From NCBI GenBank assembly GCA_016938615.1, contig JAFGUH010000017.1:1-50170 (forward strand): a stretch of 50,170 bases of DNA, in the 5' to 3' direction. The stretch is from Halothiobacillaceae bacterium. GTDB lineage: Bacteria > Pseudomonadota > Gammaproteobacteria > Halothiobacillales > Halothiobacillaceae. The translations under genes and the position numbers were made by a program. Positions 1 to 50,170 of the stretch are shown here, piece by piece. Below the pieces are notes generated by a model that was not told the origin of the DNA, ran no database searches, and was given only the letters and a program-made list of their open reading frames with translations. Every line of letters starts with the position of its first letter. Positions within the stretch are counted from its first letter, which is position 1.

Positions 1-300
1 GGCCTCGTCAAGCGAGAAGAACACCACGCCCACCGCGTAGATCTCGGGCAGGTCGATGCCCTGATCGGATGCCGCCTTGCGGAAAAACGCTTCCGGTTTT
101 TTCAGCAACAGGCCGCAGCCGTCACCCGACTTGCCGTCGGCGGAGATGCCGCCGCGGTGAGTCATGCGGGCCAGCGCGCCGATCGCGGTCGATACCAGGC
201 CGTGGCTGGCCTGGTCGTCCATGTGGGCAATCAGGCCGAAACCGCAGTTCTCTTTCTCGAAACTCGGGTGGTAAAGACCGTCGGTGGGGGCTTGGCTCAT
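1..300 (-). CDS. gltB: Glutamate synthase (NADPH) large subunit, N-terminal part only
   Basis: The first 100 codons of the gene are visible; it runs off the left edge. The product is the large subunit of glutamate synthase, which hydrolyses glutamine and passes the ammonia to 2-oxoglutarate. After a short propeptide the sequence reads [10 protein letters not shown], placing the expected class II amidotransferase nucleophile at Cys19; the MTHRGG and GKSGDGCG segments that follow are typical of GltB. Maturation by cleavage before this Cys is known for the family and inferred here. A promoter candidate lies at 456-484. The small subunit gene gltD is not adjacent on the visible side but lies about 13 kb away, so check whether another gltD lies beyond the edge. 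Confidence 0.93.
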
Positions 301-455
301 GGGGTGCGCAACCTCTTGGAATTCGTCGGGCTGACCGGGTGGGCGGAACTCGCCCGGTCGTCGAGATCGGCCGCCTGAAGGGGCCGGCCGGTCGGGTATC
401 GCCGACCGTGTCGGGATCGACGCCCGCATCGGGGAATTAGGCAAAATGGGTCAGA

Positions 456-484
456 ATTTTACCGGGCCCACGAGGATCAGGCAA
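456..484 (-). promoter_or_regulatory. Candidate sigma-70 promoter for gltB
   Basis: Read on the minus strand there is TTGCCT, a 17-base spacer, then TAAAAT. This matches the sigma-70 consensus at 4/6 and 5/6. It lies about 155 bases upstream of the gltB start and 30 bases from the end of repeat copy A, so gltB probably has its own promoter rather than depending on read-through from damX. Found by eye only. Confidence 0.45.
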
Positions 485-513
485 ATCGGCCAGCGGCGGG
501 CGCCGCCCACCAT

Positions 514-786
514 GGGGCAATCTGCACGATTCGACAGGGTCTCTGCGGGACCGCCTAGGGGCCCGTTGGAAGACGCGGTGAGTGGCCGTCCGCCAGTCGC
601 AAGCGTGACAACGCCGAAGCTGGGCCCTTGGCGGCCCGCCCGGAAGGGTTCGCGGGGTTGCACGCCCGCCGCAATGCCGTCTCTCGACGGCCCCGAGTCA
701 TTGCCTGGATCCGTCTTCGATCTGACGCCGGGAGAAGCGCTTCAGCCCGCGAGCCGACGGCACCATCGAATCGTGCGGCGTTTCCC
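514..786 (-). repeat. Structured intergenic repeat, copy A (diverged)
   Basis: A diverged full-length copy of the window's dispersed repeat, in reverse orientation, filling most of the gap between gltB and damX and ending 10 bases past the damX stop. It retains the conserved internal blocks (GGGCGGGCCGCCAAGGGCCC and CCGTCGAGAGACGGCA on the complementary strand). Both ends carry CACGATTCGA where other copies have CACGAATCGA, so the two ends share a variant particular to this copy. No plausible gene is encoded in it. Confidence 0.8.
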
Positions 787-795
787 GGGGGTCGC

Positions 796-2331
796 TCAGG
801 GTGCCGTGGTCGCGAGCCGGTCCTGGATGGCGCCGATCGAACGTGGATAGGGCTTGAGCGCCTTCAATTCGGCCGGCAACGCGTCGATCGCGTGCCGCGC
901 GCGTTCCGCGGACGGGAAGTCGCCAAGGGTGACGGTATAGAGAACCTTCCCGTCGATCCGCTGCGTGTAGATCCGCCATGCATCGCGCGGCCGGTCCTCG
1001 CTGGCGAACCGGTCGATCATCTGGCTGGCATGCTCGAGCTTGCCGAACGCCGCGATCTGGATCGCCGCGCGGGCCCGGGGTTGGTCTCGATACCAGTCGT
1101 TGTCGACGTCGGTCGGCGGGGTGGCCGCCGCCGCGCCCCGGCTGGCCTCGGCCAGGGGGTCGGCCCGGGTTTCGGCTTGGGTTTCGGCCCGGGTTTCGGT
1201 CTGGGTTTTGGTCGCCGCGCCCGAGGGCGTGCTTCTCGCCGAGTCACCGTCGTTGGCGGTCTTCACCTCGACGTCGGCGGCGGGCGCCTGTGCCGGGGCC
1301 GAAGCCTTTTTTGACAACGGGACGTACGGCGGCTGGCCATGGTCGATGCCTTCAAGGTTCGGACCGCGATCGACAGCACTCGCCTCCCGGGTCTGATTTT
1401 CCGCCGCAGCGGTGCCCTCGGCTGCCCGGGAGGCAGGCCCATCCTCCGAGAACGCGTCGTCCGACGAGTCGTCGACGCCCGTTGCCGCCTCTCTTCCGTC
1501 GCTATCGAGGGCCACCGCCGTGGGCTCTGGCGTGGGATCCTGCATACCGCCCAGCAGGGCGAAGGTCGCGATCGCCACGACCGCGATGCTCACCACGGCG
1601 GCAATCAGCAAGGTTGGGCTGGTCCAGGAGGATTGGCGGGGCGGCGATGTCGACCGCGTTGGCTGCGGGTCGCGGGCGGCGTGCTCGGTCGGCGATGCGT
1701 TTGCCTGTGCCTGGTTGGTCGCCGGGGCAGGCGCTTGGGTGGTCGCCGGGGCGGGCTCCGTACCCACAGCCCCGGCAGACGTCGTGGCCGCCGCGCCGTG
1801 GGCAGGGGATTGTGCTTGGGTCTTGCCCAGGAGTTGAACGCAGTGTAGATCCGGCGCGACGGCGGCCAGCGCCTGCGTTGCCTGGGCCGTCGCGCACAGG
1901 CCGCGACTGCCGACCAGCAAGAACAGCACACGCTCGGGCGCTTGCGAGTGGGCCTGGTTGATCAGGTCGAACAGGGCGTCGCTCGCCTGGGCGCTCAGCC
2001 AGTGGTCGGCGTTCTCGACCATGATCAGGAGCCGCTCCTGGCCTTCCAGGGCGGCCGTGGCGGCCGTGATCAGTTGGTCAATGGTCTCGATGCCGGCGGA
2101 AAGCTGGAGCAGGGTGCCCAGTTGATCGATCAGTGCGGCCGATCCGTTGCCGGGGTCGGCGCGCAGCAGTACCGGACGGACCTGTCGCGGAAGCTTCTGT
2201 CCGATCAGCTTGACGAATGCCCGGCGTTCGGCCGTCGAGTCGCCCTCGACCACCATAAAGCGGTCAGAGTACTTCGCGTACTGGACGATTCGTTCGGCCT
2301 GTTCCAGGGCGTGGTCCGTCGCGTCGCTCAT
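796..2331 (-). CDS. damX: DamX-like protein: degenerate AAA region, one membrane segment, C-terminal SPOR domain
   Basis: A 511-residue inner-membrane protein. The N-terminal part (about 1-190) resembles the AAA-like region of DamX/SPOR proteins, but the phosphate-binding loop position reads VVEGDSTAERR rather than a normal GxxxxGKT, so ATP binding is doubtful. A low-complexity Ala/Pro/Thr linker leads to one hydrophobic segment at about 237-262, then a long acidic and Ala-rich periplasmic linker containing TQTETRAETQAETRAD-type repeats. The last 80 or so residues (QIAAFGKLEHASQMIDRF...) form a SPOR domain, which in this family binds denuded peptidoglycan at division sites. It follows aroB with a 33-base gap, the usual aroK-aroB-damX order. 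A role in cell division is inferred from the family. Confidence 0.85.
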   Translation of the reverse strand: MSDATDHALEQAERIVQYAKYSDRFMVVEGDSTAERRAFVKLIGQKLPRQVRPVLLRADPGNGSAALIDQLGTLLQLSAGIETIDQLITAATAALEGQERLLIMVENADHWLSAQASDALFDLINQAHSQAPERVLFLLVGSRGLCATAQATQALAAVAPDLHCVQLLGKTQAQSPAHGAAATTSAGAVGTEPAPATTQAPAPATNQAQANASPTEHAARDPQPTRSTSPPRQSSWTSPTLLIAAVVSIAVVAIATFALLGGMQDPTPEPTAVALDSDGREAATGVDDSSDDAFSEDGPASRAAEGTAAAENQTREASAVDRGPNLEGIDHGQPPYVPLSKKASAPAQAPAADVEVKTANDGDSARSTPSGAATKTQTETRAETQAETRADPLAEASRGAAAATPPTDVDNDWYRDQPRARAAIQIAAFGKLEHASQMIDRFASEDRPRDAWRIYTQRIDGKVLYTVTLGDFPSAERARHAIDALPAELKALKPYPRSIGAIQDRLATTAP

Positions 2332-2364
2332 CTCAGGCTCCTTCTGGCTAGCATGCGGCGCACG

Positions 2365-3489
2365 TCAGGGCGTGGCGCCGGTGGTGTAGGCAATGGTCTC
2401 GAGGAGGGTCTCCTCGGGGACGTGGTCGACCAGGCGAGCCTGGCCGAGGCGACCGAGCAGTACGAGCCGCAAGCGGCCGTGCTCGACCTTCTTGTCGCTG
2501 TCCATCAGGGATCGGAGGCGCTCGACCGACAATTCCCCGGGCGCCCGCGTGGGTAGACCGGCGGACTCGACCAGGGTTTCGACGCGCTTGACAGCGTCGG
2601 GATCGATCAGCCCCAGGCGCCGGGAGAGTTCGGCTGCCATGCACATGCCGGCGCCGACGGCCTCGCCGTGAAGCCAGACGCCATAACCCATGCCTGCCTC
2701 GATGGCGTGGCCGAAGGTATGGCCCAGGTTCAATAGGGCGCGGATGCCGCCTTCGCGTTCATCCTGGCGGACGATTTCCGCCTTGATCAGGCACGACTGG
2801 CGGATCGCCTCGGTCAGTGTCGCCGGGTCGCGTCGGCGCAGGTCGGCAACGTGTGATTCGATCCAGGCGAGGAAGTCCTCGTCCCAGAGAAGCCCGTACT
2901 TGATCACCTCAGCGAGTCCCGCGGACAGCTCCCGGTCCGGGAGCGTCTCGAGGCTGCCAGTGTCGGCGACCACGCAGCGCGGCTGGTAGAACGCACCGAT
3001 CATGTTCTTGCCACGCGGGTGGTTTACACCGGTCTTGCCGCCCACCGAGCTGTCGACCTGAGCGAGCAGGGTGGTGGGGATCTGGATGAACGGGATGCCG
3101 CGGAGAAAGGACGCGGCGGCAAAGCCGGTAATGTCGCCGATCACCCCGCCCCCGAGCGCGATCAAGGTGGTCTTGCGATCGACCTGCTTCTCCATCAGGA
3201 AGTCGTAGATCGTGCCCAAGGTCTCCAGGGTCTTGTACTGTTCGCCGTCGGGCAATGCGAGTAGTTCGACGCGCTTGCCAGCGGCTTCGAGCGACTGGGC
3301 CAGGCGCTCGGCGTACAAGGGGGCGACCGTGGTGTTGCTGACGATCACGGCCCGCGAGGCGGGGATGAAGGGCGTCACCAGGTCGGCGTCGATCAGGCCG
3401 TGATCGATAAAGATCGGGTAGCTGCGATCGCCGAGGTCGACGTTGACCGTGGTTGGCTGCGCGGCGTTTATGGTAGCGGGGTCATGCAT
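2365..3489 (-). CDS. aroB: 3-dehydroquinate synthase
   Basis: Second step of the shikimate pathway: converts DAHP to 3-dehydroquinate using NAD and a divalent metal. The 374-residue product has the family signatures [49 protein letters not shown] and the metal-binding [12 protein letters not shown]. The reading frame is open for 36 codons further upstream, into aroK, but that part does not resemble AroB. I chose the ATG at 3489, about 10 residues before the conserved [12 protein letters not shown]. No strong ribosome site is visible there, so the exact start is uncertain. It lies between aroK and damX, all on one strand and probably cotranscribed. Confidence 0.95.
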
Positions 3490-3562
3490 GGATCGGTGCG
3501 GGCCTGTCGATGGTTCGGCGATAGGGTGGCAGCACTCGGCTCTGCCACTTCGGGAGTTTACA

Positions 3563-4117
3563 TCACCACTGGGATTCATCACCCGGGGGCGACGCATCGG
3601 GCCGTTTGCCTGCCTGACGTGTGGCGGCGAGGATTCGGTCGGCCATGCTTCGGGGGGTCTGGCCGCCGGTCTCGACCACCAGGTGGGCGGTCTCGCGATA
3701 GAGTGGGTCGCGCTCGGCCATCAGGCGCTCAAGGGTCGCACGACGGTCTCCCTGGTTGAGAAGGGGGCGTTGCGCGTCGTGCCGAGTGCGCTCGAACTGT
3801 CGCTCGACGCTGGTGAAAAGGTAGACCACCAGCCCGTTTTCCCGGAGCAGTTCGCGGTTGTCCTCGCGCAGCACGGCGCCGCCGCCGGTCGCCAGGACGG
3901 TGCCGCTTTCCCGAGACAGCTCCGCGAGCATGTCGTGCTCGCGCTGGCGGAAGCCCGCCTCGCCCTCGATATCGAAAATCAGCGGGATGTCCGCCCCGGT
4001 ACGTCGCTCGATTTCCCGGTCGGAATCATGGAACCGCCAGCCCAGACGGTTGGCGAGCAATCGTCCGATGGTGGTCTTTCCCGCCCCCATGGGGCCGATC
4101 AGGATGATGTTTCGCAT
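3563..4117 (-). CDS. aroK: Shikimate kinase I
   Basis: ATP-dependent phosphorylation of shikimate to shikimate 3-phosphate in aromatic amino acid synthesis. The 184-residue protein starts with [16 protein letters not shown], a clear Walker A loop, followed by the substrate-binding FHDSDREIE (Asp residues), FRQRE and ATGGGAVL motifs, and the lid region RPLLNQG. Length and motifs match AroK. It is first in an aroK-aroB-damX run downstream of pilQ, from which it is separated by a strong terminator at 4145-4172, so it likely has its own start signal; a TATACT box (minus strand, 4126-4131) lies only about 8 bases before the ATG. Confidence 0.96.
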
Positions 4118-4125
4118 GACTCGCG

Positions 4126-4131
4126 AGTATA
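4126..4131 (-). promoter_or_regulatory. aroK: Candidate -10 box just before aroK
   Basis: TATACT on the minus strand (5/6 to the sigma-70 -10 consensus) between the pilQ terminator and the aroK ATG. No good -35 is seen at the right distance; that position falls in the terminator T tract. If used, the transcript would have a nearly absent leader. A weak call. Confidence 0.3.
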
Positions 4132-4144
4132 CCGACTCGGTGCA

Positions 4145-4172
4145 TGAAAAAACCCCGCCGGAGCGGGGTTGG
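4145..4172 (-). terminator. Intrinsic terminator after pilQ
   Basis: On the minus strand AACCCCGC, loop TCCG, GCGGGGTT runs directly into a T tract. It follows the pilQ stop by about 20 bases and should end the pilMNOPQ transcript before aroK. Confidence 0.85.
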
Positions 4173-4192
4173 TAGGCGCGGTCGTGTCCGGA

Positions 4193-6406
4193 TCAGTTGT
4201 TGATCAGGGTGCCGCGGTTGAAGTTCGACAGGTTGTCTCGATCGACGATTTTCGGTGTGACGAAGATCAGCAACTCGAAGCGCGAATCGTCGGTGATGCG
4301 GTTCTTGAACAGGTTGCCAATGCCTGGCAGGTCGCCGAAGAACGGCACCTTTTCCATCTGCGTCACGTTCTCGAACTCGTAGATGCCGCCGAGCACCACC
4401 GTCTGGCCGTTCTGTACCTGCACCTTGGTCTGCACCTCGCGGGTATTGATCGGCGGCTCGCCGTTGATCGCGCGGGTGTAGTCCGGCTCTTCCTTCATGA
4501 CCAGGATGTCCATGATCACGTTGTCGTTGGGCGTGATCTGCGGGGTGACCTCCGTCTTGAGCAGCGCTTCCTTGAACTCGATGTTCGAGATCGCCCCGCC
4601 GGCGGAGGCCGTCTGCGACTGATACGGGATCTCGACGCCCTGCGAGATGACTGCCTTGTGGCCGTTGGTCGTGATCACCTTCGGGTTAGAGACGATCTTG
4701 CCGGTGCCCTCGCTCTGCATCGCCTGCAGTTCGAGGTTCAGCAGCACGTTCGAGCCCAGGATCGCGAGACCCAGCGAGCCGGTCGGGTCGCCACTGATCG
4801 GGGTGTTGACCATCCAGCCGTCACTGACCGCGACCCCGGTGTTTCCAGCCGCGTTAGTGGGCAACGACCCTGGGTCGCCATTGTCGTCGGTCAACGTGAG
4901 CGCGTTTGGACCCAAGCCAAACGTCGATCCCGCACGGTTAAACCCGGCATTCACGCCCCAGCGCACACCCAGTTCGCGCGAGAAGTTGTCGGTCGCGATC
5001 ACGATACGGGTCTCGATCAGGACCTGCTTGACCGGCTTGTCGATCTGGACGATCAGGCCGCGGACCCGGTCGAGGGCCTCGCCCGTGTCGGTGACGATCA
5101 GCGTGTTGGTACGGGCATCGACCGTGATCGAGCCGCGGCGGCTGAGGAAGTTGCCGTCGCTCTTCGCCTCGGCGCTGTTCTCGCCGAGACCGGAGCTCTG
5201 GCGAACCAGCGCGGCGATATCGGCTGCCTTGGCGTAGTTGATCTGGACGATGTCCGTGATCAGCGGCGCCAGTTGCTGGGCCTGTTCGCGGGCGGCGAGC
5301 TCGGCCTTGTCGCGGGCAGCGATTTCCTCGGTTGGTGCGACGTAGATCACGTTGCCGTTCTTGCGTGCCGACAGGCCCTTGGTGGTAAGGATCAGATCGA
5401 GGGCCTGGTCCCAGGGCACGTTTTCCAGGCGCAGGCTGATCGAGCCTTGCACCGAATCGCTGACCACGATGTTGTTGCCGGTGAAGTCCGCGATCAGCTG
5501 CAGCAGCGGGCGCACCTGGATGTCCTGGAATTTCAGTGTCAGGCGTTCGCCGGTGTATTCCTTCTTGCCCAGCGAGGCGCGCTGGTCTTCCTCGGGAATC
5601 GGCTGGACCTCGATCACGAGCCGGTTGTCGGTCTGGTAGGCCAGATGCTCGCCGGCACCCTTGGTCTTGAGAGTAACCCGGCTGCCATTGCCGTCACGAC
5701 GCACGCTGACGTTCTCGACCGGGGTGGCGAAGTCGTTGACGTTGTACTGGCCCGGCTCGATGCGGGTGCCGGGCAGCTGGACCACGATCCGGCTACCTTC
5801 GCGACGAATGTCCATCGGTGCCTCGCTGCTGCCGACGTCCAGCAGCAGCCGACCCGCGCCGTTGGCGGTGCGACGGAAATCGATTGGCTGGCCGGCATCC
5901 ATCGCCGTGGCGTCGGAACCGCCCGAGGCGGTCACGGCCAGTCCACTTGCCGTCGTGGTGGCCTGTTCGACGGGATTGAAGGTGACCGTCACTTTGCCGT
6001 TGTCACGGGTGATGGCGTAGGGCACGGACTGGTCGAGGCTGAACACCGCCCGGGTCTTGCCGTTGGCCTCGGCGAGCATGACCGAGTCGACCGGCCCCAG
6101 GCCGATCGAGGTCTGACGGTTGCCGGTCTTGTTCATCACATCGGGCAAATCGATCGCGACCCGGGCCGGGTTGTCGATCTTGAAACTGTCTGGCTCGCTC
6201 GCCAATGGCTCGGAGAGCGCGAAGTTGACCATTACGTCGCCGTCGCTGCCGCGCTCGTAGGTGATCCCGGTGAGATCGCCTGCGAACACGAGACCGGGCG
6301 CGAGCAAGGCGGCCAGAGTGAGAGAGGGGAGACCGAGCGCTCGACGCAGTCGCGCGTTCGGGCGTGAAGGTTTGTTGAGATTGTCCATATCGCTGTGTCC
6401 CATCAT
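4193..6406 (-). CDS. pilQ: Type IV pilus secretin
   Basis: Outer-membrane secretin through which type IV pili are extruded and retracted. The 737-residue product has an N-terminal signal peptide (hydrophobic run ending ALLAPGLVFAG), two AMIN-type regions (about 45-260; LTGITYERGSDGDVMVNF and the LLLDVGSSEAP region), an STN/N0 region (LTLKFQDIQVRPLLQLIADFTGNN), an N1 region (VQINYAKAADIAALV) and a C-terminal secretin core ending VPFFGDLPGIGNLFKNR and LLIFVTPKIV. Length fits PilQ. Last gene of pilMNOPQ; its start follows the pilP stop directly (TAAATGATG). A second in-frame Met at residue 7 is an alternative start. Confidence 0.96.
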   Translation of the reverse strand: MMGHSDMDNLNKPSRPNARLRRALGLPSLTLAALLAPGLVFAGDLTGITYERGSDGDVMVNFALSEPLASEPDSFKIDNPARVAIDLPDVMNKTGNRQTSIGLGPVDSVMLAEANGKTRAVFSLDQSVPYAITRDNGKVTVTFNPVEQATTTASGLAVTASGGSDATAMDAGQPIDFRRTANGAGRLLLDVGSSEAPMDIRREGSRIVVQLPGTRIEPGQYNVNDFATPVENVSVRRDGNGSRVTLKTKGAGEHLAYQTDNRLVIEVQPIPEEDQRASLGKKEYTGERLTLKFQDIQVRPLLQLIADFTGNNIVVSDSVQGSISLRLENVPWDQALDLILTTKGLSARKNGNVIYVAPTEEIAARDKAELAAREQAQQLAPLITDIVQINYAKAADIAALVRQSSGLGENSAEAKSDGNFLSRRGSITVDARTNTLIVTDTGEALDRVRGLIVQIDKPVKQVLIETRIVIATDNFSRELGVRWGVNAGFNRAGSTFGLGPNALTLTDDNGDPGSLPTNAAGNTGVAVSDGWMVNTPISGDPTGSLGLAILGSNVLLNLELQAMQSEGTGKIVSNPKVITTNGHKAVISQGVEIPYQSQTASAGGAISNIEFKEALLKTEVTPQITPNDNVIMDILVMKEEPDYTRAINGEPPINTREVQTKVQVQNGQTVVLGGIYEFENVTQMEKVPFFGDLPGIGNLFKNRITDDSRFELLIFVTPKIVDRDNLSNFNRGTLINN

Positions 6407-6955
6407 TTAGCTCCGGCCGCTTTGGGTCTTGACGACCGTTGTCTGTTTTTTCCAGCCACCCCGTCCATCGGGCACGATCTCTTCCAGCGTCACGCTGGTT
6501 TCGCCGATTTCCATCACTTCGCCGTAGTTGCGGCCCATGTGATCACCGAGCATCACCTCGTGGATCACGCCGTTGCCGTCGCGGATCAGAGCGTAGGTCG
6601 CGTTCTGGCGGTTGATGATCCCGCGCATCGCGAGGGCGTCGAGCGGGAATTGTTCCAAGGGCTCCTTGGGTCGGTCGATGTCCGGCTTGAGACCGTCGCC
6701 GTCGTCCACATGGTCCTCCTTCGGCGGCATGAACGGCGTGCGCTCGTCTTTCGGAACGCTGTACGCGTATCTTGGCAGGGGTTTCATCTCCGGGATCGGC
6801 TCGATCTGGCCGCCCGGGCGAGCCTGCAGCTTGTCGACCTTCTGCTCCAGGTCGCCCATGTCCTGTGCGCAGCCCGCCAACGAGCCGACCAGGAGTGCGC
6901 CGACCCCCAGCACACCGAGGCGCCAGGTGGCGTTGGGGTTGGTGAATGACTTCAT
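6407..6955 (-). CDS. pilP: Type IV pilus inner-membrane lipoprotein
   Basis: PilP links the PilN/PilO inner-membrane complex to the PilQ secretin. The 182-residue protein has a lipoprotein signal with a lipobox at LVGSLAGC, putting the lipidated Cys near residue 28, then a Pro-rich linker and a C-terminal beta domain (about 100-180; LDALAMRGIINRQNATYALI... VMLGDHMGRNYGEVMEI) characteristic of PilP. Its first bases overlap the end of pilO by 4 bases (ATGA), indicating translational coupling. Confidence 0.94.
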   Translation of the reverse strand: MKSFTNPNATWRLGVLGVGALLVGSLAGCAQDMGDLEQKVDKLQARPGGQIEPIPEMKPLPRYAYSVPKDERTPFMPPKEDHVDDGDGLKPDIDRPKEPLEQFPLDALAMRGIINRQNATYALIRDGNGVIHEVMLGDHMGRNYGEVMEIGETSVTLEEIVPDGRGGWKKQTTVVKTQSGRS

Positions 6956-7572
6956 TGGCCGCCTCCTTGCTCGCCGCTTTCCAGGTACCGGTAGGTCTTG
7001 GCCTGTATGTCCATGCCGATCACGCGGGGCGCGTCCTCCCCCTCGGGACTCGGTTCCTGCGGCTTCATGGCCGGATCGTGCAAGGTCACGATTCGCGGCA
7101 GGTTGGCCGTATCGCTGATGAACTGGGTCAGCTCACGGTAGGTGCCGCGCAGCGACAGGTGATAGGTCATCTCGGCGTAGAAGTCGTGCTTGACCTCGTT
7201 GCCGGGGCGGATCTGCTCGTTCTTGAGACCGTTGGAGAGCGAGGTCTGCGCGACGTTGTCGATCAGGTTTTCCGCTTCCCGTTTGTTCGGCAGCTGGCGC
7301 AACAGTTCGCCGAAGCGGGCCTCCATTTCCTTGATCTGGGCCTTGTAGGCCTCGAGGTTGGCTGCCAGCCGTTGTTTCGAGTCCACTTTCTCGAGCAGGG
7401 ATTGTTCTTCCCGCTGGACGCGCTCGAGCTGCTCTTTCTGCGGCAGGGTGTCGAAGTACACCACTGCCCCGACGATCAGCACGAAGACGAAGACGAAGAT
7501 CACCAGGCGCGTGCCCAGCGAGGTCAGCCCCACCGTCTGGAAGTCGAGGTTTCTCAGTTCGTTGAGGTCCAT
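6952..7572 (-). CDS. pilO: Type IV pilus assembly protein PilO
   Basis: Inner-membrane alignment protein that pairs with PilN. The 206-residue product has a short cytoplasmic N-terminus, one hydrophobic segment (about 22-42, LVIFVFVFVLIVGAVVYF), a coiled-coil stretch rich in Glu/Gln/Leu (about 45-100), and a ferredoxin-like periplasmic domain (YHLSLRGTYRELTQFISDTANLPRIV) typical of PilO. Three bases separate it from pilN. Confidence 0.95.
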   Translation of the reverse strand: MDLNELRNLDFQTVGLTSLGTRLVIFVFVFVLIVGAVVYFDTLPQKEQLERVQREEQSLLEKVDSKQRLAANLEAYKAQIKEMEARFGELLRQLPNKREAENLIDNVAQTSLSNGLKNEQIRPGNEVKHDFYAEMTYHLSLRGTYRELTQFISDTANLPRIVTLHDPAMKPQEPSPEGEDAPRVIGMDIQAKTYRYLESGEQGGGQ

Positions 7573-7575
7573 GGC

Positions 7576-8163
7576 TCAGTTCTCCTTCTCGGCTTCGCCG
7601 TCCTTGGGTGGCGTGATTTCGGCCTCGATCGAGAACACGTACTGGCCGGAGGTCGCCTCGCCGCCGGCGCCCTGGGCGAGGATGCCCGATCCCACCAGGC
7701 TGGCGTTGCCGATGTAGTCGGCGCTATTCAGGCGCCGCAGGTAGGCGGCGACCCGGGCTTGGGCGTCGGCCTGGCCCTGGATGCTGATCTTCTTGTCACC
7801 GGTCACCGTCGTGGAGGTGAGTTGCACGCCGTCCGGCAGGGTGGTGACGAAGTTCTCCATCAGATGGACGATCGTCGGGCGGCTTGATTGCAGTGTCTCG
7901 ATTACCTGCATGCGCGCCGTCAACTCTGCCTTGCGTTTCTTGAGATCGTTGATCGCCTGGATTTGCCGGTCGAGATCCTTGATCACGTTCTCGAGGTAGG
8001 CATTCCGCTCCTGCTGATACTCGATCTTCGCCTGCATGATGCTGTGAATGCCGAAGGCGATGCCCACGGCGATCAGGGCGGCCAGGACGAGGTGGACGAC
8101 GAAATCACGTTGCCGCTTCTGGCGCCGTTCCTCGCGCCAGGGGAGTAGGTTGATCCGTCTCAT
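7576..8163 (-). CDS. pilN: Type IV pilus assembly protein PilN
   Basis: Bitopic inner-membrane protein of the pilus alignment complex. The 195 residues start with MRRINLLPWREERR, the conserved cytoplasmic segment that docks in the PilM groove, followed by one membrane segment (about 22-44), a coiled coil (about 50-95) and a periplasmic domain (VQLTSTTVTGDKKISIQGQA...). The start shares its last base with the pilM stop, consistent with tight cotranscription of pilMNOPQ. Confidence 0.96.
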   Translation of the reverse strand: MRRINLLPWREERRQKRQRDFVVHLVLAALIAVGIAFGIHSIMQAKIEYQQERNAYLENVIKDLDRQIQAINDLKKRKAELTARMQVIETLQSSRPTIVHLMENFVTTLPDGVQLTSTTVTGDKKISIQGQADAQARVAAYLRRLNSADYIGNASLVGSGILAQGAGGEATSGQYVFSIEAEITPPKDGEAEKEN

Positions 8164-9257
8164 CAGTCGAAGCTCCTTAACGCAAGCCCGCAGGCGATCA
8201 GCATTGCGGCGCCGTGCCGAGCCATGTGCTCGGTAGACACGCCAGGTCCCTTGGCGAGTGCGGCGAACGGATTCGCCAGCCGGGTCGCGACTCCCGTCTC
8301 GTTGTTGATGCGCTCGACGGCGCCGGCGGTGTTGGCCGCGCCCCCGCCGAGCAGGATCAGGTTGACGGTACTGCCGCTCGATTCGGAGTAGTAGTACTGG
8401 ATGAAGCGTTCGACGTTCATCGCCAGCGAGTCGAGGTAGGGTTGGAGTACCTTGCGCTGATAGTCCTCCGGGAGGCTGTCGTCCCGCTTGCGTTCCTCTG
8501 CCTCGTCGAAGGACAGCCCGTACTGGGCGGCGATCTCGCTGGTGAGCTGGTGGCCGCCGCCTTCGTGTTCCCGCGTGTAGACGATGTCGTCGCCGACGAA
8601 GATGCTCAGCGTCGTGGTGGTGTCGCCGAGATCGAAGAGGGCGACGGGCTGTGAACGTTCTTCCGGGGCGAGTGTCGGAGCCAGTATCTCGGTAAAGGCG
8701 TTCTGCAGCGCGAATGATTCGATGTCGACCACCTCCACGACCATGCCGGCCGCCTCGGCCACCGCCACGCGACTGTCGACGTTGTCGGTGCGGGTGGCGG
8801 CCATGAGCACGTCAAGGCCTTCCGTCTCGCCGGTGCGGCGTTTCTTCTGCTTGCCGAGGATGTCGGTCTGGATCGGCTCGAAGTCGAAGTTGACCTCGTC
8901 GATCGGGAAGGGAATGTATTGGTCGGCCTCGAGTCGAACCTGTTCCTCAAGTTCGAATTCGTCGCCCGGGTTGTCGATGTGCAATACCCGGCTGACGGCC
9001 GACGAGGTCGGCACGGCCATGGTGAGGTGGCGGTTCTTGACCCGGGCACGCTGCACTGCGCGTGTCAGGGCGGCGGCGACGGCTTCCGTGTCGGTGATGG
9101 ACTTGCCTTGGACGGCCCCTTGGGGAAGGGGCTCGATGGCGAACGCCGTGGTTCGGTAGGTCCCTCGACGTTGTTCCAGTTGAATGAGCTTGACGGCGGT
9201 CGAACTGATATCGACCCCGAGGCGAGCGGGTCTAGCGCTAATTAGTGGCACGATCAT
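8163..9257 (-). CDS. pilM: Type IV pilus assembly ATPase-like protein PilM
   Basis: Actin-like cytoplasmic protein that binds the PilN N-terminus. The 364 residues show the FtsA/actin fold signatures: LGVDISSTAVKLIQL (phosphate 1), VALFDLGDTTTTLSIF (phosphate 2) and VNLILLGGGAAN (adenosine). Length is typical. First gene of pilMNOPQ, with a strong ribosome site (AGGAAGGGA) directly before the ATG. It is divergent from the penicillin-binding protein gene, the usual arrangement in gammaproteobacteria. Confidence 0.96.
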   Translation of the reverse strand: MIVPLISARPARLGVDISSTAVKLIQLEQRRGTYRTTAFAIEPLPQGAVQGKSITDTEAVAAALTRAVQRARVKNRHLTMAVPTSSAVSRVLHIDNPGDEFELEEQVRLEADQYIPFPIDEVNFDFEPIQTDILGKQKKRRTGETEGLDVLMAATRTDNVDSRVAVAEAAGMVVEVVDIESFALQNAFTEILAPTLAPEERSQPVALFDLGDTTTTLSIFVGDDIVYTREHEGGGHQLTSEIAAQYGLSFDEAEERKRDDSLPEDYQRKVLQPYLDSLAMNVERFIQYYYSESSGSTVNLILLGGGAANTAGAVERINNETGVATRLANPFAALAKGPGVSTEHMARHGAAMLIACGLALRSFD

Positions 9258-9318
9258 TCCCTTCCTTTTGAGCGTGCGTTAAGGTTTCGCACACACGCAC
9301 CTTGTCTCCCAGAACCGC

Positions 9319-9348
9319 ATCCTATGGCATAACTGCCGGGCTTGTCGA
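9319..9348 (-). promoter_or_regulatory. Candidate pilM operon promoter
   Basis: On the minus strand TCGACA (5/6), 18-base spacer, TAGGAT (4/6), about 60 bases before the pilM start. No other candidate in this 160-base divergent region fits the pil direction better. By eye only. Confidence 0.35.
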
Positions 9349-9381
9349 CATCGACGCCCGCGCGTGCCCGTCCGAGAGTGG

Positions 9382-9407
9382 TTGACGGTCACCCTAGCCC
9401 CTATATT
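9382..9407 (+). promoter_or_regulatory. Weak candidate promoter for the penicillin-binding protein gene
   Basis: TTGACG followed by TATATT, but the spacer is only 14 bases, below the usual 16-18, and the ATG follows at 9419 leaving almost no leader. I see no better promoter in the intergenic region and no ribosome site before the ATG. Confidence 0.25.
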
Positions 9408-9418
9408 TCGCGATCCAA

Positions 9419-11797
9419 ATGAAGCTTATCAAGATTATTACCTTTCTGGTCGGCTTAGGCCTGATCATCGGTCTCGCTGGCCTTGGTGTGCTGTATCACA
9501 TATACAACACGCAACTGCCTGGCATCGACGAATTGGGCAAGGTGCACTACCAGATGCCCATGCGGATCCACGACCGCGAGGGTGGGGTGATTGCGGAGTA
9601 CGGCAACCAGCGCCGGTTCCCGGTTACCTTCGACGAGATTCCGCCGTTGGTGGTCGATGCGTTCGTCGCCGCCGAGGACGATCGGTTCTTCGAGCACGTC
9701 GGTGTCGATTTCATCGGCCTGGCGCGCGCCGCCATCGAACTGGTTCGCACCGGCGAGAAGTCGCAGGGGGGCTCGACCATCACCATGCAGGTGGCCCGCA
9801 ACTTCTACCTGGGGCGCGAGAAGACCTATACCCGGAAGTTCTACGAGGTCCTGCTGGCGATCAAGATCGATCGCACCTTCAGCAAGGAAGAAATCCTCTC
9901 GCTCTACCTGAACAAGATCTTCATGGGGCACCGCGCCTACGGCGTCAAGGCGGCGGCGCAGGTCTACTTCGACAAATCGTTGCCGGAACTGACCGTGGCC
10001 GAGGCCGCGATGCTTGCCGCGCTGCCCAAGGCCCCCTCGACCACCAATCCGGTCACCAACCCGGACCGGGCCCTGGCTCGCCGGGCCTATGTGCTGGGCC
10101 GGATGCTCAAGCTGGGCATGATCGACCAGCCGACCTTCGACCGGGCGATGAGCGAGCCGCTGCCGGGGAAACTGTTCACCTCGGCCGATATCGTCACGCA
10201 AGCACCCTACGCGGCCGAGATGGCTCGTAGTGAGCAGGTCGCGCGCTTCGGTGACGAGGCCTATCAAAGGGGCCTAAACGTGCACACGAGTATCGATCCG
10301 GTTGCCCAGGCCGCGGCGCGGCGCGCCCTGCGTTCGGCCTTGATCGCCTACGATCGCCGTCATGGCTACCGCGGCCCCGAAGCGGACTGGAGCGACATGC
10401 TCGACGACCGCGACGCGCTGACGAAGCGCCTGGCGGGAACGTCGTCCGTCGGCGGTCTGTTGCCGGCATTCGTGCTCTCGGTCTCGGCCGACGAGGCCAC
10501 CCTCTTGGTCGGTGACGGCCGGGGCGAGGCCAGCGTGGGCCTGGATGCAGTCGATTGGGCCTGTGAGTATCGGAGTGTCGATCGATGCGGTTCGAAGCCG
10601 AAGGCCGTCGACGATGTGCTCTCAGCGGGTGATCTCGTGCGGGTCGAAGCGATCGAGACTGAGGATGAGGCCCGCTATCGCCTCGCCCAGATCCCGGAGG
10701 TGACCGGGGCGTTCGTGGCGCTCGAGCCGTCCACTGGCGCGATCCGAGCGATGGTGGGTGGGTTCGACTTCTTCCACGACAGCCAATACAACAATGTTAC
10801 GCAGGCCGAGCGGCAGCCCGGCTCAGGGTTCAAGCCCTACCTTTACTCGGCTGCCCTCAATCACGGCTTTACCTGGGCGAGCCTGATCAATGACTCGCCC
10901 GTGGTCATCGAGGACGGCGTGCGTGCGGGGATCGACTGGCGGCCGAGCAATTACGGCCGCAGTTTTGGCGGGATGCGGCGCATGCGCGATGCCCTGACCC
11001 ACTCGGTGAACCTGGTGTCGATTCGTCTGGCGCGCGCCGTGACCCCCCGGGGCGTGCTCGAGTACGCCGGGCGGTTCGGCCTCCCGGTGGATTCCTGGAA
11101 GCCGACGCTGTCGATGGCCTTGGGCAGTTACAGCCTGACTCCCCTCGATCAGGCGACGGGTTTTTCCGTATTCGCCAACGGGGGCTACCGCGTGTCGCCC
11201 TACCTGGTCACCGAGGTGGGCAACCCCGACGAGGGCGTGGTCTATTCGCACCCGGCAGTGAGCTTGTGCGACGACTGTTCAGCACAGACGGCCGACTCCA
11301 GTCTCGCGCCCCGTGTGATAACTGCCGAGAACGCGTTCCTGATGCGCTCGGGGCTAAAGAGCGTCATCCGCGAAGGGACGGGGCGACGGGCGTGGCGGGC
11401 GCTCGAGCGCGGCGACATCGGCGGCAAGACGGGCACCACCAACGACCAGCGCGACGCCTGGTTCTCCGGCTTCGGGCCGGGCTGGGTTGGTGTGGCCTGG
11501 GTCGGGTTCGCCGATAATGGCGAGCTGGGGCGTCGCGAGACCGGTGGTCGGGCCGCGCTGCCGATGTGGATCGACTTCATGCGTGACGTGTTGCCTGCGC
11601 CGACCGAGGCCGAGCAGCCCCCGGACGGGATCGTGACTGCCTGGATCGATTCCGAGACGGGCAAGCGCGTTCCCGAGGGGAATCCGGGCGCGATCCGCGA
11701 GTATTTTGACACGACCAATCCGCGTGCTGAACTGCCCGAGAAGGATTCTGCGGCGGCCTCCGGTACTTCGCGCGAGGTGATCGATAGCCTGTTCTGA
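9419..11797 (+). CDS. mrcA: Class A penicillin-binding protein 1A (transglycosylase/transpeptidase)
   Basis: Bifunctional peptidoglycan synthase anchored in the inner membrane. 792 residues: membrane segment about 5-28; glycosyltransferase 51 domain about 50-230 with the catalytic AAEDDRFFEH, QGGSTITMQVARN and LYLNKIFMG motifs; an intervening OB-like insert about 300-430; transpeptidase domain with the active serine in GSGFK (about residue 468), THSVN (SxN, about 530) and GGKTGTTN (KTG, about 671). Length matches PBP1A. It is divergent from pilM, the conserved ponA/pilM arrangement. No ribosome site is obvious before the ATG; the first Met of the membrane segment was taken as start. Confidence 0.96.
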   Translation: MKLIKIITFLVGLGLIIGLAGLGVLYHIYNTQLPGIDELGKVHYQMPMRIHDREGGVIAEYGNQRRFPVTFDEIPPLVVDAFVAAEDDRFFEHVGVDFIGLARAAIELVRTGEKSQGGSTITMQVARNFYLGREKTYTRKFYEVLLAIKIDRTFSKEEILSLYLNKIFMGHRAYGVKAAAQVYFDKSLPELTVAEAAMLAALPKAPSTTNPVTNPDRALARRAYVLGRMLKLGMIDQPTFDRAMSEPLPGKLFTSADIVTQAPYAAEMARSEQVARFGDEAYQRGLNVHTSIDPVAQAAARRALRSALIAYDRRHGYRGPEADWSDMLDDRDALTKRLAGTSSVGGLLPAFVLSVSADEATLLVGDGRGEASVGLDAVDWACEYRSVDRCGSKPKAVDDVLSAGDLVRVEAIETEDEARYRLAQIPEVTGAFVALEPSTGAIRAMVGGFDFFHDSQYNNVTQAERQPGSGFKPYLYSAALNHGFTWASLINDSPVVIEDGVRAGIDWRPSNYGRSFGGMRRMRDALTHSVNLVSIRLARAVTPRGVLEYAGRFGLPVDSWKPTLSMALGSYSLTPLDQATGFSVFANGGYRVSPYLVTEVGNPDEGVVYSHPAVSLCDDCSAQTADSSLAPRVITAENAFLMRSGLKSVIREGTGRRAWRALERGDIGGKTGTTNDQRDAWFSGFGPGWVGVAWVGFADNGELGRRETGGRAALPMWIDFMRDVLPAPTEAEQPPDGIVTAWIDSETGKRVPEGNPGAIREYFDTTNPRAELPEKDSAAASGTSREVIDSLF

Positions 11798-11868
11798 CCA
11801 ACGTGCCGGCGGCATGCCCGCCCGGCCGTGGGCAGGGGGCTGTCGGAGGGAATTCCCAGGAGGATGTG

Positions 11869-12474
11869 ATGGGCCCGGCTTCTCTAGAGGTGTTGCGTTC
11901 GGCGGCTCGCGAGGCTGCCGATGCGCCAGGGAAATCGCTGCGCGATTCGCTGGAGTCCGCGGCACGATCGGTGGGCGAGTCACTCGATGCTCGGTTCCTG
12001 GCGGCCGATCTCGACCGGCTGGAGCGGGAGTTGACCCGCTATCGTGCGACTTTCCGTCCGGCGCAGGACGAACGACTGCTCGAACTGCGCCGGGCGGCGC
12101 TCGAGGCGATGGGGTTTTTCTCGGCGTTCCGGCCCCGGCTGGTGGGTGATGTGCTTGCCGGCACCGCCGACGCGTACTCGGCCATCGTGCTGCAGTTGTT
12201 CGCCCCGACGCCCGAGGTGGTGATGCGGTACCTGCTGGCCCGCGATATTCCCTTCGAGGAATCCGAGACCAGCTACGATTACGGCCAGGGTCGCAGCGAG
12301 CGTGTTTCGGTCTTCGCCTTCGTGGCGGGAGGGGAGCAGGTGGTGCTGGAAGTATTCCCCGAGAACCGCATTAGAGAGACGCCGATCGGCCCCGGCGGGG
12401 CCCGGTTGCGTCGTGCGTCCAGGCGCCAGGTCCAGGCGCTGATCGAGGGCGAGACAGACGCCCACCTGAAATGA
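11869..12474 (+). CDS. Conserved hypothetical protein
   Basis: A soluble 201-residue protein that I cannot name. I chose the ATG at 11869 because AGGAGG lies 5 bases upstream; the frame is open further upstream but without a good signal. The N-terminal half is helical and Arg/Glu-rich; the C-terminal half has FFSAFRPRLVGDVLAGTADAYSAI, VVMRYLLARDIPFEE and LEVFPENRIRETP, a pattern I associate with uncharacterised, possibly nucleotidyltransferase-like proteins in beta- and gammaproteobacteria. That resemblance is an impression, not a domain call. It lies 71 bases after the PBP gene and ends at a shared terminator. Confidence 0.75.
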   Translation: MGPASLEVLRSAAREAADAPGKSLRDSLESAARSVGESLDARFLAADLDRLERELTRYRATFRPAQDERLLELRRAALEAMGFFSAFRPRLVGDVLAGTADAYSAIVLQLFAPTPEVVMRYLLARDIPFEESETSYDYGQGRSERVSVFAFVAGGEQVVLEVFPENRIRETPIGPGGARLRRASRRQVQALIEGETDAHLK

Positions 12475-12476
12475 GA

Positions 12477-12503
12477 AACGCCCCCGATGTCGGGGGCGTT
12501 CTT
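12477..12503. terminator. Bidirectional terminator between converging genes
   Basis: ACGCCCCCGA, loop TG, TCGGGGGCGT: a very stable perfect hairpin with short T runs on both sides, placed between the hypothetical gene ending at 12474 (plus) and hemE ending at 12522 (minus). Likely serves both. Confidence 0.75.
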
Positions 12504-12521
12504 GCGTGCGGGGACGGTGAT

Positions 12522-13586
12522 TCAGTCCCGGGCGCTTAGGCGATGCACCGCGTCGACCAGCACCTTGACCTTGTCCGGGTCCACATGCTGATGGATGCCG
12601 TGGCCGAGGTTGAAGACATGTCCGGGGTTGGGGCCGAATTCCTCGAGGATACGGGCAACCTCGCGCTCGATCACGGCGTCCGGGGCATAGAGCACGCTCG
12701 GGTCGAGATTGCCTTGCAGGGCGACGCGATCACCGACCCGCTCGCGGATGGTGTCGAGATTCACGGTCCAGTCCAGGCCGATGCCGTCGGCGCCGGTGTC
12801 CGCGATCCAGGAGGCCCACTGGCCACCGCCCTTCGTGAACAGCGTGACGGGCACGTAGCTGCCGTCCGGACGTTCGCGCTTCAGTCCGTCGACGATGCGC
12901 TGCATGTACTGCAGCGAGAAATCGCGATAGTCGTGTGGGGCGAGCACGCCGCCCCAGGTGTCGAACACCATCAGTGCCTGGGCGCCGGCCTCGATCTGGG
13001 CGTTGAGGTAGTCGGTGACCGCGTCGGCCAGCCGACCGAGCAGGTCGTGGGCCGCCTTCGGATCGCTATAGACCAGGCCTTTCACCTTGGCGAAGTCCTT
13101 GGTGCCACTGCCTTCGACCATGTAGGTCGCGAGCGTCCACGGGCTGCCGGTAAAGCCGATCAACGGGACGCGGCCGTCTAGGGCCTTGCGGATGGTGGAC
13201 ACGGCGTTCATCACGTAGCCGAGGTCCGAGTCCATGTCCGGCTTGGGCAGGCGCGCGATGTCGGCAGCCGAACGCACGGGGCGCTCGAACACCGGGCCTT
13301 CGCCCTTGATGAACGTCAGCCCGAGTCCCATCGCGTCCGGAATGGTGAGGATGTCGGAGAACAGGATCGCCGCGTCGAGGTCATAGCGTTCCAACGGCTG
13401 GAGCGTGACCTCGCAGGCCAGGTCCGCCGAGCGGCACAGGTCCATGAAGCTGCCGGCGCGCTCGCGGGTGGCACGGTACTCCGGGAGGTAACGGCCCGCC
13501 TGGCGCATGATCCAGATCGGGGTGCGGTCCACCGGCTGGCGTGCAAGCGCGCGCAGCAGGCGATCGTTCTGCAGGTCGGCGGTCAT
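12522..13586 (-). CDS. hemE: Uroporphyrinogen decarboxylase
   Basis: Converts uroporphyrinogen III to coproporphyrinogen III in haem synthesis. The 354-residue protein begins with the invariant [21 protein letters not shown] signature (substrate-binding Arg residues) and contains [14 protein letters not shown] with the catalytic Asp, [24 protein letters not shown] and the C-terminal [12 protein letters not shown]. Length is standard. It starts 4 bases after the gltD stop, so the two are likely one transcript. A supply of haem fits the many c- and b-type cytochromes encoded nearby, but no direct link is shown. Confidence 0.97.
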
Positions 13587-13590
13587 GGGC

Positions 13591-15081
<1,491 letters not shown>

Positions 15082-15531
15082 TCAGGCCGAAAGACGGTGG
15101 CGGACGGCCTGGCTGACGACCGACATGTCGGCGCGACCAGCCAGGCGTTCGCGGGCGGCCTTCATCACGGCGCCCATCTGGCTGAGTTCGCTGGCCTGTT
15201 CGGCAGCGATGATCTCGGCCACCGCGGCCTCGATTTCCTGGTCGGAAAGCTGCTGAGGAAGGTAGGTCTCGATGACGGCCAAGTCGGCCTCCTCGACGGC
15301 CTTGAGGTCGTCACGGCCGGCCGATTCGTATTGTGCGATCGACTCGCGGCGCTGCTTGGCCTGCTTGGTCAGGATCGCCATGGTCTCGTCGTCCGAGACC
15401 TCGCGGCGTTCGTCGATCTCCCGCTGCTTTATCGCGGCGATCAGCATGCGGATCGTGGCCAGGCGTGGTTTGTCGCCGGCCTTCATCGCCGTTTTCATGT
15501 CGGCAGTCAGACGCGCCTTGATCGTGTCCAT
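15082..15531 (-). CDS. yqeY: GatB/YqeY-domain protein
   Basis: 149-residue soluble helical protein of the YqeY family, related to the tail domain of the GatB amidotransferase subunit. Motifs seen: TIRMLIAAIKQREID in the N-terminal half and LPQQLSDQEIEAAVAEII plus MGAVMKAARERLAGRADMSVVS in the C-terminal half. The exact function is unknown; binding to tRNA or a role in amidation is suggested from homology only. It lies 25 bases downstream of rpsU, its usual partner. dnaG and rpoD, which often come next, are absent; gltD follows instead. Confidence 0.92.
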   Translation of the reverse strand: MDTIKARLTADMKTAMKAGDKPRLATIRMLIAAIKQREIDERREVSDDETMAILTKQAKQRRESIAQYESAGRDDLKAVEEADLAVIETYLPQQLSDQEIEAAVAEIIAAEQASELSQMGAVMKAARERLAGRADMSVVSQAVRHRLSA

Positions 15532-15556
15532 GTGGATCGGTTCGTCCAGTCGCCTA

Positions 15557-15772
15557 TCAGTACAGGCGGACCCGACGAGCCTGTTCCTTGGAAAGCCGCT
15601 TCTGGTTGCGCTTCACGGCCGCCGCGGCCTTGCGCTTGCGGGCTGCCGTCGGCTTCTCGTAATACTCACGCTCGCGCATTTCGCTGATGATGCCGGCTTT
15701 CTCGCAGGAACGCTTGAAACGACGAACGGCTACCTCGAAGGGCTCGTTTTCCCGAACACGTACAGAAGGCAT
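15557..15772 (-). CDS. rpsU: 30S ribosomal protein S21
   Basis: 71-residue basic protein of the small ribosomal subunit ([19 protein letters not shown]...), with the Lys/Arg-rich [15 protein letters not shown] tail. I start it at the ATG ending at 15772, preceded by GAGGTGG at good spacing; the longer open frame upstream is leader. It is divergent from tsaD, the conserved arrangement in gammaproteobacteria. A strong promoter candidate lies at 15850-15877, giving a leader of roughly 70 bases. Confidence 0.98.
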
Positions 15773-15849
15773 GAATGTGTTCCACCTCGTTGAATTGAAA
15801 CTGAAATATCTGGCTTCGGGCCCAAGCGGCCCAAAATAAAAGGTGTTGT

Positions 15850-15877
15850 AGTATAAAGCGTTGCCCGCGCTGTGCAA
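15850..15877 (-). promoter_or_regulatory. Strong candidate sigma-70 promoter for rpsU
   Basis: On the minus strand TTGCAC, 16-base spacer, TATACT: 4/6 and 5/6 matches with good spacing. It is followed by an A/T-rich start region (TTTTATTTT) and lies about 80 bases before the rpsU ATG. One of the clearest promoters in the window. Confidence 0.65.
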
Positions 15878-15918
15878 GAGGCGGATTGTCATCCCCTTGC
15901 CGATGCACCCGGCCCATG

Positions 15919-15944
15919 TTCTTGGCCTGCGTTCTTGGCCTGCG
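15919..15944 (+). repeat. Tandem 13-base duplication upstream of tsaD
   Basis: TTCTTGGCCTGCG occurs twice with no gap, in the rpsU/tsaD divergent region. It looks like a recent short tandem duplication; no function is evident. Confidence 0.9.
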
Positions 15945-15990
15945 TTCCCGCGGCAATCACCCTGTCCTCATATAATAAGGAGTATGAAGC

Positions 15991-17010
15991 GTGCGCGTAC
16001 TGGCGGTCGAAAGTTCCTGTGACGAGACGGCGCTGGCCGTCTACGACGGTCGGCAGGGTCGATTGCTGGCCCATCGGGTGCATTCGCAGACCGACGTGCA
16101 TGCCGCCTACGGCGGCGTGGTCCCGGAACTTGCCGCGCGCGACCACATGCGTCGGCTGCCGATTCTGGCGCGCGAGACGATGGCCGATGCAGGCATCGGT
16201 TTTGATGCGCTCGACGGGGTGGCCTATACGGCCGGGCCCGGCTTGGCCGGGGCGTTGATGACCGGTGCGGCCTTCGCCAAGGGCGTGGCCGCCGCATGGG
16301 GGTTGCCGGCGCTCGCAGTCAATCACCTCGAGGGGCATATCCTCGCCCCGCTCCTGGGTGCCGAGCCCCCGTCGTTCCCGTTCCTGGCCCTGCTCGTGTC
16401 GGGAGGCCACAGCCAGATCATCGAGGCGCGCGCGGTGGGCGACTACCGTCTGCTGGGCGAGAGCATCGACGATGCCATTGGCGAGGCCTTCGACAAGTCG
16501 GCCAAACTGATGGGGTTGGGTTATCCCGGCGGCGCGGCGCTCTCGCGGCTCGCCGAGCAGGGTGACCCGGCAGCGATTCCGTTCACCCGCCCCATGGTCA
16601 ATCGTCCCGGCCTGGAGTTGAGCTTCAGCGGCTTGAAAACCGCGGTGGCGAATGCGATCGCCGCCGGGAACGCCCATCACGACGTGGCGGCCTCGTTCGA
16701 GCGCACCGTGGTAGAGACTCTGGCGATCAAGCTTGAACGAGCCCTCGATCAGATCGGCCTGGATCGGCTGGTGGTGGCCGGCGGCGTGGCGGCCAATGGC
16801 CCGCTACGGCGACGCCTCGCGACCCTGATGGCGGAGCGGGGCGGCCGGGTGTTCTTCCCCGAGATCGCCTTGTGCACCGACAACGCCGCGATGATCGCGC
16901 TGGCGGGGTCTCTGCGATTGATGGCGGGCGAGCGAGATACCTCGGTGGGCTTCTCGGTGCGCCCGCGTTGGCCGCTCGATGGGCTCAAACGCCCCGGTCA
17001 GGCGGCCTGA
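15991..17010 (+). CDS. tsaD: tRNA N6-adenosine threonylcarbamoyltransferase
   Basis: Transfers threonylcarbamoyl to A37 of tRNAs that read ANN codons, with TsaB and TsaE. The 339-residue ASKHA-fold protein has the family hallmarks: [16 protein letters not shown] at the N-terminus, the metal-binding [13 protein letters not shown], the [18 protein letters not shown] segment and [14 protein letters not shown] take the GTG at 15991 as the start: AAGGAG lies 8 bases upstream and the protein then opens at the conserved MRVLAVESS. An overlapping ATG upstream is out of frame. A TATAAT sits at 15971-15976 but without a good -35. Converges on plsY with 12 bases between stops. Confidence 0.97.
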
Positions 17011-17022
17011 TTGCGGCGGGGC

Positions 17023-17682
17023 TTATTCGGACGGCTTGGGTTTTCGCTTGGGTTTCGGTTTGGATTCGGGCGCCTTTTCGCCGATGCGCGGTTCCTCGCC
17101 GTGGATCAGTCGACGAATGTTGCCGTGATGACGCAGGATCAACAGCAGGGCCATGATCGACACGGCCAGGGCGATGAACGGTGGCGAGAGCAGCGTCGCG
17201 AGGGCCGCGGAGACCACTGCGGCGAAAAGCGCGGATAGCGACGAATAGCGTGTCGCCCAGGCGGCACTCAGCCAGCCGACGACCGCGACTACGCCGATCA
17301 GCGGAGCCATCGCCAGCATTGCCCCGGCGGCTGTCGCCACCCCCTTGCCGCCCTTGAATGCGAAGAAAACCGGGAACAGGTGGCCGAGGAAGGCGAACAG
17401 GCCGGCGATCCCCATGGCTGCGGTCCGGTCCGGATCGGTGAGCAGCGTGCCGGCGACCACCACGGGCAGCAACCCCTTGAGCAGGTCGCCGACTAACGTG
17501 ACAATGGCCGCCTTTTTCCCGCCCAGTCGCAGCACGTTCGTGGCGCCCGGGTTGCCCGAGCCCGCCGATCGCGGGTCGGGTAGGCCTAGCAGCTTCGCGG
17601 TAATCACCGCGGTGGACAACGAGCCGACCAGATAGGCGGCAAGGGCAACGAGGAGCAGCGTGGGCCAGTCGAGGGCAGTCAA
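17023..17682 (-). CDS. plsY: Acyl-phosphate:glycerol-3-phosphate acyltransferase
   Basis: Membrane enzyme that makes lysophosphatidic acid from acyl-phosphate and glycerol 3-phosphate. About 219 residues with several membrane segments and the PlsY motifs GSLSTAVITAKLLGLPDPRSAGSGNPGA (split: the SGNPGATN loop is diagnostic), HLFPVFFAFKGGKGVAT and a final RHHGNI. The frame continues upstream through repeat copy B with no resemblance to PlsY; no ATG or GTG lies near the expected start, so the TTG at 17682 (protein LTALDWPTLL) is my choice. The C-terminus carries an unusual basic tail, KPKPKRKPKPSE. Confidence 0.92.
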   Translation of the reverse strand: MTALDWPTLLLVALAAYLVGSLSTAVITAKLLGLPDPRSAGSGNPGATNVLRLGGKKAAIVTLVGDLLKGLLPVVVAGTLLTDPDRTAAMGIAGLFAFLGHLFPVFFAFKGGKGVATAAGAMLAMAPLIGVVAVVGWLSAAWATRYSSLSALFAAVVSAALATLLSPPFIALAVSIMALLLILRHHGNIRRLIHGEEPRIGEKAPESKPKPKRKPKPSE

Positions 17683-17752
17683 GGGGTGTCCCGGTGATTG
17701 AATGGGTCGGGCATTATCGCGGGCGAAGCGGTCGGCAGCAAATGCTGTGCCC

Positions 17753-18034
17753 AGGGAAACTCTGCACGAATCGATGGAGCCTCTGGCTCGCGGGTTTGTT
17801 CGCTTTTCTGGCGCCGGCTCGAAGACGGGGCCAAGGCAATTACTCGGGCCCGTCGAGAGGCGGCTTTGCGGCGTGCGGGCAAACCCGCGAGCCCCATCCG
17901 GGCGGTTCGCCGGGGGCTGATCTGCGGCGAAGCCGCGTGTGCGAATGGCGAGGCCCATTCACGGCACACCGCGCCTTGCATCTGGACCCTTGGCGGTCTC
18001 GCAGAGACACTATCGATTCGTGCAGAGTTTCCCT
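17753..18034 (+). repeat. Structured intergenic repeat, copy B (full length)
   Basis: A 282-base copy lying between the divergent plsY and esterase genes. Its ends are a perfect 23-base inverted repeat (17753-17775 and 18012-18034, starting AGGGAAACTCTGCACG). Inside, GGCTCGCGGGTTTG (17785-17798) is perfectly complementary to CAAACCCGCGAGCC (17880-17893), with a nested GACGGGGCC...GGGCCCGTC stem. Both ends carry GGGAAAC where most copies have GGGAACC. No gene is encoded. Confidence 0.92.
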
Positions 18035-18055
18035 AGCGGGTCTCGGGGATGGGCG

Positions 18056-18751
18056 GTGAGCAAGATTGCATCAACGATGTCGGATGGCTCGACCCGCCCG
18101 ATCGAGATCGGCATGGTCTCGGGGTGGTCGTATTCGGAGTCGGTCTTCGACCCGCTGCGGCGAGAACTGCCGAACGTCTCCACCGTGGCCTACGACTGGT
18201 CGTGCTTTGCCGCGCAATGGCTGGACGATGCGCCGCAGGGGGCTCGGCCGGAGCCGGACGCATGGCTCGGTTGGTCGCTGGGCGGGGCCTTGTTGCTCGA
18301 GGCGCTGCGTCGTGGCCGAATCGCGCCCGAGCGCCTGATTCTTCTCAATGCCACGCCCCGGTTTCTCGACGCGCCGGGTTGGCGCGGCGTGCCGGAGCCC
18401 GAGTGGCGGGCGTTGCGACGGGCCGTGGTCCGTGATCCTGAGCCAGCCGTCTCCGCGTTCCGGCGCCGATTCGAGTTGCCGAATCCTGTTGATGGATCGT
18501 CTCGCCGCGCCGAACTGGCGGACGTGAGTGGGCTCGACTGGTTGGCCCGGCTTGATTTGCGATCCTGGTTGCAGGAGGTGGCAACACCGGTCGAATGCTG
18601 GCTGGCTCCGGACGACCCGTTGGTGCCGGCCGACTGGCCCTCGCGACTGGCGTTGTCGTTGCAGGTCCGTTGTCATCGTCTCCCCGGTCGCGGGCACGCC
18701 TCGTGGTGGCATCGGCCGGCCGAGCTTGCCGCGCGCTTGTCGGATCGCTGA
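18056..18751 (+). CDS. Alpha/beta hydrolase, probable pimeloyl-ACP methyl ester esterase (BioH-like)
   Basis: About 231 residues with an alpha/beta-hydrolase layout: nucleophile elbow GWSLGG, acid in APDDPLVP and histidine in GRGHASWW, giving a full Ser-Asp-His triad. It lies 81 bases upstream of bioC, so removal of the methyl group from pimeloyl-ACP methyl ester in biotin synthesis is the likely role. The sequence around the oxyanion region (MVSGWSYSESVF) differs from classical BioH, so it may be another of the interchangeable esterase types. Start uncertain: GTG at 18056 follows a G-rich stretch; ATG at 18077 is the alternative. The open frame runs back into repeat copy B but that part is not protein-like. 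Confidence 0.7.
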   Translation: MSKIASTMSDGSTRPIEIGMVSGWSYSESVFDPLRRELPNVSTVAYDWSCFAAQWLDDAPQGARPEPDAWLGWSLGGALLLEALRRGRIAPERLILLNATPRFLDAPGWRGVPEPEWRALRRAVVRDPEPAVSAFRRRFELPNPVDGSSRRAELADVSGLDWLARLDLRSWLQEVATPVECWLAPDDPLVPADWPSRLALSLQVRCHRLPGRGHASWWHRPAELAARLSDR

Positions 18752-18798
18752 GCGGTGTCCGGCCAACTGATGAAATCACGACCCCCGAACCCCTTAAT

Positions 18799-18820
18799 TT
18801 ACTGAGCGATTACTGAGCGA
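18799..18820 (+). repeat. Tandem 11-base duplication before bioC
   Basis: TTACTGAGCGA occurs twice in direct tandem, ending 12 bases before the bioC ATG and within the likely ribosome-binding region. It could affect translation initiation; no regulator site is recognised. Confidence 0.85.
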
Positions 18821-18832
18821 CCATCGTCTGTC

Positions 18833-19678
18833 ATGTCCTCCTTGCCTTCCTTCGACCAACGCCGCGTACGCGAGCGATTCAATCGGGCCGCGAGCGACTA
18901 TGACCGCCACGCGGCAGTCCAGCGCGAGATCGGTGAACGGCTGGACGAGCGTTTCGGCTGGTTGAAGCTCGAGCCCGCCCGAATCCTCGACCTGGGGGCT
19001 GGCACCGGCCAGATGGTGCGCGCCATGCAGCAGCGCTACCCGAAGGCCGAGGTGATCGGGCTGGATCTTGCCGACCGGATGCTGCGGCGGTTGCCCCGTC
19101 GTCGCTGGTGGTCGCCCCGGCGCCTTGGCGTTGCCGCGGACATGCACAGCCTGCCGTTTTTCGGCGGTTGCATGGACGCGGTGGTCTCCAATTTCGCCGT
19201 TCAGTGGAGCGATCGGCCCGCGGCACTATTCGCGGAGGTGTCGCGGGTGATGGCGTCGGGGGCGCCGTTTGCGTTCACCACTCTCGGGCCCGATAGCCTG
19301 ATCGAGGTCCGCCGGGCGTGGGCCGCCGTGGATCCCTCTCCGCACGTGCATGCCTTCCTCGACATGCATGACCTGGGCGATGCGCTGGTCGGCGCCATGC
19401 TGGCCGATCCGGTCATGGACCGGGAAACGATCACCGTGACCTACCCGAGCGTCGATGCCCTGCTTGGCGATCTGCGTGGGCTGGGTGTGGGAAATGCCCA
19501 GTCGGGACGAGCGCGCGGCATGACCGGCGCGCAGGCCTGGCGCCGGTTCCGGGCGGCACTGGCCGACCAGGCGGTCGACGGGCGAATCCCGCTCAGTTAC
19601 GAGATTGTCTACGGTTTGGCCTGGGGCACCGGTGTCTCGCCCGTTGCCGAGTCGGCCCATGGAATGGTGGGGCCGTGA
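18833..19678 (+). CDS. bioC: Malonyl-ACP O-methyltransferase
   Basis: SAM-dependent methyltransferase that starts the pimelate part of biotin synthesis by methylating malonyl-ACP. 281 residues: the N-terminal VRERFNRAASDYDRHAAVQREIG segment characteristic of BioC, SAM motif I ILDLGAGTGQM, GLDLADRML, then DAVVSNFAVQWSD and a C-terminal half with FTTLGPDSLIEVRRAW and FLDMHDLGDAL. Length is slightly above the E. coli protein. Its neighbour is the BioH-like esterase; no other bio genes are visible, so the main bio operon must be elsewhere. Confidence 0.93.
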   Translation: MSSLPSFDQRRVRERFNRAASDYDRHAAVQREIGERLDERFGWLKLEPARILDLGAGTGQMVRAMQQRYPKAEVIGLDLADRMLRRLPRRRWWSPRRLGVAADMHSLPFFGGCMDAVVSNFAVQWSDRPAALFAEVSRVMASGAPFAFTTLGPDSLIEVRRAWAAVDPSPHVHAFLDMHDLGDALVGAMLADPVMDRETITVTYPSVDALLGDLRGLGVGNAQSGRARGMTGAQAWRRFRAALADQAVDGRIPLSYEIVYGLAWGTGVSPVAESAHGMVGP

Positions 19679-19939
19679 TCTGATTCGGGTCACCGGGGAG
19701 GTCGTGCGTTTCCGCTCGGGAGCAATTTCCACGACAAGCGTGTATTAGATTACTCTTATGGAACAGGAGGTTGGCAGACCGGCCGTCCGATTTGGGGCCC
19801 TCGCGGCGCTCGTGGCGCGAGTACACAAGTAAATTGATGGGTTTTTGTCGGTGATCGATTGGATTATGATTGCCCGCCGAAGAAAAGGGGGCTGGCCATC
19901 ACGTGGCCGGGATCAACCTAAAAGTCTGGAGGGGTCACG

Positions 19940-21394
19940 ATGTCCACCAATGCAGTGCCGGTAGCGACCGAGCAGTACGACTATGGCATCGTCAAGAAAT
20001 TCACCATCATGGCCATGGTTTGGGGCGTGTTGGGGATGCTTGCCGGTGTCTACATAGCCAGTGAGTTGGCATGGCCGTTTTTGAACTTCAACATCGCCGA
20101 GATCACCTTCGGTCGCCTGCGCCCCGTGCATACGACGTTGGTGATCTTCGGCTTTGGCGGTAGCGCACTGTTCGCGACCTCCTACTACGTCGTTCAACGA
20201 ACCTGCCAGGCGCGACTCTGGGGCGGCAAGCTCCTCTCCGAATTCACCTTCTGGGGCTGGCAACTTGCCATTGCAGCCGGCGTGCTGTTCTACGTCTCCG
20301 GTTACACCCAGGGCCGTGAGTACGCCGAGTTCATCTGGCCGGTCGACCTGTTGATCACGGTTGTCTGGGTGGCCTACTTCGTGATTTACGCGATGACGAT
20401 GGTCAAGCGCAGCCAGCCGCACATCTACGTGGCCAACTGGTTCTTCATGGCGTTCATTCTCGCTACCGCGCTGTTGCATATCTTCAACAACCTGCAGGTG
20501 CCGGTCGCCTGGAACAGCCTCGAGTCTTATGCCCTGTTCGGCGGTGTGCAGGACGCCATGACGCAATGGTGGTATGGCCACAACGCGGTCGGCTTCTTCC
20601 TCACCGCGGCCTTCCTCGGCATGATGTACTACTTCGTGCCCAAGCAGGCGGGGCGGCCGATCTACTCCTACCGGCTGTCGATCGTCCACTTCTGGGCGCT
20701 GTCGTTCCTGTACATGTGGGTCGGTGCGCATCACCTGCACTGGACGGCTTTGCCGGATTGGGTCTCGACCTTGGCGGCGACCTTCTCGATCCTGCTGCTG
20801 CTGCCGTCCTGGGGCGGCATGATCAACGGCATCATGACCCTGTCGGGGGCCTGGGAGAAGCTGCGCACCGATCCGATCATGCTGTTTTTGATCACCGCGC
20901 TGGCCTTCTACGGCATGTCGACCTTCGAAGGGCCGATGCTGTCGCTCAAGTCGGTCAACGCCCTGTCGCACTACACCGACTGGACGGTCGGCCACGCCCA
21001 CTCGGGCGCGCTCGGCTGGGTCGCGATGATCACCGTCGGTTCGTTCTACCACCTGATCCCGCGGCTCTGGGGCACTACGCTGTACTCGACCAAGCTGGTG
21101 TTCGTCCACTTCTGGCTGGCGACCATCGGCATCGTGCTCTACATCGTCGCCCTGTGGGTCGCCGGCATCGGCCAGGGCTTGATGCTGCGGGCCTTCGACC
21201 AGTACGGCAACCTCGCTTACACGTTCATCGAGACCGTGTCGTTCATGCACATCCCGTATGTCGTGCGCGCCATCGGTGGCATGTTCTTCCTCTCGGGGAT
21301 GCTGTTGATGGCCTACAACGTCCGCATGACGATTGCCGGGGCCCGTCGGCCCGCCGCCGCGAGCCATGACGCCGTGGCTGCAGCCGCACGCTAA
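19940..21394 (+). CDS. ccoN: Cytochrome c oxidase cbb3-type, subunit I
   Basis: Catalytic haem-copper subunit of the high-affinity cbb3 oxidase in the inner membrane. 484 residues with about 12 membrane segments; the low-spin haem His is in [14 protein letters not shown], the CuB ligands in [11 protein letters not shown] and GAHHLHW, and the [13 protein letters not shown] and FVHFWLA regions hold the high-spin haem site. No Lys or Asp proton-channel motifs of the aa3 type are present, as expected. A clear SD (GGAGGGG) precedes the ATG. First of ccoNOQP. I looked for an FNR/ANR box in the 260 bases upstream and saw no convincing one. Confidence 0.98.
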
Positions 21395-21412
21395 TTGATC
21401 GAGGTTTGGTGA

Positions 21413-22147
21413 ATGAAACACGAAAGCATTGAAATCAACTCCGGCCTGTTGATCGTCCTGACGCTGGCGGTCATCAGTATCGGGGGGCTGGTCGAGATCG
21501 TGCCGCTGTTCCACATCGAGGACACGGTCGAGGACGTCGACGGGGTGCGCCCCTACACGCCGCTGGAGATTCGCGGGCGCGATATCTACGTCAGCGAGGG
21601 CTGCTATGCCTGCCACTCGCAGATGATTCGTCCCTTCCGCGACGAGATGCTGCGTTACGGCCATTACTCGCTGGCGGCCGAGTCGCAGTACGACCACCCG
21701 TTCCAGTGGGGCTCCAAGCGCACCGGGCCGGACTTGGCCCGCGTAGGCGGCAAGTACTCCAACGAGTGGCAGACCCAGCACCTGGTCAATCCGCAGTCGC
21801 TGGTGCCGGAATCGATCATGCCGGGCTACCCGTGGCTACTGGAGACCCCGCTCGACTACAGTCAAATCGAGGAGCGGATGGTCGCACTCAAGCGCGCCGG
21901 CGTGCCGTATTCCCAGACTCAGGAAGAGTACGACGCCAACGTGGAGAAGTTCGGCAAGGAGATGGCGGACAAGCTGCACGTCCCCAACGCGACCCAGGTC
22001 CTGGAAGACCAGGCAGCCGCCGAAAACTGGGACGGCAAGCCGGGCGAGATCACCGAAATGGACGCGCTGGTGGCCTACTTGCAGATGCTGGGCACGATGG
22101 TCGACTTCTCCAAGTACGAAGACGGCCACTTCAACCAGTTCCGTTAA
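21413..22147 (+). CDS. ccoO: Cytochrome c oxidase cbb3-type, subunit II (mono-haem c)
   Basis: Membrane-anchored cytochrome c subunit that relays electrons from CcoP to CcoN. 244 residues: one N-terminal membrane segment (about 11-31, [22 protein letters not shown]) and a single haem c site CYACH at about 64-68, followed by the typical [20 protein letters not shown]; the axial Met is probably in SIMPGYPWL. Eighteen bases after ccoN. Confidence 0.98.
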
Positions 22148-22193
22148 TTGATGATGACGAATACATGACAATCGCCACAGTCGAGGTGCTTTC

Positions 22194-22430
22194 GTGATCG
22201 GCGATATCTTTGCGTGGTTGGGCAACATGGAGAACAGCAAGCCGCTGGCGCTGATCCTGTTCTTCTCAGCCTTCGTGGGAATCATCTTGTACGTCTACAC
22301 CGGCAAGAAGCGCAAGCAGCGCCTGGAGTCGTATCGGGACATTCCCTTCCTGGACGATGATGACGAGCTCGACCCCACGCGTCAGAAGACACAACAGGTG
22401 AATAACGATGAGTCAACCGAAGAAAAATAA
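22194..22430 (+). CDS. ccoQ: Small cbb3 oxidase subunit CcoQ
   Basis: 78-residue single-span protein: short N-terminus, membrane segment about 18-35 (LALILFFSAFVGIILYVY), a basic patch GKKRKQR and an acidic tail DDDDELD. CcoQ stabilises the cbb3 complex in other bacteria. I use the GTG at 22194, as GAGGTG is 7 bases upstream; ATG at 22227 would give a shorter, more usual length. Overlaps ccoP by 23 bases. Confidence 0.88.
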   Translation: MIGDIFAWLGNMENSKPLALILFFSAFVGIILYVYTGKKRKQRLESYRDIPFLDDDDELDPTRQKTQQVNNDESTEEK

Positions 22431-23331
22431 GCCGGGGCAGGTCGAGACCACCGGGCACGTCTGGGACGGCGACCTGCGTGAGTACAACAACCCGTTGCCG
22501 CGCTGGTGGCTGTGGGCCTTCTACGCCACCATCGTCTTCGCCGTGGTCTATTGGATCCTGTATCCGGCCTGGCCCTACGGTGACAGCTACACCAAGGGCA
22601 TCAACACGGTCGAATACACCGTGGAAGGCGAGAATGGCGAGGAGAAGACGGTCACCGAGCACTGGAACACACGGGCGCTGTTCACCAAGAGCATGCAGTC
22701 CAGCCCGTCGGCACTGGCCCAGCAGGAGTGGATCGACAAGGTCGAGGGCATGAGCTTCGAGGAAATCGAGCAGGACCCGGACACCCTGCAGTTCGCGATG
22801 TCCGTCGGTCACGGCACCTTCGGTGATTTCTGCGCCGCCTGTCACGGTGCCGGCGGGCAGGGCAAGATCGGCCTGTTCCCGAACCTGGCGGACAACGCCT
22901 GGCTGCACGGCAATTCCTACGACACGATCGTCAGCAAGATCGAAGGCGGCATCAACGGGATGATGCCGGCACAGAACGTGCCCGAGGACACGATCGACGA
23001 TCTGGCCAAGTACGTGCTCAGCCTTTCCGGCAATGCGGAGATCAGTGGCGAAGCCGCCAGCCGCGGCAAGCAGGCCTTCGCGAGCTGCGCGGGCTGCCAC
23101 GGCCAGGACGCTCAGGGCAACGACGGGATCGGCGCGCCGAACCTGGCCGACGCGATCTGGGACGTGGCCGACGTGCCGGGTTGTGGTGACGACTTGGGCT
23201 GCAAGGTCGACGAGATCACGCATGTGGTCAACAACGGTATCCAGCGGCAGATGCCGGCATTCGGCGACCGCCTTACCGAGACGCAGATCCGCATGCTGGC
23301 CATCTACGTGCGCCAGCTGGGCGGCAACTGA
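22408..23331 (+). CDS. ccoP: Cytochrome c oxidase cbb3-type, subunit III (di-haem c)
   Basis: Entry point for electrons from soluble cytochrome c. 307 residues: N-terminal GHVWDGDLREYNNPLPRWW, the diagnostic CcoP start; one membrane segment (about 32-52); and two cytochrome c domains with haem sites CAACH (about 139-143) and CAGCH (about 228-232), axial Met ligands probably in GMMPAQ and QMPAFGDR. Between them VADVPGCGDDLGC adds two extra Cys in the second domain that may form a disulfide. Closes the ccoNOQP operon before a terminator. Confidence 0.98.
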   Translation: MSQPKKNKPGQVETTGHVWDGDLREYNNPLPRWWLWAFYATIVFAVVYWILYPAWPYGDSYTKGINTVEYTVEGENGEEKTVTEHWNTRALFTKSMQSSPSALAQQEWIDKVEGMSFEEIEQDPDTLQFAMSVGHGTFGDFCAACHGAGGQGKIGLFPNLADNAWLHGNSYDTIVSKIEGGINGMMPAQNVPEDTIDDLAKYVLSLSGNAEISGEAASRGKQAFASCAGCHGQDAQGNDGIGAPNLADAIWDVADVPGCGDDLGCKVDEITHVVNNGIQRQMPAFGDRLTETQIRMLAIYVRQLGGN

Positions 23332-23359
23332 TACGCAAAGGCGGTCAGAGGTGGTGAGG

Positions 23360-23390
23360 GAACACCGGCCGAGCGCCGGTGTTCGTGTTT
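23360..23390 (+). terminator. Terminator after ccoP
   Basis: GAACACCGGC (23360-23369), 5-base loop, GCCGGTGTTC (23375-23384), then GTGTTTC. A perfect 10-bp stem with a modest T-run 29 bases past the ccoP stop; ends ccoNOQP before ccoG. Confidence 0.75.
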
Positions 23391-23483
23391 CTGGCCCACG
23401 GAAAAGAGAGGGGGCGCCGCCTGCCCTTGTTTTTCTATAGGGTATAAAATAAACCCAGAGATCACCCCGTCGGAGCCCTGTCC

Positions 23484-24908
23484 ATGGCCCATCACGATGA
23501 CCAAAGCTACGCGGCTGACCCCGTTTACGCAGCACGCGAGCCGATCCATCCCAAGGGGGTACAGGGGCGATTTCGTCGCTTCAAGAACCTCGTGTTGCTG
23601 GTCGCCTACAGCGTGTTCTTCCTGTTGCCCTGGCTGCGTTGGGAGCGGGCTAGCGGACCGGATCAGGCGGTGATGTTCGACATCCCGTCACGCCGCTACT
23701 ACCTGTTCGATCTGGTGATCCATCCCCAGGACATGTTCCTGCTGGCGGGATTCCTGATCCTGGCGGCCTGGTTGCTGTTTTTCGTCACCGGGCTCGTCGG
23801 TCGCGCGTTTTGCGGGTACTTCTGCTTCCAGACGTTGTGGACCGATACCTTCATGAAGGTCGAGGCCCTGGTCCAGGGAAACCGCAACAAGCGTATGCGC
23901 CTGGAAAAGCAGCCTTGGAACGCCGAGAAGATTGCCAAGAAGGGCGTCACCGTCGCGATCTGGACGGCTATCGCCTTCTGGACGGGCTTCACGTTTACCG
24001 CCTACTGGGCCAACGCACCGCAGTTGCTCGTCGACTTCTTCACGCTGGACGCGGCCAAGGCGGCCTACATCACCACCGGGATTCTCACCGCGACCACGCT
24101 GCTCGCCGCTGGCTTCGCCCGTGAGCAGGTCTGCATCTACATGTGCCCCTACGCTCGCTTTCAGAGCGTGATGTTCGACAAGCAGACCCTGCTGGTCTCC
24201 TACGATGCCGCGCGCGGCGAAGGCAGCTCGGGGCGGGGGGCGCTCAAGAAAGGGTTGATGACCCTCGATGAAAGGCACGCCGAGGGGGTGGGCGATTGCA
24301 TTGATTGCCAATTGTGCGTGCAGGTCTGTCCGACCGGCATCGATATTCGTGACGGCCTCCAGCTCGAGTGCATTTCCTGCGGCCTGTGCATCGATGCCTG
24401 CGACCAGATCATGACCAAGCGTGGCTGGCCCACCGGACTGATCCGTTACGCCTCCGAGGAGGAACTGGAGACCGGCGAGAAGCCCAGCCTGCTGACGTTC
24501 CGCACGATCGGCTACGGGGTCGCGACCCTGGCCGCGACCTCCTTGCTCCTCTATGGCATCCTGGCGCGCGCGCCAGCCGACCTTTCCGTTCAGCAGGTGC
24601 GCCAGCCGTTGTTCACGGTGCTCTCCAGCGGCGACATACAGAACAACTACAACGTCAAGATCAACAACAAGCTCCAGCGTCCGCTCGATTTCCGGCTGTC
24701 CCTCGAGGGGCTGCCGACCGCCCGGGTGAGCGTGGTCGGTGATTTCGACGGGTTGTCCGTGCCCGCCGACGGTTCGCGGCGGTTCCTGGTGCATGTGCGT
24801 GCCCCGGGTGACACCCAAGTGGATCGTCGCGAGATAGAATTCGTGCTCACCGAACAGAACGGGCGTATCGAGCCACTCGAACACGACGCGAGCTTCGTCT
24901 TTCGTTAA
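23484..24908 (+). CDS. ccoG: Cytochrome c oxidase accessory protein CcoG
   Basis: Polyferredoxin-type membrane protein needed for cbb3 oxidase assembly, proposed to reduce copper for CcoN. 474 residues: membrane segments near 35-55, 85-105, 160-180, 195-215 and 340-360; a CGYFCFQTLW motif; CIYMCPYARFQ; and two ferredoxin clusters CIDCQLCVQVCPTGIDIRDGLQ (given in part) and CISCGLCIDACDQIM. The C-terminal 120 residues form an Ig-like IG-fold domain. Its TAA stop lies inside the first bases of repeat copy C. A TATAAA at about 23446 may be a -10 box but I see no matching -35. Confidence 0.96.
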   Translation: MAHHDDQSYAADPVYAAREPIHPKGVQGRFRRFKNLVLLVAYSVFFLLPWLRWERASGPDQAVMFDIPSRRYYLFDLVIHPQDMFLLAGFLILAAWLLFFVTGLVGRAFCGYFCFQTLWTDTFMKVEALVQGNRNKRMRLEKQPWNAEKIAKKGVTVAIWTAIAFWTGFTFTAYWANAPQLLVDFFTLDAAKAAYITTGILTATTLLAAGFAREQVCIYMCPYARFQSVMFDKQTLLVSYDAARGEGSSGRGALKKGLMTLDERHAEGVGDCIDCQLCVQVCPTGIDIRDGLQLECISCGLCIDACDQIMTKRGWPTGLIRYASEEELETGEKPSLLTFRTIGYGVATLAATSLLLYGILARAPADLSVQQVRQPLFTVLSSGDIQNNYNVKINNKLQRPLDFRLSLEGLPTARVSVVGDFDGLSVPADGSRRFLVHVRAPGDTQVDRREIEFVLTEQNGRIEPLEHDASFVFR

Positions 24909-25191
24909 GGAACCTCTGCACGAATCGATGGTGCCTCTGGATCGCGGGTTTGTTCGCTCTTCTGGCGCCGGCTCGAAGACGGGCCCAAGGCAATTGCTCG
25001 GGCCCGTCGAGAGGCGGCTTTGCGGCGTGCGGGCAAACCCGCGAGCCCCGTCCGGGCGGGCCGCCAAGGGCCCATCTGCGGCGTTGCCGCGTATGCGAAT
25101 GGCAACCGCCATTCACGGTACACCGCGGCTTGTACCTGGACCCTTGGCGGTCCCGCTTCAGACATTGTCGATTCGCGCAGAGGTTCCTTAA
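24905..25191 (+). repeat. Structured intergenic repeat, copy C (full length, best preserved)
   Basis: A 287-base copy between ccoG and ccoH that overlaps the ccoG stop codon. Terminal inverted repeats: 24905-24928 and 25168-25191, one mismatch in 24 (TTAAGGAACCTCTGC then A or G, then CGAATCGA). Left arm: 24942-24952 pairs with 25034-25044, with a nested 9-bp stem 24978-24986/25000-25008. Right arm: CCGCCAAGGG 25061-25070 pairs with 25141-25150, with an apical hairpin GAATGGC-AACC-GCCATTC at 25097-25114. The reading frames inside are by-products of the high GC and not genes. Confidence 0.92.
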
Positions 25192-25263
25192 ACCATCCGT
25201 CGTCAGGGCGAGCGTTTCGGGCCATCATCCGAACACCCACCTGACGCAACCAGGGTATTGCTA

Positions 25264-26064
25264 ATGGCTGTATTGCTCCCCGCTGGACTCGGAATCTTCC
25301 TCATCCCGCTGCTGTTCTTTGTCCTTCGGTGGCGGTTCCCCACCGCCGGCCGACAGATTGCCTTCATTCTGGGCGTGCTCGCGCTGGCGGCTTACGCCCC
25401 TTACGCGATTCACGAATGGCCCGGATTGGACGTGGTCGCGATGGTGGTTGCCATCCTGGTGATGACTGCCTTCATCCTCGGAATGATCTCGCCTCCCCGC
25501 CATGCCGAGTCGCACAAGATGACGTTTCACGCGGGACCGGCGACGATCATCGCCTTTTTCGCGGTTATCATCCTGCTCGATTCGATCTTCCTGACCATCG
25601 CCACCCGCGGGCTGAGCGAGAACGCAGCGCGGCAGTTGTTGCCGGAGCCGCAGGGGGGGTCTGTGGCCACCTCCTATTTCCCTGGCACGGTCGCCCACGA
25701 CTACCAGGAAAAGGTCGCGCAGTTCCAGGCCTATGACGCGATGCGCGAGCAACAGGAGCGCCGGGGATGGCAGGTGCACCGTGGTTGGATAGGTGAGCCG
25801 GTCGTCGACAAGCCCACGCCGTTCCGGATCGAGGTGCGCGACGCTGAGGGCGAACCGATTCGAGATGCCGAGGTGACGGCGAAATTCCTGCGCTTTTCCA
25901 GCCAGGCCCTCGACTTCAGTCGACGGCTCGACGAGATCGAACCGGGGGTCTATCAGGCGACGATCACGCCGACCCGCCCGGGACGTTGGGAGATCATCGT
26001 CAATGTCCGTCGTGACGGCAAGACCCACCAGTTGCGCGGCATGACCGACATCGCCAAGCCGTGA
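25264..26064 (+). CDS. ccoH: FixH/CcoH-family cbb3 oxidase assembly protein, extended N-terminus
   Basis: 266 residues. The C-terminal part, from about residue 150 (EKVAQFQAYDAMREQQERRGWQV ... KPTPFRIEVRDAEGEPIRDAEVTAKF ... YQATITPTRPGRWEIIVNV), is a FixH domain. It is preceded by three or four membrane segments in the first 120 residues, where most FixH proteins have one; this is either a fused small membrane domain or a lineage-specific form. Position between ccoG and ccoI supports CcoH. Expected to help copper insertion and complex assembly. The ATG at 25264 is used. Confidence 0.85.
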   Translation: MAVLLPAGLGIFLIPLLFFVLRWRFPTAGRQIAFILGVLALAAYAPYAIHEWPGLDVVAMVVAILVMTAFILGMISPPRHAESHKMTFHAGPATIIAFFAVIILLDSIFLTIATRGLSENAARQLLPEPQGGSVATSYFPGTVAHDYQEKVAQFQAYDAMREQQERRGWQVHRGWIGEPVVDKPTPFRIEVRDAEGEPIRDAEVTAKFLRFSSQALDFSRRLDEIEPGVYQATITPTRPGRWEIIVNVRRDGKTHQLRGMTDIAKP

Positions 26065-26090
26065 GCGAGTGGATTGTCGGAACGAACCAT

Positions 26091-26424
26091 GGAACCTCTG
26101 TACGAATGCCTTACCGCTCTGCGTGCCTTGAGCCGGGCAGATGCAAGGCGCCCGTCCGCCGCGGACGAGTCGTTCAGACATTCTCGGAGGGCAACACGGC
26201 AGGTGTGCGGATCGAGGCGCGCCCGGCGGGACTTCGCAAGTCATTCCGGCCTCGCCTTGCTCGGCGTTTACCGGGCTGCGGCGTGGCACTGGCATGCCGT
26301 CCCGGGTCGCCCATGCTCTGCGTTGCGATGTCTTGCGATGGTCAACGTCACGTCGGTTTGCAAGCGCCTTGATTACGAACGACTCGCCCAGCCTTCAGTG
26401 GCATGGCATTCGTGTAGAGATTCC
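26091..26424 (+). repeat. Structured repeat, copy E: family ends with an unrelated interior
   Basis: Lies between ccoH and ccoI. The ends match the family (GGAACCTCTGTACGAATGCC at 26091-26110; the reverse complement of 26405-26424 differs at 3 of these 20 bases), and both ends share ATGCC where other copies have ATCGATGG. The 290-base interior has none of the conserved family blocks but has its own inverted repeat CAAGGCGC (about 26143-26150) with GCGCCTTG near 26364. No gene is seen in it. Confidence 0.7.
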
Positions 26425-26451
26425 CTGCCGGCACGACGCCCGAGGTGAGCG

Positions 26452-28923
26452 ATGAGTGACGCCGACAATGCCACCCAGTCCGCTACCTGCGATTGTTTTC
26501 ACTGCGGGCTGCCCGTGCCGCCGGGGGCGGACTATCGCCTGCGGGTGCTCGGTGCGGACCGCGAGATGTGCTGCCCGGGTTGCCGGGCGGTGGCGCAGGC
26601 GATCGTCGAGGCGGACATGGAGGATTATTACCGCCATCGCACCCAGGCCTCGCCAAAACCGGACGAAGACCTCGAGCGTGTACTCGACGAGCTGACCATC
26701 TACGACCGCCCCGAGATGCAGAAGTCGTTCGTCGCCAACCGCGACGGCGAACGGCGCGAGGCGTCCCTGATCCTCGAGGGCATCGTCTGTGCCGCCTGCA
26801 TCTGGCTGTCCGAGCGCCACGTCCGACAGTTGCCAGGCGTTGAATCCTTCTCGGTGAATTTCTCCACCCACCGCGCCCAGGTGGTCTGGGACAACCGCCG
26901 GATCGAGTTGTCCGAGATACTGCGCGCCATCGCGGCGATCGGCTACCGGGCCTTCCCCTACGACCCGGACCGCCAGGACCGCGTCCACCGTCGCGAACGC
27001 CACGACATGTTGCGTCGGCTAGCGGTGGCCGGGCTGGTGTACCTGCAGGTCATGATGATCTCGTTGTCGCTGTATTTCGGCGACGTTCTCGATCTCTCCG
27101 AGTCGATGCGCTACTTCTTCTGGTGGGTGAGCCTGGTGCTCTCGACGCCCATCGTGCTGTATTCGGGGCAGGCGTTCTTCCGCCCCGCCTGGCGCGATCT
27201 CAAGCAGCGACGCGTCAGTATGGACCTGCCCGTGTCGTTGAGCATCCTGCTTGCCTACGGAGGCAGCGTTTTTGCCGTGCTCAGCCACAGTGGCGAGATC
27301 TATTTCGATTCAGTCACGATGTTCGTCTTCCTGCTGCTTGCCGGTCGGTTTCTCGAACAGGGCGCGCGCCATAAGGCCGGCGAGCTGGCCGAGTCCCTGA
27401 ACAAGCTGGTTCCGCAGGTCGCCAATCGGCTCGAGGCCGATGGCTCGACGGCGGTGGTGGCGGCATTCGACCTCGTGCCCGGCGACCGGATCGTCGTGCG
27501 TCCCGGCGGGCCGATCCCGGCTGACGGCCGCGTGATCGAGGGACAGAGCGGGGTGAACGCCTCGATGCTCACCGGCGAGAGCCTCCCGGAGCCCAAGGGG
27601 GTCGGCGACAGTGTGGCGGCCGGGACGATCAACACCGAAAGCCCACTCACTATCGAGGTCGAGAAGGTTGGCCAGGACACCATGGTCTCCTCGATCGTGC
27701 GCCTGATCGATCGAGCCCAGTCGCAGAAGCCGCGCGTGGCCGAGGTGGCGGACCGCTTCGCGCGCAAGTTCGTGATCGGCCTGCTGGTGACCACGCTGGT
27801 CGTGTCGCTAGCTTGGTTGATGATCGACCCCGCGCGGGCGTTCTGGATCGCGGTCGCCATCCTCGCGATCACCTGTCCCTGTTCCCTTTCGCTGGCGACC
27901 CCGGCGGCGATCGCCGTGGCCGTTGGGCGACTGACACGCCAGGGCCTGCTCGTCTCGCGTGGCCGGGCGATCGAGGGGCTGGCCGGCGTCACCCACGTGG
28001 TGTTCGACAAGACCGGCACGCTGACGACCGGTGAGCTGTCCGTGCGCGAGGTCGACTGCATGGCGGGCGTGGCCGAGCCGGAGGTGCGCGCCGTCGTCGC
28101 GGCGCTGGAACAGTACGCCGATCACCCGGTGGGCCGGGCGTTGCGCGACTGGGGCGAGGCCGAGCCATTCGCCGGACAACCCGGGGGGAAGTTTGGCGGG
28201 CGCGAGGCGCGTGAGGTCGAGAGCGCGAGCGGCCGGGGCGTGACGGGACGTATCGACGGGCATCGGGTCGCGGTCGGCAACGCGCGCCTGATGGCTGAAT
28301 ACGGGGCGTCTGTCCCCGAGGTGGCGACCGCGGTCGACGAACTGGTCGTGTGGATCGCGAGAGAGAACGAACTGCTCGCGCGGGTCGTGCTCGGTGACGA
28401 ATTGCGCGAGGATGCCGCGATCTGTGTCGAGCGATTGCGCGGACTGGGCGTGAAAGTCTGGCTGCTCTCGGGCGACCAGGGAGAACGGGCCCGGCTGATC
28501 GGCGAGACCTTGGGCGTCGATCACGTGGAGGGCGACCTGCTGCCGGAAGACAAGATGGCGCGGGTGGCCGACCTGCAGGCCGAGGGAGGCCGGGTATTGA
28601 TGGTCGGGGACGGGGTCAACGATGCGCCGGTTCTGGCGCGGGCCGACGTCTCGATGGCGATGGGCGGAGGTACCGCGGTCGCCAAACACAGCGCCGACAT
28701 GGTGTTGCTCAACGATCGGGTCGTGGAGACGGCATTCGCCATCGCCTACGCGCGACGGACGATGGCCGTGATCCGCCAGAACCTCGCCTGGTCGGCCTGG
28801 TACAACGCGATCGCGATCCCGGTGGCGGCGGTCGGCCTGGTGCAGCCGTGGCTGGCGGCTATCGGCATGTCGGTCAGCTCGATCGCCGTGATCGGGAACG
28901 CCCTGCGTCTGCGGTTGGGGTAG
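26452..28923 (+). CDS. ccoI: Copper-transporting P1B-type ATPase for cbb3 oxidase biogenesis (CcoI/FixI)
   Basis: Exports copper toward the cbb3 oxidase assembly site. 823 residues: an N-terminal Cys-rich zinc-finger-like part ([14 protein letters not shown]) typical of CcoI, a heavy-metal-associated domain with [12 protein letters not shown] (about 105-110), membrane helices from about 188, the actuator motif TGES, the ion-channel CPC in [12 protein letters not shown], the phosphorylation site DKTGT, and the hinge [11 protein letters not shown]. All catalytic residues are present. GAGGTGAG precedes the ATG. No ccoS-like small gene follows; the next 70 bases hold no open frame. Confidence 0.96.
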
Positions 28924-28993
28924 GGCGCCCGGTCGAGGGTGAGCCGTTCGCTCGGGGAGGTTACCGCCCCCGGGGGCCTGGCGGTCGGGCCCG

Positions 28994-29482
28994 TCAGCCA
29001 CTCATGCTGTGAATGTACTGGTTGAGCTGGGCAACGTCGGTGCTGGTGCGGCGGTAGAGATGGTCAAGGCTGACGATCGCGTATTCGAGCAACAGCACCG
29101 TGAAGACCGGATGCTCCAGGCGCAGCCGGTTGTACTTGGCCCGTGGCAGCCGCAGGAGACGCACGGCCGAGCGTGCCCGCATGCGGACATTGCGTGGCTG
29201 GCGATCGAAGAAGCTCATCTCGCCGAGCATCTCCCCGGCGTGGATCTGACCGACCGGCACCTCGTTGGTGGTTGGGCCGACGATCAGTTCGGCGGCGCCC
29301 TCGATGAGAAAGTACAGCGACTCGCCGACCTCGCCGATGTCGGCGATGACCTGGCCGCGATCGATGACCTCGAAATCGCAGAAGTCGAGAAAGGCTCGGA
29401 CCTCGGCCTGCGTCAGGATTTGTGTATCGACGTGGCGGGCCAGAAAGTCGATCAGCGCCGCTCGGTCGTTTTCGGTCATCAT
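28994..29482 (-). CDS. Cyclic-nucleotide-binding-domain protein (no DNA-binding domain)
   Basis: 162 residues. The central part (about 20-130; DFEVIDRGQVIADIGEVGESLYFLI, GQIHAGEMLGEMSFFDRQPRNVRMRARS) is a cNMP-binding beta roll, with the GEMS...R phosphate-binding cassette reading GEMSFFDRQPRNVRMRA; the cyclic-nucleotide Arg is in this stretch. It ends in helices only, without the helix-turn-helix of Crp/Fnr, so it is a single-domain sensor and not a regulator by itself. It stands alone, opposite to ccoI; partner unknown. Two adjacent start Met codons are possible. Confidence 0.85.
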   Translation of the reverse strand: MMTENDRAALIDFLARHVDTQILTQAEVRAFLDFCDFEVIDRGQVIADIGEVGESLYFLIEGAAELIVGPTTNEVPVGQIHAGEMLGEMSFFDRQPRNVRMRARSAVRLLRLPRAKYNRLRLEHPVFTVLLLEYAIVSLDHLYRRTSTDVAQLNQYIHSMSG

Positions 29483-30005
29483 CGCTTGTGTGCTCCCATG
29501 CCGGTTTGCGGGAAAGGTTCGGCTTCATTGTCGCGAGCGGTCGTGGATTTGTCGATCCTCTCGCGTTCGGGGTCGTCGCATTACCCTGATTCATGCCCAG
29601 CGTGAGGATGGTTCGCTTGGCGGTATGACGGGCTTGGCGGAGAATGTTTACCTGGTGGTATAACCCGTGGCGCCGGGCGAGGCGATCGTCCGCGACATGC
29701 TAGAATCGCCGGCATCGTCCGGCCGCCCGCGATAGCTGCCGGGGTAGTTGCCGAGGTAGTTGCCGGGGTGGCCCGTCCTTATCGAGAAAATATCGTTCGA
29801 GCCGAGTGATCCCGGGCTAGGTGCGGCTCGCGTCGCGCCTCGAGTCGGCAGCGGGTCCATCGAGTCTGCGCGATCTCTCCTCGGCGGCCTCGCTTGACGC
29901 GGCCGAGCCGAATTCGGTGCCCCCTATTGCCCAGAAGTCGTCAGGTATCGCCTCAAGATCACCCAAGATTAGCCAGATTAGCCAGATTAGCCAGGAGCCG
30001 TTTTG
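29483..30005. other. 523-base region without genes, upstream of glyA
   Basis: No coding frame here looks real and the dispersed repeat is absent. It holds short direct repeats of the type GTAGTTGCCGGGG near 29740-29770, an extended -10-like TGCTAGAAT at 29698-29706 that could start a long glyA leader, and a 3 x 9-base tandem repeat (29967-29993) immediately upstream of the glyA ribosome site AGGAG (29993-29997). Confidence 0.6.
29967..29993 (+). repeat. Three 9-base tandem repeats just before the glyA ribosome site
   Basis: GATTAGCCA three times in perfect tandem, directly abutting the AGGAG used by glyA. Unit number would change leader length but not the SD-ATG spacing. Confidence 0.9.
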
Positions 30006-31313
30006 ATGTTTGCCAAGTCCATGACCATCGCGGGCTACGACCCCGAACTTGCCGACGCGATCAATGCCGAGGAGCGTCGCCAGGAAGATCACGTCGAGCT
30101 GATCGCCTCGGAAAACTACGCCAGCCCACGCGTCATGGAGGCCCAGGGCTCCGTGCTGACCAACAAGTACGCCGAAGGCTACCCGGGCAAGCGCTACTAC
30201 GGTGGCTGTGAACACGTCGATGTGGCCGAGCAACTGGCGATCGAGCGAGCGAAACAACTCTTCGGTGCCGACTACGCCAACGTCCAGCCGCACTCGGGTT
30301 CGCAGGCCAACGCCGCGGTCTTCCAGGCGCTGGTCGAGCCGGGTGACACCGTGCTCGGCATGAGCCTCGATGCCGGCGGTCACCTCACCCACGGCGCCAA
30401 GCCCAACTTCTCCGGGCGCATCTACCACGCCGTGCAGTACGGTATCGATGCCGAGGGCTACGTCGACTACGACGAGGTCGAGCGCCTGGCCAAGGAGCAC
30501 CAGCCGAAGATGATCATCGCCGGCTTCTCCGCCTACTCGCGCGTGCTGGACTGGGCACGATTCCGCGAGATCGCCGATGCCGTGGGCGCCTACCTGATGG
30601 TCGACATGGCCCACGTCTCCGGCCTGGTTGCAGCCGGCCTGTACCCGAACCCGGTGCCGCACGCCCACGTGGTCACCTCGACCACGCACAAGACCCTGCG
30701 CGGCCCGCGCGGCGGCATCATCATCGCCAAGGCCGACCCGGACCTGGAGAAGAAATTCCAGTCGCGCATCTTCCCGGGCACCCAGGGTGGTCCGTTGATG
30801 CACGCGATTGCCGGCAAGGCGGTGGCCTTCAAGGAGGCGCTGGAGCCGGACTTCAAGACCTATCAGCAGCAGGTGATCGATAACGCGCGCGCCATGGCCC
30901 AGGTGTTCGTCGATCGCGGTGTCGACGTGGTTTCGGGCGGGACCGACAACCACCTGTTCCTGGTCAGCTTCGTCAAGCGCGGCCTGACCGGCAAGGCGGT
31001 CGACGAGGCGCTGGGTCGGGCCCACATCACCGTCAACAAGAACGCCGTGCCCAACGACCCGCAGTCGCCGTTCGTCACCTCGGGCATCCGGGTGGGCACC
31101 GCGGCGATCACCACGCGCGGCTTCGGCGTTGACGAGTCCCGCGATCTTGCCGGCTGGATGTGCGACATCATCGACGACATCGAGAATGACGCGGTGATCG
31201 AGGCGGTGCGCGAGAAGGTGACCGCGCTCTGCCGTCGTCTGCCGGTCTACGAAGCCAACCAGGCCAACCAGGCCAACCAGGCCAACCAGGCCAACCAGGC
31301 CAACCGGGCCTGA
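30006..31313 (+). CDS. glyA: Serine hydroxymethyltransferase
   Basis: PLP enzyme interconverting serine and glycine and loading one-carbon units on tetrahydrofolate. 435 residues with the family motifs [46 protein letters not shown] and the PLP-lysine loop [13 protein letters not shown]. The normal protein ends about residue 417; here a tail of six Asn-Gln-Ala-type triplets (NQANQANQA...RA) is added by a 9-base tandem repeat. AGGAG sits 8 bases before the ATG. Heads the glyA-nrdR-rib-nusB-thiL-pgpA run. Confidence 0.97.
31254..31307 (+). repeat. 9-base tandem repeat coding the C-terminal tail of GlyA
   Basis: GCCAACCAG repeated five times exactly and once with one change (GCCAACCGG), in frame, ending one codon before the glyA stop. 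Gain or loss of a unit adds or removes three residues without frameshift, so tail length may vary between strains. Confidence 0.95.
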
Positions 31314-31326
31314 TCGCGGAGCCGGC

Positions 31327-31827
31327 ATGCGTTGTGCCATCTGCGGTAACGACGACACTCGGGTGATCGACTCGCGCGCAGTCGACGCCGGCGAGGGCAT
31401 CCGGCGTCGACGCGAATGCGCCGGTTGCGGGCAACGGTTCACCACCTACGAGCGGGCCGACCGGCAGATGCCGCGGGTGGTGAAATCCAACGGCGCCCGC
31501 CAGAACTTCGACGAGCGCAAGTTGCGCGACGGGTTGATGCGGGCCCTGGAAAAGCGTCCCGTGCCGACGCGGCGCATCGAGGAGGCAATCGAGCAGATCG
31601 AGCGGCAACTCAGGACCCGGGGAGAACGCGAGATACCCGCCCGCGAGATCGGCGAGCTGGTAATGGCGCAGTTGCGCCGGCTCGACCATGTCGCCTACAT
31701 CCGCTTCGCCTCGGTCTACCTGAGCTTCGACAGCGTCGAGGCCTTCCGCGAGGCGATCGAGTCGCTGGCCAACGACGTGATCAGTGACCCGGACCACCAG
31801 CTGCCTCTGATCGGCGATGCCAACTGA
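31327..31827 (+). CDS. nrdR: Transcriptional repressor NrdR
   Basis: Zinc-ribbon/ATP-cone repressor of ribonucleotide reductase genes. 166 residues: zinc ribbon with CAICGNDDTRVIDSR and CAGCGQRFTTYE, then an ATP-cone (VVKSNGARQNFDERKLRDGLMRALEKRPV, given in part). Size and motifs match NrdR. It sits between glyA and ribD, a common context; its end overlaps ribD by 11 bases. NrdR boxes would lie upstream of nrd genes, none of which is in the window. Confidence 0.97.
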   Translation: MRCAICGNDDTRVIDSRAVDAGEGIRRRRECAGCGQRFTTYERADRQMPRVVKSNGARQNFDERKLRDGLMRALEKRPVPTRRIEEAIEQIERQLRTRGEREIPAREIGELVMAQLRRLDHVAYIRFASVYLSFDSVEAFREAIESLANDVISDPDHQLPLIGDAN

Positions 31828-32986
31828 CGCGCCCCCCATCGAACGTCCCGCGTCGGGTGAGGGTCCGCCCGCCTCGCGGGAGGATCAACGGTGGATGGCG
31901 CGTGCGCTGGCGTTGGCCGAGCGTGGTCGTTACACCACCTCGCCCAACCCGCGGGTCGGTTGCGTGCTGGTCCGTGACGGCGAGGTCATCGGCGAGGGGT
32001 TCCACGCTCGGGCCGGCGAACCGCACGCCGAGGTGCTCGCCCTGCGGCAGGCAGGCCCCCAAGCTCGCGGCGCGACGGCCTACGTCACGCTCGAACCGTG
32101 CAGCCACGTTGGCCGCACGCCCGCCTGCGCCCCGCAACTGGTCGAGGCCGGTGTGGCCCGTGTGGTCACCGCCATGAGCGATCCGAATCCGCGGGTCGCC
32201 GGCCGTGGCCACGCGATCCTGCGAGATGCGGGGGTCGACGTGCTCGAGGACATCGCGCCGGCTACCGCTCGGGCGCTCAATCCGGGCTTCGTCTCGCGCA
32301 TGGAACGCGGCCGGCCCTGGGTGACGGTCAAGATTGCCCAGTCGCTCGACGGGCGCAGCGCGCTGGCCAGTGGCGAGAGCCAATGGATTACCGGCGAGGC
32401 CGCGCGTCGCGACGTGCAGTTCCTGCGCGCCCGCCAGTGTGCGGTCTTGAGCGGCATCGACACGGTGCTGACCGACAGCGCCCGGCTGAACGTGCGCCTG
32501 TCGGCCGACGAGCTCGGCATCGACGGCGAGGTGCGACAGCCGACGCGGGTGGTGCTGGACTCGGGGCTACGCCTGCCACCGTTCGCCGCGATATTCGATT
32601 CCCCCGGGGCGGTGTGGCTCTACACCCGGGATGCGAAAGACGGTGTGCACCACGAGGCCCTGCTCAAGCGCGAGGCGACCCTGATCGAGGTGCCAGCCGC
32701 GCCGGGGCTCGGTCTCGACCTTGGCTTCATCGTGGCCGATCTGGCGCGGCGGGAAATCAACGAGGTCCTGGTCGAGGCGGGCGCCAAGCTCGCCGGCGCG
32801 TTCGTCGCCGCCGGGCTGTGCGACGAGTTGATCGTCTACCAGGCGCCGATGCTGCTCGGTCACGCCGCCCGACCGGCGCTGGCGCTGCCCGAGCCGGCCG
32901 CGCTGGCCGATGCGCCTTGCTGGACGCTGGTCGACGAGACCCGCATTGGCGAGGACCTGCGCCTGACCTTGCGATCGGCTCATTAA
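31817..32986 (+). CDS. ribD: Riboflavin biosynthesis deaminase/reductase
   Basis: Bifunctional second and third steps of riboflavin synthesis: deamination, then NADPH-dependent reduction of the pyrimidine intermediate. 389 residues: deaminase domain with zinc motifs HAEVLAL and PCSHVGRTPAC, linked to a reductase domain (from about 160; VTVKIAQSLDGRSALASGESQWITG, in part; VLVEAGAKLAGAFV). It overlaps the end of nrdR, suggesting coupled translation. Confidence 0.96.
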   Translation: MPTDAPPIERPASGEGPPASREDQRWMARALALAERGRYTTSPNPRVGCVLVRDGEVIGEGFHARAGEPHAEVLALRQAGPQARGATAYVTLEPCSHVGRTPACAPQLVEAGVARVVTAMSDPNPRVAGRGHAILRDAGVDVLEDIAPATARALNPGFVSRMERGRPWVTVKIAQSLDGRSALASGESQWITGEAARRDVQFLRARQCAVLSGIDTVLTDSARLNVRLSADELGIDGEVRQPTRVVLDSGLRLPPFAAIFDSPGAVWLYTRDAKDGVHHEALLKREATLIEVPAAPGLGLDLGFIVADLARREINEVLVEAGAKLAGAFVAAGLCDELIVYQAPMLLGHAARPALALPEPAALADAPCWTLVDETRIGEDLRLTLRSAH

Positions 32987-33029
32987 AGGGGCGATCACGA
33001 CCGCTTTCTGATCTCGCGGAGAGACAAGC

Positions 33030-33683
33030 ATGTTCACCGGCATCATCCAGACCGTCGGCACCCTGGTCGAGCAGACCCCCACGGGCGGCGATGCCCGCCT
33101 GACCATCGAGGCACCGGGGCTGGACCTCCACAACACGGCTGTGGGCGACAGCATTGCCGTCAACGGCGTCTGCCTGACGGTCACCGACCTCGACGACACG
33201 CGCTTCTCGGTCGACTGCTCGGCCGAGACCCTGCGCCTGACCACGGTCGGGCAGCTGGCCACCGGTTCGCGTGTCAACCTCGAGCCGGCGCTCACCCTCG
33301 CCACGCCATTGGGCGGTCACCTGGTCAGCGGCCACGTCGATGGCCTGGCGATCGTCGACGCCCGACGCAGCGAGGCGCGTGCGACCGAGTTCTGGCTGCG
33401 CGTGCCGCCTGAGTTGTCGCGCTACGTCGCCAGGAAAGGCTCGCTTGCGATCGACGGTGTGAGCCTGACGATCAACGAGGTCAGCGGCGTGCGTTGCCGG
33501 TTGACCATTATCCCGCACACGCTTGAGGCGACGATCATGGGCGAGTACCGCCCTGGTCGACAGGTCAACCTGGAAGTGGACCTGATGGCCCGATACCTCG
33601 AGCGGCTGATCGAGTCGGGGGACGCCCGGCATGGCGTTGGCGGTCAGAGTCCGTATCAAGGAAGCCCCGCAGGGAATCGGTGA
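33030..33683 (+). CDS. ribE: Riboflavin synthase, alpha subunit
   Basis: Dismutates two 6,7-dimethyl-8-ribityllumazine molecules to riboflavin. 217 residues forming two repeated lumazine-binding domains: the first starts MFTGIIQTVGTLVE and has SIAVNGVCLTVTD; the second has SLAIDGVSLTINEV, the usual internal duplication. The C-terminal tail after residue 200 is variable. A small hairpin CCCGCCTTGCGGG follows at about 33716, without a T tract. Confidence 0.96.
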   Translation: MFTGIIQTVGTLVEQTPTGGDARLTIEAPGLDLHNTAVGDSIAVNGVCLTVTDLDDTRFSVDCSAETLRLTTVGQLATGSRVNLEPALTLATPLGGHLVSGHVDGLAIVDARRSEARATEFWLRVPPELSRYVARKGSLAIDGVSLTINEVSGVRCRLTIIPHTLEATIMGEYRPGRQVNLEVDLMARYLERLIESGDARHGVGGQSPYQGSPAGNR

Positions 33684-33820
33684 TGCTGTCGGCTTGCGGA
33701 ATTCGCCCGTGAATCCCGCCTTGCGGGTCAACTGGCGCCGATCCGTTTCAATCCTTGAACAGGGCGACGGCCCTGCACGGCGGACAGCGCCTCGCAACTT
33801 GATGCTTGGCGGCCTGGCTT

Positions 33821-34130
33821 GGGAACCTCCGCACGAATCGATGGTGCCTCTGGCTCGCGAGTTTGTTCGCTTTTCTGGCGCCGGAGCGAAGGCGGGCCCA
33901 AGGCCATAACTCGGGGCAATAACTCGGGGCAATAACCCGGGCCCGTCGAGAGACGGTAACGACGAGTGCGGGCAAACCCGAAAGCCCCGTCCGGGCGGGC
34001 CGCCAAGGGCCCACCTGCGGGGCTGCCGCGTATGCGAATGGCGACGGGGCCATTCACCGCGCGCCGCGGCTTGCATCTGGACCCTTGTCGGTCCCGCGTC
34101 AGACACTATCGATTCATGCAGAGGTTCCCT
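33821..34130 (+). repeat. Structured intergenic repeat, copy D (full length with small insertion)
   Basis: A 310-base copy between ribE and ribBA. Ends: GGGAACCTCCGCACGAATCG at 33821 and the complement of GATTCATGCAGAGGTTCCCT at 34111-34130. It has the same internal arms as copies B and C, lengthened by a 14-base tandem (CAATAACTCGGGG-type unit at about 33907-33940) in the loop of the left arm. It lies 75 bases upstream of the ribBA promoter. Confidence 0.9.
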
Positions 34131-34204
34131 TGAGACGTCATCGGATCGTGCAGCATTTGGCTGGATTTCGGTCGAGCACCCAGCCGCGTCTGCGCCGTCG
34201 TCGG

Positions 34205-34232
34205 GCGACAGGCGTGTCGGTGGTGATACAAT
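34205..34232 (+). promoter_or_regulatory. Candidate promoter for ribBA
   Basis: GCGACA, 16-base spacer, TACAAT (4/6 and 5/6 to sigma-70 consensus), about 45 bases before the ribBA ATG. Suggests that ribBA-ribH-nusB-thiL-pgpA can be transcribed independently of ribDE. I looked for an FMN riboswitch here and saw none. Confidence 0.5.
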
Positions 34233-34277
34233 TGCCGGCTGCCCTTCGGGGGGTTCAACGACGGTGCCGGAGACCTT

Positions 34278-35390
34278 ATGAGTTTTAGCCCGATTGACGA
34301 GATCCTCGACGACCTGCGCGCCGGGCGCATGGTCATCATCGTCGACGACGAGGATCGCGAGAACGAGGGTGACCTGGTGATGCTCGCCGAGCAGGTGCGC
34401 CCCGAGGACATCAACTTCATGGCGCGCTACGGTCGGGGCCTGATCTGCCTGACCTTGAGCCAGCAACGCTGCGAGCAGCTAGACCTGTCGTTGATGGTCA
34501 GCCGCACGCGCGAGGCCTTCCAGACGGCGTTCACCGTCTCGATCGAGGCCGCAAGCGGCGTGACCACCGGCATCTCGGCGGCCGATCGCGCCACTACCAT
34601 CCGCACGGCGGTGGCTCCCGAGGCCAAGGCGTCCGACCTGGTCCAGCCGGGGCACGTGTTTCCGCTAATGGCCCGCCCCGGTGGTGTACTGGCACGGGCT
34701 GGTCACACAGAGGCCGGCGTCGACCTCGCGCGGCTGGCCGAGGCGCGCGAGCCGTCGGCGGTGATCGTCGAGATCCTCAACGAGGACGGCACCATGGCGC
34801 GCCGCCCGGATCTGGAGCGCTTTGCCGCCGAGCACGACATCAAGATCGGCTCGATCGAAGACCTGATCCGCTATCGCATGCGCCACGAGCGCTCGGTCGA
34901 GCACCAGTTCGCCACCGAGATCGAAACGCGTCACGGTCGTTTTACCCTGCATGCCTACAAGGACTTCACCAGCGGGCAGCTGCAATTCGCTGCGGTGCGG
35001 GGCACGCCGGATGCCGAGACGCCCACGGCGGTGCGGGTGCATGTTCACCACGGCGTCTGCGACCTGTTCGAGCCGGCGGGGCGGGACTGCGGCTGGCCCT
35101 TTTCGGACGTGCTCGCGCGCATGGCGGCGATGGACACGGGTGTCGCGGTCGTGCTGCGATCGACGCCCAGCGAAGAGGAGTTGCTACGCCAGCTCCAGGG
35201 CTGGGACTCTCCTGCGGCCGAGCCTGTCGGTGGCGAGGTGGAAGAGCTGCGAAACTACGGTGTGGGGGCCCAGATCCTCAAGGATCTCGGGGTTCGCAAG
35301 ATGCGCGTGATGAGCGCGCCCAAGCGGTTCCACGCCCTGGCCGGGTTCGGCCTGGAAGTGGTCGACTACATTCACGACGAGGCGGACTGA
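34278..35390 (+). CDS. ribB: 3,4-dihydroxy-2-butanone-4-phosphate synthase fused to a degenerate GTP cyclohydrolase II domain
   Basis: 370 residues. The N-terminal 200 form an intact DHBP synthase ([21 protein letters not shown] acidic loop, [33 protein letters not shown]), which makes the four-carbon unit for lumazine. The C-terminal part has the fold of GTP cyclohydrolase II, but the zinc site, normally HSECLTG...RCDCG, reads HVHHGVCD...GRDCG, so only one of the three Cys remains, and the RQEGRGIG-type motif is gone. It is thus probably inactive, as in the RibBX-type proteins of other gammaproteobacteria; a true RibA should exist elsewhere. Confidence 0.93.
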
Positions 35391-35415
35391 CCGCCACAGA
35401 CGGGACAGACAAGGC

Positions 35416-35898
35416 ATGAACGAGTTTCAGGTGATCGAGGGCGGGCTGACGGCCCGTGCAGGACGGTACGCCATCGTGGCGACGCGCTGGAACGCCCAGG
35501 TCGTCGACCGGCTGCGCGACGGGGCCATCGATACGCTGCGCCGCCACGGAGTGGACCCGGCGCAGATCACGGTAGTGATGGCTCCGGGCGCTTTTGAGTT
35601 GCCGCTGGTCGCCCAGCGTGTCGCGGCGAGCGAGAAGTTCGACGCCATCATCTGCCTGGGCGCGGTCATCCGGGGGGCTACGCCGCACTTCGATTATGTC
35701 GCCGGTGAGGCAGCCAAGGGCATCGCCGGCGTGGCCACCGATTTCGACATGCCGGTCATCTTCGGCGTATTGACCACCGATACCGTCGACCAGGCCATGG
35801 AGCGGGCGGGCAGCAAGGCGGGCAACAAGGGCGCGGAAGCCGCGGCCACGGCGATCGAGATGATCAACCTTCTCGACCAGATCGACCAGATTGCCTGA
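35416..35898 (+). CDS. ribH: 6,7-dimethyl-8-ribityllumazine synthase
   Basis: Penultimate step of riboflavin synthesis; forms the lumazine that RibE uses. 160 residues with the family signatures [11 protein letters not shown]-like start ([14 protein letters not shown]), [29 protein letters not shown] and [17 protein letters not shown], with the catalytic His in PHFDYV. It follows ribBA by 25 bases and precedes nusB by 5, a conserved order. Confidence 0.97.
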
Positions 35899-35903
35899 AC
35901 GCC

Positions 35904-36431
35904 ATGATCACGCAGTTTCCTCAGGACGAATCGTCGGTCCCTGACGAGCCGGAAGGCGGCGGGGCGACCGGGCATCATCCCTCGGGAGGCAAGGCCGTGC
36001 CCGCTCGCAAGCAACGTCGTTGGGCGCGCGAGCGAGCGGTTCAGGGTCTCTACCAACAGATGATGAACCCGATTCCGGTCGACCAACTCGAATCGCAGTT
36101 CATGGAGGATGCCTTCATGCTGCGACTCGACCTCGCGCTATTCCGCGGTATTCTGCGTGGGGTCGGGCAGCACGCCGCCGAGCTGGACGCCGCGATCGAG
36201 CCGCACCTGGACCGACCGATAAGCGAGCTCGACCCGATCGAGCACGCCATCCTGCAATTGGGGGCCTTCGAGTTGATGCACATGCTCGAGACGCCCCGTG
36301 CGATCGTGATCAACGAGTCGGTCGAACTGGCCAAGCGCTTCGGCGCGACCGAAGGGCATCGATACGTCAACGGTGTACTCGACCGTCTCGCCGATCAGGT
36401 TCGCGCCGGTGAACCGCGACGCCGCGACTGA
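35904..36431 (+). CDS. nusB: Transcription antitermination factor NusB
   Basis: All-helical protein that with NusE (S10) binds boxA RNA in rRNA operons. 175 residues, with an unconserved acidic/Gly-rich N-terminal tail of about 35 residues, then KQRRWARERAVQGLYQQMM, HLDRPISELDPIEHAILQLGAFEL and PRAIVINESVELAKRFGATEGHRYVNGVLD (in part), the NusB core. Located between ribH and thiL as in many proteobacteria. Confidence 0.96.
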   Translation: MITQFPQDESSVPDEPEGGGATGHHPSGGKAVPARKQRRWARERAVQGLYQQMMNPIPVDQLESQFMEDAFMLRLDLALFRGILRGVGQHAAELDAAIEPHLDRPISELDPIEHAILQLGAFELMHMLETPRAIVINESVELAKRFGATEGHRYVNGVLDRLADQVRAGEPRRRD

Positions 36432-36449
36432 GCCGCTGGCGCCTCCTCC

Positions 36450-37427
36450 ATGCCGACCGGTCCCGACGAATTCGACCTGATACGGCGTCACTTCGATTGG
36501 GCGATGCGCCGACCGGGTGTGGTCCTGGGGGTCGGGGACGACGCGGCATTGATCGAACCGCCACCCGGCACGCAGACCGTGATCAGCACCGACATGCTGA
36601 TCGCCGGCCGACACTTTCCCGCCGATACCCCGCCCGACGCCATCGCCCACAAGGCGCTGGCGGTGAACCTCTCCGACCTGGCGGCGATGGGCGCGACCCC
36701 GCTCGCCTTCACCCTCGCCCTGGGCCTGCCTGCCGTCGACACGGACTGGCTGTCGAGTTTCTCGACCAGCCTGCGCGAGGTTGCCGGGCGCTGGGGTTGT
36801 GATCTCGTGGGCGGAGACACGGTTCGCGCACCGTGCCTGACGATCTCGATCACCGCCATCGGTACCCTGCCCGTGGGTGAGGCGATCCGTCGCGGCGGCG
36901 CCCGCGTCGGTGATTGTCTCGGCGTGACCGGCACGATCGGCGATGCCGCGCTCGGCTTGCGGCTTGCCCTGGGGGACGGTGAGGTCCCGCCGGGTCTGAC
37001 CCAGGCTGATCGAAGCCATCTGCTTCGCCGACTCGAGCGACCCCAGCCCCGTCTCGCCGTCGGGCAGGCGTTGCGTGATCGCGCCCATGCCGGTCTGGAC
37101 GTCTCCGATGGGCTGCTTCAGGACCTCGGCCACCTGCTCGGGGCGAGTGGACTGGCTGCCGAGCTTGATCTGGATGCGCTCCCCTTGTCGGCCGCCGCGC
37201 GCCGATGGTTGGTCGAACGTCCCGGGGACATCGATCGGGTGATCAACGGAGGCGACGATTACGAGTTGTTGCTGGCGCTACCGGCGTCGCTTGCCCTCGA
37301 CCCGGCCTGGGGGCTGACCGTGATCGGCCACGTCGAGTCGGGACCACCGGGACACATCCGGGAGCGGGGCGGCCGTACCCTGCCGGGCGAGCGCGGCTAC
37401 GACCATTTCCGGGAGCGGCAGACATGA
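36450..37427 (+). CDS. thiL: Thiamine-monophosphate kinase
   Basis: Phosphorylates thiamine monophosphate to the diphosphate cofactor. 325 residues, the standard length. Motifs: EFDLIRRHF, GVGDDAALIEPPPG, STDMLIAGRHFP, NLSDLAAMGATPLAFTL, LVGGDTVR, and the C-terminal GLDVSDGLLQDLGHL and NGGDDYELLLALP. Its stop overlaps the pgpA start (ATGA). The cofactor is also used by acetolactate synthase at the end of the window. Confidence 0.96.
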   Translation: MPTGPDEFDLIRRHFDWAMRRPGVVLGVGDDAALIEPPPGTQTVISTDMLIAGRHFPADTPPDAIAHKALAVNLSDLAAMGATPLAFTLALGLPAVDTDWLSSFSTSLREVAGRWGCDLVGGDTVRAPCLTISITAIGTLPVGEAIRRGGARVGDCLGVTGTIGDAALGLRLALGDGEVPPGLTQADRSHLLRRLERPQPRLAVGQALRDRAHAGLDVSDGLLQDLGHLLGASGLAAELDLDALPLSAAARRWLVERPGDIDRVINGGDDYELLLALPASLALDPAWGLTVIGHVESGPPGHIRERGGRTLPGERGYDHFRERQT

Positions 37428-37945
37428 TCGGTCCGGCCACGGGTGGGCGTGTCCGACGGGCGGATCTGGGTCGCAGCCCGGTGATGTGGCTGGCGTTCGG
37501 TTTCGGTACGGGGCTGGCCTCGAAGGCGCCGGGCACGGTGGGCACCCTGCCGGGCATCCTGCTCGGCTGGCTCGTGGTCACGGCCGCCGCCCCGCTGGGC
37601 GACCCTGTCGCCCTCGGACTGTTGCTGGTAGTGACCGCCGTGCTGTTTCTCCTCGGCGTCTATCTTTGTGGCGAGGCGAGCCGCCGCCTTGGGGTGCACG
37701 ATCATGGCGGGATCGTTTTCGACGAGATCGTGGGGGTTCTGCCGGTATTCGTCGTGCTCCCGGAGACGTGGTGGGAGCTGCTGCTGATCTTCGTCTGGTT
37801 CCGGGTGTTCGATGTGATCAAGCCCTGGCCTATCAGTTGGTTCGATCGGCGAGTGGCTGGGGGCTTTGGGATCATGGCCGACGACCTGCTCGCCGGCGGG
37901 TACGCGGCTCTGGCAACCTGGGCGAGTATCTCGCTGTTGGGCTGA
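37424..37945 (+). CDS. pgpA: Phosphatidylglycerophosphatase A
   Basis: Inner-membrane phosphatase making phosphatidylglycerol from its phosphate. 173 residues with PgpA motifs GTGLASKAPGTVGTLPG, the metal-binding GIVFDEIVGVLP, FRVFDVIKPWPISWFD and DDLLAGGYAAL, plus about four hydrophobic segments. I start it at the ATG at 37424, overlapping the thiL stop; a longer open frame inside thiL is not used. Last gene of the run; converges on moaB with a 12-base gap. Confidence 0.95.
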   Translation: MIGPATGGRVRRADLGRSPVMWLAFGFGTGLASKAPGTVGTLPGILLGWLVVTAAAPLGDPVALGLLLVVTAVLFLLGVYLCGEASRRLGVHDHGGIVFDEIVGVLPVFVVLPETWWELLLIFVWFRVFDVIKPWPISWFDRRVAGGFGIMADDLLAGGYAALATWASISLLG

Positions 37946-37957
37946 GCGTGGCGGCCG

Positions 37958-38497
37958 TCAGCGTTCGGTCAGGCGTGGCATCAGCTCGACCAGGTTGCAG
38001 GGACGGGTGCGATAGTCGAGCTGGCTTTCGATGAGGTTGTCCCAGGCATCGCGGCAGGCGCCGGTGGAGCCAGGCAGGACGAAGCAGTAGGTACGATTCG
38101 CCACCCCGGCGATGGCGCGCGATTGGAGCGTCGAGCTACCGATCTGCCGGAAGGAGACGGCCCGGAACGTCTCGCCGAATCCGTCGATGGTCTTGTCGAA
38201 CAGCACCGAGACCGCTTCCGGGGTGCCGTCGCGGCCGGTCAGACCGGTGCCCCCGGTGGTGATCACCACGTCGCAGTCGGCCGCGGCGATCCACCGCGAG
38301 ACCGCGGCACGGATCTGGTATAAGTCGTCGGGCAGCAGCTCACGCTCGTAAAGGTGGTGTCCGACGCCCTCGAGGCGTGCGGTCAGCAGATCGCCGGAAC
38401 TGTCCTCGGCCGGGCTCCGGCTGTCGGAGACTGTCAGCACGGCGATGTTCAGCGGCTTGAAGGGGCGTTCTTCGCTCATCGTCGATGTCTTTGTCAT
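37958..38497 (-). CDS. moaB: Molybdenum cofactor biosynthesis protein MoaB (MogA-like)
   Basis: Trimeric molybdopterin-binding protein of the MoaB/MogA family, adenylylating molybdopterin or helping metal insertion. 179 residues with LNIAVLTVSDSRSPAEDSSGDLL, VVITTGGTGLTGRDGTPEAV (in part) and CFVLPGSTGACRDAWDNLI, which match MoaB. The start may be the first or the seventh residue (both Met); neither has a good ribosome site. No other molybdopterin genes are close. Confidence 0.94.
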   Translation of the reverse strand: MTKTSTMSEERPFKPLNIAVLTVSDSRSPAEDSSGDLLTARLEGVGHHLYERELLPDDLYQIRAAVSRWIAAADCDVVITTGGTGLTGRDGTPEAVSVLFDKTIDGFGETFRAVSFRQIGSSTLQSRAIAGVANRTYCFVLPGSTGACRDAWDNLIESQLDYRTRPCNLVELMPRLTER

Positions 38498-38690
38498 GGG
38501 GCCGGGTGGGGCAGCGAATCGCGAGCGGCTCGCTCAGCGCATTTTCGGCAAGGCAGTGTGCTGCCCAGCATCGCTATGCGCCCGAGACTGTGTTCCACCC
38601 AGGGGCGATCGATCCAGGGCGGGTCGTGACGGGTGTGCTGGTTGTGGCCGCACTCGAGCCGCGCAAACCAGTGAGCCTCTGCGTCCTGGT

Positions 38691-38928
38691 GGAACGAACG
38701 GATAGCGCGCGCTGGTGGTTTCGTGCGATCCATCAGGGTGTGTCCCACGGCTCGTGCTCGTCGATCGGGCCAATCGCTCTCGCAGGTCCGCCCAGACTGG
38801 GCTCGCGGGTTTGCCCGCACTCGGCGTTCCCGGCCCTCGACGGGCAATGAGCCCGCCTTCGGTCCGGCGCCAGAAAAGCGAACAAACCCGCAAGCCAGAG
38901 GCACCATCGATTCGTGCAGAGGTTCCCT
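38691..38928 (-). repeat. Structured intergenic repeat, copy F (shortened)
   Basis: Reverse-oriented copy upstream of moaB. The half nearest 38928 is well conserved (end AGGGAACCTCTGCACGAATC on the minus strand; GCGGGTTTGTTCGCTTTTCT; GTGCGGGCAAACCCGCGAGC), while the other half has diverged and its end, CTATCCGTTCGTTCC, lacks 7 bases of the normal terminus. The left arm stem is intact; the right arm is not recognisable. Confidence 0.75.
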
Positions 38929-38989
38929 GGCGAGCCCTTCGACTCTTTGACGGCGGCGTCGGTAAAACCGACGCGCCGCACGTCGTGCG

Positions 38990-39328
38990 TCACGAGATGG
39001 GCGAGTCGGGAGATGCCGGCTCGTTGTCGCCGTCGAAATCTTCAAGGTGGCCGTCGGCGTACTGGACGTAAACCTTGAGGTTGTTCCGGTCGATGAATTG
39101 CATCACCGAGTCGAACATCTGTCGATTGGCGTTTTTCAGTTCGGGCTCGATTGCCAGCATCTTCTGGCCATCGAGCATGATCGGGTGCATCCGCTGCGAA
39201 TACACCAGGCGATGTTGGGAAAACGTCGCATCCCAACTCGAGATGCGATCGATCCAGTCACTGGGGCGGAATCGAGCGCCGGCCTTGGTCACTGACTCGA
39301 CGATGTAGCGTTGCGGCTGATTGTCCAT
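38990..39328 (-). CDS. DUF3579 domain protein
   Basis: A 112-residue soluble protein. From memory of the family, YIVESVTKAGARFRPSDWIDRISSWDATF (in part) followed by RMHPIMLDGQKMLAIEPEL and FVMQFIDRNNLKVYVQ-like sequence matches DUF3579, found in beta- and gammaproteobacteria with no known function. It stands between repeat copies F and G with no operon partner. Acidic C-terminal tail (DFDGDNEPASPDSP). Confidence 0.8.
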   Translation of the reverse strand: MDNQPQRYIVESVTKAGARFRPSDWIDRISSWDATFSQHRLVYSQRMHPIMLDGQKMLAIEPELKNANRQMFDSVMQFIDRNNLKVYVQYADGHLEDFDGDNEPASPDSPIS

Positions 39329-39373
39329 GAAGTCGTGGCTTGCTCGGCGTGCATCCGGATGTGTGGGATTGAT

Positions 39374-39654
39374 AAGGGAACCTCTGCTCGAACCGATAGA
39401 GTCTCTGCGGTACCGCCACGGGTCCAGGTACTAGGCGCAGTCCGTCGAGGGCCGTTGCCCTTTACAAGAGCTGCAACGCCGTAGATGGGACCTTGGCGGC
39501 CCGCCTGGACGGAGGCTCGCGGGTTTGCCCGCACTCGGCGTTGCCGTCTCTCGACGGGCCCGGGTCACTGCATTGGGCCCGTCTTCCAGCCGGTGCCTTG
39601 ATTGCGAACAAACCCGCAAGCCAGAGGCGCTATCGATTCGTGCGGAGGTTCCTT
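39374..39654 (-). repeat. Structured intergenic repeat, copy G (full length)
   Basis: A 281-base reverse-oriented copy between the DUF3579 gene and the asparaginase-like gene. Ends: AAGGGAACCTCTGCTCGAAC at 39374 and, on the minus strand, AAGGAACCTCCGCACGAATC from 39654. All internal arms are present; the apical hairpin of the right arm has a different stem (AGGGC...GCCCT) around the same AAC-type loop, a change that keeps pairing. A TAGAAT follows its right end. Confidence 0.9.
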
Positions 39655-39726
39655 AGAATCAGTGACTCATTTTACGTCACTTCACGGCCAAACGCATCCG
39701 GCTGGCGAAACCGATGGGAGAACGCG

Positions 39727-40263
39727 ATGACGGCACGCATCGAGGCGGGCGAACGGACCGATCTGATCGTGGTGGATACCGGCGGCACCTTCAATAAGCG
39801 CTACCGGCCCGTCGACGGCAGCTTGACGGTCGAGCGAGGATGCGCGGCGGCCCGGGCGATTCTCGACTCGGCCAGCGGCAATCTGGCGATCGACTGGCTC
39901 CAGCCGGTGTGCAAGGACAGCCTGGAGATCGACGAGACCGATCGTGCCACGATCGTGGCCGCGGTCGAGGCGGCGGTCGAACGCTCGCCGGGGGTGCCGG
40001 TGATCGTCATCCACGGTACCGACACTATCGACTGCACCGGGGAGGCGCTGGCCAGCTCGTTGCCGCGGGCCCGGATCGTCCTGACGGGGTCGATGCGCCC
40101 GCACGAGACCGACCCGGTGGAATCGTCCTTCAACCTGGGGCTTGCCGTGGGATTCGTCCGGGCCAGTGAGCAGTCTGGCGTGTTCCTGGCGATGAACGGT
40201 CTCGTGCGGCCGCTGGGGCAACTGGTGAAAGATCGTGATGCCGGGGTGTTCCGGCTGCGGTGA
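39727..40263 (+). CDS. Short asparaginase-like protein (N-terminal domain only)
   Basis: 178 residues covering only the N-terminal half of an L-asparaginase: VVDTGGTFNKRYRPV holds the first catalytic Thr, VIHGTDTIDCTGEALAS the second (Thr and Asp), then LTGSMRPHETDPVESSFNLGLAV. The second domain found in normal 320-350-residue asparaginases is missing; similar short proteins are known in proteobacteria, so this is probably a genuine form rather than a truncation. Substrate uncertain. Start at ATG 39727 after GGGAGA; the upstream frame lies in repeat copy G. Confidence 0.82.
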   Translation: MTARIEAGERTDLIVVDTGGTFNKRYRPVDGSLTVERGCAAARAILDSASGNLAIDWLQPVCKDSLEIDETDRATIVAAVEAAVERSPGVPVIVIHGTDTIDCTGEALASSLPRARIVLTGSMRPHETDPVESSFNLGLAVGFVRASEQSGVFLAMNGLVRPLGQLVKDRDAGVFRLR

Positions 40264-40338
40264 TCGACGCGGGTGCCCGTTGGCCCCGGTAATCGGCTCG
40301 CGTGGGCCGCGAGCAGGGGGATATCGATGAGGTGCACG

Positions 40339-40370
40339 AAAAAAGGCCCCGTCACATGACGGGGCCTTTT
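40339..40370. terminator. Bidirectional terminator between the asparaginase-like gene and soxB
   Basis: AAAAGGCCCCGTC, loop ACAT, GACGGGGCCTTTT: a perfect 13-bp stem flanked by A and T tracts. It ends the plus-strand gene stopping at 40263 and soxB stopping at 40410 on the minus strand. Confidence 0.9.
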
Positions 40371-40409
40371 CGACTCGGTTTGCCCAGTTCGGGGCGGGCG
40401 ATCAGTTGA

Positions 40410-42215
40410 TCAGCACTTGTCGGTGATGCCCGGGTTGCCTTCGACGCCCTTGAGGGTCGGCTCGTTCGGCTTGACCGGTTTGATGTGCTTCTGGTCACGC
40501 AGCCAGGTCTCGACCTGGTCCCAGATCATCTCGCCGGTGTCGCCCGGGATGTTGCCCGGCTCGGCGACCGATGCCCAGCCCGCGACCTTGTAGGTCTTCT
40601 TCGGGTCGATCGGCTCGCCGCCGAGCTCCATGTCAAGGATGCGCTTGCCCTTCTCGGCATTCGGCGCACAGGCGTACTTCAGGCCACCGACGCGCACCAT
40701 GTCGCCGCCCTGCTGGTAGTAGGGGTCGGTGTTGAAGATGTTGTCGCAGACGTCCTCGAGGATGCCCTTGATCTGCTCGCCGGTGAACTCGTTGACGGTG
40801 ACGTTCGGGTAGGTCAGCGCCACGTGAGTCATCATGTCGTCGTAGGTGATCGGCTCGCCCGGGATCAGTGAGGTGCCCCAGCGAACGCCCGGCGAGAACG
40901 AGATCTGTGCGTCGTTGACATCGATCAGCGCGTCGCAGAGCAGCTGGTCCCAGGTGCCGGTGAAGTTGCCGCGACGATAGAGCAGGGCGTCGTTGGTCGC
41001 CAGTACGTCGGAGGTGCGCTCGCCGACGTTGAAGGTCTTGCCCTGGAACTCGATCTGCTGGTTGTAGGCGTTGTCGATGTACGCCTGCATTTCCTTGTCC
41101 GGCTCGATGAAGTCGGAGAAGACCGGCAGCAGGTGGTACTTGAAGTCTTGTACCTTGCCCTTGCGCACATCGAGATCGAGCACGCCCAGGTACTTGGCGT
41201 TGGAGCCCGCATTGGAAACGATGGTCTGACCACTGCTGTTCTTCACGATGGTCGGGGTCGGGACCGCGTCATGGGTATGGCCGCCCATGATGGCGTCGAT
41301 GCCGGTCACTTTGCTGGCCATCTTGAGGTCGACGTCCATGCCGTTGTGCGACAGCACGATCACGACCTCCGCGCCCTCGGCGCGGGCGGCGTCGACGGTC
41401 TCCTGCATCTTCTCGTCGCGGATGCCGAAGGTCCAGCCATCGACCATCCAGCTCGGGTTGGCGATCGGGGTGTAGGGGAATGCCTGGCCGATGACCGCCA
41501 CCTGCACACCGTTCTGCTCGCGGATGACGTACGGCTTGAAGACGCGCTCGTAGAAATCGCTGTCCAGGATGTTCTGGGCGACGAAGGCCATGTTGGTCTC
41601 GGTTTCGAGCTCGTTGATGCCTTCGACCATGCGGTCCTTGGTGTAGGTCGCTTCCCAGTGAGACGTGAAGAAGTCAGGTTTGGCGATCTTCATCGCGTCG
41701 ATCTGGCTCTGGGCGTCGGTCCAAAGGGCCAGGGCGTTGCCCTGCCAGTTGTCGCCGCCGTCAAGCAGGAACGAGCCCGGGCGCTGTTCGCGCATGTGCT
41801 TGATCAGGGTGAGCAGGTGCGCAAAGCCGCCGACCTTGCCGTACTTCTTGGCCGCTTCGCTGAAATCGAGGCAGGTAAAGGCATGCGCGGCCGGGGTGTT
41901 CGGCTCGAGACCGAAGTGTTTGAGGAAGTTCTCACCCACCAGGTGCGGGGGGTTGCCCTTCATCGAGCCGACGCCGAGGTTGATGTTCGGCTCGCGGAAG
42001 TAGACCGGCTTGAGCTGGGCGTGCATGTCGGTCATGTGCAAGATCGACACGTTGCCGAACCGTGGCACTTCGTACATGTTGCTCGAGGCGTTGTTCGCCT
42101 TGACCGAGCCGGCGACCCGCTGGGTGCCGGTGCCGGCCTGCGCGGTCTCGAGATTGATGCCGGCGGCCGAAGCCACGGCGAGCATCTGCAGAAATTCGCG
42201 ACGAGAAAGACTCAT
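40410..42215 (-). CDS. soxB: Thiosulfohydrolase SoxB
   Basis: Periplasmic di-manganese enzyme that hydrolyses sulfate from the cysteine-S-thiosulfonate on SoxY during thiosulfate oxidation. 601 residues: an N-terminal twin-arginine signal SRREFLQMLAVASAAG for folded export; metal-binding motifs ILHMTDMHAQ, LLDGGDNWQGN and MGGHTHD; and an active-site SHNGMD region; C-terminal 5'-nucleotidase-like domain up to the final DKC. Length fits SoxB. AAGGGGAG precedes the ATG. It follows soxXA on the same strand but has its own promoter candidate and terminators on both sides. soxYZ and soxCD are not in the window. Confidence 0.96.
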   Translation of the reverse strand: MSLSRREFLQMLAVASAAGINLETAQAGTGTQRVAGSVKANNASSNMYEVPRFGNVSILHMTDMHAQLKPVYFREPNINLGVGSMKGNPPHLVGENFLKHFGLEPNTPAAHAFTCLDFSEAAKKYGKVGGFAHLLTLIKHMREQRPGSFLLDGGDNWQGNALALWTDAQSQIDAMKIAKPDFFTSHWEATYTKDRMVEGINELETETNMAFVAQNILDSDFYERVFKPYVIREQNGVQVAVIGQAFPYTPIANPSWMVDGWTFGIRDEKMQETVDAARAEGAEVVIVLSHNGMDVDLKMASKVTGIDAIMGGHTHDAVPTPTIVKNSSGQTIVSNAGSNAKYLGVLDLDVRKGKVQDFKYHLLPVFSDFIEPDKEMQAYIDNAYNQQIEFQGKTFNVGERTSDVLATNDALLYRRGNFTGTWDQLLCDALIDVNDAQISFSPGVRWGTSLIPGEPITYDDMMTHVALTYPNVTVNEFTGEQIKGILEDVCDNIFNTDPYYQQGGDMVRVGGLKYACAPNAEKGKRILDMELGGEPIDPKKTYKVAGWASVAEPGNIPGDTGEMIWDQVETWLRDQKHIKPVKPNEPTLKGVEGNPGITDKC

Positions 42216-42243
42216 TGAAAACTCCCCTTTACGTTTTCAGTTT

Positions 42244-42312
42244 GGGTCAGCTCCCGGCCCGGCTTGGAGCGAGGGAACGGGATCCTTGGGATCTTTAGCG
42301 GTTCCCTGACCC
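42244..42312 (-). promoter_or_regulatory. Inverted repeats in the soxB leader
   Basis: GGGTCAG (42244-42250) is complementary to CTGACCC (42306-42312), and inside them AGGGAAC (42272-42278) to GTTCCCT (42301-42307); the two pairs share two bases, so only one can fully form at a time. They lie between the soxB promoter candidate and the ribosome site. Alternative folding could influence soxB expression, but this is not shown. Confidence 0.35.
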
Positions 42313-42363
42313 GGCCCAAGCCCGGTGGGACGTCGGGGGCAGTGCCAGGAAACTGAACCGGGC

Positions 42364-42409
42364 CATTTAACCATACTGACCCACGCGACAATAGAAAAAA
42401 TACTTATGC
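42364..42409 (-). promoter_or_regulatory. Candidate soxB promoter with A/T-rich upstream element
   Basis: Minus strand: GCATAAGTATTTTTTCTA, then TTGTCG, 16 bases, TAAATG. The -10 is poor (3/6), but the same arrangement, including the A/T tract, occurs upstream of soxX, which raises its credibility. Leader about 140 bases. Confidence 0.5.
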
Positions 42410-42689
42410 CCGACACGCGTGGATAAGGAATTACCACCTGATCGTCGCCCCACCGGGGGGTGGTGAGCCGCGGATGCCCCGGGCGACGCCGCTCCGAGAG
42501 GCCGATGATTGGGCCACTCCGGAATATGTGCCTGGAAGCTGTGGCGCGCCGCTTCGTTTCCGCGAATGCCGGGAAAGGACAAGCGCTGCTTCGTGGCGGG
42601 GTGAGCGTGCTGTACGCGTCTGTCTCCAGACGCATAGGAGGCCCGGCACGTGCAGGTCTCCCTCGGGTGCCGAGCCCGGAGGCAGGCAC
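42410..42689. other. Non-coding stretch between soxA terminator and soxB promoter
   Basis: 280 bases with no gene, no copy of the dispersed repeat and no clear signal. Short palindromes such as CCACCGGGGGGTGG near 42458 are present. Nothing more can be supported. Confidence 0.5.
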
Positions 42690-42714
42690 AAAAAAAGCAG
42701 GCCGAAGCCTGCTT
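42690..42714 (-). terminator. Terminator after soxA
   Basis: Minus strand: AAGCAGGC (stem), loop TTCG, GCCTGCTT followed by T7-type tract. 24 bases past the soxA stop. Ends soxXA before soxB. Confidence 0.88.
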
Positions 42715-42737
42715 GTTCATCCGGAGTGCCGTCTGGC

Positions 42738-43601
42738 TTACTTGCGGATGTTCGGACCGTTGAGCTCGAGCCCATTGTCGTTGAAGGACATGAAGAACTC
42801 GAGGTTGCGGGCGTACTCCGAGTACTGGTCCGGCGGGATGGTGCCGGTGTCACGGATGCAACCGTAGATGCGCTTGTGCAGGGTGAACATGCTGCCCTTG
42901 CTGTAGCGGAACGCCGGGAAGTGCGTGGTGTTGCCCAAGTTCATGTGCAGGTGTTCGGCACGAGCGTATTGGCCACCATGGTACTGGTGACAGTCAGCAC
43001 AGGAATTATCCAGGCGACCGGTACGGTTGAACCATGCTTCCTTGCCACGGTTGTAGGCTTCCTTGGCCCCTTCGCTGTCGATTTGGACCTTGTTGGTCAT
43101 GCCGTTCGACTCGCTGGCGAGGTACGTCAGCACGTTGGCGAGTTTCTTGTAGTTGTTCTTCGGATCCCAGACGTTCTCCGGGTCTTCGCCGGCGTTCTTC
43201 TGGCAGTTGATGATGTCCAGACCGAGGCTGTGTACTTCGCCGTCCTTCTCGCTGAAGTACGGGTACTTGGCGCGCAGGCCTTTCGCTTCACCCAGGCAGG
43301 ACGACAGCGGCTTGCCGTTTGGCAGGCGGTACTCGTTCCAGAGTTTCTCGCCCTTGGCGACGTACTCGTCGGTCTGCGGGAAGATCATCATGCCTTCCCA
43401 CTGAGAGCGGGCGTCGGCATCGATGGCGTAGACGCTCATGTTGTAGTCTTCGAACGGCACGTCCGGGTATCGATCCTGGTAGAAGTCGACCATCAACTGA
43501 CGGAACTCTTCCGGGTCAGAGGGATTCGCCGGGTCTGCCGCGAGGGCACCACCGGTGGCCAGAACGCTGGCTGCGAGCATGCTAGAAATCAAGCGTTTCA
43601 T
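42738..43601 (-). CDS. soxA: Sulfur oxidation c-type cytochrome SoxA
   Basis: Catalytic subunit of SoxAX, which joins thiosulfate to the SoxY cysteine. 287 residues with a cleavable signal peptide (SMLAASVLATGGALA). The C-terminal haem site is CADCH (about 198-202) and the haem ligand cysteine, which is modified to persulfide, is in KRIYGCIRD (about 247). The first haem site of di-haem SoxA is degenerate (LSSCLGE), as in the mono-haem type. Follows soxX by 51 bases and precedes a terminator; both fit a soxXA operon. Confidence 0.95.
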   Translation of the reverse strand: MKRLISSMLAASVLATGGALAADPANPSDPEEFRQLMVDFYQDRYPDVPFEDYNMSVYAIDADARSQWEGMMIFPQTDEYVAKGEKLWNEYRLPNGKPLSSCLGEAKGLRAKYPYFSEKDGEVHSLGLDIINCQKNAGEDPENVWDPKNNYKKLANVLTYLASESNGMTNKVQIDSEGAKEAYNRGKEAWFNRTGRLDNSCADCHQYHGGQYARAEHLHMNLGNTTHFPAFRYSKGSMFTLHKRIYGCIRDTGTIPPDQYSEYARNLEFFMSFNDNGLELNGPNIRK

Positions 43602-43652
43602 TTAAGGGTCTCCTACTGAATTCGGGTAGTCGTGTTTGTTTCCTGGAGCGGA

Positions 43653-44033
43653 TTACAGCGTGAGGATGTAATCGGTGATGTGCTCGATCTCCTCGTCGCT
43701 CAGGAGTTTGTTGGCCCCGAACGGCGGCATGATGGTCTGGGCCCCGAATTTCTCGCGCGGATCGTGGATCACTTGCTTGAGCTCTTCACGATCCGGGTAG
43801 CGCGCCTTCATGGCGATCAGGGCCGGGCCGATGTTGCCGGCGAGGTTGCCGCCCTTGATCTGGTGGCATGCCAGGCAGTTGCCTTTGCTCCGGCCAAACG
43901 CGAGCTCCTTGCCTTTCTTGGCGGAGTCGGAGAGTCCGTCGTCCTGAGCCGCGACGGCACCGGAGAAACCCATGCCTGCCGCGAACAGTGCGGCGGCGCC
44001 TGCCGTGGTGATCACGGTTGTGAACTTCTTCAT
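43653..44033 (-). CDS. soxX: Sulfur oxidation c-type cytochrome SoxX
   Basis: Small mono-haem electron acceptor subunit of SoxAX. 126 residues: signal peptide up to about AVAAQ (28), haem site CLACH (about 53-57), and axial Met in TIMPPFGAN. Ends LSDEEIEHITDYILTL. First gene of soxXA, with GGAGG before the ATG. A promoter candidate lies about 80-120 bases upstream. Confidence 0.95.
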   Translation of the reverse strand: MKKFTTVITTAGAAALFAAGMGFSGAVAAQDDGLSDSAKKGKELAFGRSKGNCLACHQIKGGNLAGNIGPALIAMKARYPDREELKQVIHDPREKFGAQTIMPPFGANKLLSDEEIEHITDYILTL

Positions 44034-44111
44034 TGTTATCCTCCTCTGCGGTCGCTGAAACGCGCCGAGATGCCTTGGTGAGTTGTCTCATTCATCGATT
44101 CGACGATATCC

Positions 44112-44156
44112 ACTTTAGTGGCCCTAACAGCACTGACAATAAAAAATAATTTATAC
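44112..44156 (-). promoter_or_regulatory. Candidate soxXA promoter with A/T-rich upstream element
   Basis: Minus strand: GTATAAATTATTTTTTA, then TTGTCA (5/6), 16-base spacer, TAAAGT (4/6). About 80 bases before the soxX ATG. The A/T tract could be an UP element or regulator site. The rest of the 313-base gap up to the bepA stop holds no gene. Confidence 0.6.
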
Positions 44157-44346
44157 GGACACAATCATTTTATTTATTAGCGTTTGTTGAAATTCGAAGT
44201 CGGCCCGATTCCCACCGTGGCGGTTTCGGGGGCAGCGAAATTTTGGTTGAGCCGGTATCCGGCGGCCGTTTGCACGTTGAGCGGCGCAGGTCGGCGATCT
44301 CTTGGCTGCAGGGCGGGTTTCGACGGGGTTTCTGCCGCAGAATCGC

Positions 44347-45783
44347 TCAATAATCGTCCCCATTGCCCGCTTGCTCGTCCGTCTGTCCGGCCTGTCGCTC
44401 GATATCCTCCAGCATCGAGTCGATCCGGGCCTGGGCCCGGGGGTTGTCGGCGGTGAACGTGTAGGCGCTCTCGAGCTCCTGGTGGGCGGCGACCAGGTTG
44501 TCCCTGAGCAGGAAGTAACGGCCCAGCTGCTCGTGGTGCTCCAGGGGGCGATCGGTCGCGCTCGCTGCGCGGGACAGGGCCAGGGCGGCCTGGGGGTCGT
44601 CGGGTTGGGTTTCGACGGCCTTGCGGGCTCGTCGGAAGGCGGCCTCGGCGTTGCCTCGATCGAGCATCCAATCGACCTCGACGCGCAGCAGGGTGGGGTC
44701 ATTGGGGTAGAGGGCGATCAGGTCGTTCAGTACACGGTCGGCGCGGTCGCGTTGACCGTCGTCATTGAGTGCATGGGCGAGCGGCAAGGCGAACCACCGG
44801 TTGCCCGGCTCGCGTTCGTGCAAGGGCTCGAGCAGGTCGATCGCCTCCTCGTGTCGACCGCCGCCTTGGGCCGTGACGGCCTGTCGGTAGCGGTCCGCCT
44901 GGTCATTCAGGTCCAGTCCAGTCACGCCCTGCAGTCCAGCCAGGCGGGCTCGCGCTAGGCGAAAGGCCTCGCTGTCGCTTTGGCCAGTGGGGCCGGCGGG
45001 TAATGACTGCAGGCGGTTCTTGATCGCGCTGATGCGCTCGGCGGTCATCGGGTGGGTCCTGAGGAACTCGAACTGGCGGCTGGGGGAGCCGCCGGCGCGG
45101 CGTTGGAGCTTCTCGAAAAAGCCGATCATGCCGCGCGGGTCGATCTCGGCGCGCTGCAGCGTCTCGAGGGCGATTCGGTCGGCTTCCCGCTCGTGCATTC
45201 GCGTGTAGTTGATCGCGTTCTGGGCCGCGCCAGCGATGCCGGCGGTCATGACCGCCGCCCCAAGTTGCGGGTCAACCGCGCCGAGCAGGGCGCCGGCGAT
45301 GAAGCCGGCGATCGCTGTCAGGCTGTTGCCGGTCTGCGCGGCCACCATCTGCGCGATGTGCCGCTGGGTGGCGTGGGCAATTTCGTGGGCGATAACGCCG
45401 GCGAGTTCGCTCTCGTTCCCGGCGGTCAGCACAAGGCCGGAAAACACGGCGATATGCCCGCCGGGGACGGTGAACGCGTTGATGGTGGGATTGTCGACCA
45501 GCATGATATTGGGCGCGAACCGGGTGCCGGAGGAGGAGGACATCAGCCTCACGCCCAGATCGTTGAGATAGCCGTCGAGCAGAGGGTCTTCGATCACGCC
45601 TCCACGCTCGCGGAGCGTCTCGAAGACTTCGGCGCCGATCTGGCGCTCCTCGTCGGGCGATAGCACCGTGTCTGCCGGGGTCCCCAGTTCGGGGAGTTGA
45701 TACTCGGCCGTCGCCGCCGACTGCCCGATGGCCAGGGCGAGGAGGAACAGCAGGGTGGATAGTGATCGGAGTGGTCGTCTCAT
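44347..45783 (-). CDS. bepA: M48-family periplasmic metalloprotease (BepA/YfgC-like) with TPR tail
   Basis: Outer-membrane protein quality control protease, by homology to BepA. 478 residues from the ATG at 45783: signal peptide (LSTLLFLLALAIGQSAATA), zinc protease domain with HEIAHATQRH (about 130) and a downstream EREAD Glu ligand, then membrane-near Gly/Ala-rich helix AGFIAGALLGA, and a C-terminal TPR region (about 300-478; GGRHEEAIDLLEPLHEREPGN, PDDPQAALALSRAA). The frame is open for 72 more codons upstream into degraded repeat copy H, which is not protein-like. Stands alone between sox and the rhodanese gene. Confidence 0.93.
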   Translation of the reverse strand: MRRPLRSLSTLLFLLALAIGQSAATAEYQLPELGTPADTVLSPDEERQIGAEVFETLRERGGVIEDPLLDGYLNDLGVRLMSSSSGTRFAPNIMLVDNPTINAFTVPGGHIAVFSGLVLTAGNESELAGVIAHEIAHATQRHIAQMVAAQTGNSLTAIAGFIAGALLGAVDPQLGAAVMTAGIAGAAQNAINYTRMHEREADRIALETLQRAEIDPRGMIGFFEKLQRRAGGSPSRQFEFLRTHPMTAERISAIKNRLQSLPAGPTGQSDSEAFRLARARLAGLQGVTGLDLNDQADRYRQAVTAQGGGRHEEAIDLLEPLHEREPGNRWFALPLAHALNDDGQRDRADRVLNDLIALYPNDPTLLRVEVDWMLDRGNAEAAFRRARKAVETQPDDPQAALALSRAASATDRPLEHHEQLGRYFLLRDNLVAAHQELESAYTFTADNPRAQARIDSMLEDIERQAGQTDEQAGNGDDY

Positions 45784-45799
45784 GGGAATGCCGGAAGTG

Positions 45800-45986
45800 G
45801 AGGGTTCGCGTGCGTATGACCGGTCCGAGGATAGCGGGTTCGCCGGGGCGGCGCGCCTGTCCGTCGCCTGTGCTCGGCGTTGCGACGCCCCGACGCGGTC
45901 ACCGGCACATCGGCTTTGGGGCGCCCTTGATCCAAAACGGCTTCGCGAGGCCGAAGCGATATTCGATTTGTCCAGAGTTTCCCTTA
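45800..45986 (-). repeat. Structured intergenic repeat, copy H (degraded)
   Basis: Region between divergent bepA and the rhodanese gene. On the minus strand it begins AAGGGAAACTCTGGACAAAT, close to the family end, with ATCAAGGGCGCC and CGTCGCAACGCCGAGC related to the interior of copy G. The other end is not recognisable and its boundary is approximate. Confidence 0.5.
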
Positions 45987-46028
45987 GAATCCCGGGCAAC
46001 CGAGATCCTGTTCGAACTGGAGATGAGT

Positions 46029-46352
46029 ATGGCAGCTTACGGCACTATCACGGCGGATGAACTCAAGGGGCGCCTCGGCGAGGTGGCGCTATTCGACGTA
46101 CGCGGCCCGGGAGAGACGAATCGCGGTGTGATCGAAGGCGCCAATCTGGTGCCCCTGCATATGGTCCCGATGAGCGTCGAGCGGTTCCGCGACGCAGGGA
46201 AAGACGTGGTGGTCTACTGCCACAGCGGCGCGCGCTCGGCACAGGCGTGCCAGTTTCTGGCCCAGCAGGGCGTGGAGCGGATTTTCAACCTTGAAGGCGG
46301 CGTCATGTACTGGGCAGGCTCCGGCCTGCCGCTGGTCGAGCCCTCATCCTGA
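46029..46352 (+). CDS. Single-domain rhodanese (sulfurtransferase)
   Basis: 107 residues, one rhodanese domain: ELKGRLGEVALFDVRGPGE, GANLVPLHMVP, and the active-site loop VVYCHSGARSAQAC with the nucleophilic Cys, ending NLEGGVMYWAGSGLPL. It would move sulfane sulfur from thiosulfate or persulfide to an acceptor such as TusA encoded next (17 bases on). No signal peptide, so cytoplasmic. Start: ATG at 46029 with GGAG 6 bases upstream; an ATG two codons earlier is possible. A TAGAAT (45985-45990) lies at the end of repeat copy H upstream. Confidence 0.92.
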   Translation: MAAYGTITADELKGRLGEVALFDVRGPGETNRGVIEGANLVPLHMVPMSVERFRDAGKDVVVYCHSGARSAQACQFLAQQGVERIFNLEGGVMYWAGSGLPLVEPSS

Positions 46353-46369
46353 GGCAGGAGGCTGACGCC

Positions 46370-46603
46370 ATGACGGAGAAGGTGATCGAAGTGGACGCGC
46401 GCGGGCTCTCCTGCCCGATGCCACTCCTCAAGGCACGCAAGGCTATCGCGACGGCCATGACTGGTCAGCGTGTCGTGGTGCTGGCGACAGACCCCGGGGC
46501 CGAGCGCGACTTCACCGCCTACTGTGAGCGGGCCGGTCACCGGTTGGTCTCGCTGGCCTGGACGGATGACGTGTTGCGCGTCGAGTTGGCGCGGGGCGAG
46601 TGA
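46370..46603 (+). CDS. tusA: TusA-family sulfur carrier protein
   Basis: 77 residues with the family core VDARGLSCPMPLLKARKAI, whose Cys carries persulfide, and a small alpha/beta fold. In sulfur oxidizers TusA often works with rhodanese in cytoplasmic sulfur transfer, which fits the adjoining gene; a role in tRNA thiolation is the alternative. Seventeen bases after the rhodanese stop with AGGAGG before the ATG, so likely cotranscribed. Confidence 0.93.
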   Translation: MTEKVIEVDARGLSCPMPLLKARKAIATAMTGQRVVVLATDPGAERDFTAYCERAGHRLVSLAWTDDVLRVELARGE

Positions 46604-46817
46604 TCGGGGAACCTCGCGATTTTGCCCAGGCCGGAATCCCGACATGCGTCTCTGCTCGCCCCTGGTCGCGTCTGTGAGGGGACGGTGAGCGCCTCGGAGG
46701 TGATCGATGATTTTTGCCTTCAGTGGACGAGGGCCGTCGGAGTTGCCAGAGGTCTCGGGCGTCGGCTTGGCGGCCGAAGTCGATAGCCGCGCTAGTCGGG
46801 TCGCCGGGTTCTGGCGT

Positions 46818-46850
46818 ATTGTCCGACATTGTCAAAGAGAATAATGACAA
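46818..46850 (+). promoter_or_regulatory. Possible regulator site upstream of the exported hypothetical gene
   Basis: ATTGTC appears twice, 10 bases apart (46818 and 46828), and TTGTCA (46829-46834) forms an inverted pair with TGACAA (46845-46850). It lies about 30 bases before the ATG at 46877 in a gap of 273 bases otherwise without recognisable features. The TTGTCA hexamer is also the -35 of soxX. Function unknown. Confidence 0.35.
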
Positions 46851-46876
46851 GAGATACAGCAAGGGAGTGAGGAGTC

Positions 46877-47821
46877 ATGGGAAATATTCGTTTCGTTCAT
46901 CTGCCGCTGATTGGCGGTTTTATGTTTCTGCTGGCGGTGTCCGGCCTCGCACGGGCCGAGTTTCAGCCATTTGTATCGGGCACGCCGGTCAGCGGTGAAG
47001 TAGGGACGGTGGCCGGGGGCGCCAAGGAAAAGCTGGCCGCCGAAGGCTTCGAGGTGGTCGGCGATTACGCTCCCACCAAGGGAGTGCGGGTCGTGGTGGT
47101 GAGCAGCGACGCGCTGCGCCGCGCCGCGGCGAAGACCGAGCGAGGCGGTTACGGAGCGGTGATCAGCGTCGCGTTCGAGCAGACAGGGGGTCAGACACTG
47201 ATCACCTATCAGAACCCGCATTACGTCGCGCACGGCTATCGTCTCGAGGGCGATGGTGAAACGGCATTCCAGTCCCTCGCCGCGGCGCTGGGCGCGACCG
47301 GGTACCTCGGCGGAGAGCCGATCTCGGAGGCCAACCTGCGTACCTACCAGTACGCCTTCGGACTGGAGACGTTCCTCGACGCGGTCGACTTGGGGCGCTT
47401 CGATAGCTTCGCGGCCGCTGACCGCACGATCACCGAGCGTCTTAAGGGCGGCAAGTTGGGCGCTGAACTGGTCTACCGCGTGGAAATCCCGGGCAAGGAT
47501 CAGATCGTCTACGGGGTCGCGATGCAGACCGACGACCCCAACGCCAACGGGGCAGCCCTGGTGCAGGCGGTCGACCACGACGCGCCGCGGGGTTACGCGT
47601 TTCTGCCGTACCCGGTTTTGCTGGATGAGAACGCGGCCGAGACGCTTAATCTGCGTTTCCGGATGGCGCTGTTTTTCCCCGATCTACCGATGATGGGAGG
47701 CGATGCCTCGTTCTTCAAGCTGCGGTCCGCGCCGGATGCGATCAACGATCTGCTGGGGGAGGCCGTCGGCGGCGAGATACCGAAGGAAGAGCGCTCGAGT
47801 ACCGGTTTCGGTACCTTCTGA
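46877..47821 (+). CDS. Exported protein of unknown function
   Basis: 314 residues, preceded by GTGAGGAG. A clear signal peptide (IGGFMFLLAVSGLARA, cut near residue 27) indicates the periplasm. The remainder has no Cys, haem or metal motif I recognise. The part VGTVAGGAKEKLAAEGFEVVGDYAPTKG... (in part) followed by a second half with ELVYRVEIPGKDQIVYGVAM and YAFLPYPVLLDENAAETLNLRFRM suggests two alpha/beta modules; a resemblance to DUF302-type sequence at the N-terminus is vague. Neighbours are sulfur-transfer genes and ilvB, giving no firm clue. Confidence 0.75.
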   Translation: MGNIRFVHLPLIGGFMFLLAVSGLARAEFQPFVSGTPVSGEVGTVAGGAKEKLAAEGFEVVGDYAPTKGVRVVVVSSDALRRAAAKTERGGYGAVISVAFEQTGGQTLITYQNPHYVAHGYRLEGDGETAFQSLAAALGATGYLGGEPISEANLRTYQYAFGLETFLDAVDLGRFDSFAAADRTITERLKGGKLGAELVYRVEIPGKDQIVYGVAMQTDDPNANGAALVQAVDHDAPRGYAFLPYPVLLDENAAETLNLRFRMALFFPDLPMMGGDASFFKLRSAPDAINDLLGEAVGGEIPKEERSSTGFGTF

Positions 47822-47897
47822 CCGGCTGAGCGGTCCCGGGGCTCGGTATCGTCCCTCGTCCGCTCCGGTTTGCCGGTCAAATCAAAGCTGCGCGATG

Positions 47898-47926
47898 GTG
47901 AAATCTGTGGAATAACGCGTTATATT
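47898..47926 (+). promoter_or_regulatory. Candidate promoter for ilvBH
   Basis: GTGAAA, 17-base spacer, TATATT (4/6 and 5/6) in the 400-base gap before ilvB. It would give a leader of nearly 290 bases containing the hairpin at 47981-48024. Confidence 0.45.
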
Positions 47927-47980
47927 AATGTTTCTACGATTGAGACCGTCGGGCCCTAACGGGCGCATCCGCGGTTGATG

Positions 47981-48024
47981 GCAGCCTGTCCGACCGGCGA
48001 TGATCTCGCCGCCCGGGCAGGCTG
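47981..48024 (+). promoter_or_regulatory. Stable hairpin in the ilvB leader
   Basis: GCAGCCTGTCC (47981-47991) pairs with GGGCAGGCTGC (48014-48024) over 11 positions with one G-U pair, loop about 22 bases. No T tract follows, so it is not an intrinsic terminator. It might be part of an attenuator or a branched-chain amino acid response, but I see no Ile/Val/Leu-rich leader peptide ahead of it. Confidence 0.4.
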
Positions 48025-48222
48025 CTGTCGTCATGGACTGCGTTGATCGCGTTGCACTCCAAGCAAACTCAATGAGAAGTGGACGACCCATCCGGTGCCC
48101 TGGTGCCGGATGCGGGGACGGTTTCCCCGAAAACGGGTGGCCGGCTGTCGCGCATGCACGACGTGACGCTGCCACCAAGCCATTCAGTCAGTGAACGCGT
48201 TAGTTTCGAGGTGAGTACGCTC

Positions 48223-49923
48223 GTGGAATTGTCCGGCGGTGAAATCCTGGTCGAGTGCCTCAAGGCCGAGGGGGTCGATACGGTCTTCGGCTACCCCGGT
48301 GGGGCGGTCCTTCACATTTACGATGCCCTGTTTCAGCAGGAAGACGTCAAACACGTGCTGGTGCGTCACGAACAGGGCGCGGTCCACATGGCCGACGGCT
48401 TCGCCCGCGCTACCGGCAGACCGGGCGTTGTGCTGGTCACCTCGGGCCCCGGGGCGACCAACGCGGTGACCGGTATTGCCACGGCGCACATGGACTCGAT
48501 CCCGCTGGTGGTCTTCACCGGGCAGGTCCACAGCGCGCTGATCGGCAACGATGCCTTCCAGGAGGTCGACAACGTCGGCATCACGCGTCCCTGCGTGAAG
48601 CACAACTTCATGGTCAAGGACGTTCGCGACATGGCCGAGACCATCAAGAAGGCGTTCTATGTCGCGACAACCGGTCGCCCGGGCCCGGTCGTCGTTGACA
48701 TCCCCAAGGATGTCACCGATCCCAAGGTCAAGGTCCCGTTCGAGTACCCGGAAAAGGTCGCGATGCGCTCCTACCAGCCGACCGAGAAGGGGCACTCCGG
48801 GCAGATCCGCAAGGCGGTCGACATGATCGTCAACGCCGAACGGCCGATGATCTACACCGGCGGTGGCGTGGTCCTGGGCCGGGCCGGCGACGAGCTGACC
48901 CACTTCACGCAGAAGCTCGGCTATCCGATCACCCAGACATTGATGGGGCTGGGCGCCTACCCGTCGAGCGACAAGCAGCACCTGGGCATGCTCGGCATGC
49001 ACGGTACCTACGAGGCGAACATGGGCATGCATCATTGCGATGTCCTGATCGCGATCGGTGCGCGCTTCGACGACCGGGTGACCGGCGACCTGTCCAAGTT
49101 CTGTCCGCACGCGAAGATCGTCCACGTCGACATCGACCCCTCCTCGATCTCCAAGAACGTCGTCGTCGACGTGCCGATCGTCGGCTCGGTCAAGTCGGTG
49201 CTCACCGAGATGATCGAGTTGATCAACCAGGCCGGCGGCGCGAAGAAGACCAACGAGCTCGAGGCATGGTGGGATCAGATTGCGCAGTGGCGAGGCATGA
49301 ACTGCCTCGATTTCAAGCAGGGCGAGGACATCATCAAGCCGCAGTACGTCGTGCAGAAACTGTGGGAAGTCACCAAGGGTGACGCCTTCGTCACCTCCGA
49401 CGTCGGCCAGCACCAGATGTGGGCGGCGCAGTACTACGGCTTTAACAAGCCGAATCGTTGGATCAACTCCGGCGGGCTCGGCACGATGGGCTTCGGCTTG
49501 CCCGCAGCGCTGGGTGCCAAGTGGGCGTACCCCGACGAGGAGGTCGCCTGCGTCACCGGCGAGGGCAGCATCCAGATGTGCAGCCAGGAGTTGTCGACGG
49601 CGCTGCAGTACAACCTGCCGGTCAAGATCGTCAGTCTCAACAACGGCTATCTCGGCATGGTTCGCCAGTGGCAGGAGTTCTTCTACTCCGGTCGCTACGC
49701 GATGAGCTACATGGAATCCCTGCCGGACTTCGTCAAGCTGGCCGAGGCCTATGGTCACGTCGGCATGCGTATCGACAAGCCGTCCGACGTCGAGGGCGCG
49801 CTCAAGGAGGCGTTCGCCATGAAGGACCGACTGGTCTTCATGGACTTCCAGACCGATCCGGAAGAGAACGTCTATCCGATGGTCCCCGCCGGCGCGGGTC
49901 TCAATGAAATGATCCTGGTGTGA
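48223..49923 (+). CDS. ilvB: Acetolactate synthase, large (catalytic) subunit
   Basis: TPP- and FAD-dependent first common step of valine, leucine and isoleucine synthesis. I use the GTG at 48223 (GAGGTGAG sits 8 bases before), giving 566 residues and the conserved start [27 protein letters not shown] (in part); a GTG at 48079 would add 48 unconserved residues. Motifs: catalytic Glu in [20 protein letters not shown]/carboligation segments, TPP-binding [16 protein letters not shown] with [12 protein letters not shown]. Overlap-free with ilvH 13 bases on. Confidence 0.96.
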
Positions 49924-49936
49924 GGGCGGACCGACT

Positions 49937-50170
49937 ATGCGACACATCATTTCGATCCTGATGGAAAACGAGGCCGGCGCGCTCTCCCGGGTGGCCGGGC
50001 TGTTCTCGGCTCGTGGCTACAACATCGAGTCGCTGTGCGTGGCACCGACCCACGACGAATCCCTGTCGCGCCTGACCCTGGTTACCAGCGGCGACGAGCA
50101 GGTGATCGAACAGATCGTCAAGCAGCTCAACAAGCTGATCGACGTGGTCAAGGTCCAGGACATGGCCGAC
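49937..50170 (+). CDS. ilvH: Acetolactate synthase small (regulatory) subunit, N-terminal part
   Basis: The first 78 codons are visible; the gene runs off the right edge. The ACT domain is complete in outline: [33 protein letters not shown] (in part), then [18 protein letters not shown] and [17 protein letters not shown]. In the family this subunit raises activity and binds valine for feedback control. Directly downstream of ilvB, as expected for ilvBH (often followed by ilvC). Confidence 0.96.

Follow-up and report, generated by a model that had tools for sequence, protein, structure and literature searches.

What are the palindromic intergenic sequences that recur along a 50,170-nucleotide stretch of Halothiobacillaceae DNA (hereafter the window), how do they move, and which part of them is conserved? 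A sequence-only reading had described them as an unrecognised family of structured repeats and had left a MITE, a RAYT-mobilised REP-like element and a structured RNA as candidates.

Copies in the window and the genome

The repeat family proved to be real, and its inverted ends are present in the window. We defined complete copies by pairing left and right ends of the GGAACCTCTGCACGAAT type, and recognised decayed and half copies by BLAST against copies from elsewhere in G000, a Halothiobacillaceae draft genome of 2.395 Mb in 267 contigs. Eight copies had been proposed; five are complete and one is complete but decayed, and the other two (38786–38926 and ~45866–45982) are half copies (Table 1). 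BLAST against copies elsewhere in the genome also narrowed copy F, previously placed at 38691–38928, to the first of these half-copy intervals, and the span given for copy C, 24905–25191, takes in a TTAA duplication on each side of the element proper, 24909–25187. At least two sequence families can be distinguished, family I (ends ...CGAATCGATGG) and family II (ends ...CGAATGCCAT); copies D and H are of the latter type.

Table 1. Repeat copies in the window and the parts of copy C
Feature	Position	Strand	Evidence
Copy A, decayed complete family I element	~515–785	-	~77% identity over 280 columns to a copy in own_L199; arm match 545–639
Copy B, complete family I element	17755–18032	+	paired ends; target CCAG/CTAG
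Copy C, complete family I element, 279 bp	24909–25187	+	each end ≤1 mismatch from GGAACCTCTGCACGAAT; TTAA/TTAA flanks
Copy C, left target duplication TTAA	24905–24908	.	sequence
Copy C, right target duplication TTAA	25188–25191	.	sequence
Copy C, left terminal inverted repeat	24909–24932	+	pairs with 25164–25187
Copy C, right terminal inverted repeat	25164–25187	-	pairs with 24909–24932
Copy C, left arm (limits approximate)	24936–25046	+ (CAAGGCG-type fold)	covariation, alignment A1 columns 33–131; fold
Copy C, right arm	25056–25156	- (CAAGGCG-type fold; model match on + strand)	R1, 84.2 bits, E 2e-16
Copy D, complete family II element with extra internal sequence	26091–26424	-	arms 26121–26222 and 26296–26392
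Copy E, complete family I element	33822–34128	+	target duplication CTTG/CTTG
Solo arm adjoining copy E, outside its terminal repeats	33723–33818	+	R1, 34.2 bits, E 2.5e-5; absent from the earlier reading
Copy F, half element (one arm and one terminal repeat)	38786–38926	-	~90% identity over 142 bp
Copy G, complete family I element	39377–39652	-	target TAAG/TTAG
Copy H, decayed half of a family II element	~45866–45982	+	~73% identity over 118 bp

Across the draft genome, the 19-nt end gave 195 matches with three or fewer mismatches, and the reversed pattern used as a control gave none. The earlier extrapolation to hundreds of copies per genome was somewhat too high, since about 100 pairs of recognisable ends were found in the 2.4 Mb, although the family is indeed numerous. 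Many G000 contigs stop within or just past an element (C32, C34, C45, C100, C205, C212, C245 and C262); near-identical copies thus break the assembly, and the true copy number is higher. Among 57 related genomes, the ends occur across the genus save in one incomplete genome, and also in one other genus of the family, and were found in none of the other families sampled. Named relatives carrying the exact end are Halothiobacillus, Guyparkeria, Acidovorax, Xylophilus and Diaphorobacter.

The TAA of the left TTAA duplication of copy C serves as the stop codon of the ccoG/fixG gene (23484–24908; FixG_C domain). The segment 23484–28923 carries ccoG, a small membrane protein gene (25258–26064), which is ccoH-like by position, and the copper ATPase gene (ccoI/fixI), and two elements break into this cco cluster, the first following ccoG and the second preceding the ATPase gene. 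Elements lie between co-directional genes in the cco and rib clusters of the window and, at another locus, between acyl-CoA dehydrogenase and CaiB genes.

Besides intact copies, the family includes short copies (55–199 bp) and chimeric ones, so that parts recombine. The chimeras have a family II end joined to a family I arm, or an extra third arm (L042 8515–8850, L190 16306–16638, L213 1243–1623), which indicates that the arms recombine as modules. Family I and II elements also stand head to tail (L199 4878–5144 and 5147–5425; G000 C34:231–272 and C100:121–162), 2–4 bp apart and apparently within one common target duplication; such arrays would arise by insertion at the CTAG of an older copy.

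Transposition and the IS5 group

The first of the proposed identities, a MITE, was borne out by the terminal repeats, by 4-bp target duplications and by empty orthologous sites. In 104 element copies from Halothiobacillaceae, the four flanking bases on the two sides were identical in 27 cases, as against 8.1 expected and a maximum of 17 in 1000 shuffles; the excess was seen at 4 bp and was almost absent at other lengths. The flanks on both sides read C/T-T-A-A/G (the YTAR type), with CTAG, TTAA and TTAG among the duplications.

To compare orthologous sites, we retrieved the syntenic region from nine sister genomes, and sites with and without a copy were found among them. G005 and G006 have an empty site in place of copy G (GATTAGAATCA): where the window reads TAAG-element-TTAG, they show just one TTAG. 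None of the eight sister genomes that cover the ccoG stop codon carries copy C there, and a copy present in G003 stands at a site that is empty in G010. Elements with a second end type gave a further example in Azotobacter chroococcum plasmids, where a CTAG site at the end of an IS630 transposon is occupied in L343 and empty in L345. For the Pseudomonas aeruginosa plasmid copy, no related plasmid with an empty site was found. The mobility of the elements is thus well supported, and these data support the identification of the window repeats as non-autonomous transposons (MITEs). As additional observations, elements sit exactly at the terminal CTAG of the IS630 transposon (L343 315–1501; L345 1049–2237), on different sides in the two plasmids, and in G001, G002, G003, G007 and G010 the TTAG orthologous to the copy G site holds a different insert of ~125–160 bp, with ends like GGAAGCGTCGAGCG in G007. 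This site is either a hot spot or the place of an older insertion of another MITE family. Copy C had no match in phage and plasmid sequences, and three matches of the element end in IMG/VR were judged to be due to chance.

The ends and the target of the elements agree with those of the IS5 group. Using NF033581, we recovered IS5-group insertion sequences from Comamonadaceae genomes that bear the elements' ends, and three of them (L142, L140 and L141) have in common with the elements the pattern GGAA..TCTGCACGAATC. The L142 IS (1307–2494, 1188 bp) has terminal repeats GGAAGGTCTGCACGAATC, a CTAG duplication and an NF033581 transposase gene with one internal TAG; those of L140 (terminal repeats GGAAGCTCTTCACGAATC, TTAG duplicated) and L141 (terminal repeats GGATAGTCTGCACGAATC) have intact reading frames. 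Their ends differ from the element ends at 2–3 of 17 positions. Other members of the group show the same pattern with other inner letters, namely CTAG|GGAACCTCTGATTGAATCC in L084 and GGAAGGTCTGA... in ISPa16 and ISPpu18. The IS5 group (relatives of ISPsy2, IS1384, ISPa16 and ISPpu18; NF033581) thus resembles the elements in its GGAA..TCTG ends and its YTAR target duplication, but its members are autonomous, about 1.2 kb long, with a transposase gene and without the arm. There is a precedent in MITEPsy1 of P. syringae, a 100-nt element with GGAAGGTCTGAAAAAGCC ends that duplicates CTAG or YTAA, was observed to transpose in vivo and was ascribed by its authors to ISPsy2, of the IS5 family (PMC3189936). 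It is similar to the window elements in having GGAA..TCTG-type terminal repeats, a 4-nt CTAG/YTAA duplication and no coding sequence, and different in its length (100 nt versus ~266 nt), in its ends, which diverge after TCTG, in its few copies and in that no two-arm core was reported for it.

Because of these IS5-group ends and targets and the MITEPsy1 precedent, mobilisation in trans by an IS5-group transposase appears well founded: such an enzyme, now absent from the draft genome or supplied occasionally, would cut and paste the elements. No match to a DDE_Tnp_1 (PF01609), IS5_4 or NF033581 transposase was obtained in G000, a 267-contig draft that can miss repeats. A MITE need not have a cognate transposase in its own genome if its partner has been lost. 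Among nine members of the genus, we found only one such transposase, with other ends, and none with the elements' exact ends. An IS5 fragment lying beside an end in L148 was rejected as a partner, being of another IS5 type with GGGCACCTCGAA-like ends. Searches with DDE_3 (PF13358) and DDE_Tnp_1 (PF01609) for partners of the other end types described below returned none with matching ends; an IS in G401 with AGTGTCGTCAC ends is similar in style only, and most of the end types that are not IS5-like were matched by no transposase. With respect to mobility, the window copies add new members to the IS5-group MITEs.

The two-arm core and its distribution

Each element consists of two long inverted arms placed back to back around a short central hairpin. 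The cloverleaf proposed earlier for copy C was upheld by its predicted folding energy, −180.8 kcal/mol as compared with −124.1 ± 5.7 for shuffled sequences (z = −10). Most stem letters differ between families I and II, and yet the two can be aligned at an equal length of 266 bp, and in an alignment of 40 elements (A1), 43 of the 89 predicted pairs show changes on both sides. The covariation score of 47 arms was 0.689, against 0.168 ± 0.012 after shuffling and ≤0.10 for slid controls. Another 44 arms, drawn mainly from other genomes, scored 0.833 against 0.180 ± 0.012, and slid controls stayed at ≤0.153. As to structure, then, the structured-RNA candidate of the sequence-only reading holds. It is compatible with the MITE identity, since the element is a MITE whose core is both structured and conserved.

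Each arm has two internal loops that keep their letters, CAAGGCG opposite GCAACGC and, on the other strand, CTTG opposite GC.GCG, and the stems beside them change freely. In the 47-arm alignment, the outer-stem columns mostly carry 0.1–0.9 bits each and 94% of the cells pair; the loop columns C26, G30-T31-T32 and C90-T91-T92-G93 are nearly invariant.

The two strands of an arm are not equivalent. In 72 of 91 arms (p 1e-9), the predicted fold of the CAAGGCG..GCAACGC strand is the more stable of the two; with one arm taken per locus, stem cells that are not Watson-Crick are G.U on this strand rather than the reverse by 32:10 (21 loci versus 4, p = 9e-4). Both p values are inflated by relatedness among the sequences. 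At the first internal loop, the conserved U.G pair becomes G.U on the other strand, and the asymmetry therefore concerns the stems and the overall stability, not every pair. The bias in stability, and the excess of G.U over A.C, suggest that selection acts on the folding of a single strand in which G.U is tolerated, that is, RNA or single-stranded DNA.

We then followed the arm beyond the family with covariance models, as the sequence-only reading had advised; the model finds the window copies and the same architecture in relatives and more widely. R1, trained on Halothiobacillaceae right arms only, retrieved the window copies together with 11 Comamonadaceae elements of a one-arm, 161-bp type. 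At E ≤ 1e-3 it matched 64 of 274 Gammaproteobacteria genomes, usually many times per genome, and gave no match in 210; a second model, R2, at E ≤ 1e-4 matched 71 of 398 Pseudomonadota genomes, other classes included, and gave none in 327. The unmatched genomes serve as the specificity control. The E-values of both models are rough, the models having been calibrated on 0.2 Mb, and copy numbers in genomes other than G000 are lower bounds, since at most 10–14 candidates were scored in each. Since the models know nothing of the ends, the terminal repeats around their matches provide an independent check: a terminal inverted repeat closes 46 of 52 loci, mostly one per genome, but none of 109 control windows. 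The element length is 264–276 bp in most loci, and wherever both arms were detected their order is always minus then plus. Plasmid-borne arms were found in Azotobacter chroococcum, Pseudomonas aeruginosa, Halomonas, Pseudoalteromonas and Comamonas.

The ends of these elements fall into 21 clusters, a number that depends on a loose identity cut-off, with GGAACCTCTG.., GGGCACCTCTATTAAT.., TAGGGTCTGTTGACG.., TAGTGTAGTGCG.., TAGTGTCCTGTC.., GTACTCCGTC.., ATACCATT.. and TACTAACCCG.. as examples. No arm was present in 21 control loci comprising autonomous IS5 elements and Y1 transposase genes. Derivation of the elements by internal deletion of an IS was rejected, in that R2 had no match in autonomous IS5 loci and the interior is common to different end types. 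These results show that the two-arm interior is a structural superfamily that extends through Pseudomonadota and carries many unrelated terminal repeats.

The claim that the family has no name holds for Rfam and the open-access literature searched, although the ends themselves belong to a known class, the IS5 group. Rfam gave no match above the gathering score (best sub-threshold E 0.34), and we found no description of a core shared across ends in the open-access literature; single families may already have been named, for instance in Polaromonas or Shewanella. Rickettsia palindromic elements are likewise mobile palindromes with a conserved structured RNA fold, but they belong to another lineage, have no transposon ends and are inserted within genes. 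To our knowledge, the Correia/NEMIS, RUP and ERIC elements each have a single end type and a restricted range of hosts, and we know of none with an interior common to unrelated ends. These and other bacterial MITEs are otherwise like the elements described here in being small, numerous, intergenic, palindromic and non-autonomous (PMC10969869). What appears to be new, as far as the open-access literature searched goes, is that a MITE interior keeps its sequence and structure in combination with unrelated ends and across a phylum.

Readings of the conserved core

MITEs are usually regarded as deletion relics and are defined by their ends. Here the ends vary, and it is the interior that is kept throughout a phylum; its covariation equals that of classic structured RNAs in strength, and Rfam has no entry for it. 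Selection seems to act on the core rather than on the ends. We consider it probable that the elements are IS5-ended MITEs whose superfamily two-arm core is a conserved functional unit, most likely acting as a folded transcript. We advance more tentatively, as a proposition just short of even, that the module with its fixed loops is a selected unit throughout the phylum, a mobile RNA or single-stranded DNA function that swapped its terminal repeats among unrelated transposases and is the same in either orientation.

The reading that competes most seriously with such swapping, though we lean against it, is that ends were not exchanged at all: one end lineage would have co-diverged with IS5-superfamily transposases, and the core would be the slower part of a very old MITE lineage. 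Several end types are indeed IS5-like, have CTAG/TTAA-like targets and intergrade (GGAACCTCTG, GGGCACCTC, TAGGGTCTGTTGACG), and most end types have TA-centred targets. However, the types TAGTACTCCGTC, ATACCAAT and TACTAACCCG are without similarity to IS5-group ends, the clusters number 21 even at the loose cut-off, and the short and chimeric copies show recombination of parts.

That the core acts through a single-strand fold is reasonably likely, and within that likelihood RNA takes a somewhat larger share than single-stranded DNA. A purely DNA-level role, in which cruciforms or single-stranded hairpins in replication or transposition intermediates would be recognised by the host or the transposase, with no RNA role, is rather unlikely in our estimate. 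It would be a natural function for a mobile DNA element; the inverted arms give the same fold on both strands, G.T is tolerated in DNA hairpins too, and the preference for the CAAGGCG strand could equally reflect single-stranded DNA. On the other hand, the arm was not found in the autonomous IS5 loci tested, and the ends, and presumably the transposases, vary between families while the core does not, which makes a transposase-specific role of the core unlikely.

An inert palindromic stuffer, that is, an ordinary MITE whose stems stay complementary through template switching (quasi-palindrome correction) at replication rather than through selection, appears improbable. Template switching yields paired changes without selection, the stems are the most variable and best-paired part, and transcripts of palindromic MITEs are common (PMC10969869). 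Such correction should, however, erase mismatched internal loops, which are instead the most conserved feature across families and end types; moreover, the same two-arm order and a near-constant length recur in tens of families, and the stem mismatches are strand-biased. Least probable by far, and largely refuted, is mobilisation of REP-like elements by a RAYT (Y1 transposase). Enzymes of the Y1 type do occur in the genus, and the elements, like REP/BIME sequences, are palindromic, intergenic and numerous (~100 per genome), but REPs do not make 4-bp YTAR duplications, the long terminal repeats with such duplications are not a RAYT signature, and a search of four Y1 loci found no arm in them.

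Returning to the folded transcript, we infer that the core most probably yields a structured RNA whichever way the element is inserted. It would be transcribed along with the operon or intergenic region that it interrupts. With the arms inverted, the arm on the 5′ side of a transcript would be in the CAAGGCG...GCAACGC fold in both orientations. As the likeliest use of this hairpin, we suggest that a host RNA-binding protein or RNase binds or processes it in either orientation, which could let an element lie between co-transcribed genes at little cost; such orientation-independent binding or processing would explain the tolerance of elements between co-directional genes. That processing or insulation is the purpose of the core is speculative and, in our estimate, rather unlikely. 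If the core is functional, the elements represent a large unnamed class of structured elements in bacteria, with up to ~100 copies per genome between operon genes, and why some palindromic elements spread and persist becomes directly testable through a few loop letters. The R2 model in addition allows many unannotated repeats to be assigned.

Some individual copies have unusual interiors or neighbours. In three of them (L042 112–422, L047 12573–12893 and L050 1703–2038), the right arm contains 2–5 tandem units of AAGGGCCCATCTGC, which is the conserved loop strand repeated. Two Halothiobacillus copies (L095 4789–5127 and L113 514–851) share the same extra hairpin sequence of ~72 bp (GCACAACCCGGCAGGAAAGCCGGGTTGC...) inside the left arm. 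In L097, 26 bp separate the end of a 161-bp Comamonadaceae element (868–1028) from a cobalamin riboswitch (Rfam RF00174, 1054–1244).
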